Shown: in pieces, positions 1 through 37,168 of the stretch
Layout: each line of letters opens with the position of its first letter
Numbering within the stretch: the stretch's first letter is position 1
Assembly: GCA_026713385.1 (NCBI GenBank)
Contig: JAPOOP010000634.1
Span: forward strand, 1-37,168
DNA from: Candidatus Poribacteria bacterium
GTDB taxonomy: Bacteria > Poribacteria > WGA-4E > WGA-3G
Length of the DNA stretch: 37,168 bases
Direction of reading: 5' to 3'
Notes under the pieces: generated by a model
The model's database searches: none
Told to the model about the DNA's origin: nothing
The model's input: the letters and a program-made list of their open reading frames with translations, nothing else
Translations under genes and position numbers: made by a program

Positions 1-267
1 ATCTGCGGCGTAGGGCATATCAACAAGGAGGTAGGCATCTGTCACACCGCGGCGTACTGCTTTGAGGTGGTGACGCATATCTGCCATCGTTACCTCCGTC
101 TCATTCTTGTAGCCGAGAACGTTGGTCCCAACGCTATCGCCAACGAAGACGATATCAATACCTGCTTCGTCTTGCATACAAGCGGTAGGATAATCGTAAC
201 AGGTCAGCACAGTAATCGGCTGCTTTTCCTGTTTTTTGGTGCGTAGATATGTGATGTCTTTTTCCAC
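1..267 (-). CDS. panB: 3-methyl-2-oxobutanoate hydroxymethyltransferase, N-terminal part (cut by window edge)
   Basis: PanB transfers a hydroxymethyl group from 5,10-methylene-THF to 2-oxoisovalerate, the first step of pantothenate synthesis. I translated the reverse strand from a GTG at 267. The 89 visible residues include LTCYDYPTA, the metal-binding VFVGDSVGTNVLG segment, TEVTMADMRHHLKAVRRG and VDMPYA, which follow the order of the family's N-terminal half. A GGAGG lies 11 nt before the GTG. The gene runs off the left edge, so the C-terminal two thirds are missing from view. It is the last visible gene of the sucC-pgk-proS-sucD run, 127 nt after sucD. The product feeds CoA and the ACP prosthetic group, which links it loosely to the fab genes further along. 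The family call is firm; the start is fairly sure. Confidence 0.9.
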   Translation of the reverse strand, partial: MEKDITYLRTKKQEKQPITVLTCYDYPTACMQDEAGIDIVFVGDSVGTNVLGYKNETEVTMADMRHHLKAVRRGVTDAYLLVDMPYAAD

Positions 268-394
268 AGTCCTTTTTGCCTCCGTATTATAGTGAGACAC
301 ATTGCCCGACGCGCTCCCATAATAATTTCATAGAGAGGCAGGTGAGGTTAGAAAACTGCACCGACCGGGCTTCGGAAAGAACAGAAAAGCCTGT

Positions 395-1267
395 TTAAGC
401 CAAGACCTCTGCCACGGTTTCTCCAATAGTGGCGAGGCTATCGGCAACAGTAATCCCAGCATCTTTGAGTGCTCGAATTTTATCAGCGGCAGTGCCTTGT
501 CCACCGGAGATAATTGCCCCAGCGTGTCCCATCCGCTTTCCAGGTGGCGCGGTCTGCCCAGCAATAAAACCGACAACAGGCTTCGTCATTTCATTCTTCA
601 CAAACTGCGCAGCTTTTTCCTCAGCTGTTCCACCGATTTCACCTATTAAGACGACGGCGCGTGTGTCGTCGTCCGCCTCAAAAAGTTTGAGGACATCAAC
701 GAAGTTTGTTCCAATTACCGGATCGCCTCCAATGCCGACACAAGTGGACTGACCAATGCCGAGCCGCTTCAGTTGATATGCTGCTTCGTAGGTTAAGGTT
801 CCACTTCGGGAAACGATCCCAACGTTACCAGGTGTATAGGCAAACTCGGGCATAACGCCGATTTTGCATTCACCGGGTGTGATGACACCAGGACAGTTCG
901 GTCCGATTAATCGGGTTGATTTTCCTTGAAGGAATGCCTTCGCTCTGACCATATCGAGAACAGGAATGTGCTCGGAGATGCAGACAATCAGTTCAACCCC
1001 TGCTTCCGCCGCTTCCATGACAGAATCAGCCGCGTTGAAGTGGGCAGGGACGAAAATCAACGAGGTATCCGCTCCTGTTGCGGTGACCCCTTCTGCTACA
1101 GTGTCATAAACCGGGATGCCATTCACATCAGTCCCACCTCTGCCGGGAACCGCGCCTGCGACAATCTGGGTGCCGTAAGCTGCGCACTGCTCCGTGTGAA
1201 AACGTCCAGAACGACCTGTGATGCCTTGAACGAGGACTTTTGTATTTTTATTAACGAGTATGCTCAT
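395..1267 (-). CDS. sucD: Succinyl-CoA ligase (ADP-forming), alpha subunit
   Basis: This is the alpha subunit of succinyl-CoA synthetase, which makes ATP (or GTP) from succinyl-CoA in the citric acid cycle together with SucC. The protein has 290 residues, the normal length. It shows the CoA-binding N-terminal fold ([15 protein letters not shown]), the [13 protein letters not shown] segment, the [14 protein letters not shown] loop, and [14 protein letters not shown] with the phosphorylated active-site His at residue 248. The ATG at 1267 is preceded by AACCGCAAGG and an A/T-rich spacer, the same ending as the leader repeat described elsewhere. sucD is not next to sucC: proS and pgk lie between them on the same strand, so co-transcription is still possible. 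Confidence 0.97.
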
Positions 1268-1468
1268 ACTTTTAATTTTACCTTGCGGTTAAACAGCGTT
1301 CGTTTAGCAATGGACATGCGTTTCTTAAATCCGTCCTTCAAATGTAAAGCATTCTCGCTGCGAAGCAAAATTATGCCATTTAAGGAGAACCTAATTTCAT
1401 TACGGACTACACGCTGTTCTCAATTTCCCGCCTAAATCCTTTCTCAAACTGTTGCTCCAACCGGAGGA
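1268..1468. other. Intergenic region between proS and sucD with two repeat pieces
   Basis: Directly before sucD lies a leader-repeat end (minus strand, AACCGCAAGG followed by an A/T-rich run). At 1351-1371 lies a 21-bp sequence containing TTCTCGCTGCGAAGCAAAA. It recurs exactly in the opposite orientation at 4336-4356 upstream of pgk. I see no gene or clear terminator here. Confidence 0.6.
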
Positions 1469-2905
1469 TTAATAAGCGCGAGCAAAGACAGCAACGTCTT
1501 TCGCAGACTTACCACAGACAATACACTCACCCTCTCCACCGGGTTGATCCATAGGGAGGCATCGGATAGTCGCTTGTGTTTCTTCTCTTGCCTGATCTTC
1601 ACAGGCGGCATCCCCGCACCAACGTGCGTGTGCGAATCCATCTTCAATAACCTCTTTAAACGCGTCGTAGGTGGTAGGTTTAAAGGTATTCGCATCGCGA
1701 AAGTCTATTGCCCGTTTGAGCATATCTGCTTGAATAGTGTCAAGCATCTGCTTCACCGTCTCGGCAGCATTGTCAATCGGCACAAACATTTTCCCCTCTT
1801 TGCCGGGTATATCGCGTCGGGCAAGGACAACTTGCTGTTTGCTCAAATCACGGGGACCGATCTCTATGCGTAACGGCACGCCTTTGAGTTCCCATTCGTT
1901 AAATCGCCAGCCGGGCGAGTAGTCGTGCCTATCGTCAACGTGGTAGCGGACACTGCCCAAAGTTTCACAGATACCATCAACGGCTTGCATGACTGCTTGC
2001 TTATCGCTATCTTTATTTTTAGGAATGATTGGCACAATGACGAGCTGAGTGGGTGCAAGCCTTGGTGGTAGAACTAACCCTTGGTCGTCTCCGTGGGCCA
2101 TGATAATCGCACCGATCATTCGGGTGCTCACGCCCCAACTGGTCGTCCAACAGTGCTGCTGTTTCTGGTTTGCATCGAGATATTGAATATCGAAAGCCTT
2201 GGCAAAGTTCTGTCCTAAATCGTGTGAAGTGCCAGCTTGGAGGGCGCGTTTATCACCCATCATTGCTTCAATAGTATAGGAGGTTAGCGCGCCGGGAAAC
2301 TTTTCGCTGTCACTCTTACGTCCAGGAATGACAGGTATAGCGGCTTCATTGATCGCAAAATCGGTGTAGATATCCAGGATACGAAGCGTCTCTTCTTCAG
2401 CCTCCTCGTGTGTTGCGTGAGCGGTATGTCCTTCTTGCCAGAAAAATTCCATTGTTCTTAGGAAAAGACGAGGGCGCAATTCCCATCGGACTACGTTTGC
2501 CCATTGATTGATAAGAACTGGTAGATCTCGGTAAGACTGAATCCATTGACTATACATGTAACCGATAATGGTTTCAGATGTCGGTCGTACCACAAGCGGT
2601 TCTTCCAGTTTTTTCCCACCACCGTGCGTGACAACGGCGAGTTCTGGTTTAAATCCCTCAACGTGTTCGGCCTCTTTTTCAATGAAACTCATCGGAATGA
2701 AGAGCGGGAAGGCGGCATTTTGGTGTCCCGTTTCTTTGAACCGGGTATCCAATTGTTCTTTGACGTTTTCCCAGAGCGCGTAGCCGTAAGGACGTACGAC
2801 CATACATCCGCGCACGGGGGCGTAGTCAGCCATCTCCGCTTGGCGGATGACCTGCGTATACCATTTTGCGTAGTCTTCACTACGGGGAACTATTTTATCA
2901 AACAT
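1469..2905 (-). CDS. proS: Prolyl-tRNA synthetase, archaeal/eukaryote-like type
   Basis: This class II synthetase charges tRNA-Pro with proline. At 478 residues it is the short form without the bacterial editing (INS) domain. It has motif 1 around NAAFPLFIPMSFIEKEAEHVEGF, the substrate-binding RPTSETIIGYMYSQWI, motif 2 with RPRLFLRTMEFFWQEGHTAH, and the GTSHDLGQNFAKAF segment. The C-terminal domain has a cysteine cluster (WCGD, AC, RC, ECIVC) and ends in Tyr (FARAY), both typical of ProS type 3. The ATG at 2905 follows a full copy of the leader repeat, whose AAGG lies 12 nt upstream. The gene lies between pgk and sucD on the same strand. A tRNA-Pro(GGG) is 11 kb away. Confidence 0.97.
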   Translation of the reverse strand: MFDKIVPRSEDYAKWYTQVIRQAEMADYAPVRGCMVVRPYGYALWENVKEQLDTRFKETGHQNAAFPLFIPMSFIEKEAEHVEGFKPELAVVTHGGGKKLEEPLVVRPTSETIIGYMYSQWIQSYRDLPVLINQWANVVRWELRPRLFLRTMEFFWQEGHTAHATHEEAEEETLRILDIYTDFAINEAAIPVIPGRKSDSEKFPGALTSYTIEAMMGDKRALQAGTSHDLGQNFAKAFDIQYLDANQKQQHCWTTSWGVSTRMIGAIIMAHGDDQGLVLPPRLAPTQLVIVPIIPKNKDSDKQAVMQAVDGICETLGSVRYHVDDRHDYSPGWRFNEWELKGVPLRIEIGPRDLSKQQVVLARRDIPGKEGKMFVPIDNAAETVKQMLDTIQADMLKRAIDFRDANTFKPTTYDAFKEVIEDGFAHARWCGDAACEDQAREETQATIRCLPMDQPGGEGECIVCGKSAKDVAVFARAY

Positions 2906-3017
2906 TTTTTAATTATTCCTTGCGGTTCGGTCAGGTGAGTTGGATAACTGAAGTGCCTTTCCGTAGACCTAGGGGAAACACCCAAGCAAAAACCCTGCGC
3001 CGATGTTGCAGGCTACG
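2906..3017 (-). repeat. Leader repeat, copy A (5' leader of proS)
   Basis: Read on the minus strand, this stretch starts CGTAGCCTGCAACATCGG, continues with a core containing GTTTTTGCTTGGGTGTTTC, has AGGTCTACG, and ends with ACCGAACCGCAAGG plus an A/T-rich run up to the proS ATG. CGTAGCCT can pair with AGG-T-CTACG, with one bulged base. Nearly the same sequence lies before fumC (35630-35739), and a shorter form lies before the aldolase-like gene (35951-36046). It is probably a structured 5' untranslated region carried by a dispersed element. Confidence 0.75.
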
Positions 3018-3108
3018 CGTTTAGGTTTAACAAAAACCCCTTAACCGACTACCGACTGCTAATTTTTCCTTTCGCACCGCTTCAGGCTCAGTTTTTTGAA
3101 TCGGAGGT

Positions 3109-4305
3109 TCATCTCACCGGATCCGTTAAGGCAACGATGCCCGGTAGAGGTTTACCTTCTAAAAACTCCAAGGAGGCACCGCCTCCCGTTGAGATGTGTG
3201 TCATCCGCTCCGCGACACCGGCTTGTTGTATCGCAGCAACACAATCACCTCCACCAATAATACTCACTGATTCTGAATCTGCAATCTGCTTTGCTATCGA
3301 AATCGTGCCATGTGCGAACTTCTCAAATTCATAAACCCCTAAAGGTCCGTTCCACACCACAGTTTTTGCAGTTTCAATCTGTTTACCAAACACCGATACG
3401 GTTTCTGGACCGATATCCAACCCTTGCCAACCATCCGGGATATTCCCTTTTCCCACAATCTGTGATTCGGTTTCAGGGTCAAAGGCTCTACCCACGACAT
3501 GGTCCACCGGTAGTATGACGGAATCCGAGAAGCCTTCGCTTTCGACCAATGATTTTGCCACGTCAAGCTTCTCAATTTCGACGATTGAGTTGCCAATACC
3601 AAATCCCATCGCCGATAGAAATGTGTATGCCATGCCACCACCGATGAGAAGTTTATCAACCTTTCCAAGAAGGTTCTCAATCAGTGTAATTTTATCGGAT
3701 ATTTTCGCGCCACCGAGGATAGCGACATAGGAACGCGCGGGCTCTTCAAGGGTGGTGCTGAGATAATAAATTTCGCGTGCCATCAAAAGTCCGGCAGCAC
3801 ACGGACGGAGATAGTGAGTTACTCCCTCCGTCGATGCATGGGCACGATGTGCAGTGCCAAAGGCATCGTTCACATAGACATCTGCGAGTGAGGCGAGTTC
3901 CGCAGCAAATGCCGGGTCGTTCGCAGTTTCCTCGGCGTAGAATCGGACATTTTCAAGGAGCAGAACTTCTCCGTTACGCATTGACGCAACGGCACTTTGT
4001 ACCGATTCACCAATACAATCGTTAACGTGCGCGACACGCGTACCGAGTTTGCGACTGAGAGCTACAGCGATTGGTTCAGTCGAAAGCGTTTCTCGGTCAG
4101 CCGCCGAACCTACCTCGGGCCTACCTAAATGTGTTACAAGAATAATTTTGGCATCGGCGTTGATGAGTGCTAAGAGTGTCGGCAAAGCGGCAGTGATACG
4201 GGTTTCATCTGTAATTTTCCCGTCTTTCATTGGAACATTGAAGTCCACCCGTACGAGAACGCGTTTCCCACCAACCTCTATGTCCTTTAATTCAAGTTTT
4301 TCCAT
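3109..4305 (-). CDS. pgk: Phosphoglycerate kinase
   Basis: Pgk converts 1,3-bisphosphoglycerate and ADP to 3-phosphoglycerate and ATP in glycolysis, and runs in reverse in gluconeogenesis. The 398-residue length is normal. The N-terminal substrate domain shows KRVLVRVDFNVPMKDG, LVTHLGRP, LLENVRFYAEE and VNDAFGTAHRAHAST. The C-terminal nucleotide domain shows AILGGAKISDKI, LLIGGGMAYTF, VVWNGPLGVYE and the closing GGGDCVAAI...STGGGASLEFLEGK. The ATG at 4305 has no good Shine-Dalgarno sequence; two TCAGTTA heptads lie just upstream. It stands between sucC and proS, in an operon without other glycolytic genes. Confidence 0.97.
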   Translation of the reverse strand: MEKLELKDIEVGGKRVLVRVDFNVPMKDGKITDETRITAALPTLLALINADAKIILVTHLGRPEVGSAADRETLSTEPIAVALSRKLGTRVAHVNDCIGESVQSAVASMRNGEVLLLENVRFYAEETANDPAFAAELASLADVYVNDAFGTAHRAHASTEGVTHYLRPCAAGLLMAREIYYLSTTLEEPARSYVAILGGAKISDKITLIENLLGKVDKLLIGGGMAYTFLSAMGFGIGNSIVEIEKLDVAKSLVESEGFSDSVILPVDHVVGRAFDPETESQIVGKGNIPDGWQGLDIGPETVSVFGKQIETAKTVVWNGPLGVYEFEKFAHGTISIAKQIADSESVSIIGGGDCVAAIQQAGVAERMTHISTGGGASLEFLEGKPLPGIVALTDPVR

Positions 4306-4492
4306 ATTTTTTGGAGTTGTCAGTTATCAGTTAATATTTTGCTTCGCAGCGAGAATACCCGCCGACAACAAATAGTGTTCTCGCAAGGACGTAACCCCTT
4401 GCCCCCATCTACTGAAAACTGAAGATCCTTTCCCTGTCCAAAACCGGTTTCCTATCAATGTTGGACGTTTATGTCACCAATTGCGTAATTTT
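4306..4492. other. Intergenic region between sucC and pgk with heptads and a 21-bp repeat
   Basis: Two tandem TCAGTTA heptads lie at 4320-4333. Next to them, at 4336-4356, is the inverted copy of the 21-bp repeat also found at 1351-1371. I see no gene. The region probably serves as the leader of pgk within the operon. Confidence 0.55.
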
Positions 4493-5677
4493 TTATGCAG
4501 GGTTCGCCGCCTCTACTGCCAGTTGTGCCGCTTCAGAGAGCCCTTCTGCTTGTTGAACGTTCAAATTCGACTCGGCAATAATCTGTTTTCCAAGTTCCAC
4601 GTTTGTTCCTTCTAACCGAACTACAAGTGGGACGTTAAGCTCGACCTGTTTTGCGGCTTCAACGATACCATTTGCGATTGTGTCGCATTTCATGATACCA
4701 CCGAAGATGTTAACAAGAACAGCTTTCACGTTTTCGTCTGCGAGGATGAGACGGAAAGCGTGAGCGACTGCCTCTACAGATGCGCCACCTCCGACATCAA
4801 GAAAGTTCGCCGGTTCGCCACCGTTCTGTTTGATGATGTCCATCGTTGCCATAGCAAGTCCTGCACCGTTCACCATGCAACCAATGTCGCCATCAAGGCG
4901 GATGTAACTTAAACCCGATTCGCTTGCTTCTAATTCACTCGGATCTTCTTCGTGTGGATCACGCATCTCAGCTATATCTGAATGTCGCCAGAGTGAGTTA
5001 TCATCAAGGTTTACCTTGGAATCGAGTGCGACAATATCTAATGCGTCATCCGATTTTACAATTGCCAATGGATTAATCTCCACGAGTGAACAGTCGCATT
5101 CAGTAAACGCATTGTAAAGTGCAAGAATCAATTTAGTGGCGTTCGGGATAACAGAACGGTAACTTGCATCGGTGATGAGTTTGTATGCGAACTCCCGCGC
5201 TTGGAACTCGGTTAATCCGAAGGCTGGATGAATCTCTGCCCTAATAATCTTTTCAGGGGTTTGTGCGGCGACCTCTTCAATGTTGACACCGCCTTCTTCG
5301 CTCCCGATTACGGTGAGTCGTGACGTTTCCCGATCAAGCAATATGGCGAGATAGAACTCTTTCTCTATTTCCGCGGCTTCAGCGATAAGCACTTTACGGA
5401 CACGTTTGCCTTCAGGACCGGTCTGGGGTGTCACCAACTGCATTCCGAGAATGGCATCGGCGTGTTGTTTAACTTCGGAGAGTGTATTTGCGAGTTTGAC
5501 CCCGCCTCCCTTCCCGCGTCCACCAGCATGAATCTGTGCCTTGATAACGTATGTGGGACAATTGAGTTCCTGTGCAACCGCTTCGGCTTCCTCTGGCGTT
5601 TCGGCAACCTTACCGGGTAGTGTATTGACACCAAAGGATTCTAAGATTTGTCTGGCTTGGTATTCGTGGATGTTCAT
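4493..5677 (-). CDS. sucC: Succinyl-CoA ligase (ADP-forming), beta subunit
   Basis: SucC carries the nucleotide-binding ATP-grasp domain and, with SucD, forms succinyl-CoA synthetase. I start it at the ATG at 5677 ([17 protein letters not shown], the standard family N-terminus), giving 394 residues. An upstream in-frame GTG at 5713 would add 12 residues that do not look like the family. The protein shows [15 protein letters not shown] (ATP-grasp), [28 protein letters not shown] and [10 protein letters not shown], all family hallmarks. An AAGGAG lies about 24 nt before the chosen ATG, farther than usual. It is the first gene of the minus-strand run, downstream of a good promoter at 5766-5794. 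Confidence 0.96.
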
Positions 5678-5765
5678 TTTTTGTATAGTTTTTCGGTAAA
5701 ACTCCTTTGGCACTTGTAATTACTAATGTATTGTGTCGATGTATTTCGGATTCATGTATTTAGAA

Positions 5766-5794
5766 ATTATACTATAATTGAGGGAAAATTGCAA
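5766..5794 (-). promoter_or_regulatory. Sigma70-type promoter for the sucC-pgk-proS-sucD-panB run
   Basis: On the minus strand TTGCAA (5794-5789) and TATAAT (5771-5766) are separated by exactly 17 nt. The likely start of transcription is near 5759, about 80 nt before the sucC ATG. The next upstream genes on this strand end beyond 6266, so this is the natural start of the operon. Confidence 0.65.
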
Positions 5795-5908
5795 GTTTTT
5801 CAGGTTTGTTAGCATCACTGACAAGCCCCGTTTATATCACACAAAAATTATCACTATCCTTTTTAATCTCAGGCGACTGTATATAAACAACCATAGGAGG
5901 TAGAAGCT

Positions 5909-6058
5909 ATGTTTATGCGAAAATTCAAAACCGGTCTTCGGTTTCTGGGAACTCTATTTCTGCGGGTTTTACTCGGAATTGCAGCAGGTTACGTATGGAT
6001 AACTGGATTGGCTTTTATCGGTCGACTACAGTGGGTAACCTCTCCGACCACTACATGA
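5909..6058 (+). CDS. Small hydrophobic protein, probably the first half of a frameshifted membrane protein
   Basis: An ATG at 5909 preceded by AGGAGGT with 6 nt spacing opens a 49-residue frame. It has a basic N-terminus (FMRKFKTGLRF) and one membrane segment (about residues 12-40), ending at TGA 6056-6058. A second frame, open through the same region and to 6216, encodes a hydrophilic stretch and another membrane segment. The simplest reading is one two-helix membrane protein of about 100 residues interrupted by a frameshift. It may instead be two overlapping small genes. I recognise no family. It stands alone on the plus strand between two minus-strand operons. Confidence 0.5.
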   Translation: MFMRKFKTGLRFLGTLFLRVLLGIAAGYVWITGLAFIGRLQWVTSPTTT

Positions 6059-6216
6059 ATGGTCGCTATGATGGATTGAGAGATACAGTATTTCATGACA
6101 TTATACATCCTATTGGGTGGTATGGTGCTTGGATGTTGGTGGGTGCAGCCATTATTTGGGGTTTTTCTCAAGGAAAGTTGGATATCCGAAGATGGTTAAG
6201 GAAAGGACATGCTTAA
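5995..6216 (+). CDS. Second half of the small membrane-protein locus (shifted frame)
   Basis: This frame overlaps the end of the previous one and has no Shine-Dalgarno of its own. It reads a polar stretch (NLSDHYMNGRYDGLRDTVFHDIIHP), then a membrane segment (GWYGAWMLVGAAIIWGFSQG), then a basic tail ending LRKGHA. The start given is only the first ATG in frame. The real coding part probably begins near 6034, where it would continue the first frame after a one-base shift. The function is unknown. Confidence 0.4.
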   Translation: MDNWIGFYRSTTVGNLSDHYMNGRYDGLRDTVFHDIIHPIGWYGAWMLVGAAIIWGFSQGKLDIRRWLRKGHA

Positions 6217-6246
6217 AAAGCCATGTCGCGTTCAGAAAGAAAAACG

Positions 6247-6268
6247 TAGTTCTGCCCTTACAGAACTA
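6247..6268 (-). terminator. Hairpin overlapping the folK stop codon
   Basis: TAGTTCTG (6247-6254) and CAGAACTA (6261-6268) form an 8-bp perfect stem with a 6-nt loop. On the minus strand the stem is followed by CGTTTTTC, so it may end the folK operon. On the plus strand only an A-rich run follows, so termination of the small plus-strand gene there is less likely. Confidence 0.5.
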
Positions 6269-6763
6269 TAAAACACAATCTTCTTCTTTCAGAACGGATT
6301 TGCTGTCTTCAAGGCGATTGAGGAGGGTTTGGATAGACACCTGAAAGACGGGGTGCACCAAATCCGGTGCGATCTCCGCTAACGGGACTAACACAAAACC
6401 GCGGAGATGTATCTCTGGGTGCGGCACGACAAGTTTCTCTGTTTGGACGCACAAATCTCCATAGATTAATATGTCCAAGTCAATCTCTCTCGGACCCCAG
6501 CGAATACGGTGTTTTCTCCCAATAGCCGTTTCGATGTCTTTTAAGGTATGTAGCAAGGCGAGGGGAGAAAGAGAGGTTTGGATAGCGGCGACACCGTTCA
6601 GGAACTGTGCCTGTGCCTCATAGCCTACCGGATCGGTTGTGTAAATGGAGGAAATCTTTTGCAAGGTGATTCCCTCCGTTTTTGATAAGGCATGGATGGC
6701 ATTCTGGATATGTACCAGACGGTCACCGATGTTGCTTCCGAAGCCGATGTAGGCTGCGTACAT
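6266..6763 (-). CDS. folK: 2-amino-4-hydroxy-6-hydroxymethyldihydropteridine pyrophosphokinase (HPPK)
   Basis: FolK transfers pyrophosphate from ATP to the hydroxymethyl pterin, a step of folate synthesis. The 165-residue protein has the family signatures in order: [11 protein letters not shown], the substrate loop [30 protein letters not shown] with the magnesium-binding DxD, and [20 protein letters not shown]. The ATG at 6763 has a GGAG 6 nt upstream and lies 36 nt after fabF, so it is very likely the last gene of the fab operon. In many bacteria this position after fabF is held by rnc, so folK is a variation on the usual order. Confidence 0.95.
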
Positions 6764-6799
6764 AGAATCTCCGAAGCACGTCCAAACGGACGGACACTA

Positions 6800-8038
6800 C
6801 TAATCCGAGAATTTGCGGATGGCGATTGAGGTGTTGTGTCCACCGAAACCGAACGCATTGGAGAGTGCAACCTCAATTGTCGCGTCGCGACTTTCGTTCG
6901 GGACATAGTCCAAGTCGCAGGCTTCGTCCGGCATATCGTAGTTGATAGTTGGGGGAAGGAAGCCTTTTTCCATCCCGCCTAAGCAGGCGATGAGTTCTAC
7001 GGCTCCGGCTGCGCCGAGCAGATGGCCGATCATGGATTTAGTAGAACTAACAGGAATTTTGTATGCGTGTTCGCCGAAGAGGGTTTTAATGGCATTCGTT
7101 TCAGCAATATCGCCAATAGGTGTCGAGGTACCGTGAGCATTGATATAATCGACAGCATCCAGTGGCAATTCCGCATCTCGGAGTGCAAATTCCATTGCTT
7201 TCACTGCGCCTTCACCGTTTTCGGGCGGACTTACCATATCGTGTGCATCTGAGGTCATTCCATAACCGACTATTTCCCCATAGATATAAGCACCACGCTT
7301 TTTAGCATGCGTTAGCGATTCGAGAATTAATACACCTGCTCCGTCGCCCATAACAAAGCCGTCTCGGTCCTTAGTAAACGGGCGCGAGGCGCGTTCAGGT
7401 TCATGATTTCGCGCCGACATAGCGCGCATTGAACAGAACCCAGCAAAAGCTAAGGGGGTAATCGCCGATTCTGTGCCGCCAGTAAACATCACATCCGCCT
7501 CACCGCGTTGAATGATACGGAACGAATCACCTATAGAATGGTTCGCACTCGCACAGGCAGTAACGGATGTAGCATTAGGACCTTTGAGGTTAAAATGGAT
7601 TGAGACCTGCCCTGCCGCCATGTTAATAATCATGTACGGCACAAGGAATGGGCTGACGCGTTTAGCACCCTTTTCAGCGAGGACTTTTGCGTTATCCTCA
7701 AGGACACCGATGCCACCGATTCCAGAACCGATTTGGACCCCTGCCCGGTAAGCGTCAACTGTATCGAGTTCCAAACCTGAATCTTCGTGCGCCATAATTG
7801 AAGCGGCAAGCGCGTACTGAATGAACAGTGGTAGCCTGGACGCAGCTCGGCGGTCCATATACTGTTCCGCTTGAAAATTCTTAACCTCTCCAGCGATTTG
7901 GGTGCGATGCTCAGAGGCATCAAAATAGGTTAAAGGTCCGATTCCGTTCTTACCGAAAGCAAGCGCATCCCAATATTCTTCTTTCGTATTGCCAATTGCA
8001 TTGACAACGCCGATTCCTGTAATAACTACACGCTCCAC
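6800..8038 (-). CDS. fabF: Beta-ketoacyl-ACP synthase II
   Basis: FabF condenses malonyl-ACP with growing acyl-ACP chains. The protein has 412 residues, with the thiolase-type fold and its catalytic Cys162 in [13 protein letters not shown], the first active-site His in [11 protein letters not shown], and Lys/His in [15 protein letters not shown]. It ends with the family's [16 protein letters not shown]. The start is GTG at 8038 with AAGGA about 9 nt upstream. It lies 113 nt after acpP, the common acpP-fabF pairing, and belongs to the type II fatty-acid synthesis cluster. Confidence 0.97.
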
Positions 8039-8151
8039 GAGACCGTTCCTTTTTTATTGAAGTTGCAGGCGCGCTTGGTAAAACTGCCAAGCGCGCACTA
8101 AAGAGGGCTGATAGCGTTTCGCCAGGCACCCTCTAACGATATACATATAAC

Positions 8152-8385
8152 CTACACGTGTTCGTTTAGGTAACTCAGAGCATCTTGAACAGTCTGGATT
8201 TTTTCTGCATCACTGTCTGGGATTTCGATATCGAATTCCTCTTCAAGTGCCATGACCAGTTCAACGGTATCAAGCGAGTCAGCTCCCAAGTCTTCCATAA
8301 AGGAAGCATCTGGCGTGACATTATCTTCTTCAACACCGAGTTGTTTCGCAATAATTTCGATGAGGCGTTCTTGGTTTGTTGCCAT
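8152..8385 (-). CDS. acpP: Acyl carrier protein
   Basis: ACP carries acyl chains on a phosphopantetheine arm. The protein is 77 residues long, acidic and helical, with the attachment site Ser37 in [17 protein letters not shown]. It lies between fabG and fabF as in most type II fatty-acid clusters. The ATG at 8385 has GGAGAT about 17 nt upstream. Farther upstream on the same strand lies CCGCAAGG, part of a rearranged copy of the leader repeat. The 321-nt gap before it leaves room for its own promoter or processing site, which fits the high demand for ACP. Confidence 0.97.
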
Positions 8386-8515
8386 AAGCGTTTCTCTGAT
8401 CTCCTATTTTTTGATTTTCCTTGCGGGTAAGTAACGTAGGTGTTTTTGCTTGGGCGTTTCCCCCAGGGACCTTCACGTGCCTCTGTGTAGAGCCGCCTTC
8501 CACTACGTTTCAGGC
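8386..8515 (-). repeat. Leader repeat, copy D (rearranged, upstream of acpP)
   Basis: On the minus strand it reads CGTAGTGGAAGGCGGCTCTAC, then AGAGGCACGTGAAGGTCC, then the inverted core GAAACGCCCAAGCAAAAAC, then ACCCGCAAGG. The parts are shared with copies A, B, C and E, but the core is flipped. The acpP start is 44 nt after CCGCAAGG, unlike the other copies, which abut the start codon. Confidence 0.55.
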
Positions 8516-8643
8516 TTAGTGTGTTATGAAGGTATAACTTCCGAACTTCACAACTTTACAACTTTACAACTGCCGACGGAAACCGATTGCTGATGGTTAT
8601 GAGGCAATTGGTAAAAGATTACGGACATTGTAAACAGTGCCCT

Positions 8644-8668
8644 AAAGGCGGGTCAACCAACCGCCTTT
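8644..8668 (-). terminator. Stem-loop downstream of fabG
   Basis: AAAGGCGG and CCGCCTTT form an 8-bp stem with a 9-nt loop. A second hairpin, CTTGGG/CCCAAG, lies at 8683-8698, closer to the fabG stop. Neither is followed by a T-run, so they may be processing or attenuation structures instead of true terminators. Confidence 0.35.
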
Positions 8669-8706
8669 CATATAGGTGATCTTGGGAAACCCCAAGTCCA
8701 CTTGAA

Positions 8707-9483
8707 TTACATCACCATGCCACCGTCAACCTGGAGTGTTTGGCCGGTGATATAGCGTGCGGCATCCGATGCCAAAAAACAGACGGCATCTGCCACATCT
8801 TCTGGGTGCCCAAACTCCCGTAACGGAATCAGTTCAAGCAGTTGCTGCTGACTCTGTTCCGGTATTTGTGCTGTCATATCTGTTGTGATAAAGCCAGGGG
8901 CGACAGCATTGACCGTGATACCGCGGGCACCGACCTCTTTCGCGGTAGCCTTTGTCAAACCTATAATGCCAGCCTTCGCGGCGGCATAACTCGCTTGTCC
9001 TGCGTTACCTATGAGTCCAATAATTGATGAAATGTTGATGATTCGTCCACTTCTCTGACGTATCATAGGACGGAGTACTGCACGGGTGCAGTACATTGTA
9101 CCGGTTAAATTTGTCTGTAATACAGCGTCCCAGTCTTCATCTTTGAGGCGCATGAGCAACATATCGCGGGTAATCCCAGCATTGTTCACGAGAATATCGA
9201 TTTGTGAAAATTGCGAAATCGTCTTTTCAATAAGAGCTTCAACATCCGCCTTTTCGGAGATGTCAGCAGCCATTGAAAGGACGGTATAGCCTTTTCCCTG
9301 CAGCGCATCGGCGATTTGCCCGACTGCATCGGCGGAACGAGAGCAAACAGCCACATTTGCACCAGCTTCGCAGAGTCTATGTGCGATCGCTGCCCCAATA
9401 CCTCGCGACGCACCTGTAACGATTGCGGTTTTGCCGTTGAGCAGATCTGCTCTAAGGGCACTTTGTCCCGTTGTCCCATTCAT
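8707..9483 (-). CDS. fabG: 3-oxoacyl-ACP reductase
   Basis: FabG reduces 3-oxoacyl-ACP with NADPH. The 258-residue short-chain dehydrogenase has the cofactor loop GASRGIGAA (about 25-32), NNAGITRD, and the catalytic set Ser153, Tyr166 and Lys170 in INISSIIGLIGNAGQASYAAAKAG. It ends in GQTLQVDGGMVM, the usual FabG ending. About 10 extra residues precede the usual start. The ATG at 9483 begins only 3 nt after the fabD stop, and its GGTGG Shine-Dalgarno lies inside fabD, so the two are translationally linked. Confidence 0.96.
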   Translation of the reverse strand: MNGTTGQSALRADLLNGKTAIVTGASRGIGAAIAHRLCEAGANVAVCSRSADAVGQIADALQGKGYTVLSMAADISEKADVEALIEKTISQFSQIDILVNNAGITRDMLLMRLKDEDWDAVLQTNLTGTMYCTRAVLRPMIRQRSGRIINISSIIGLIGNAGQASYAAAKAGIIGLTKATAKEVGARGITVNAVAPGFITTDMTAQIPEQSQQQLLELIPLREFGHPEDVADAVCFLASDAARYITGQTLQVDGGMVM

Positions 9484-9486
9484 TTT

Positions 9487-10428
9487 TTATCCACCATTTC
9501 CGTGTTCATCTGTCACAAGAGATAACGTCTCAATATCTTCAACGTTCAGGGCACTACTTTCTGGCAGAGTCCGCTTCACCAAGCCTGACAAAACTTTGCC
9601 CGGTCCGACCTCTACGAAATGCGTGATGCCGGTTTTCTCAATAGTCCTCAGTGTCTTTTCCCATAGGACAGGTCGTGTTATCTGTTGAAATAGGAGATGC
9701 CTGATATTACCTGCCCCCGTGGCGAACTCACCCGTTACATTCATCACAATATCAACTTGCGGTGGCTGCATCGCCACCGATTCGAGTGGAGATGCGAATT
9801 TCAGTTGTGCAGATGCCATGAGTGGCGAGTGAAACGCACCACTGACTGGCAACGGGCGACACCGCCTCGCGCCAATTTCGGCTTTAGCAAGTTCGAGGAC
9901 GTGGTTAACTGCTTCGACTTCTCCAGAGATTACCAGTTGTCCGGGACAGTTGTAATTGGCGATGTTCACCACACCTTCAGCCGTGTCACAAAATTCTTGC
10001 AGCTGTGCCGTTTCCATCCCGAGGATCGCCGCCATTGTTCCCTGTTGCATTTTCCCAGCGTCCGCCATGAAATTCGCTCGTGCGTGTACCAAGTGCAGTG
10101 CATCTGCGAAGTTGATCACACCTGCCGCCACGAGTGCGGAATACTCTCCCAAACTGTGTCCGGCGACCGCGCTCGGCACGACACCACATTCCTTTAGGAC
10201 TTTCAAGGCTGCTACGCTACAGGTTAAAATCGCCAGTTGTGTGTTTTCGGTCTGTTTTAAGTCTGCTTCCGGTCCCTCAAAACAGAGTTGCCGCAACCCC
10301 CGTCCGAGGACAGCATCTGCCTCCTGAAAAACAGCGTCGGCAACTGGGTAAGTTTGTGCCAATTCCGCGCCCATACCTACCTGTTGTGAACCTTGTCCTG
10401 GGAAAATGAATGCCAGCATATTAACCAT
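9487..10428 (-). CDS. fabD: Malonyl-CoA:ACP transacylase
   Basis: FabD moves malonyl from CoA to ACP. The protein has the PGQGSQQVGMG N-terminus, the nucleophile Ser92 in AGHSLGEYSAL, and His200 in SGAFHSPLM. The 313-residue length is normal. Two starts are possible: ATG at 10428 or ATG at 10419 (MLAFIFPGQG). The first lies inside a run of TGACTGC-type heptads that abuts the gene, so it may be an accident of the repeat, and 10419 is as likely. Neither has a clear Shine-Dalgarno. Confidence 0.96.
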   Translation of the reverse strand: MVNMLAFIFPGQGSQQVGMGAELAQTYPVADAVFQEADAVLGRGLRQLCFEGPEADLKQTENTQLAILTCSVAALKVLKECGVVPSAVAGHSLGEYSALVAAGVINFADALHLVHARANFMADAGKMQQGTMAAILGMETAQLQEFCDTAEGVVNIANYNCPGQLVISGEVEAVNHVLELAKAEIGARRCRPLPVSGAFHSPLMASAQLKFASPLESVAMQPPQVDIVMNVTGEFATGAGNIRHLLFQQITRPVLWEKTLRTIEKTGITHFVEVGPGKVLSGLVKRTLPESSALNVEDIETLSLVTDEHGNGG

Positions 10429-10455
10429 CAGCAGTCAACAATCAACGGTCAGAAA
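10428..10455. repeat. Heptanucleotide repeat run before fabD
   Basis: Four consecutive heptads on the plus strand read TCAGCAG, TCAACAA, TCAACGG and TCAGAAA. They match the TCAGTTA-type heptads at 4320, 15257 and 28384. The run overlaps the first possible ATG of fabD. Confidence 0.6.
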
Positions 10456-10556
10456 GAGAACTCTCTGAAAGCCTTAACCATCAACTCGACTCCGTTATAA
10501 GTGTTAAAGCACGAGTTGATGATTAAAGCCGACAGTTATTCCTATTGAGGTTTTAA

Positions 10557-11552
10557 CTATAATCGTAGGAGCGTGCTTCCCCATGTCAAGCCTGCGCCGA
10601 AAGTCACAAGCAGAAGCAGATCGCCTGGCTTCGCGCGGCCGTCACGAATTGCCTCATCTAACGCGATGATCACCGTTGCTGCGGAGGTATTGCCGTATTT
10701 ATCAACATTGATATAGACCTTCTCTCGCGGCATACTAAGTCTGTCGCCAACTGCCTCAATGATGCGTAGATTCGCTTGATGTGGGATTAACAAATCAATT
10801 TCCTCAACGCTGACGTTTGCCTGACGTAGCACACGTTGCGCAGCTTCCGGCATAAGTCGGACCCCAAGCTTGAAGACTTCTCGTCCGTTCATCTGAATTT
10901 TGTCTAACTTCTGGTCGATTGCTTCTTGCGTGACCGGCATCCTGGAACCGCCTGCGGGAATACCGAGAAGATCGATGTCGGCGTAATCTCCATCAGACCC
11001 GATGTAAGATGCCAGGATACCTTTCGGTTCATCCGTAGCTTGAACAACAGCGGCACCTGCACCATCTCCAAAGAGGACACATGTGTTCCTATCATTCCAA
11101 TCAACAATCTTGTTAAAAATTTCGCCACCGACGACAAGAATAGTATTGTATCGTCCAGATCTAATCAATCCATCAGCTAAATCCAGTGCATAAAGGAAAC
11201 CAGCACACGCAGCGGATAGATCCATTGCGGCGGCGTTCTTTGCCCCGATGCCTTTCTGAACATAGCACGCTGTTGAGGGAAAAAACCTATCGGGCGTAAC
11301 GGTAGCGACGAGAATCATCTCAATATCAAGCGGATCGATGTGCGCGTTTTTGATAGCCCATCGTGCAGCATGTATACAAAGATCAGAGGTTGCGACATCA
11401 TCTTCAGCGATGCGCCTCTCAGCGATCCCTGTCCGCTGGAGAATCCATTCATCGCTTGTATCGACCATTTTCTCAAGGTCAAAATTGGTAACAACCTGGT
11501 CAGGGAGGTAGGACCCTGTTCCTGTGATGGTTGCATGTCGAAGTTGCGTCAT
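10557..11552 (-). CDS. fabH: Beta-ketoacyl-ACP synthase III
   Basis: FabH starts fatty-acid synthesis by condensing acetyl-CoA (or a branched primer) with malonyl-ACP. The 331-residue protein has the catalytic triad Cys116 (DLSAACAGFLYAL), His258 (IPHQANLRI) and Asn288 (KYGNTSAAT), and ends in GAGLTWGSTLLRL. The ATG at 11552 has only a weak AAGAG upstream. It is 117 nt after rpmF; plsX, which normally stands in this gap, is absent. The gap to fabD (128 nt) contains heptad repeats. Confidence 0.97.
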   Translation of the reverse strand: MTQLRHATITGTGSYLPDQVVTNFDLEKMVDTSDEWILQRTGIAERRIAEDDVATSDLCIHAARWAIKNAHIDPLDIEMILVATVTPDRFFPSTACYVQKGIGAKNAAAMDLSAACAGFLYALDLADGLIRSGRYNTILVVGGEIFNKIVDWNDRNTCVLFGDGAGAAVVQATDEPKGILASYIGSDGDYADIDLLGIPAGGSRMPVTQEAIDQKLDKIQMNGREVFKLGVRLMPEAAQRVLRQANVSVEEIDLLIPHQANLRIIEAVGDRLSMPREKVYINVDKYGNTSAATVIIALDEAIRDGRAKPGDLLLLVTFGAGLTWGSTLLRL

Positions 11553-11669
11553 TATGTTTCTCTTAAAGTTTTTGGCGTTCTAAGGCACCATTGCAGGTTT
11601 CCTATGTTGAAATGGACGTGCCAAAACTTGTAAAAAATCTACGCTCGTTGGCTTCCACTGAGCCTTTAT

Positions 11670-11855
11670 CTATGCTTCATCTGCAGATTTTAATACGGGC
11701 CGTCCATTGTAATGCCCACATTCGGAACAGACTCGGTGAGAAATAATTGTCTCTCCGCAGTATGAACAGACACTTGTGGCTTTATCATGGAGCGCGTGAT
11801 GGCTCCGCCGCATTCTTTTTTTCGATTTTGACGTTCTCCGTTTTGGATGCGCCAT
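11670..11855 (-). CDS. rpmF: Ribosomal protein L32 (zinc-binding form)
   Basis: L32 belongs to the large ribosomal subunit. The 61-residue protein starts MAHPKRRTSKSKKRMRRSHH, the family signature, and has a zinc ribbon with Cys30, Cys33, Cys43 and Cys46 (CSYC...CSEC), so it is the zinc-requiring form. An AAGGAG lies 8-9 nt before the ATG. It follows yceD by 71 nt; the yceD-rpmF pair ahead of the fab genes is a widespread arrangement. Confidence 0.97.
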   Translation of the reverse strand: MAHPKRRTSKSKKRMRRSHHALHDKATSVCSYCGETIISHRVCSECGHYNGRPVLKSADEA

Positions 11856-11926
11856 GGATTGTCTCCTTTGTCTTACAAAATCGCGATTCGCGAATCACGC
11901 TTACAACTTAAGTATTTATTTTCATT

Positions 11927-12502
11927 TCAACTGTTTTCAGTATTTTTCAGAGAACCGATTTCGGAAAACGCGCTTGCAAGCTGCGCGCTAAGGGAATTAG
12001 AAGCGGGGACTGATGTCTCATCCGTTATTTCACAGGAACATTCTGTCGTGTTGAGTTCCGTCCCACATTCTGGACATAACCCCTTGCATGTTTCGGAACA
12101 GAGCGACCATGTTGGTATTTCAAGAGTAAGTGCCCGCCGCACATCTTCTGAAATATCTAAAGTTTCCCCGTCATAGTATCGTTCTTCATCGTCATCCGAT
12201 TCCGATGATTCATTACCCAAAGAGAATAGCAAGTCGAGTGTTGTTGTTATATCCACCTCAAACGGGTTGACACAGCGCCGACACTCCACCAAGACAGTCG
12301 TATCGACATCGGCTGTCACATAGATATTGTCGCCGCCTTGGCGAAAGAGGCCGACTCTGCATGACAACGGCTTAATAAATTCTGCCTCCTCGTAAGTCAA
12401 ACCGAGGGGACCGGACGGCACAAGTGCTTCGTATTCTTTGAAGTCCTCGTGTCGAAGGTCTTTCGCGCTGAACACCAATGTATCGATTATGCCTTTCTTC
12501 AT
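11927..12502 (-). CDS. yceD: YceD/DUF177 family protein
   Basis: This family is encoded next to rpmF in many bacteria and is thought to act in ribosomal RNA or 50S metabolism; its exact role is not settled. The protein has 191 residues, with the core CRRCVNPFEVDITTTLDLLF, an acidic middle (ESSESDDDEE), and a C-terminal cysteine group CSETCKGLCPECGTELNTTECSC that may bind zinc. I prefer the ATG at 12502, because GAGGTG lies 9 nt before it. An in-frame GTG at 12514 would add four residues (VKFN). The neighbour rpmF downstream supports the call. Confidence 0.85.
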   Translation of the reverse strand: MKKGIIDTLVFSAKDLRHEDFKEYEALVPSGPLGLTYEEAEFIKPLSCRVGLFRQGGDNIYVTADVDTTVLVECRRCVNPFEVDITTTLDLLFSLGNESSESDDDEERYYDGETLDISEDVRRALTLEIPTWSLCSETCKGLCPECGTELNTTECSCEITDETSVPASNSLSAQLASAFSEIGSLKNTENS

Positions 12503-12595
12503 ATTGAATTTCACCTCAAATATACCTTGCCTTGACGCTCAACACAAGGGTGAATGGCACACATTTCTGGCTCTACATCCAAATCTCAACACAAC

Positions 12596-13918
12596 TTAAA
12601 AATCGACTTCTTCTTCGATTCTAATGAGGTGTGCTTTGTCTTTTACGTCTTCGAGCGTGTAAATCTCTGCAAGCGCGGCTTTCATGTTTTTTTCTTGCGC
12701 TTTGTGCGTCAACATCACCAGCGACACCGTCTCCATACCGTGCGGATCCTTTTGGATGACAGAAGCGATGCTAATCTGCCAGTTCCCCAAAATAGTCCCG
12801 ATTTTTGCGAGAACACCGGGTCGATCAGCAACCACAAAACGGATGTAATACCGCGTTTCAATATCATCAATAGGACACACCGCGACTTCTGCCTGTGATC
12901 CTGCAAGCCATGCTTGTGAAATCGGGGTGTTTATACCTTGTTGTACAGATTTCGCGGCATCAATGATGTCGGCGACAACAGCACTCGCCGTTGGCATTTC
13001 ACCAGCACCTTGTCCATAAAAGAGGGTCGGACCGACTGCATCACCAATAACACAAACAGCGTTGAATGCTCCACCAACGTTTGCTAACAAACTTCGCTCT
13101 GGCACGAGTGTCGGATGTACACGCGCCTCCACACGATTTCCATCGGTGAGTTTGGCAATTGCGAGAAGTTTAATGACATAACCGAGTTCGCGAGCGTATT
13201 GAATCTCTTTTTGAGTGATATCCGTAATACCTTCAACATGAAATTGCTGCAGTGAGATACGACTCCGGTATGCAAGGGCAATTAAGAGAATGAGTTTTTG
13301 TGCAGCATCAATTCCGCCAACGTCAAGCGTTGGATCGGCTTCGGCGTACCCCTTGTCCTGTGCGACTTTGAGTACATCTGAAAAGTCCACAGCACGCTCG
13401 TGCATTTCGGTCAAAATGTAGTTACACGTCCCGTTGACTATACCGTAAAGAGAGTGGATCTGGTTGCCAGCGAAACTTTCTTGTAGGGTTTTGATGATCG
13501 GAATACCGCCAGCCGTGCTCGCTTCAAAATTGAGACTGACTTGGTGTTCTGAAGCCAGTTGGAACAGTTCACCACCGTGTTCGGCAAGAAGGGCTTTGTT
13601 TGCTGTGACGACGTGTTTACCATTTTGGAGAGCGCGTCTAATGAGGGAGTGTGCTGTTGTGGCACCACCAATAAGTTCAACAACAATATCGATATCTGGA
13701 TTGTCAACAACTTCTGCGGGGTCAGTTGTTAGACAGTCCATAGGAAGTTCAACGCCTTGCCGCGTCGCGGGTAACGTTCGTTTTACAATTTTTTTTAGGC
13801 ATAATTCCGTGCCACTATTTTTGGCAATGAGGGAATTCTGATTTGTCAGGATTTTGGAAACGCCAGTGCCGACAGTCCCCCATCCTAAAATGCCAACATT
13901 AATACACGACTTGTCCAC
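12596..13918 (-). CDS. hom: Homoserine dehydrogenase
   Basis: Hom reduces aspartate semialdehyde to homoserine on the way to threonine and methionine. The 440 residues hold an NAD(P)-binding N-terminus (VGILGWGTVGTGV), VVELIGG and VVTANKALLAEHG, a catalytic domain with GIVNGTCNYILTEM and GYAEADPTLDVGGIDAAQKLILL, and a C-terminal ACT domain (about 350-425, VVADRPGVLAKIGTILG) expected to sense threonine. The start is GTG at 13918 with AGGAGG 11 nt upstream. It heads the minus-strand run leading into yceD-rpmF-fab, 94 nt before yceD. That neighbourhood is unusual for hom; thrC and thrB are not visible. Confidence 0.96.
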   Translation of the reverse strand: MDKSCINVGILGWGTVGTGVSKILTNQNSLIAKNSGTELCLKKIVKRTLPATRQGVELPMDCLTTDPAEVVDNPDIDIVVELIGGATTAHSLIRRALQNGKHVVTANKALLAEHGGELFQLASEHQVSLNFEASTAGGIPIIKTLQESFAGNQIHSLYGIVNGTCNYILTEMHERAVDFSDVLKVAQDKGYAEADPTLDVGGIDAAQKLILLIALAYRSRISLQQFHVEGITDITQKEIQYARELGYVIKLLAIAKLTDGNRVEARVHPTLVPERSLLANVGGAFNAVCVIGDAVGPTLFYGQGAGEMPTASAVVADIIDAAKSVQQGINTPISQAWLAGSQAEVAVCPIDDIETRYYIRFVVADRPGVLAKIGTILGNWQISIASVIQKDPHGMETVSLVMLTHKAQEKNMKAALAEIYTLEDVKDKAHLIRIEEEVDF

Positions 13919-14001
13919 TACTGCAACTCCCTCCTTTCTTTACTATTTATCGTCGGGCGGCTTGTGTACACCACTGACAAGACGATATTACATATCAGAG
14001 A

Positions 14002-14075
14002 TCGGGGCGACTGGATTCGAACCAGCGACCTCTTGAACCCCATTCAAGCGCGCTTCCGGGCTGCGCCACGCCCCG
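14002..14075 (-). tRNA. tRNA-Pro(GGG)
   Basis: The minus strand folds as a 74-nt tRNA. The acceptor arms are CGGGGCG (14075-14069) and CGCCCCG (14009-14003) with discriminator A. The D arm is GCGC/GCGC, and the anticodon stem CTTGA/TCAAG carries the loop ATGGGGT (anticodon GGG at 14041-14039). The T arm contains GGTTCGAATCC. A C1-G72 pair is typical of proline tRNAs. No CCA is encoded. It lies about 85 nt upstream of hom on the same strand. Confidence 0.95.
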
Positions 14076-14387
14076 TTAGTAGAAACAATTTTCCTATACT
14101 TGCTATCAAGTTTTAATTGCATCAAATCTTAATTGTATCACAAGTCACTATATAATGTCAAAAAAAATTGAGTGTTGCTCGAGATTGGCATCTACATGCG
14201 ACCCGTCAATTGATTCCCTATCGAGAGGTGAAAGGACTTCTGTCCCACTATTAAATCGTGGTGTTCAGTCAATTTGCCTCTTAACTTTCCGTTTAAAACA
14301 TAAGGCAAGGTCTCCGAATCTCAACGAGCGTGTTAGGACCGAATAAGTCGTGTCCGGAGTCTTGCCTTAATTAAGCACACAATGCCT
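14076..14387. other. Gap between tRNA-Pro and the isomerase gene
   Basis: I see no convincing gene. A 63-codon frame at 14155-14346 has no ribosome site or recognisable sequence. The main structure is the inverted repeat at 14301-14369. The rest is A/T-rich near the tRNA and may hold its promoter, but I cannot place clear -35 and -10 boxes. Confidence 0.5.
14301..14369. repeat. Long inverted repeat downstream of the isomerase gene
   Basis: TAAGGCAAGGTCTCCG (14301-14316) and CGGAGTCTTGCCTTA (14355-14369) pair with one mismatch or bulge around a 38-nt loop. On the minus strand it follows the isomerase stop by 19 nt and ends before TGTTTTAAAC, so it could act as a terminator. It could also be the remnant of a small non-autonomous element. 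Confidence 0.5.
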
Positions 14388-15173
14388 TTAAGCAAAGCCC
14401 ATTTCTTTGAGATTTCTGAAACTGATACCTAAACTTTCAAACGGATCACGCTCATAGCAGGTGTCCTGTTCGATAATATACCACTCAACCTCTGCGTAGA
14501 TACAAGCGTTCAGAATAGCATCCCAATTAAGGTTGCCTTCCCCGATTTCTGCGAAGCGTTGTGTAGAGCCTTGCATCGCCATATCCTTAAGATGGATGAT
14601 GTCGGCGCGCCCTTTTAACTGACGAATCCACGCGGCTGAATCACCACCCCCGTGCTGAATCCAGTACGTATCCAGTTCACTCTTGAAGTAATTCGGATCG
14701 CTTTCCGCATACAGAATTTCTAACCCGGTACGTCCGTTATGGCGTTCCAATTCAAAACTGTGGTTATGATAGGAGAAAGTCAAACCACCTTCAGCAAGGC
14801 GTGCCGCGACTTCCGATGCCTCTCTCGCAAATCTGGCATATCCTTCAGCAGTCCGGTATTCGCCGGGAAGTCCGCCAATTGCGGCGTGCTTGCATCCCCA
14901 CAATTGGTGTTCATCAATAACAGATTGTGGTTCGTCACGCATCCGTTCGTAACTTGTATGTGTCGCGATGATGCTGATGCCTTCACCATCAACGATGTTT
15001 TTCAGTGCAGCGGGTTCAATTGGACCAAGTGCGGAACATTGCACCGCTTGATATCCGAGTTGCCGCACCTTTTTCACCGTTTCGGCGATGTCAGCTTCAG
15101 TTTTGGTAAATTCCCGAACAGTGTAAAGTTGCGCGGCGACCTGCTTCGCAGACAGTGCGTTTTGTGTTGCCAT
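14388..15173 (-). CDS. Sugar phosphate isomerase/epimerase-like TIM-barrel protein
   Basis: The 261-residue protein belongs to the xylose isomerase-like AP-endonuclease 2 superfamily. It starts with AAQLYTVREFTKTEADIAETVKKVRQLGYQAVQ, has THTSYERM, FSYHNHSFELE (a metal-site His and Glu), ELDTYWIQHGGGDSAAWI, IIHLKDMA and a C-terminal EVEWYIIEQD. These are consistent with a metal-dependent sugar isomerase or epimerase. The substrate cannot be read from the sequence. I use the ATG at 15173, with AAGGAG 6 nt upstream, instead of the longer frame from 15242, whose start codon lies in the -35 box. It is a single gene with its own promoter. Confidence 0.85.
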   Translation of the reverse strand: MATQNALSAKQVAAQLYTVREFTKTEADIAETVKKVRQLGYQAVQCSALGPIEPAALKNIVDGEGISIIATHTSYERMRDEPQSVIDEHQLWGCKHAAIGGLPGEYRTAEGYARFAREASEVAARLAEGGLTFSYHNHSFELERHNGRTGLEILYAESDPNYFKSELDTYWIQHGGGDSAAWIRQLKGRADIIHLKDMAMQGSTQRFAEIGEGNLNWDAILNACIYAEVEWYIIEQDTCYERDPFESLGISFRNLKEMGFA

Positions 15174-15213
15174 AATTGCTCCTTCTATCTGGCATATACG
15201 ATTTGTTGGTGAT

Positions 15214-15242
15214 AGTATATCAAAAAAAGATATAACAGTCAA
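15214..15242 (-). promoter_or_regulatory. Sigma70-type promoter of the isomerase gene
   Basis: On the minus strand TTGACT (15242-15237) and TATACT (15219-15214) are spaced by 17 nt. Transcription would start near 15207, about 34 nt before the ATG at 15173. The -10 region sits in a small dyad, GATATACTATC. Confidence 0.65.
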
Positions 15243-15256
15243 GTTAAGTTAAGTTG

Positions 15257-15284
15257 TCAGTCATCAGCAATCAACAGTCAGTAA
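15257..15284. repeat. Heptanucleotide repeat run upstream of the isomerase promoter
   Basis: Four consecutive heptads read TCAGTCA, TCAGCAA, TCAACAG and TCAGTAA, preceded by three AAGTT pentads (15241-15255). It belongs to the same repeat family as the runs at 4320, 10428 and 28384. Confidence 0.6.
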
Positions 15285-15351
15285 GGTGCGAGCGCGGACA
15301 CATGACTCAGACATAAGCATCGGTAACTGAATACCTACTAAAATAATTAAT

Positions 15352-15380
15352 TTGCACATAAAAAACGGTTTTGATAAACT
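15352..15380 (+). promoter_or_regulatory. Promoter of the DUF1232 gene
   Basis: TTGCAC (15352-15357) and TAAACT (15375-15380) are spaced by 17 nt. The expected transcription start is within a few bases of the ATG at 15391, so the message may be leaderless. Confidence 0.5.
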
Positions 15381-15390
15381 TTAAAGTATT

Positions 15391-15741
15391 ATGAATTCTT
15401 TTTTCTTCGGCGGGAACAAACCGGGCTTCTTTCGACTTTTCCGCCTGCTTCTCCATTTCCCAAATTTCGTCAAATTGGCGTGGCGACTGTTTAGCGATGA
15501 GCGCGTCCCTATCTATCGGAAGGCGATCCTCATCCTTACTGAATTATTGGCAGTTGTGTTCGCTGTTGCCTACTTGGTGAATCCGCTTGATTTCGATTTT
15601 ATCCCTATCTTTGGTAGGATTGACGATCTTCTCATTGGGGCATTTGTGATTCTTGTGCCGGGTGCATGGCTATTTATTCGATTATGTCCCGAGCCAATCG
15701 TTCGCGAACATGTGGATCGGATTCACGCGGAGAATAAATAG
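15391..15741 (+). CDS. DUF1232 (YkvA-like) small membrane protein
   Basis: The 116-residue protein has a basic, aromatic N-terminus, then LAWRLFSDERVPIYRKAILILTELLAVVFAVAYLVNPLDFDFIPIFGRIDDLLIGAFVILVPGAW. The run NP-D-DFIPI-G--DDL is the DUF1232 signature, and two membrane segments are expected at about residues 45-62 and 78-98. The family's function is not known. No Shine-Dalgarno is seen, and the promoter lies almost on the start codon, so a leaderless start is likely. The htrA-like gene follows by 173 nt on the same strand. Confidence 0.75.
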   Translation: MNSFFFGGNKPGFFRLFRLLLHFPNFVKLAWRLFSDERVPIYRKAILILTELLAVVFAVAYLVNPLDFDFIPIFGRIDDLLIGAFVILVPGAWLFIRLCPEPIVREHVDRIHAENK

Positions 15742-15914
15742 GACTTGCTCAACATAAGGTATTTTTTAGACGCATCACATTTTTTCCAACTTTCTTGCAA
15801 CTTTATTATCCAATAGGTGTGTCTTTAGGACGTAACCCAAAAAATGAAAAACAGATGGTTCTGGCCGCCTCCAGGATCGGACCTAACCCTCAATTATATA
15901 GGAGGTTTTACATC

Positions 15915-17591
15915 ATGTTTAGACTCAGCCCCACACTGCGTAACCCTGTACGGGTAATTTTGGTTTTAGCAGTTCTTATTGTCGCCGCGGGTGTTATCAT
16001 TGACCGGGATACCAATGAGTTCACGCTACAGACTGCCGTCGGACAAACGAACGATACACTTCAAACATCAAAAGATTTCCAGCACTTGGAACGCGCAAAT
16101 CGAGCATTTATTGATTTGGTAGCGCGGACGCGTCCTGCTGTTGTTCAAATTACAACGAAAACACAACGGAGAATCATAACTTCGGAAAGACGGCAAACTA
16201 CCCCGGAGCAAGAAGAGCAATTTAGAGACTTTTTTGGAGATGAGTTCTTCAGACGCTTTTTTCAAGAACGAGAAGAAGAGCCGCGCGAGCGACAAGTCCC
16301 ACCGTCCCTACGTAGATCCCCGAATCCGGACCCCGTTAGGGGTGTTGGCTCTGGGGTAATTGTCAGTGACGATGGCTATATCCTTACCAATAACCACGTC
16401 ATTGAGCGGAGCGATGAAATCACAGTCACCTTATCAAATGGAAAAGAATATACAGCGGAGTTAGTTGGACGCGATGCCGCCGGGACCGAAGTCAGTGGTA
16501 CCGATTTGGCAGTTCTCAAAATTGACGCGGAAGGACTATCAACCCTTCCATTTGGCGATTCGGATCAACTTGAAGTTGGCGAATGGGTGATTGCGATCGG
16601 AACTCCACTTAATTTTTCTCAAACTGTGACACGAGGAATCGTGAGTGCGAAAGGGCGACCTGGATTTTTCAGCGGTATTAAGTACGGTAATTTCATACAA
16701 ACCGATGCCCCGATCAATCGAGGGAATAGCGGCGGTGCCTTGATTAATATCCGCGGCGAATTGGTTGGAATTAATACTGCTATTGTCACCGGCGGTCTTT
16801 CCATGGGAAATATCGGTATCGGCTTCGCTGTTCCGAGTAAAATGGCACAACAGGTCTTACCGCAACTTATTAAGCATGGCAAAGTTGAGCGCGGTTGGCT
16901 CGGTATTGGAATGAGACCTGTCGATGCTGATTTGGCGGGAAAACTAAACTTTGACGCACCTCGTGGTGCTCTTGTCAGTGGCGTTAGCAAAGAGAGTCCC
17001 GCAGACAAAGCCGGAATTCGACGTTGGGATGTCATTGTTGAATTTAATGGCGAAACAATTCGAGATACTGATCATCTGATGCATGTTGTAGCGGCAACAG
17101 AGATCGGTAAATCCGTTGAAGTAATAGTGCTCCGAGGGGACAATCAAGAAAAGCGGTTGACAGTCAAATTGGGCAAACGGACCGAAGAGGTTATTGCCAA
17201 GCTCAACTCTGAGTTAGACAAAACCGATAATATGCAGTCAGAACTTAAAGGATCATCGCTAAACCGTGATGAACAGCAAGAAGCATTCGCTGGACTTCAT
17301 GTTCAGAACCTGACTCCCGTGATTGCTGAGCGTTACGGTTACGCGTCAGATGAGAAAGGTGTAGTCGTCACACAGGTTGAAAGTGGGAGCAATGCAGAGA
17401 AAAAAGGGGTCGTCTCCGGATCTCTCATTCAAGAAATGGAGTGGACCTCGATTGACGACCTTGAGACATATTCTCGTCTTGTGGAGCAACTCACAAACGA
17501 AAATAAAAAGCAGGTGCTTCTCTATGTTAAGTCGCCCAATGGACAAGGAGGCGCGTATGTTACAATTAAAGTTTCCACATCAGACAGATAA
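15915..17591 (+). CDS. HtrA/Deg-type periplasmic serine protease with two PDZ domains
   Basis: This is a trypsin-fold protease for quality control of envelope proteins. I start at ATG 15915 (558 residues), with GGAGGT 8 nt upstream; the longer frame from 15795 has no such site. An N-terminal membrane anchor or signal (residues 10-30) is followed by a charged linker rich in E and R (about 90-135). The protease domain has His161 (LTNNHVI), Asp197 (GTDLAVLKI) and Ser272 (INRGNSGGALI). PDZ1 is at about 320-405 (GWLGIGMRPV) and PDZ2 at about 460-550 (FAGLHVQNLTP). It could be named degP or degQ, but I cannot choose between them. Confidence 0.94.
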   Translation: MFRLSPTLRNPVRVILVLAVLIVAAGVIIDRDTNEFTLQTAVGQTNDTLQTSKDFQHLERANRAFIDLVARTRPAVVQITTKTQRRIITSERRQTTPEQEEQFRDFFGDEFFRRFFQEREEEPRERQVPPSLRRSPNPDPVRGVGSGVIVSDDGYILTNNHVIERSDEITVTLSNGKEYTAELVGRDAAGTEVSGTDLAVLKIDAEGLSTLPFGDSDQLEVGEWVIAIGTPLNFSQTVTRGIVSAKGRPGFFSGIKYGNFIQTDAPINRGNSGGALINIRGELVGINTAIVTGGLSMGNIGIGFAVPSKMAQQVLPQLIKHGKVERGWLGIGMRPVDADLAGKLNFDAPRGALVSGVSKESPADKAGIRRWDVIVEFNGETIRDTDHLMHVVAATEIGKSVEVIVLRGDNQEKRLTVKLGKRTEEVIAKLNSELDKTDNMQSELKGSSLNRDEQQEAFAGLHVQNLTPVIAERYGYASDEKGVVVTQVESGSNAEKKGVVSGSLIQEMEWTSIDDLETYSRLVEQLTNENKKQVLLYVKSPNGQGGAYVTIKVSTSDR

Positions 17592-17635
17592 TTAACACGG
17601 TGCCCCCGTTATATTGTGTGTTCACGGATTAATGC

Positions 17636-17664
17636 TTGACGGATAGTTATTTTTGCGGTATACT
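17636..17664 (+). promoter_or_regulatory. Strong promoter upstream of the MDR dehydrogenase
   Basis: TTGACG (17636-17641) and TATACT (17659-17664) are spaced by exactly 17 nt. Transcription should start near 17671, 42 nt before the chosen ATG. The promoter is covered by a perfect 13-bp inverted repeat (17641-17682). Confidence 0.7.
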
Positions 17665-17682
17665 CCCTGAAAATAACTATCC
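17641..17682. promoter_or_regulatory. Candidate operator: 13-bp inverted repeat around the -10 box
   Basis: GGATAGTTATTTT (17641-17653) and AAAATAACTATCC (17670-17682) are perfect inverted copies 16 nt apart, centred on the -10 box. The left arm lies upstream of the predicted transcription start, so it is not in the RNA. This favours a protein-binding site (repressor or activator dimer) over an RNA hairpin. No regulator gene is adjacent. Confidence 0.55.
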
Positions 17683-17712
17683 TTTATTATATTGATGAGG
17701 TCCAGGTTGGAG

Positions 17713-18714
17713 ATGAAAGCACAACGGGTTGTATGGCCCGATCGCGCTAAAGTTGACGTTGAGACGTTTATGCTACCGCCTGTCGGGGATGATGAAGTTC
17801 TCGTTGCAACAGAATGCACACTCATCAGTCCTGGCACGGAACGCGCGTTTTTATTAGGGCTTCCGAATGCCCAAGGAAGATACCCAACCCGTCCGGGTTA
17901 TAGTAATATCGGCACGGTGGTAGATACCGGAAAATCAATTACTGATTGTGAAGTGGGGGACCGCGTTGCTTCAACGCAGGGACATACCAGCCACTTTGTG
18001 ACTTCGCCAAGCCGCTTGCTAAAGATAACGTCCGCCGATGTTCCAGCCGAAGAGGCGGTTTTCTTTAATCTCGGCGCGATTGCGCTGCAAGGTGTCCGAA
18101 AAGCGCGGATAGAGTTAGGAGAAGCGACCCTAATTTTGGGACAAGGACTTATCGGGTTGTCGGCGATGCAACTCTCGAAATTGAGTGGCGCATTGCCGCT
18201 TATTGCGGCAGATCTTACCGACAGTCGCCTTGAGATTTCCAAAAGAGTTGGAGCAGATTACACCTTCAATCCAGAAGATGCTGATTTCGCTGAACAGTTA
18301 GGTGATGCGACTAAAGGCGAGGGACCCGCAATTGTTATTGAAGCCACGGGACACCCTGATGCAATCAGCACCGCTTTAGATGTTGCGGGACGGGATGCGC
18401 GAGTCGTATTGCTGGCAAGTACTCGTGGAGAAACACCGAGTGTAAACTTCTATCGCGATGTACATAAAAAAGGGCTCATTCTGTATGGCGCACACAATTC
18501 TATCCGCCCGCGTCAAGAGTCCTCACCGAATTTCTGGACGCTTGAAGAGGATAGTTTCTTGATGTTATCGCTCATCGCGCAGAAACGGTTCAACGTTATT
18601 CCGTTGATTAGCCATCGCGTCCCCGGAGAAAATGCAGCAAAAGCATATCAACTTCTCATGGAGTGGAACCCCGGCTTACTCGGTGTTGTTCTTCAATGGA
18701 ACAATAACATATAG
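17713..18714 (+). CDS. Medium-chain dehydrogenase/reductase (zinc-type alcohol dehydrogenase superfamily)
   Basis: The 333-residue protein has the GroES-like N-terminal part (EVLVATECTLISPGTERAFLLG, GYSNIGTVVDTG, VGDRVASTQGHTSHFV) and a Rossmann domain with LILGQGLIGLSAMQLSKLSGA. The usual CGxCGTD zinc-site segment is replaced by ISPGTERA, and there is no four-Cys structural zinc loop. It therefore belongs to the divergent branch that includes BchC-like dehydrogenases; catalytic zinc is doubtful. The substrate is unknown. I use ATG 17713; an in-frame ATG at 17692 would add seven residues. Its promoter and candidate operator suggest single-gene, inducible expression. Confidence 0.85.
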   Translation: MKAQRVVWPDRAKVDVETFMLPPVGDDEVLVATECTLISPGTERAFLLGLPNAQGRYPTRPGYSNIGTVVDTGKSITDCEVGDRVASTQGHTSHFVTSPSRLLKITSADVPAEEAVFFNLGAIALQGVRKARIELGEATLILGQGLIGLSAMQLSKLSGALPLIAADLTDSRLEISKRVGADYTFNPEDADFAEQLGDATKGEGPAIVIEATGHPDAISTALDVAGRDARVVLLASTRGETPSVNFYRDVHKKGLILYGAHNSIRPRQESSPNFWTLEEDSFLMLSLIAQKRFNVIPLISHRVPGENAAKAYQLLMEWNPGLLGVVLQWNNNI

Positions 18715-18849
18715 GTTTTCTAACGATTTCTTCTGAACTGCTGTGTTTTGTTGCTTGGCATTCTAATCGAGGAAAAACTGTTAATAACCCAGAAACGGTT
18801 CAACTTAACCAAAAACTACCCTTTTAATTAATATACAAAAGCGCACAGC

Positions 18850-18930
18850 TTGAACGGAGTAGAAGGCGGACCTATGAAAGGAACGTGAAAATCCAACCCA
18901 CGGACCTTAACCGCAAGGAATAATTAAAAA
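18850..18930 (+). repeat. Leader repeat, copy E (short, upstream of fusA)
   Basis: The stretch has GTAGAAGGCGGACCTATG, GAACGTGAAAATCC and the ending AACCGCAAGG plus an A/T-rich run that abuts the fusA ATG. The ending is the same as in the proS copy, and the middle resembles copies B and D. The CGTAGCCTGC part is missing. Confidence 0.6.
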
Positions 18931-21087
18931 ATGGCACGCGAATATCCGATTGAAAACGTGCGCAATATTGGCATTGCAGCGCACATTGATGCTGGCAAAA
19001 CAACGACGACCGAACGGATTCTTTTCTACACCGGTAAAAAGCATAAGATCGGTGCGGTGGATGATGGTACTGCTGAGATGGATTGGATGGTGCAGGAACG
19101 AGAACGCGGCGTAACGATTACTGCCGCCGCGACGACCTGCTTCTGGCAAGAACATGCAATTCACCTTATTGATACACCCGGACATGTCGATTTCACAGTG
19201 GAAGTGGAACGCTCCTTGCGAGTTTTGGATGGTGCGATTGCCCTTTTTTGCGCTGTCGGCGGGGTCGAGCCACAATCAGAGACGGTTTGGCACCAAGCTG
19301 AACGCTACGAAGTGCCACGCATCGTCTTCGTTAATAAGATGGATAGGGTTGGCGCAAATTTCACTCGCGTTTTGAAAATGATGCAGGAACAGTTAGGTGC
19401 CAACCCACTCCCCCTCCAATTACCGATGGGTGAAGGTGCCGATTTCACTGGTGTTATTGATTTAGTGACCCAGAAGGCGATGCGTTGGGATACAACCGAC
19501 CTCGGGCAGACGTCCGTGGAAACAGAGATTCCACCTGAATTTCAAGATGAAGTGGCACAAGCACGGGAAGCCCTCTATGAGAGTGTTGCTGTCGAAGATG
19601 AGGCATTGCTTGAAAAATACTTGGGGGGTGAAGAAATAACCCATGGCGAGTTACTAACGGTTATCCGCGCAGCTACATTGCAAGGGCACCTCTTTCCGGT
19701 GCTTTGTGGCAGCTCTTTAAAGAATCAAGGCGTTCAACCTCTATTAGATGCGGTAATTGATTTTCTGCCGTCCCCTGTTGACGTTCCTCCTATTGAAGGG
19801 ACTGTGCCACATTCCGCTTCTGGTGGTGCGCGTTCCAAGCACGCGAAAAAGGTATCCGCAGAGCAGAATATAGTGACACGCCTCGCAAATGACAATGCCC
19901 GATTTTCGGCGTTGGCATTTAAAGTGGCAAGCCATCCAACAGTAGACAAACTTGTATACTGTCGTATCTATTCAGGTGTGCTCAAGCGTGGGGAGGTCGT
20001 CTATAACGTCCGTTCCGAAAAACGGGAGCGGATTAACCGTATCCTACAGATGCACGCCAATAAAGAGGCAGTCTGTGATGCCGCTTACGCCGGTGATATT
20101 GTTGCCCTCGTTGGACTCAAGGATACCAAGACCGGAGATACTTTGACCGACCCGAGAGAGCCTATCCTGTTAGCATCCATCACTTTCCCGGATCCGGTTA
20201 TTTCAATTGCCATTGAACCTGAGCGTGCAAGCGATGCTGATGCATTGGAAGAAACGCTCGAAAAATTGATGGATGAGGACCCAACCTTCACTGTGGGAAT
20301 CGACAAAGAAACCGGACAACGGATTATCTCTGGTATGGGTGAACTCCATTTAGAGGTTCTCACAGACCGCATGATACGGGAATTCGGGGTCAATGCTCGG
20401 GTAAGCAAACTGCAGGTAGCGTATCGTGAAACTATCAGTGCGCTTGCAGAGGCTCGCGGGACACATATCCATAAAACAGATGAAGAGGGTATATATGGTG
20501 ATGTACTACTAACGGTTGAGCCGTTAGCGCGTGGTGAAGGATTTCAGTTTGAAGATAACACAGATGAAACTCAGATCCCGCGACAGTACGTCCCGTTCAT
20601 TGAGAAGACATTGGAAGGTGCTATGGGGACAGGTCCCCGCATCGGATATCCGATGCAGGACGTGAAGGTTACACTCACGGGTGGTTCCTACGACCCAACG
20701 GATTCTTCGGAAGTAGCGTTTGAAGCGGCAGCAGTCTTGGCATTTGAAAATGCGACCAGAAAGGCGAATCCTTTGTTGTTAGAACCAATTATGCGGATGC
20801 ATATTACTATTCCTGATGAGCATATTGGCAAAGTCATTGGTGACCTGAATTCACGTCGGGCACAGATTAATGAGAGCACAACCCAAGATGCATCCGATAC
20901 AGGACGCTCGTTGCAATCAACACAAAACGTCATCAATGCTTTTATACCGCTTTCAGAGACGTTTCAGTATACAACACGACTCCGTTCAATGACACAGGGA
21001 CGTGGGGCATTTACATTGGAATTTTCACATTATGAAGTCGTGCCGTCGGCTCTGGCACCGGGCTTGAATCGTGTCAGTTCGGCGTAG
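18931..21087 (+). CDS. fusA: Translation elongation factor G
   Basis: EF-G drives ribosome translocation with GTP. The 718-residue protein has G1 AHIDAGKT (17-24), G2 [11 protein letters not shown]3 DTPGH and G4 NKMD, then domain II (FSALAFKV), domain III ([12 protein letters not shown]), domain IV ([24 protein letters not shown]) and domain V ([14 protein letters not shown]). At the tip of domain IV the usual GSYHDVDSSE reads [10 protein letters not shown], so the conserved His is Asp588. No rpsL, rpsG or tuf is next to it. It may be a second EF-G paralogue instead of the main one. The start follows leader-repeat copy E. It converges on the P1 peptidase gene, six bases away. Confidence 0.92.
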
Positions 21088-21093
21088 CGAATT

Positions 21094-22275
21094 TCAACGT
21101 ACGTGTGCTTTCATCACCGTTTGCAGTTCAGCCAACGGAATCGCGTACATCGTTCTGCCGTTGCGCCCGGTAGTTGTGGTTGCCATTGTCATGGAATTGA
21201 CGATAGCCTCCTCAGTGGCTTCGATAACTGCTTGAAAGAGTGAATTTAGCCGTCCATTTACGAGCATCTGGACTTGGAAGGTGCCAGTCTCGGTCCGACT
21301 GGGAAAAACGTTCGCAGTTGAAAACGCGATGACGAACTCCCCACTACCGTCTGTACTCGGTGTACCTGTGCGAGCAAGCCCATGTGTAGCGCGCATCGCT
21401 AACTGTTTCAATTGACGGTGTGTCAACGGGGCATCCGTTGCGATAACAATAATGAACGAGCCATCTCTACCCAGTTTCGGTGGAGATCCGATAATTTCCT
21501 CACCGACAGCGACACCATCGATTCGTAGTTGCGAACGACGACCACCGTTAGAATTAACAAGGACACCTACTGCCCATCCACCGCGTTCTTCAGGTAGGAC
21601 GCGGGAAGCGGTGCCAATACCGGCTTTGAAACCGTAACATCGCATGCCAGTGCCACCGCCAACGCTTCCTTCGGTTACAGGACCGTCAGCGGCATTCTCA
21701 ATCGCTTCAATCGCATGTTGTGCTGTGACATGGAGTCCGCTGATATCGTTCAAACCACCATCGTAGCACTCCGCCACAATTGGCAGCACAATGTTATTGT
21801 CTGGATACCGTTTCACAATGTAACGTACAACACCGTCATGGACTGCCCCGACACTGAGTGTATTTGTGAGCAAAATAGGAGATTCAATCCACCCGGCTTG
21901 ATTGATGCGGGCGATGCCGGTTGCTTCACCATTGCCATGAATGACATGTGCCGCGCCGAATAGGCGTGCTGTCCAAATATCATCACTCGGCAGGATGGCG
22001 GTAACACCCGTCCGAATTGAATCACCTTCGTTCAGAGTGACATGTCCGACTTTCACCCCCGCTACGTCGGTGATGGCATTGTGTGTGCCGGTCGGAATGG
22101 TCCCGATCTGGATACCGATATCGCGTGCCCGCGCACGATGATTTGGATCTGTGACTTCAGCATTGATGCTCCATAAAGAATATGTCCAAAAAGCACCAGT
22201 GAGAACGACGAGGAACAGCATTTTTGTGTAGTACGAGAATATGGGACCTTGCATCTTTTTAAGAAATTTCTTCAT
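21094..22275 (-). CDS. P1-family peptidase (DmpA/BapA-type aminopeptidase), membrane-anchored or secreted
   Basis: These N-terminal nucleophile-like enzymes cleave themselves before a Ser and act as D- or beta-aminopeptidases. The 393-residue protein has an N-terminal hydrophobic segment (about 18-36), then TGTHNAITDVAGVKVGH, HGNGEATG, TNTLSVGAVHDGVV, VAECYDGGLND, VGGGTGM and GRDGSFIIVIATDAPL, where cleavage is expected between Gly272 and Ser273. The substrate is unknown. The start overlaps the end of the upstream DUF4416 gene by 17 nt, so the two are co-transcribed. It meets fusA tail to tail. Confidence 0.88.
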   Translation of the reverse strand: MKKFLKKMQGPIFSYYTKMLFLVVLTGAFWTYSLWSINAEVTDPNHRARARDIGIQIGTIPTGTHNAITDVAGVKVGHVTLNEGDSIRTGVTAILPSDDIWTARLFGAAHVIHGNGEATGIARINQAGWIESPILLTNTLSVGAVHDGVVRYIVKRYPDNNIVLPIVAECYDGGLNDISGLHVTAQHAIEAIENAADGPVTEGSVGGGTGMRCYGFKAGIGTASRVLPEERGGWAVGVLVNSNGGRRSQLRIDGVAVGEEIIGSPPKLGRDGSFIIVIATDAPLTHRQLKQLAMRATHGLARTGTPSTDGSGEFVIAFSTANVFPSRTETGTFQVQMLVNGRLNSLFQAVIEATEEAIVNSMTMATTTTGRNGRTMYAIPLAELQTVMKAHVR

Positions 22276-22807
22276 TTTCTAATTGATTCCTATAGATTCT
22301 GCGGATGTGGTTAAAAGCAGCGATGTATGTTGGTAATCGGTAATCGGGATAACTCCACTCCAACGGTTGAAACGTTTTGCGGTAAAAGCGGAGTGTAATT
22401 TCGGCATAAATACCGTCGCTGAGGTAGATACGATGGGCATGGTTTTTCGTTGACGCAAGCACCAGTTTTGCCATGGAAATGTACCCCGCGTCCAAATTGA
22501 CACGCCGCGCGTCTCCGTCGGACTTTTTTATACCAAAAACTTGCTCCATGCTATTTGTGAACAACTTCATTTCTGCCAACGTACCGGCATCGATAAGTCT
22601 TTCAAAACTGATAAATTGTCGTTGGATGTCTGACCCCATTTCAGTCTCGTAAAAGACTGTGCCCATGAAAGGCATCAATTCACTTTTGTAATCAATGGGT
22701 CCAAGGCGATGTGTCAGTTCTGCATAAACGGTTGGTAGGAGACTGGGTTCCACTGTCAACACACTGATGATTGCCTTAACTGGTAGCGGTGTTGTGATTG
22801 CTCCCAT
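22259..22807 (-). CDS. DUF4416 family protein
   Basis: The 182-residue protein shows the DUF4416 pattern: a short N-terminal strand, LGPIDYKSELMPFMGTVFYETEMG, FISFERLIDAGTLAEMKLFTN, RRVNLDAGYISMAKLVLAST, HRIYLSDGIYAEITLRFY and WSYPDYRLP. The family has no known function. I use ATG 22807, which has GGAGG 5 nt upstream; the longer frame to 22900 lacks such a site. It overlaps the P1 peptidase gene by 17 nt and is divergent from rpoB, with about 370 nt between them. Confidence 0.85.
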   Translation of the reverse strand: MGAITTPLPVKAIISVLTVEPSLLPTVYAELTHRLGPIDYKSELMPFMGTVFYETEMGSDIQRQFISFERLIDAGTLAEMKLFTNSMEQVFGIKKSDGDARRVNLDAGYISMAKLVLASTKNHAHRIYLSDGIYAEITLRFYRKTFQPLEWSYPDYRLPTYIAAFNHIRRIYRNQLENEEIS

Positions 22808-23025
22808 GTTATCCTCCAGAGCCCAAAATCTATCGCATAACCTTAAAATCCGCACCACGATCCTTGACAGTATGAACTTCAAGTTTATCGAGCGTAACAA
22901 ATTGCGTTTAACGTATCAACGCTTCATTTATTGCTTAGAATTTTATATAAAACTGCGATTTTTGGGATCAGTATCCTGCATTATCGCATTAAATTGCAAA
23001 AAAATGTAATTTTTTTATTTTTTTC

Positions 23026-23054
23026 TTGACATCTCGCGAAATATAGTATATAAT
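23026..23054 (+). promoter_or_regulatory. Consensus sigma70 promoter of rpoBC
   Basis: TTGACA (23026-23031) and TATAAT (23049-23054) are both perfect and spaced by 17 nt, preceded by a T-rich run (23009-23025) like an UP element. Transcription should start near 23061, giving a leader of about 117 nt before the rpoB GTG. Confidence 0.85.
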
Positions 23055-23105
23055 ACTCTGTTATGCTATGTCACCATATTAAGACGGAAAAGCAGTTAAA
23101 GAAGC

Positions 23106-23132
23106 AGACTTTTTCAAATCTTTCAAAAGTCT
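23106..23132 (+). promoter_or_regulatory. Stem-loop in the rpoB leader
   Basis: AGACTTTT and AAAAGTCT make an 8-bp perfect stem with an 11-nt loop inside the predicted leader. It has no following T-run, so it is not a clear terminator. It could serve autoregulation or message stability. Confidence 0.35.
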
Positions 23133-23177
23133 ATTTGTAAACTGCGTAACCACCGCCAAGTAGGGAGACTTCATTCA

Positions 23178-26100
23178 GTGAACAAAAAGCCCAACCAGAA
23201 CAATAAGAGAATTTCTTTTGCCAAAACGCAGGTTCGGACCCCGCTCCCGAACCTTATAGAGACCCAAAAACTTGCATATGATGCCTTCTTACGACGAAAT
23301 GTCCCACCCAATGAACGTCCGGAAAGTGGCCTCCAAGCGGTGTTTAAGGAAGTATTTCCGATTCGCGACTTTTCGGAGGTTAACAGTCTTGAATTTGTCA
23401 GTTATAGCCTTGGCATACCGAAATATACGCTCCAAGAATGTGTTGCGCGTGGTGTAACATATCAAGTCTCCCTTACTGCCCGTATTATGCTTGTCTTGCG
23501 TGAGGCAGACTCGGACGCAGATGAACCTCATGTTGTAGATATTCGCGAATCTGATGTGTATCTCGGCGAAGTCCCTTTAATGACTGAGAATGGCAGTTTC
23601 ATTGTCAATGGTAGCGAGCGTGTGATCGTGAGTCAGCTGCACCGTTCACCGGGTGTGATTTTTCTTGAAAAATCATTGCCGACGGGGCGGACCACACCGA
23701 CTGCCCAAATTATCCCGTATCGAGGGGCATGGGTTGAATTTGAAATAGACGCTAAAGATCAGATTTACGTCCGCATTGACAAACGTAGAAAGCTACCTGC
23801 TACTGTGCTACTTCGGGCACTCGGTTGGGGGTCAGACGCGGATATCCTGAAACTTTACGCCAAGACGGAACGACTTGTGCTTGCTGGATGGCAGATTACC
23901 CATGTAGAAGGACCAGCAAAGCAACTCAAATCAGGTGATTTGTTAGATGCGGCGGATTTCCGACAAGCCAGTAAGGATTACCCTGACCTTGAAGTAGAGA
24001 GATGTTATCGAGTTACAGAAGTAACTGATAAAGACTGCCCACTGGAAATTGGACAAGAACTTACATATAAGGATCGTACGAACCTTCGCAGAAAATGGAA
24101 AGGCTTTGAAACTGAGCTTTTTCGGCGTGTTGTGGACACCCACAATAGTGGGTGTGAACTCATCCCCGAACAAGTGCTAACGAACTCAGAATACGAAGAG
24201 GCGCGTGCCCGCTACGGCAACAAAGCGTTCACAGCTGAACAGATTGTATCCCAAGATAGCCACGAAAGCGTCGGTAGGGTCTGTGCTGAAGACATTATCA
24301 ACCCAGAAACTGACGAAGTGCTCCTCACAGCGAATACGTTGTTGACTGAAACAGAATTGGAACGCCTCGGCGAGGCTGGCGTTGAGGCGCTCACAGTCCT
24401 GGACGTGGAAGATTGCCAGCACATCCGATTTTTACGGAATACGTTGGAACGCGACCGGCAGGCGGACTATGAGGTCCCTTATGGTGTAAAGGGTGCCTTA
24501 CAAGATGCCGCACTGCTTACGATTTTCCGCACGCTGAGACCCGGAGATCCTGCCGGTATAGAGAACGCTCGTAAACACCTTTCATGGTTGCTCTTTGACG
24601 CGCACCGATACGATTTAGGTGTCGTTGGACGGTACAAACTGAATCGCAAATTCAAAAATATTCCCATTTATGGTGAGCAACCTGAAGAGACTTTGCGCAC
24701 GCTCCGTCCCGAAGATATTGCCGCTACGGTAGATTATCTTCTTAAAGTCCACAATGGGATTGCTCCAAAAGATGATCTCGATCATCTTGGTAATCGCCGC
24801 GTGCGTGTTATCGGTGAACTCCTCGAAAACCAGTTCCGAATGGGTTTATTTCAGATTCGTAGAACCACGCGCGAACGCTTGAGTACCGACAACGATATCG
24901 CGAAGGTCGTCCCGTCTTCACTCATCAACCCGAAACCGCTGATGATGGCACTCCGGGAATTCTTTGGATCGAACCAACTGTCCCAGTTTATGCAACAGAT
25001 TAATCCATTGGATGAATTGACGCATAAGCGTCGTATCTCAGCGATTGGTCCAGGTGGACTTCACCGAGATAGGGCAACAGCAGCTGTTCGAGATGTGCAT
25101 CGAACACACTATGGTCGCGTCTGCCCCTTGGAGACGCCTGAGGGTCCGTCAATCGGTCTCATCGTTTCGTTGGCGTGTTATGGGCGGATAAATCCTTACG
25201 GCTTTATAGAAACTCCGTATCATAAGGTTGAAAAAGGTGCGGAGTTAGGTCCAGTGGAATATCTCACAGCAGATAGTGAGGATACTGCGTACATTGCTGC
25301 AAAGGCGGCTCCGCGCAATGGTGAACAAACTGGAAACGGTGAAGCAACCGTTTCTGAGTATGCGCTACCTGTCCGAAGTGGCGAAGATGTACTGGCGCTT
25401 CCGATGGAAAAAGTGGACTATATCGGAGTTTCCCCGCAGCAGATAGTTGGCATTTCTGCCGCGCTTGTTCCGTTTCTGGAACACGAGGACGCAAACCGTG
25501 CCTTGATGGGTGCGAATCACCAACGTCAAGCTGTGCCGCTTGTCCGTCCAGAAGCACCGCTCGTTGGAACGGGGATGGAAGCACCGGCTGCACTGTATTC
25601 AGGCGCACTCATCACCGCTAAGCGATCCGGTACCGTCACAAGTGTTTCAGCCGAGGAGATTCTCATCTATACTGGCGAAACGCTTCATCATGACAAGGGT
25701 GAAAATACGTTCAGCGAAATGGGCTACGATGTCTACAAACTCCAGACCTTCAAACGGAGTAACAGCGGCACCTGTATCCACCAGCGCCCCATCGTTGCAG
25801 TGGGCGATGAAGTTGAAGCAGGACAAGTTATTGTAGATGGCACATCTACAGAGAATGGTGAACTCGCTCTTGGACGGAATGTGCTGTGTGCTTATATGCC
25901 CTGGGGTGGTCATAACTACGAAGACTCTATTCTGATAAGTGAAACGCTCATCAAGGAAGATACCTTCACTTCCATCCACATTGAGGAATTTGAGGTGGAG
26001 GCACGTGAAACGAAAGTGGGCCCGGAGGAAATCACTCGTGATATCCCGAACGTCAGCGAGCAACGGCTCACACAACTGGATGAAGAGGGTATTATTCGCG

Positions 26101-28373
26101 TTGGGAGCGTTGTGGGTGCAGGAAGCATCCTCGTCGGAAAAATTACACCGAAAGGTGAAAGCGAATATGGTCCAGAAGAAAAACTCCTACGCGCGATCTT
26201 TGGTGAAAAAGTCAAAGAGGTAAGAGATGCCTCGACTTATGTACGCCCCGGAGTTGAGGGGGTCGTCATTGATGTAAAAGTGTTTTCCCGTAAGCCGGAT
26301 GCGACCTCTCGTCGCGGAAGTTGGACACAAGGCGACTCAGGGTTATCAATGGCTGACGATTTGCGATATGAGTCGAAACGCAAGGAGATTGAGGAGACTT
26401 CGCGTGAGCAGATCGCTTCCATCCGCCGCCGAAGAATCGAAGAGATTCGCAATACACTCATCGGATGCGAACTTGCTAATCCGCTTTACACAAAAGAGGC
26501 ATCGGGGTTGAAAACCCCTCCTACAGCTGAGCCCTTTGCGAATGCTGGTGATACTCTGACAGCTGAGGTTTTGGACGCTTATATTTCCGGTTTCACTGCA
26601 GATGAGTACCACTTGGTAACCGAAGATACAAACTCTGAAGCTTTTATCGCTGAAGCATGTTATCGGGTAACGGACGTACCTGAACCAATTCCTACTATTG
26701 TTGTCCACCCTTCCGATTCTTCAGCAGTGCAAGGATACTTTAATGACGTGTGCAAACCGATTTCGGGAAGTGCTGAACCACTCTTGCAGGAAATGGAACT
26801 TAAGGAATCGGGGTTAGAAACCCCTCCTACAGAAAATGCTGATGTTCTGCTTCAGGGTTACGATAACAGTGTGATTGCTATTGCTGTGTGTGAAGATGAG
26901 GACACTGAAAACGGGTATCATGCCGAGCATCTGCTGGAGATGCTTGCTGCAACCGGAGCACGATTTGGTGTATTGGTAACCAACGGCGACTCAGAACCAG
27001 ATAACTGGAATTTCTATGAACTTATAGAGGACAATGTGTTACAACCGTGTGCGCGTTCTGAGTTTGAGATTGGAGTTACCGCACAGCTTGAAACAGTTGG
27101 GTGTCCTGTCGTTGAGACGCAGAGACTGAATGAGGAAGAATGGGTTAACTTCAGTCAGGCTTATCCGGGTTTACAAGCCGAGTTGTCATGGGAAATTAAG
27201 GAAGTCTTCGATCCGGCATGTCCATTGATCGAAGGTCAAGAGCTTTCCGATGCCGATTATCTGCGAGTATCCAGAAATTATCCGGCGCGTCCTATAGCAT
27301 CAGGACAACGGTTGACTGCGGATGAACTGGCATCACTCAATCGGACGGTCAAGGATTTGAAAACCGACTGCGTCTGGTACATTACCGCTGTTTTTGACCC
27401 AGAGTGTAAATTGCCTGTTGGAGAATATGTGTCTGATGCCGACTATCAGCAGGCGCGTAAATCATGTAGTCTGACTTTCTCAGACATCCATGTTACCAAT
27501 CCGGATGCCAGAGAGCATATCCAGCGTGTTGAAGAGATGGCACAAGGCAGGATAACGACTTACATTGAGGAGAAAGAACGGGCACTTCAGCAGTTGGAGA
27601 TGGGTGATGAACTGAAACCAGGCGTCATTAAACGCGTCAAAGTCTATGTCGCAAGCAAGCGTCCGATTTCCGTTGGCGATAAGATGGCAGGTCGTTACGG
27701 CAACAAAGGTGTTGTTGCCAAAATTTTGCCTGTTGAGGATATGCCCTATCTTCCAGATGGTACCCCGGTTGAGTTAGTCCTGAATCCGTTAGGTGTCCCC
27801 TCTCGAATGAACGTCGGTCAAATCTTGGAAATCCACCTCGGATGGGCGTGCCATGAACTCGGCATCCGAGTGGAGTCCCCTGTATTTGATGGTGCAACTG
27901 AGACGGAAATCTTTGAGAAGCTCGGCGAAACTGATCTCCCAGAACGCAGTAAACAAACCGGTAAGAGTATTCTCTTTGATGGTCGGACGGGTGAGGCATT
28001 TGCACAAGAAGTAACGGTGGGATACGTCTATTTCCTCAAGCTGAACCACCTTGTTGCTGATAAGATGCATGCTCGCTCAACGGGACCTTATTCTCTTGTT
28101 ACACAGCAACCGTTGGGTGGCAAGGCACAACACGGGGGTCAACGACTCGGTGAGATGGAGGTCTGGGCATTGGAAGCTTATGGCGCAGCGCATACGCTCC
28201 AAGAAATGCTCACGCTCAAATCAGATGACGTTCTTGGCAGAAGAGAAATCTACGAGTCGGTTGTGAAAGGGTTAAACCCTGAACCGCCCGGTACACCGGA
28301 ATCATTCAAAGTTTTGGTCCGCGAACTCCAAACCCTTGGACTTCATGTATCCCTCGACAAGGATGAAGAATAG
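23178..28373 (+). CDS. rpoB: RNA polymerase beta subunit with two large inserts
   Basis: RpoB forms one half of the polymerase active-site cleft. It starts at GTG 23178 (GGGAG 10 nt upstream) and has 1731 residues, against roughly 1100-1350 in most bacteria. Conserved parts run in order: the N-terminal lobe ([24 protein letters not shown]), the rifampicin-pocket region (595-630), the [10 protein letters not shown] segment, the [17 protein letters not shown] active-site region (about 1500) and the C-terminal clamp anchor ([24 protein letters not shown]). Insert 1 (about 237-357) holds three copies of a 40-residue module. Insert 2 (about 1101-1434) holds three or four more, plus two in-frame REP-like palindromes at 1109-1116 and 1211-1218. 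The rifampicin pocket has Gln606 and Asp612 where E. coli has Asp516 and Ser522. rpoC follows by 115 nt. Confidence 0.98.
   Translation: [1731 protein letters not shown]
23886..24248 (+). repeat. RpoB insert 1: three tandem protein modules
   Basis: Residues about 237-357 contain three modules. Their cores read [40 protein letters not shown] and [20 protein letters not shown]. Each is followed by an acidic helix and a tail ending in an aromatic. The site matches the place where other bacterial RpoB proteins vary in length. The modules resemble those in RpoC 1050-1587. Confidence 0.7.
26502..26525 (+). repeat. REP-like palindrome 1 within rpoB
   Basis: The 24 bases contain GGGGTT-GAA-AACCCC followed by TCCTACA. 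They encode SGLKTPPT. The reverse complement starts TGTAGGAG and ends in CCGA, the layout of Pseudomonas-type REP sequences. A 22/24 identical copy lies at 26808-26831. Confidence 0.75.
26808..26831 (+). repeat. REP-like palindrome 2 within rpoB
   Basis: The sequence has GGGGTT-AGA-AACCCC followed by TCCTACA and encodes SGLETPPT. It differs from palindrome 1 only at two loop positions. Both keep the same orientation and reading frame. Confidence 0.75.
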
Positions 28374-28383
28374 TTTTCAATCG

Positions 28384-28475
28384 TCAGTTATCAGTTTTCA
28401 GTCGTCAGTTATAAAGAGGCACTGGGGTAGACAACACGCCTCTCTCACTGATAACTCATAACTCATAACTCATAA
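28384..28475. repeat. Two heptad arrays flanking a stem-loop between rpoB and rpoC
   Basis: The first array reads TCAGTTA, TCAGTTT, TCAGTCG and TCAGTTA (28384-28411). The second reads TAACTCA three times (28452-28472), roughly the complement of the first. Between them AGAGGC and GCCTCT can pair. The whole 115-nt gap could fold as one long hairpin with the heptads as the outer stem. The rpoC Shine-Dalgarno AAGGAG follows directly. Confidence 0.6.
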
Positions 28476-28488
28476 AAAAGGAGAACTG

Positions 28489-31400
28489 ATGAACACGGCA
28501 TTTGACAGCATCTCCATAAAGATAGCCTCGCCCGATCAGATTAAAGATGAGTCGAAGCAGACCAGTTGCAAGCGTCGGAATCCGGCCCAAGCAGCGGATG
28601 AACCTTTTATCTGCCCCGAGAAAGGGACATGTAGTTGTGGCGAGGTCAAGAAGGCGGAGACTATTAACTACCGCTCCTTTCGTCCTGAACCGGAAGGTCT
28701 CTTCTGTGAGGCTATCTTCGGACCACAAAAGGACTGGGAGTGTAACTGTGGTAAGTATAAACGGATTAAACACAAAGGGATGATATGCGACCGTTGTGGT
28801 GTTGAAATCACACAACAGCGCGTGCGCAGAGATCGGCTCGGGTACATCCAGCTTGCCGCACCTGTTTCTCATATATGGTACTTCAAAGGAATTCCTTCTC
28901 GCATCGGAACTTTCTGTGAACTCTCCTCACGTGATGTTGAACGTGTGCTCTATTTTGAGGGTTTTATCGTCGTTGAAGTGACCGATCCAGATTGTCCTCT
29001 TGAACGTGGACAGGTGTTAACTGAGATCGAGTACATAGAACACAGCAACAAGTACTGGGGTGGATTTCGGGCTGGCACCGGTGCAGAAGTCATTCGCGAA
29101 TTACTCAGCGATATTGATCTTGAAGCAGAGATAGAGAAGTTAACCACAGCGTTAGACGAGACAACGAGCCATCAGAAAAAGCTGAAGATCGCCAAACAAC
29201 TGAAACAGATAGCTGACTTTGCAGAAGTCGGTCAGCGACCCGAGTGGATGATTCTGGATGTTATTCCTGTGATTCCACCAGATTTACGACCTCTTGTTCC
29301 GCTGGAAGGTGGACGTTTTGCTACCAGTGACCTGAACGATCTGTATCGCCGTGTTATCAATCGGAACAACCGACTGCGCAAATTGATACAACTCCGCTCC
29401 CCGGAAGTCATTCTCCGTAACGAGAAACGGATGTTACAGGAAGCAGTTGATGCTTTCTTTGATAATGGGCGTCATGGTAGGCGTGTCACCGGTCCGGGAA
29501 ATCGTCCGCTTAAATCTCTTGCTGATGTTCTCAAGGGCAAAATCGGGCGGTTCCGTCAGAACTTACTCGGTAAGCGGGTTGACTACTCTGGACGTAGTGT
29601 CATTGTTGTTGGACCCGAATTGGGATTGCATCAATGTGGGATTCCCAAGCGGATGGCTGTAGAGTTGTTTAAGCCGTTTATTATCGAGCGACTTCAAGCG
29701 TATGGCCATACGCAGACAATTAAGCGAGCGAAGCATCTTGCTGAACACGTTGATTCCGATTCACCGGTATGGGATGTTGTAGAGGAAGTGATAGCTGATC
29801 ATCCAGTCTTACTTAATCGTCCACCGACGTTGCACCGGCTCGGTATTCAAGCGTTTTTACCTGTTTTGGTAGAAGGAAAATCGATCAGAATTCCGCCGCT
29901 CGTTTGTAAGGCATTCAACGCCGATTTTGACGGAGACCAGATGGCTGTCCATGTCCCCCTCACGGTAGAAGCACAGGCTGAGGCGAAGCTTCTGATGCTC
30001 AGTAGTCATAACATTCTCAAACCCTCACACGGTGATCCTGTTGCTGTTCCGGAACTTGACATGGTACTCGGACCCAGTTTCCTGACAAAGGTGTTGCCAG
30101 GGCACGCGGCGGATGCGGCACTTCTTCATGATGCCTATACAACAAGGAATCCTGCCACTTTTGAGGCACTCCGTGAAAAGCCGTGGTTTCATCGTCGCTA
30201 CGCACACCCAGAAGAGGTTCTTACAGCTCATGCAGCGGGTCAACTTAAACTGCACGACAGTATTCAACTCTTCTGCGCATCTAATGGAGATGACCGGAAA
30301 ACGGCTGAACCGATTCTCACAACAGTGGGCAGAGTTATCTTTAACGAGGTACTACCGTCGGGTTTAGAGTGGGAGGATGAAAATTCGCAGCAGCGACTTT
30401 CGTTCTTCAATGCCGAAGCTGGCGGCAGGGAATTATCTGATCTGATCCACCGCTGTTTTAACGAACTTGGTACGCGTGTCACGACTGAAGTGCTTGAGAA
30501 AGTCCAGAAGCTCGCTTTCGAGTATGCAACGCTGAGCGGTATTTCGCCTGGTATCGCGGATTACATCACCCCTGACAATCGCGATGCCTTGGTAAACAGG
30601 GCTCAAGCAGATATTGACGAACTCCTTAGCAATGTCACAGCGACCGAGCGCGAAGAATATGAAAACGAGCAGATTCGTATCTGGTTGGATGCCCTCAAAA
30701 AAGTTGAGGATGAGATGTTCGATGATTTGCCCCGGTTAGGGACCTCCCTCGTTGAGCGCGGCGATCCTCGAAAGATTCACCCGTATGTTGATAAAAATGG
30801 GTCAGAGGTAGGCGACACAACAGTAGAGGGTTTCAGTCCGGTCCATATCATGGCAGATAGTGGCGCACGTGCACGGAAGAATCCATTCATGCAAATCAGT
30901 GCCGTTATCGGATTGAAAGCGAAGCAGAGCGGCGAAATTCTTATCCCGCCGATTACCACCTCTTATCGTGATGGTCTGGATGTACTCGACTACTTCAACT
31001 CTACTTATGGATCCCGTAAAGGTTTGGTGGATACGGCGATGAAAACTGCCGCGTCCGGTTACCTTACACGGAAACTCGTGGATGTTGCTCAAGACGTCCG
31101 TATCACCACTGGCGACTGTGGCACTCTTAATAGCATTCAAAAGTTTGCGACAGACGGAGGCGATCTTGCTTTTAAGATTAGCGGACGCACTGCTGCCGAA
31201 GAAATTCTCAACCCAGAGAACGGGGATCTGCTTGTTCCGTCGGGAACTGTCATATCCGCGCAGATGGCGGACCAAATTGATGCACTTGGCATAAGAGTCG
31301 TCAAAGTGCGCTCTGTGCTCACGTGTCAAACTGATGATGGCGTCTGCGCAAAATGTTATGGTAACGATTTGACGACGAATTACCTCGTCAATGTTGGTGA

Positions 31401-34188
31401 AGCGGTCGGTATCATTGCTGCGCAATCTATCGGTGAACCCGGCACGCAGCTCACCATGAGAACGTTCCACACGGGTGGTGCTGTTGAGGACGTTTCGGAA
31501 GCGCGTCAACGCAGAATTCTGTCTAAAGCCAGCGGCACCGTGCGTTTCCGTGATTTCCAACCTGGGCGGACAGTCAAGAAAGAGGGAGAACTCTGGGTAG
31601 CTACCGAAAACAGAGCAAACCTCGATGGTCCTGCCTATAAAGTCCAAAAAATCAATCACCCTCATTGTCAATTGCGTGAAGGTGAACTGCTCAGTGAGAA
31701 GCAGTATGTGGAAAACACAGAGCGCTATAAAGGCTTTGATACTAAGACGTGGCAGTATCAAGTCACAGCTGTCTTGGATAGCACTTGTAATTTGCAGGTG
31801 GGGAACCGGCTGTCCCAGGCAGAATACGCCAAGGCACAGATAGAATATGGATTCCAGCGATTTGTGACCCCAAAATACCGAGTGGCGCGGGTGCAACATC
31901 CTACGCTTCCATTGACTGTTGGCACCGAACTCACTGAAGAAGAGATAGAGCAATTGAGAACTGATATCCGGCAAGGGATTAAGGGAGAATGGCATTACTT
32001 AGATGCAGGAACAGGCGAGCGTATTGCGATTGAAAGCCTTACAGCAACTTCAGATAATGCTTCTTCTGAACATACCAATGGCTCCTCTGATAGTTCCGAT
32101 ACTGCGAATGCGTTTGGGCGAGATGCGAGTTTTAATCGTGTGTATAGCATAACCGAGATAGATAAGCAGACAAGCAAGGACTTCGGATTTAAGGTAGGGG
32201 ACGAAGTTGCGCCAGAGGAAATCGCTTCGTTGCTTAATCCATTTGAGATGGAGGCAAAGCCCGTTTACGTTGTACATACAGAGGTTGCTGAATTTACGGT
32301 TGATCAAACATTAACGTCCCGTGAATACGAGGATGCTCGCACAGAATATCAACATCTTGAACGCGCATTTAAAGTTGAAAAACAGGATGTTGAACGGCAC
32401 TATGTGACGGCTGTGTATCATTCCGACTGTCCACTTAAAGAAGGCGAAGAAGTAAATGAGCCAGCCTTAACCCGAGCACACAGACGGTTTATGGGTTTCG
32501 ATGCCCAAAGGCTGCGACACCGTATAACACAGGTGCATCACCCTGACTGTCTCCTCAAGCCGGGTGATCTGATTAGCGAGAGTGAGGCAAAGCAGCTCAA
32601 TGAACGCTACCGTGGACTCGTCACTTCCGAAAGTAAGAGCACCGCGGGCGGCTTTGCAGCCGAACGCATGTACCGTGTTACATCGGTCAATCATTCTGAC
32701 TGTCCATTAGAAGTTGGTGGACTATTGACGCAAAAAGAGTCATCCAAAAACCGTCGAGAGTACAAGGGCTTTGAAGTCGCACGTCATTACGAAGTGACCC
32801 ACATCGAAGATGGGACTACAGCGTTAAGTGTCGGTCAACGTCTCACCGAGATTGAGTATAAGGCACTCCGCAAGACGGACGCTTCGTTACCTGAGAAAGT
32901 CAAGGCACTATACCATGTCGTTAGCGTCCATCACCCTGAATTGGACTTGGAGGTTGATACTGAACTGAGTGAAGAGGACTATAAGACGTACCATCGCCAG
33001 TTCAAAGGGTTTGATGCTGAGTTGGTTTACCAGATAACTGAGGATCAGCGGGATGTTGATGAACGACTTGAGATTGGGACGATTCTACCTTCAAAGGAAT
33101 ACCGTGCCCATGAGAAAGCAAATGAGCGGGTGACTCACACCATCACCGAGGTCCATCATCCGCATTGCAAGTACGCTGTCGGCGACGAATTGCCAGGGGA
33201 AGAATACGATGAAGCAGTGGAACGGTATCCCGGATTCGAGGTCGATGAATTGTCATTGCGGATACGTATGGAGGTAGAAACAGCGGAAGGGAATCGGGTA
33301 CCGCACGTCATTCCGACGGGTTATTCCTTCGCTTTGGCAGAGGGTGATAGTATCCGGAAGGGAGACACGCTGGCAGAACTCTATGAGCGGACAGCGAACC
33401 GTGACATTGTTGCAGGTATTCCGCGTGTTACTGAATTGTTTGAAGCGCGCCGCCCGAAACGCGGTGAAGCCGCAGAAATCGCTGAGATTGAAGGTTACGT
33501 CCAATCCGCAGGCACGAAGTCCGGGATTCCTGCCTATCGCATTGAGCACGAGGGACATCAGAGTCGTCTCTATCAGATACCTGATGAGAAACGACGCGTT
33601 GCTGAAGGCGATTGGGTGGATGCCGGTGAACCCCTCACCGATGGTTATCTCAATCCGCACGATATTTTGAGTATCGGACGGACGACTATTGAAGGCGTAT
33701 CCGTTGAGGGTGACGAGGCGGTTTGGTCGTATCTCGTCGATGAAGTCCAGAAAGTCTACGGCAAGGGAACTATCAACGATAAACACGTTGAGACGATAGT
33801 CCGACAGATGTTAACCAAGATTCGCATCACCGAACCGGGTGACACAAACTTCTATCCGAACGATGAAGTGCAACGCAAGCAATTCGAGCGCGTCAACAGT
33901 GAGATTGAGGAAAACGGTGGCACGCCTGCCTCGGGTGAGCCAATTCTCCAGAGTATAAGTAAAGCCTCCTTGAGTACGGATAGCTTCATCTCAGCTGCAT
34001 CCTTCCAGCAAACGACGAAGGTGCTAACGGATGCCGCTGTCGGTGGGCAAACCGATAGACTCTTCGGGCTGAAGGAAAACGTTATTCTCGGTAGACTGAT
34101 ACCAGCGGGAAGTGGATTCTCCAGTTTCCAAGACTTAGAGATATCCTCCATTGAACCAGAAGTAAGCGAAGCTGGTGATGATGATTAA
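28489..34188 (+). CDS. rpoC: RNA polymerase beta' subunit with a giant trigger-loop insert
   Basis: RpoC holds the catalytic magnesium site. It has 1899 residues, against about 1200-1400 in most bacteria. The N-terminal zinc site is Cys85, Cys87, Cys100 and Cys103; the active-site motif NADFDGDQ is at 477-484; the second zinc site includes [11 protein letters not shown]. The bridge helix and trigger-loop start ([25 protein letters not shown]) end near 998. From about 999 to 1638 a 640-residue insert follows before the trigger loop resumes at [19 protein letters not shown]. The position is that of SI3 in E. coli, where the insert is about 188 residues. About 12 modules of roughly 45 residues lie at 1050-1587. 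An extra cysteine-rich stretch is at 22-49. ATG 28489 has AAGGAG 5 nt upstream. Confidence 0.98.
28966..29073 (+). other. Native module-like segment in the RpoC N-terminal region
   Basis: Residues about 160-195 read [20 protein letters not shown], then [14 protein letters not shown]. This segment exists in most bacterial beta' proteins (in E. coli [20 protein letters not shown]). Its pattern of D/H-P-x-C-P-L-x-x-G-x-x-L-T-E-x-E-Y and a terminal GF-A is shared by the modules of the inserts in RpoB and RpoC. Confidence 0.6.
31483..33402 (+). repeat. RpoC trigger-loop insert with about 12 tandem modules
   Basis: The insert spans residues 999-1638. Its ends look like a standard SI3 domain ([20 protein letters not shown] at the start, [20 protein letters not shown] at the end). 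In between, cores such as [40 protein letters not shown] and [20 protein letters not shown] recur every 40-50 residues, with a Ser/Asp/Thr-rich linker (about 1185-1205) in one gap. Confidence 0.75.
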
Positions 34189-34194
34189 ATGACA

Positions 34195-34227
34195 TAGGGC
34201 GGGTATCCTTACCCGCCCTACTTTTTT
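34195..34227 (+). terminator. Rho-independent terminator after rpoC
   Basis: TAGGGCGGGTA (34195-34205) and TACCCGCCCTA (34210-34220) form a perfect 11-bp stem with a 4-nt loop, followed by C and six T residues. It lies 7 nt after the rpoC stop and before the convergent fumC. Confidence 0.93.
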
Positions 34228-34240
34228 ATACCGGCACTAC

Positions 34241-35629
34241 CTAACCTAAATTCGGTCGCGTCATATCCCCCGGCAAAACAAGTTCATCAAACGCCTCACC
34301 TGTTAGCACCTCAAGGGCAATAGCTGCCTCGCGCAGTGTACCTCCGTGTTCATGCGCATATTGCGCAACTTTGGCTGCCTTATCATATCCAATATGTGGA
34401 GTCAATGCCGTCACAAGCATCAGTGATTCCGAGAGGTGCCGCTCTATCGTTTCAGTATTCGGCACGATCCCTTCGACACAATTCTCGCGAAATGACTCAC
34501 TCGCATCACCGAGGAGCTGAATAGACTGTAAAGCGTTATGTGCCATCACAGGCATAAACACATTCAGTTGCAATGCGCCATTCGCTCCCGCGAATGCCAA
34601 GGTTGTATCATTTCCCATTACCTGTGCACACACCATCGTAACGGCTTCACACTGTGTTGGGTTCACCTTTCCCGGCATAATCGAACTTCCCGGTTCCATC
34701 TCAGGTAACTGCAATTCACCAAGTCCGCATCGTGGTCCCGAAGCGAGCCATCGGATGTCGTTTGCAATCTTAAATAGGGCAACGGCGAACGTTTTCAAGG
34801 CACCGCTTGCACTTACAACTGCATCACGACACGCAAGTGCTTCAAATGCGTTCGGTGCGCGTTTGAGCTCATAGCCTGTTGTTTCCGATAGCCTCGCCAC
34901 AACCTGTGCTGTATAGTCCGGATGCGTGTTCAGCCCAGTTCCGACAGCTGTTCCACCAATGGGGAGTTCAGTGAGATGCGGCAGCGAGGCAGTAATACGT
35001 TGTTTTGCGGCAGCGAGTTGTTGTGTGTAAGCACTGAATTCCTGTCCGAGTGTGAGTGGCGTCGCATCCATCAAATGTGTTCGACCAATCTTAACAATCT
35101 CAGTGAATGCGGATGCCTTTTCCGCAAAGGCATCATGCAATGCACTCAGGCGCGGTAAGAGGTGCTCTTGGATCTGTCGGACCATTGCCAAATGGATGGC
35201 AGTTGGGAAGACATCGTTTGTGGATTGGGACTTGTTGACGTGATCATTCGGATGGATAGGATCTTTACTGCCCAACTCGCCGCCCAGCATCTCAATTGCA
35301 CGATTCGAGATGACCTCATTGACATTCATATTTGTTTGGGTTCCACTGCCTGTCTGCCAAATACGGAGCGGGAAGTGATCGTCTAATGTTCCGTTGATAA
35401 CTTCTTCTGCTGCGTCGCTGATCGCTTCAGCAAGTCGGCTTTCGAGCAAACCGAGGTCTGCATTGACGTGTGCGACCGCCTGTTTGATCGTACCAAGCGC
35501 CCATATCGCGGCACGTGGCAAGCGTTCTTCACCGATCTTAAAATTTTGGAGCGCACGTTGTGTTTGTGCCCCCCAATATCGGTCGTCTGGGACGTGAAGT
35601 GTCCCCATACTATCTGTTTCCGTTCGCAT
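34241..35629 (-). CDS. fumC: Fumarate hydratase, class II
   Basis: FumC interconverts fumarate and malate in the citric acid cycle and needs no iron-sulfur cluster. The 462-residue protein shows [60 protein letters not shown] (His185) and the superfamily signature [11 protein letters not shown] (314-324). The ATG at 35629 follows leader-repeat copy C, and a strong promoter lies about 180 nt upstream. The gene is convergent with rpoC and divergent from the aldolase-like gene. Confidence 0.97.
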
Positions 35630-35739
35630 TTTTTAATTTTACCTTGCGGTTCGGTGAGGGGGTTGTGTCAATAACGTCCCTTTTCGTAGACCTGCAGAAA
35701 CACCCAAGCAAAAACCCTGCGCCGTTGTTGCAGGCTACG
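35630..35739 (-). repeat. Leader repeat, copy C (5' leader of fumC)
   Basis: On the minus strand it reads CGTAGCCTGCAACAACGG, GCAGGGTTTTTGCTTGGG, TGTTTCTGCAGGTCTACG, a variable part, then ACCGAACCGCAAGG and an A/T-rich run to the ATG. CGTAGCCTGC pairs with GCAGG-T-CTACG, 10 bp with one bulge. The matching arm in copy A is shorter (AGG-T-CTACG). Confidence 0.75.
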
Positions 35740-35808
35740 TTTTTTAATTAAGAAAAGACACCTCGCAGCACACCTCCCTCGACTCCTTTCAATTTTAATT
35801 TTCCTATT

Positions 35809-35837
35809 ATTATACCATAGAAAAACAAAGGTGTCAA
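35809..35837 (-). promoter_or_regulatory. Consensus sigma70 promoter of fumC
   Basis: On the minus strand TTGACA (35837-35832) and TATAAT (35814-35809) are both perfect, with a 17-nt spacer. The message would carry leader-repeat copy C in its 5' untranslated region of about 170 nt. Confidence 0.8.
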
Positions 35838-35876
35838 AAAACAACCGTAACGCGGATCAATTCGTCCACTAAAAAT

Positions 35877-35905
35877 TTGCCATTTCGTTTTAGACATGGT
35901 ATAGT
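35877..35905 (+). promoter_or_regulatory. Sigma70-type promoter of the aldolase-like gene
   Basis: TTGCCA (35877-35882) and TATAGT (35900-35905) are spaced by 17 nt. The predicted leader, about 135 nt, includes copy B of the leader repeat. Confidence 0.6.
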
Positions 35906-35950
35906 TAAAGGATAGGCAAGTCGTTCAGGTGAAAATAATAGACGAAACCG

Positions 35951-36046
35951 GTAGCCTGCAACAACGGCGCAGGCGGATCTACGCAGAGGCACCTCAGTCC
36001 TCAAACCTGGCTAACCGAACCGCAAGGAATAATTAAAAAATAAAAA
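35951..36046 (+). repeat. Leader repeat, copy B (5' leader of the aldolase-like gene)
   Basis: It begins GTAGCCTGCAACAACGGCGC and lacks the TTTTTGCTTGGG core. It continues GGCGGATCTACGCAGAGGC and ends ACCGAACCGCAAGG plus an A/T-rich run. GTAGCCTGC can pair with GCAGG and the later CTAC, so the closing stem is kept although the core is lost. Confidence 0.7.
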
Positions 36047-37099
36047 ATGGATTCAACATTAACCAATCCGTATCTGACAAACACTTTAACAGCACCACCA
36101 CCGCAAAGTTATCGCTACGAGCACTGGCGAGAACGGGGGTATCATCCCGATCTGTGTCCGATTTCACCGGACAGCGAATGTGGGATGCTGATCGGACAGA
36201 TGGGCTGGGTCGGCGCGCATGCGCACGCTCACGAATATTTGTGGGCGACTGCTGGCAACATGGGCGCAGTTTTAACTGAAACGGTTCAGGATGCCTGTCT
36301 TATCCCTTACAATACCTCGCCACGTTACCAATTGCCACCCCAGATTATTGTTAAAGGGTTAGCTGGACGACATGTCCTGCTCACAAAGTCGGGTTCACGT
36401 CTGGATATGATTGGTATTGAACATCCGGCTCTCAATTTAACGCTCATTGAAGTTGAACCTGATGGTGTACATTATCGTATGCGCTTCGGCACGCCGGACC
36501 AAGCAACCTTAGATTTAAATCGCGACGGTATCACGCCGCCAGCACCGACAAGTGAGATGTTCCACTACCTTCTTATTTTTGAGCAGTTAGAAGAACTCGG
36601 GTTTAATACGCTTGTGCACTTGCAACCGAAGTTTTTGAATCTAATTTCTCGTACAGAACACGGTGCGCCTGATCGATTTTACAACTTCCTGAGAGGATAT
36701 GAACCGGAAACGCCTATTATATACGATGAATCCAGTGGTATTGGGTTCGTGGAAGAGAAAGCACCTGGCATCCCCGAATTATCTTATGAGAGTTTACGGC
36801 TTTTCCAGAATGGTGGGAATGCGGAGCGGCATATTCTTTATTGGGTAGGACACGGAACGTTTTCGCGCGGTAAAGATCTCCTTGATGCTTACAAACACGC
36901 AGAATATTTTGAATCCGCCGCGCGGATGGCATGGGAAGCAAATCAACAACGTGTTGATGCCCAAGCCTATACGGAGGAGATCGTCAGTTGTATCTTACGC
37001 GAATTTAACGCGAATCGCGAGGCATCTGCCCAACCAAATACTGGCTTTGAGGATGTCGATACACCAGTGCAATCTGACAACGTCTATAATTACCCGTAA
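36047..37099 (+). CDS. Class II aldolase/adducin-domain-like protein
   Basis: The 350-residue protein has a long N-terminal part with MGWVGAHAHAHEYLWATAGNMGAVLTE (about 50-78) and a C-terminal half like class II aldolases: MFHYLLIFEQLEELGFNTLVHLQPKFLNLIS, then HILYWVGHGTFSRGKDLLDAYKHAEYFESAARM. The class II zinc site normally uses H-x-H in the first segment and a His in the second. Here the first reads HLQ, so one ligand is replaced by Gln, while the GHG His is present. Catalytic activity is therefore uncertain. I do not know the substrate. ATG 36047 follows leader-repeat copy B. Confidence 0.65.
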   Translation: MDSTLTNPYLTNTLTAPPPQSYRYEHWRERGYHPDLCPISPDSECGMLIGQMGWVGAHAHAHEYLWATAGNMGAVLTETVQDACLIPYNTSPRYQLPPQIIVKGLAGRHVLLTKSGSRLDMIGIEHPALNLTLIEVEPDGVHYRMRFGTPDQATLDLNRDGITPPAPTSEMFHYLLIFEQLEELGFNTLVHLQPKFLNLISRTEHGAPDRFYNFLRGYEPETPIIYDESSGIGFVEEKAPGIPELSYESLRLFQNGGNAERHILYWVGHGTFSRGKDLLDAYKHAEYFESAARMAWEANQQRVDAQAYTEEIVSCILREFNANREASAQPNTGFEDVDTPVQSDNVYNYP

Positions 37100-37168
37100 T
37101 GGCTGTCAGCAGTAGGGAAACCGGTCTTGTGCCTGCCCAATTGGGTATCCACAAGAGATACCTCTACA

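Follow-up and report, generated by a model that had tools for sequence, protein, structure and literature searches.

Sequence comparison indicates that a family of short interspersed repeats, belonging to one genus of sponge-associated Poribacteria, probably serves its host genes as a translation-initiation leader. Six copies lie in the window (the whole 37,168-nt stretch of DNA analysed here), in front of fumC, proS, acpP, fusA, sucD and a class II aldolase gene (Table 1). The best reading of the family is that of a spreading translation-initiation leader rather than a ligand-sensing riboregulator. The first-pass annotation of this DNA had described, at fumC, the aldolase-like gene and proS, a dispersed and sense-oriented 5′ leader that brings its own start context to unrelated genes. 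These three copies are present, three more were found in the window, and the description is supported by the position of the copies, their counts and the patchy occupation of sites in sister species.

Anatomy and distribution of the leader

A full copy measures ~105 nt and comprises, from 5′ to 3′, an A-rich edge, a small hairpin, a core of ~48 nt and a tail of constant sequence, CCGCAAGG-WAWAATTAAAAA, which includes a Shine-Dalgarno (SD) sequence. Similarity between copies starts ~13 nt 5′ of the hairpin (TAAAACCAAAAC-C-GTAG), with none further upstream, and GTAG stands at the hairpin foot (G 73%, T 70%, A 100%, G 96%). The core occurs as subtype A (...CCTGACCGAACCGCAAGG) or as subtype B, which is one base shorter (...CGTCATTTAACCGCAAGG or CGTTCCTCCGCAAGG). 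Many copies contain an insert of ~24 nt (GTTTTTGCTTGGGTGTTTC...), which may point either way, or have other hairpins within the loop.

The first-pass annotation was right about the shared start block, about a CTACG further on and about the end, ACCGAACCGCAAGG followed by an A/T run and the ATG. Its proposal that CGTAG/CTACG pairing is kept did not hold, as this outer stem is paired in 71% of cells, just as many as expected from shuffling, and behaves like shuffled columns in the covariation test. The inner hairpin GCCY...RGGC does covary (54 cells with changes on both sides vs 16 ± 7 in shuffled alignments; score 0.50 vs 0.25), and the claim of a structured leader stands for this part.

Copies in the window were called with a covariance model built from 29 copies and a whole-element HMM. 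The acpP leader is matched by the covariance model in two pieces (8406-8515) because of the insert inside it, and acpP retains its own GGAG ribosome-binding site between the leader tail and the ATG. The sucD leader has a different hairpin at its 5′ end, and the fusA site is empty in five sister species. Promoter-like sites lie upstream of the leader, and not within it, at fumC (TTGACA-17-TATAAT) and the aldolase gene, as had been claimed; a promoter was also looked for upstream of the proS leader, and none was found. The aldolase-family protein resembles rhamnulose-1-phosphate aldolase, yet scores under the cutoff of that family.

Table 1. Leader copies, their parts and the genes that follow them, in window coordinates.
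Feature	Position	Strand	Support
Leader of the class II aldolase-family gene, full short form	35938..36046	+	cmsearch 104.6 bits, model match 35938-36041
Parts of the aldolase-gene leader: GTAG hairpin, core, tail; ATG 36047, 27 nt from CCGCAAGG start		+	sequence
Covarying hairpin GCCTGC-AACAACGGC-GCAGGC, aldolase-gene copy	35954..35974	+	position from sequence; covariation in 50 copies
CCGCAAGG with Shine-Dalgarno AAGG(A), then A/T-rich spacer up to the start codon	36020..36027	+	sequence
fumC leader, long form, with ~24-nt insert GTTTTTGCTTGGGTGTTTCTGCAGG; ATG at 20 nt past CCGCAAGG	35628..35751	-	
proS leader, long form; ATG at 20 nt past CCGCAAGG	2904..3029	-	
acpP leader with mini-insert GGGGGAAACGCCCAAGCAAAAAC in opposite orientation	8406..8524	-	
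Diverged copy 5′ of fusA; ATG at 20 nt past CCGCAAGG	18832..18932	+	
sucD leader, core and tail; ATG at 21 nt past CCGCAAGG	~1267 to 1337-1423	-	
Promoter-like TTGACA-17-TATAAT, 5′ of fumC leader, outside the element	35809..35837	-	consensus match only
fumC (class II fumarate hydratase)	34241..35629	-	TIGR00979 above cutoff
proS	1469..2905	-	TIGR00408 above cutoff
fusA (EF-G)	18931..21087	+	TIGR00484 above cutoff
sucD (succinate-CoA ligase alpha)	395..1267	-	TIGR01019 above cutoff
acpP	8152..8385	-	TIGR00517 above cutoff
Class II aldolase/adducin-family protein gene	36047..37099	+	Pfam Aldolase_II match

Other repeats were met along with the leader. A mini-insert of ~22 nt (GGGGAAACACCCAAGCAAAAAC / GTTTTTGCTTGGGTGTTTCCCC) occurs in leaders at window positions 2968-2993, 8442-8467 and 35691-35712, at loci L023 and L021 and in many others, in varied places and both orientations, as though itself mobile. 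Hairpins such as ATTATGCCTTAAATGGCATAATT and CATTCTCACTGCGAAGCAGG are nested in leader-hairpin loops (L026:14460 region, L062:1809 region, L289, L206). Another palindromic repeat, AGGCATCGGGGTTGAAAACCCCTCCTACAG, is present at 26497-26526 and 26803-26832 of the window; the two copies are 90% identical, stand 306 nt apart and sit in a long open reading frame (23178-28373), apparently in coding sequence.

A search of the source genome with the tail CCGCAAGGWAWAATTAAAA gave 351 matches at up to 2 mismatches, against 1 for the reversed pattern. Among the matches listed, which are genome contigs, all records are Candidatus Poribacteria. The tail pattern had no match in the viral contigs searched, and spread by viruses was rejected on this ground. 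Across 85 Poribacteria genomes, counted with up to one mismatch, copy numbers are 144-450 in nine species of one genus, 0-83 in the rest of that genus and 0-4 in other genera of the phylum. With the covariance model, at least 150 copies were found in the source genome and at least 150 in the closed sister chromosome G010; three further closed chromosomes of the genus hold 62, 9 and 1, a sister genus 1 and another family 0. The genomes are metagenome assemblies, except for closed chromosomes such as G010. Copy number thus varies from 0 to ~450 among sister species, which points to a recent expansion in one clade.

Position at gene starts and site occupation in sister species

The leader is tied to start codons. 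In 147 of 296 distinct copies a start codon (134 ATG, 10 TTG, 3 GTG) lies 19-21 nt from the start of CCGCAAGG, compared with 2.2% at random positions, and a further 42 are tandem units ahead of another copy; these figures refer to fetched contigs that were picked for holding copies, and to mechanical open-reading-frame starts. By the whole-element HMM, 160 of 288 copies have a start no more than 2 nt away from the model ATG, against 10 of 288 in its antisense mirror control. On the closed G010 chromosome, 20 of the best 40 model matches have their start at 19-21 nt and 2 have one nearby; another 5 are in-frame fusions and some 7 are tandem units. The antisense copies or copies far from start codons that the first-pass annotation had named as speaking for a plain mobile repeat are thus mostly not what the family presents. 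About 1/4 to 1/3 of copies have no recognisable adjoining gene start, and the adjacency to starts could in part arise if copies at other places were selectively lost. At L063 (period 142), L098 (period 120) and L019:5092-5335 (period ~121), a single gene is preceded by a tandem array of three to seven leaders.

Orthologous upstream regions of 23 element-bearing genes were compared across five sister species. Presence of the element at the same gene is patchy, and species in which the site is empty have unrelated leaders, with divergence starting at or just 5′ of the start codon. At genes 0, 10, 13 and 18, whose flanks can be aligned closely, homology reaches -11 to -20 from the ATG in empty species and ends further upstream in filled ones. 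Gene 10 encodes a 1214-aa SbcC-like protein, a name drawn from its own N-terminus and from the gene before it. In the empty species the upstream frame appears to extend up to its start; in the filled species the element stands in place of the last 11 nt and the upstream frame stops early. For fumC the element is present in 6 of 8 close species, and the other orthologues read, G033 and G026 among them, have ordinary leaders. The leaders of outgroup fumC genes also use AAAGG and ~11 A/T-rich bases, the same geometry as in the element.

Two other kinds of leader also end at the start codon. A second family (GAATTAACC.AAAACC-hairpin-CCAGGAGnCCATARnTTAAAAA), much rarer, occupies orthologous genes (L261/L153, which is fumC in G033, and L189, L222, L267, L051, L084, L090). 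Heptamer-like repeat leaders (CTGATAACTGAAAACCGACAACCCTTAAAAAAT) end at the ATG in sister species (L182, L200, L210, L211) and are sometimes joined to the tail of the element (L250, L234).

Fused copies and replaced native starts

In 26 non-redundant copies no start codon follows the tail, and the gene continues in frame through CCG-CAA-GGN-AAA-ATT-AAA, which would give the fused proteins a shared peptide (...LTEPQGKIK). A Pfam search with the element-encoded peptide returned no match, and the idea that it is a known Pfam domain was rejected. By their family motifs we take the fused N-termini to include ProC (IKNLGVIGVGKMG), TrpB (IKKLPDATGHFGQFGGRYVPET), Era (IKNFKSGYVSIIGAPNVGKST) and CoaBC (IKNIILGVTGGIA); several signal peptides are also among them.

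An element frame open over 33 nt or more is present in 26/26 fused copies vs 105/147 ordinary ones (p = 4e-4), and an in-frame ATG, GTG or TTG at -36..-18 occurs in 17/26 vs 17/147 (p = 2e-8). From this enrichment, start codons within the element appear to be selected once the native one is lost. In type A copies, the excess of synonymous differences is 1.33-fold in the element frame, compared with 0.92 and 0.84 for the other two, and stops number 11 vs 32 expected. The possibility that the element is the 3′ end of a longer gene was rejected, since upstream frames of at least 300 nt are no commoner in its frame.

The proC gene, followed through 30 loci with one proC match per genome, presents the whole range of arrangements. 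Twelve loci are without a full element, 11 of them with the native GTG and one with only a tail-like leader and an ATG; four carry the element and then an ATG; and in 14 the element is fused and the native start is lost (locus L316, with an ESQG variant, was counted by hand as element). The fused ProC would begin MSETYLNEPQGIIK. A canonical start lies within the element in 11 of the 14 fused loci (e.g. MSETYLNEPQGIIKN-LGVIG), and for the three without ATG, GTG or TTG in the open frame, AUU or CUG starts or sequence errors are assumed. These are L321, L330 and L332; the open frame likewise has no such codon at L114:6426 (era-like) and L138 (-853), and at all five the same explanations are possible. 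AUU as a general start of fused copies is opposed by the enrichment of NTG codons within the element, but these three proC loci would be compatible with it.

Origin of the family and comparison with known systems

Upstream of the ATG by 12 nt, the tail presents AAGG(A), and the source genome contains the canonical 16S 3′ end GGATCACCTCCTTT in one copy, so that ribosomes presumably use this site. New copies would settle at gene starts with their 3′ end fixed, replacing the ~10-20 nt at the end of the native leader, and translation would therefore now proceed from the ribosome-binding site of the element. Where the element joins the gene within its first codons, the native start would be lost, the core reading frame fused to the protein and the start codon located in the element. 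Spread by ectopic recombination, or by one-sided copying with the tail or A-tract as its anchor, is favoured by the constant 3′ end, the A-tract junctions on either side of the ATG, the duplications of the tail alone and the tandem units, and the element would be kept because it supplies initiation. More tentatively, it may be a selfish ‘mobile gene head’, copied in a 3′-anchored and 5′-truncating manner, which pays its way by supplying initiation and sometimes deletes the native start and tags the N-terminus with a standard peptide. Were that less certain reading true, the ‘mobile gene head’ might constitute a new class of bacterial selfish element.

The truncation of copies bears on the mode of copying. 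Among 317 HMM hits, 94 have a complete 3′ and a truncated 5′ end and 6 the reverse; in source-genome contigs that were not picked by the tail, the numbers are 26 vs 3. This asymmetry is not a detection effect, because 178 of 191 full copies are still found after in-silico removal of the tail. The 5′ breakpoints are recurrent among truncated copies. Such one-sided truncation would be explained by a SINE-like retroposon that is copied from RNA by way of an A-rich 3′ tail, and the A-rich tail at an A-tract target agrees with this origin. RVT_1 is absent, however, from the closed G010 chromosome (~390 copies) and from G000, G023, G030 and G033; as several high-copy genomes lack it, an origin by reverse transcriptase was rejected. 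Target-site duplication was not found either when the 5′ flank was compared with the gene start (longest common substring 4.41, and 4.41 also after permutation), and a retroposon is very unlikely. The same missing duplication speaks against an ordinary mobile palindromic repeat, either a GTAG-type REP moved by a RAYT or a MITE, whose bias to gene starts would come from purging elsewhere. The (G)TAG that begins the hairpin in most copies, as it does in REPs (PMC3733652), and the patchy, high-copy and tandem occurrence would suit it. The source genome (G000, 89% complete) is nevertheless without Y1 transposase, and a census of Y1_Tnp (RAYT) in 38 genomes has no visible relation to copy number, for which a REP/RAYT origin was rejected. 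In addition, the two ends of the element, TAAAACCAAAAC... and ...AATTAAAAA, do not form inverted repeats, copies are truncated from one side, and their distance to the start codon is constant to within ~1 nt, a precision that purging alone does not produce. REPs are also described mostly downstream of coding regions in PMC3733652, and a repeat of this ordinary kind is fairly unlikely.

The first-pass annotation had favoured a riboregulator placing its genes under common control, that is, a cis-regulatory RNA which folds and senses a ligand, a protein such as CsrA or a small RNA. Such a role would agree with the covarying hairpin, the sense orientation 5′ of genes and the GGA motifs of the core. 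The covariation, however, is limited to a 6-bp hairpin that lies far from the ribosome-binding site, and a scan of the remaining core in type A copies gave no helix that stands out. The SD site is as accessible in the leaders as in their shuffles, so there is no sign of sequestration of the ribosome-binding site, which was rejected; the AUG is slightly more open than in shuffled leaders (p = 0.016). No functional theme is visible among 90 downstream genes, which matched 109 different Pfam families, the same gene is patchily filled between sister species, and an Rfam scan of the window returned one tRNA only, with no curated family for the leader. Common control is unproven, because exposure of the ribosome-binding site is like that of shuffles and the genes have no common theme, and we consider a regulatory RNA unlikely. 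It is extremely improbable that there is no mobile repeat at all and that the leaders are alike by convergence on a ribosome-binding-site convention of the clade. The outgroup fumC leaders, with their AAAGG and ~11 A/T-rich bases, could be read in that way, but the likeness reaches ~100 nt upstream, hairpin and core included, sister species lacking the element have unrelated leaders at the same gene, and copy number within one genus goes from 0 to as many as 450.

The leader family makes the evolution of gene starts directly visible, as sister species of ~90% identity carry unrelated leaders that switch at the ATG of the same gene. For proC, stages with a native start, a swapped ribosome-binding site and a lost start coexist in one genus. 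Pieces of gene control, and even protein beginnings, would be shuffled between unrelated genes by the family, with several hundred copies per genome at most. Predicted gene starts in element-bearing genomes may often be wrong, and the family offers a natural library for initiation studies.

Bacterial mobile repeats can carry promoters, terminators or binding sites. A repeat that brings a translation start with it and keeps a fixed spacing to start codons has no precedent in the literature searched, and the openly accessible literature, subscription papers aside, gave no report of such an element in Poribacteria. Rickettsia palindromic elements (RPEs), GTAG REPs and MITEs are not described, in the available parts of their sources, as both carrying a ribosome-binding site and being locked to start codons.

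The leader resembles cis-regulatory RNA leaders such as riboswitches in being structured, in sense and directly 5′ of genes, and differs from them by its minimal structure, its mobile distribution and the lack of switching evidence or common function. With SINE-type retroposons it shares a constant 3′ end and variable 5′ truncation, but neither their reverse transcriptase nor their target-site duplication. MITEs and ERIC are non-autonomous, interspersed, transcribed with their neighbours and able to make open-reading-frame fusions (PMC2229807); the leader family is likewise interspersed and forms such fusions, whereas it has no terminal inverted repeats or target-site duplication and one of its ends is fixed by the start codon. 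GTAG REPs are numerous, patchily distributed among relatives and built on a small hairpin with (G)TAG at its foot (PMC3733652), and all three traits recur here; unlike these repeats, which lie mostly downstream of genes, the leader is ~105 nt long, has a constant 3′ tail, stands at gene starts and, in the source genome, comes without RAYT. RPEs are in-frame repeats that put a conserved peptide into unrelated genes (PMC10969869), and the 26 fused copies reported here similarly combine a short palindromic repeat, in-frame fusion and a conserved peptide. In contrast to the insertion within existing reading frames that is the main mode of RPEs, the main mode of the leader is a start 19-21 nt past the tail motif; most copies precede the start codon and presumably supply the ribosome-binding site. 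The fused copies replace the native start; the phylum differs as well, and so, it appears, does the sequence.
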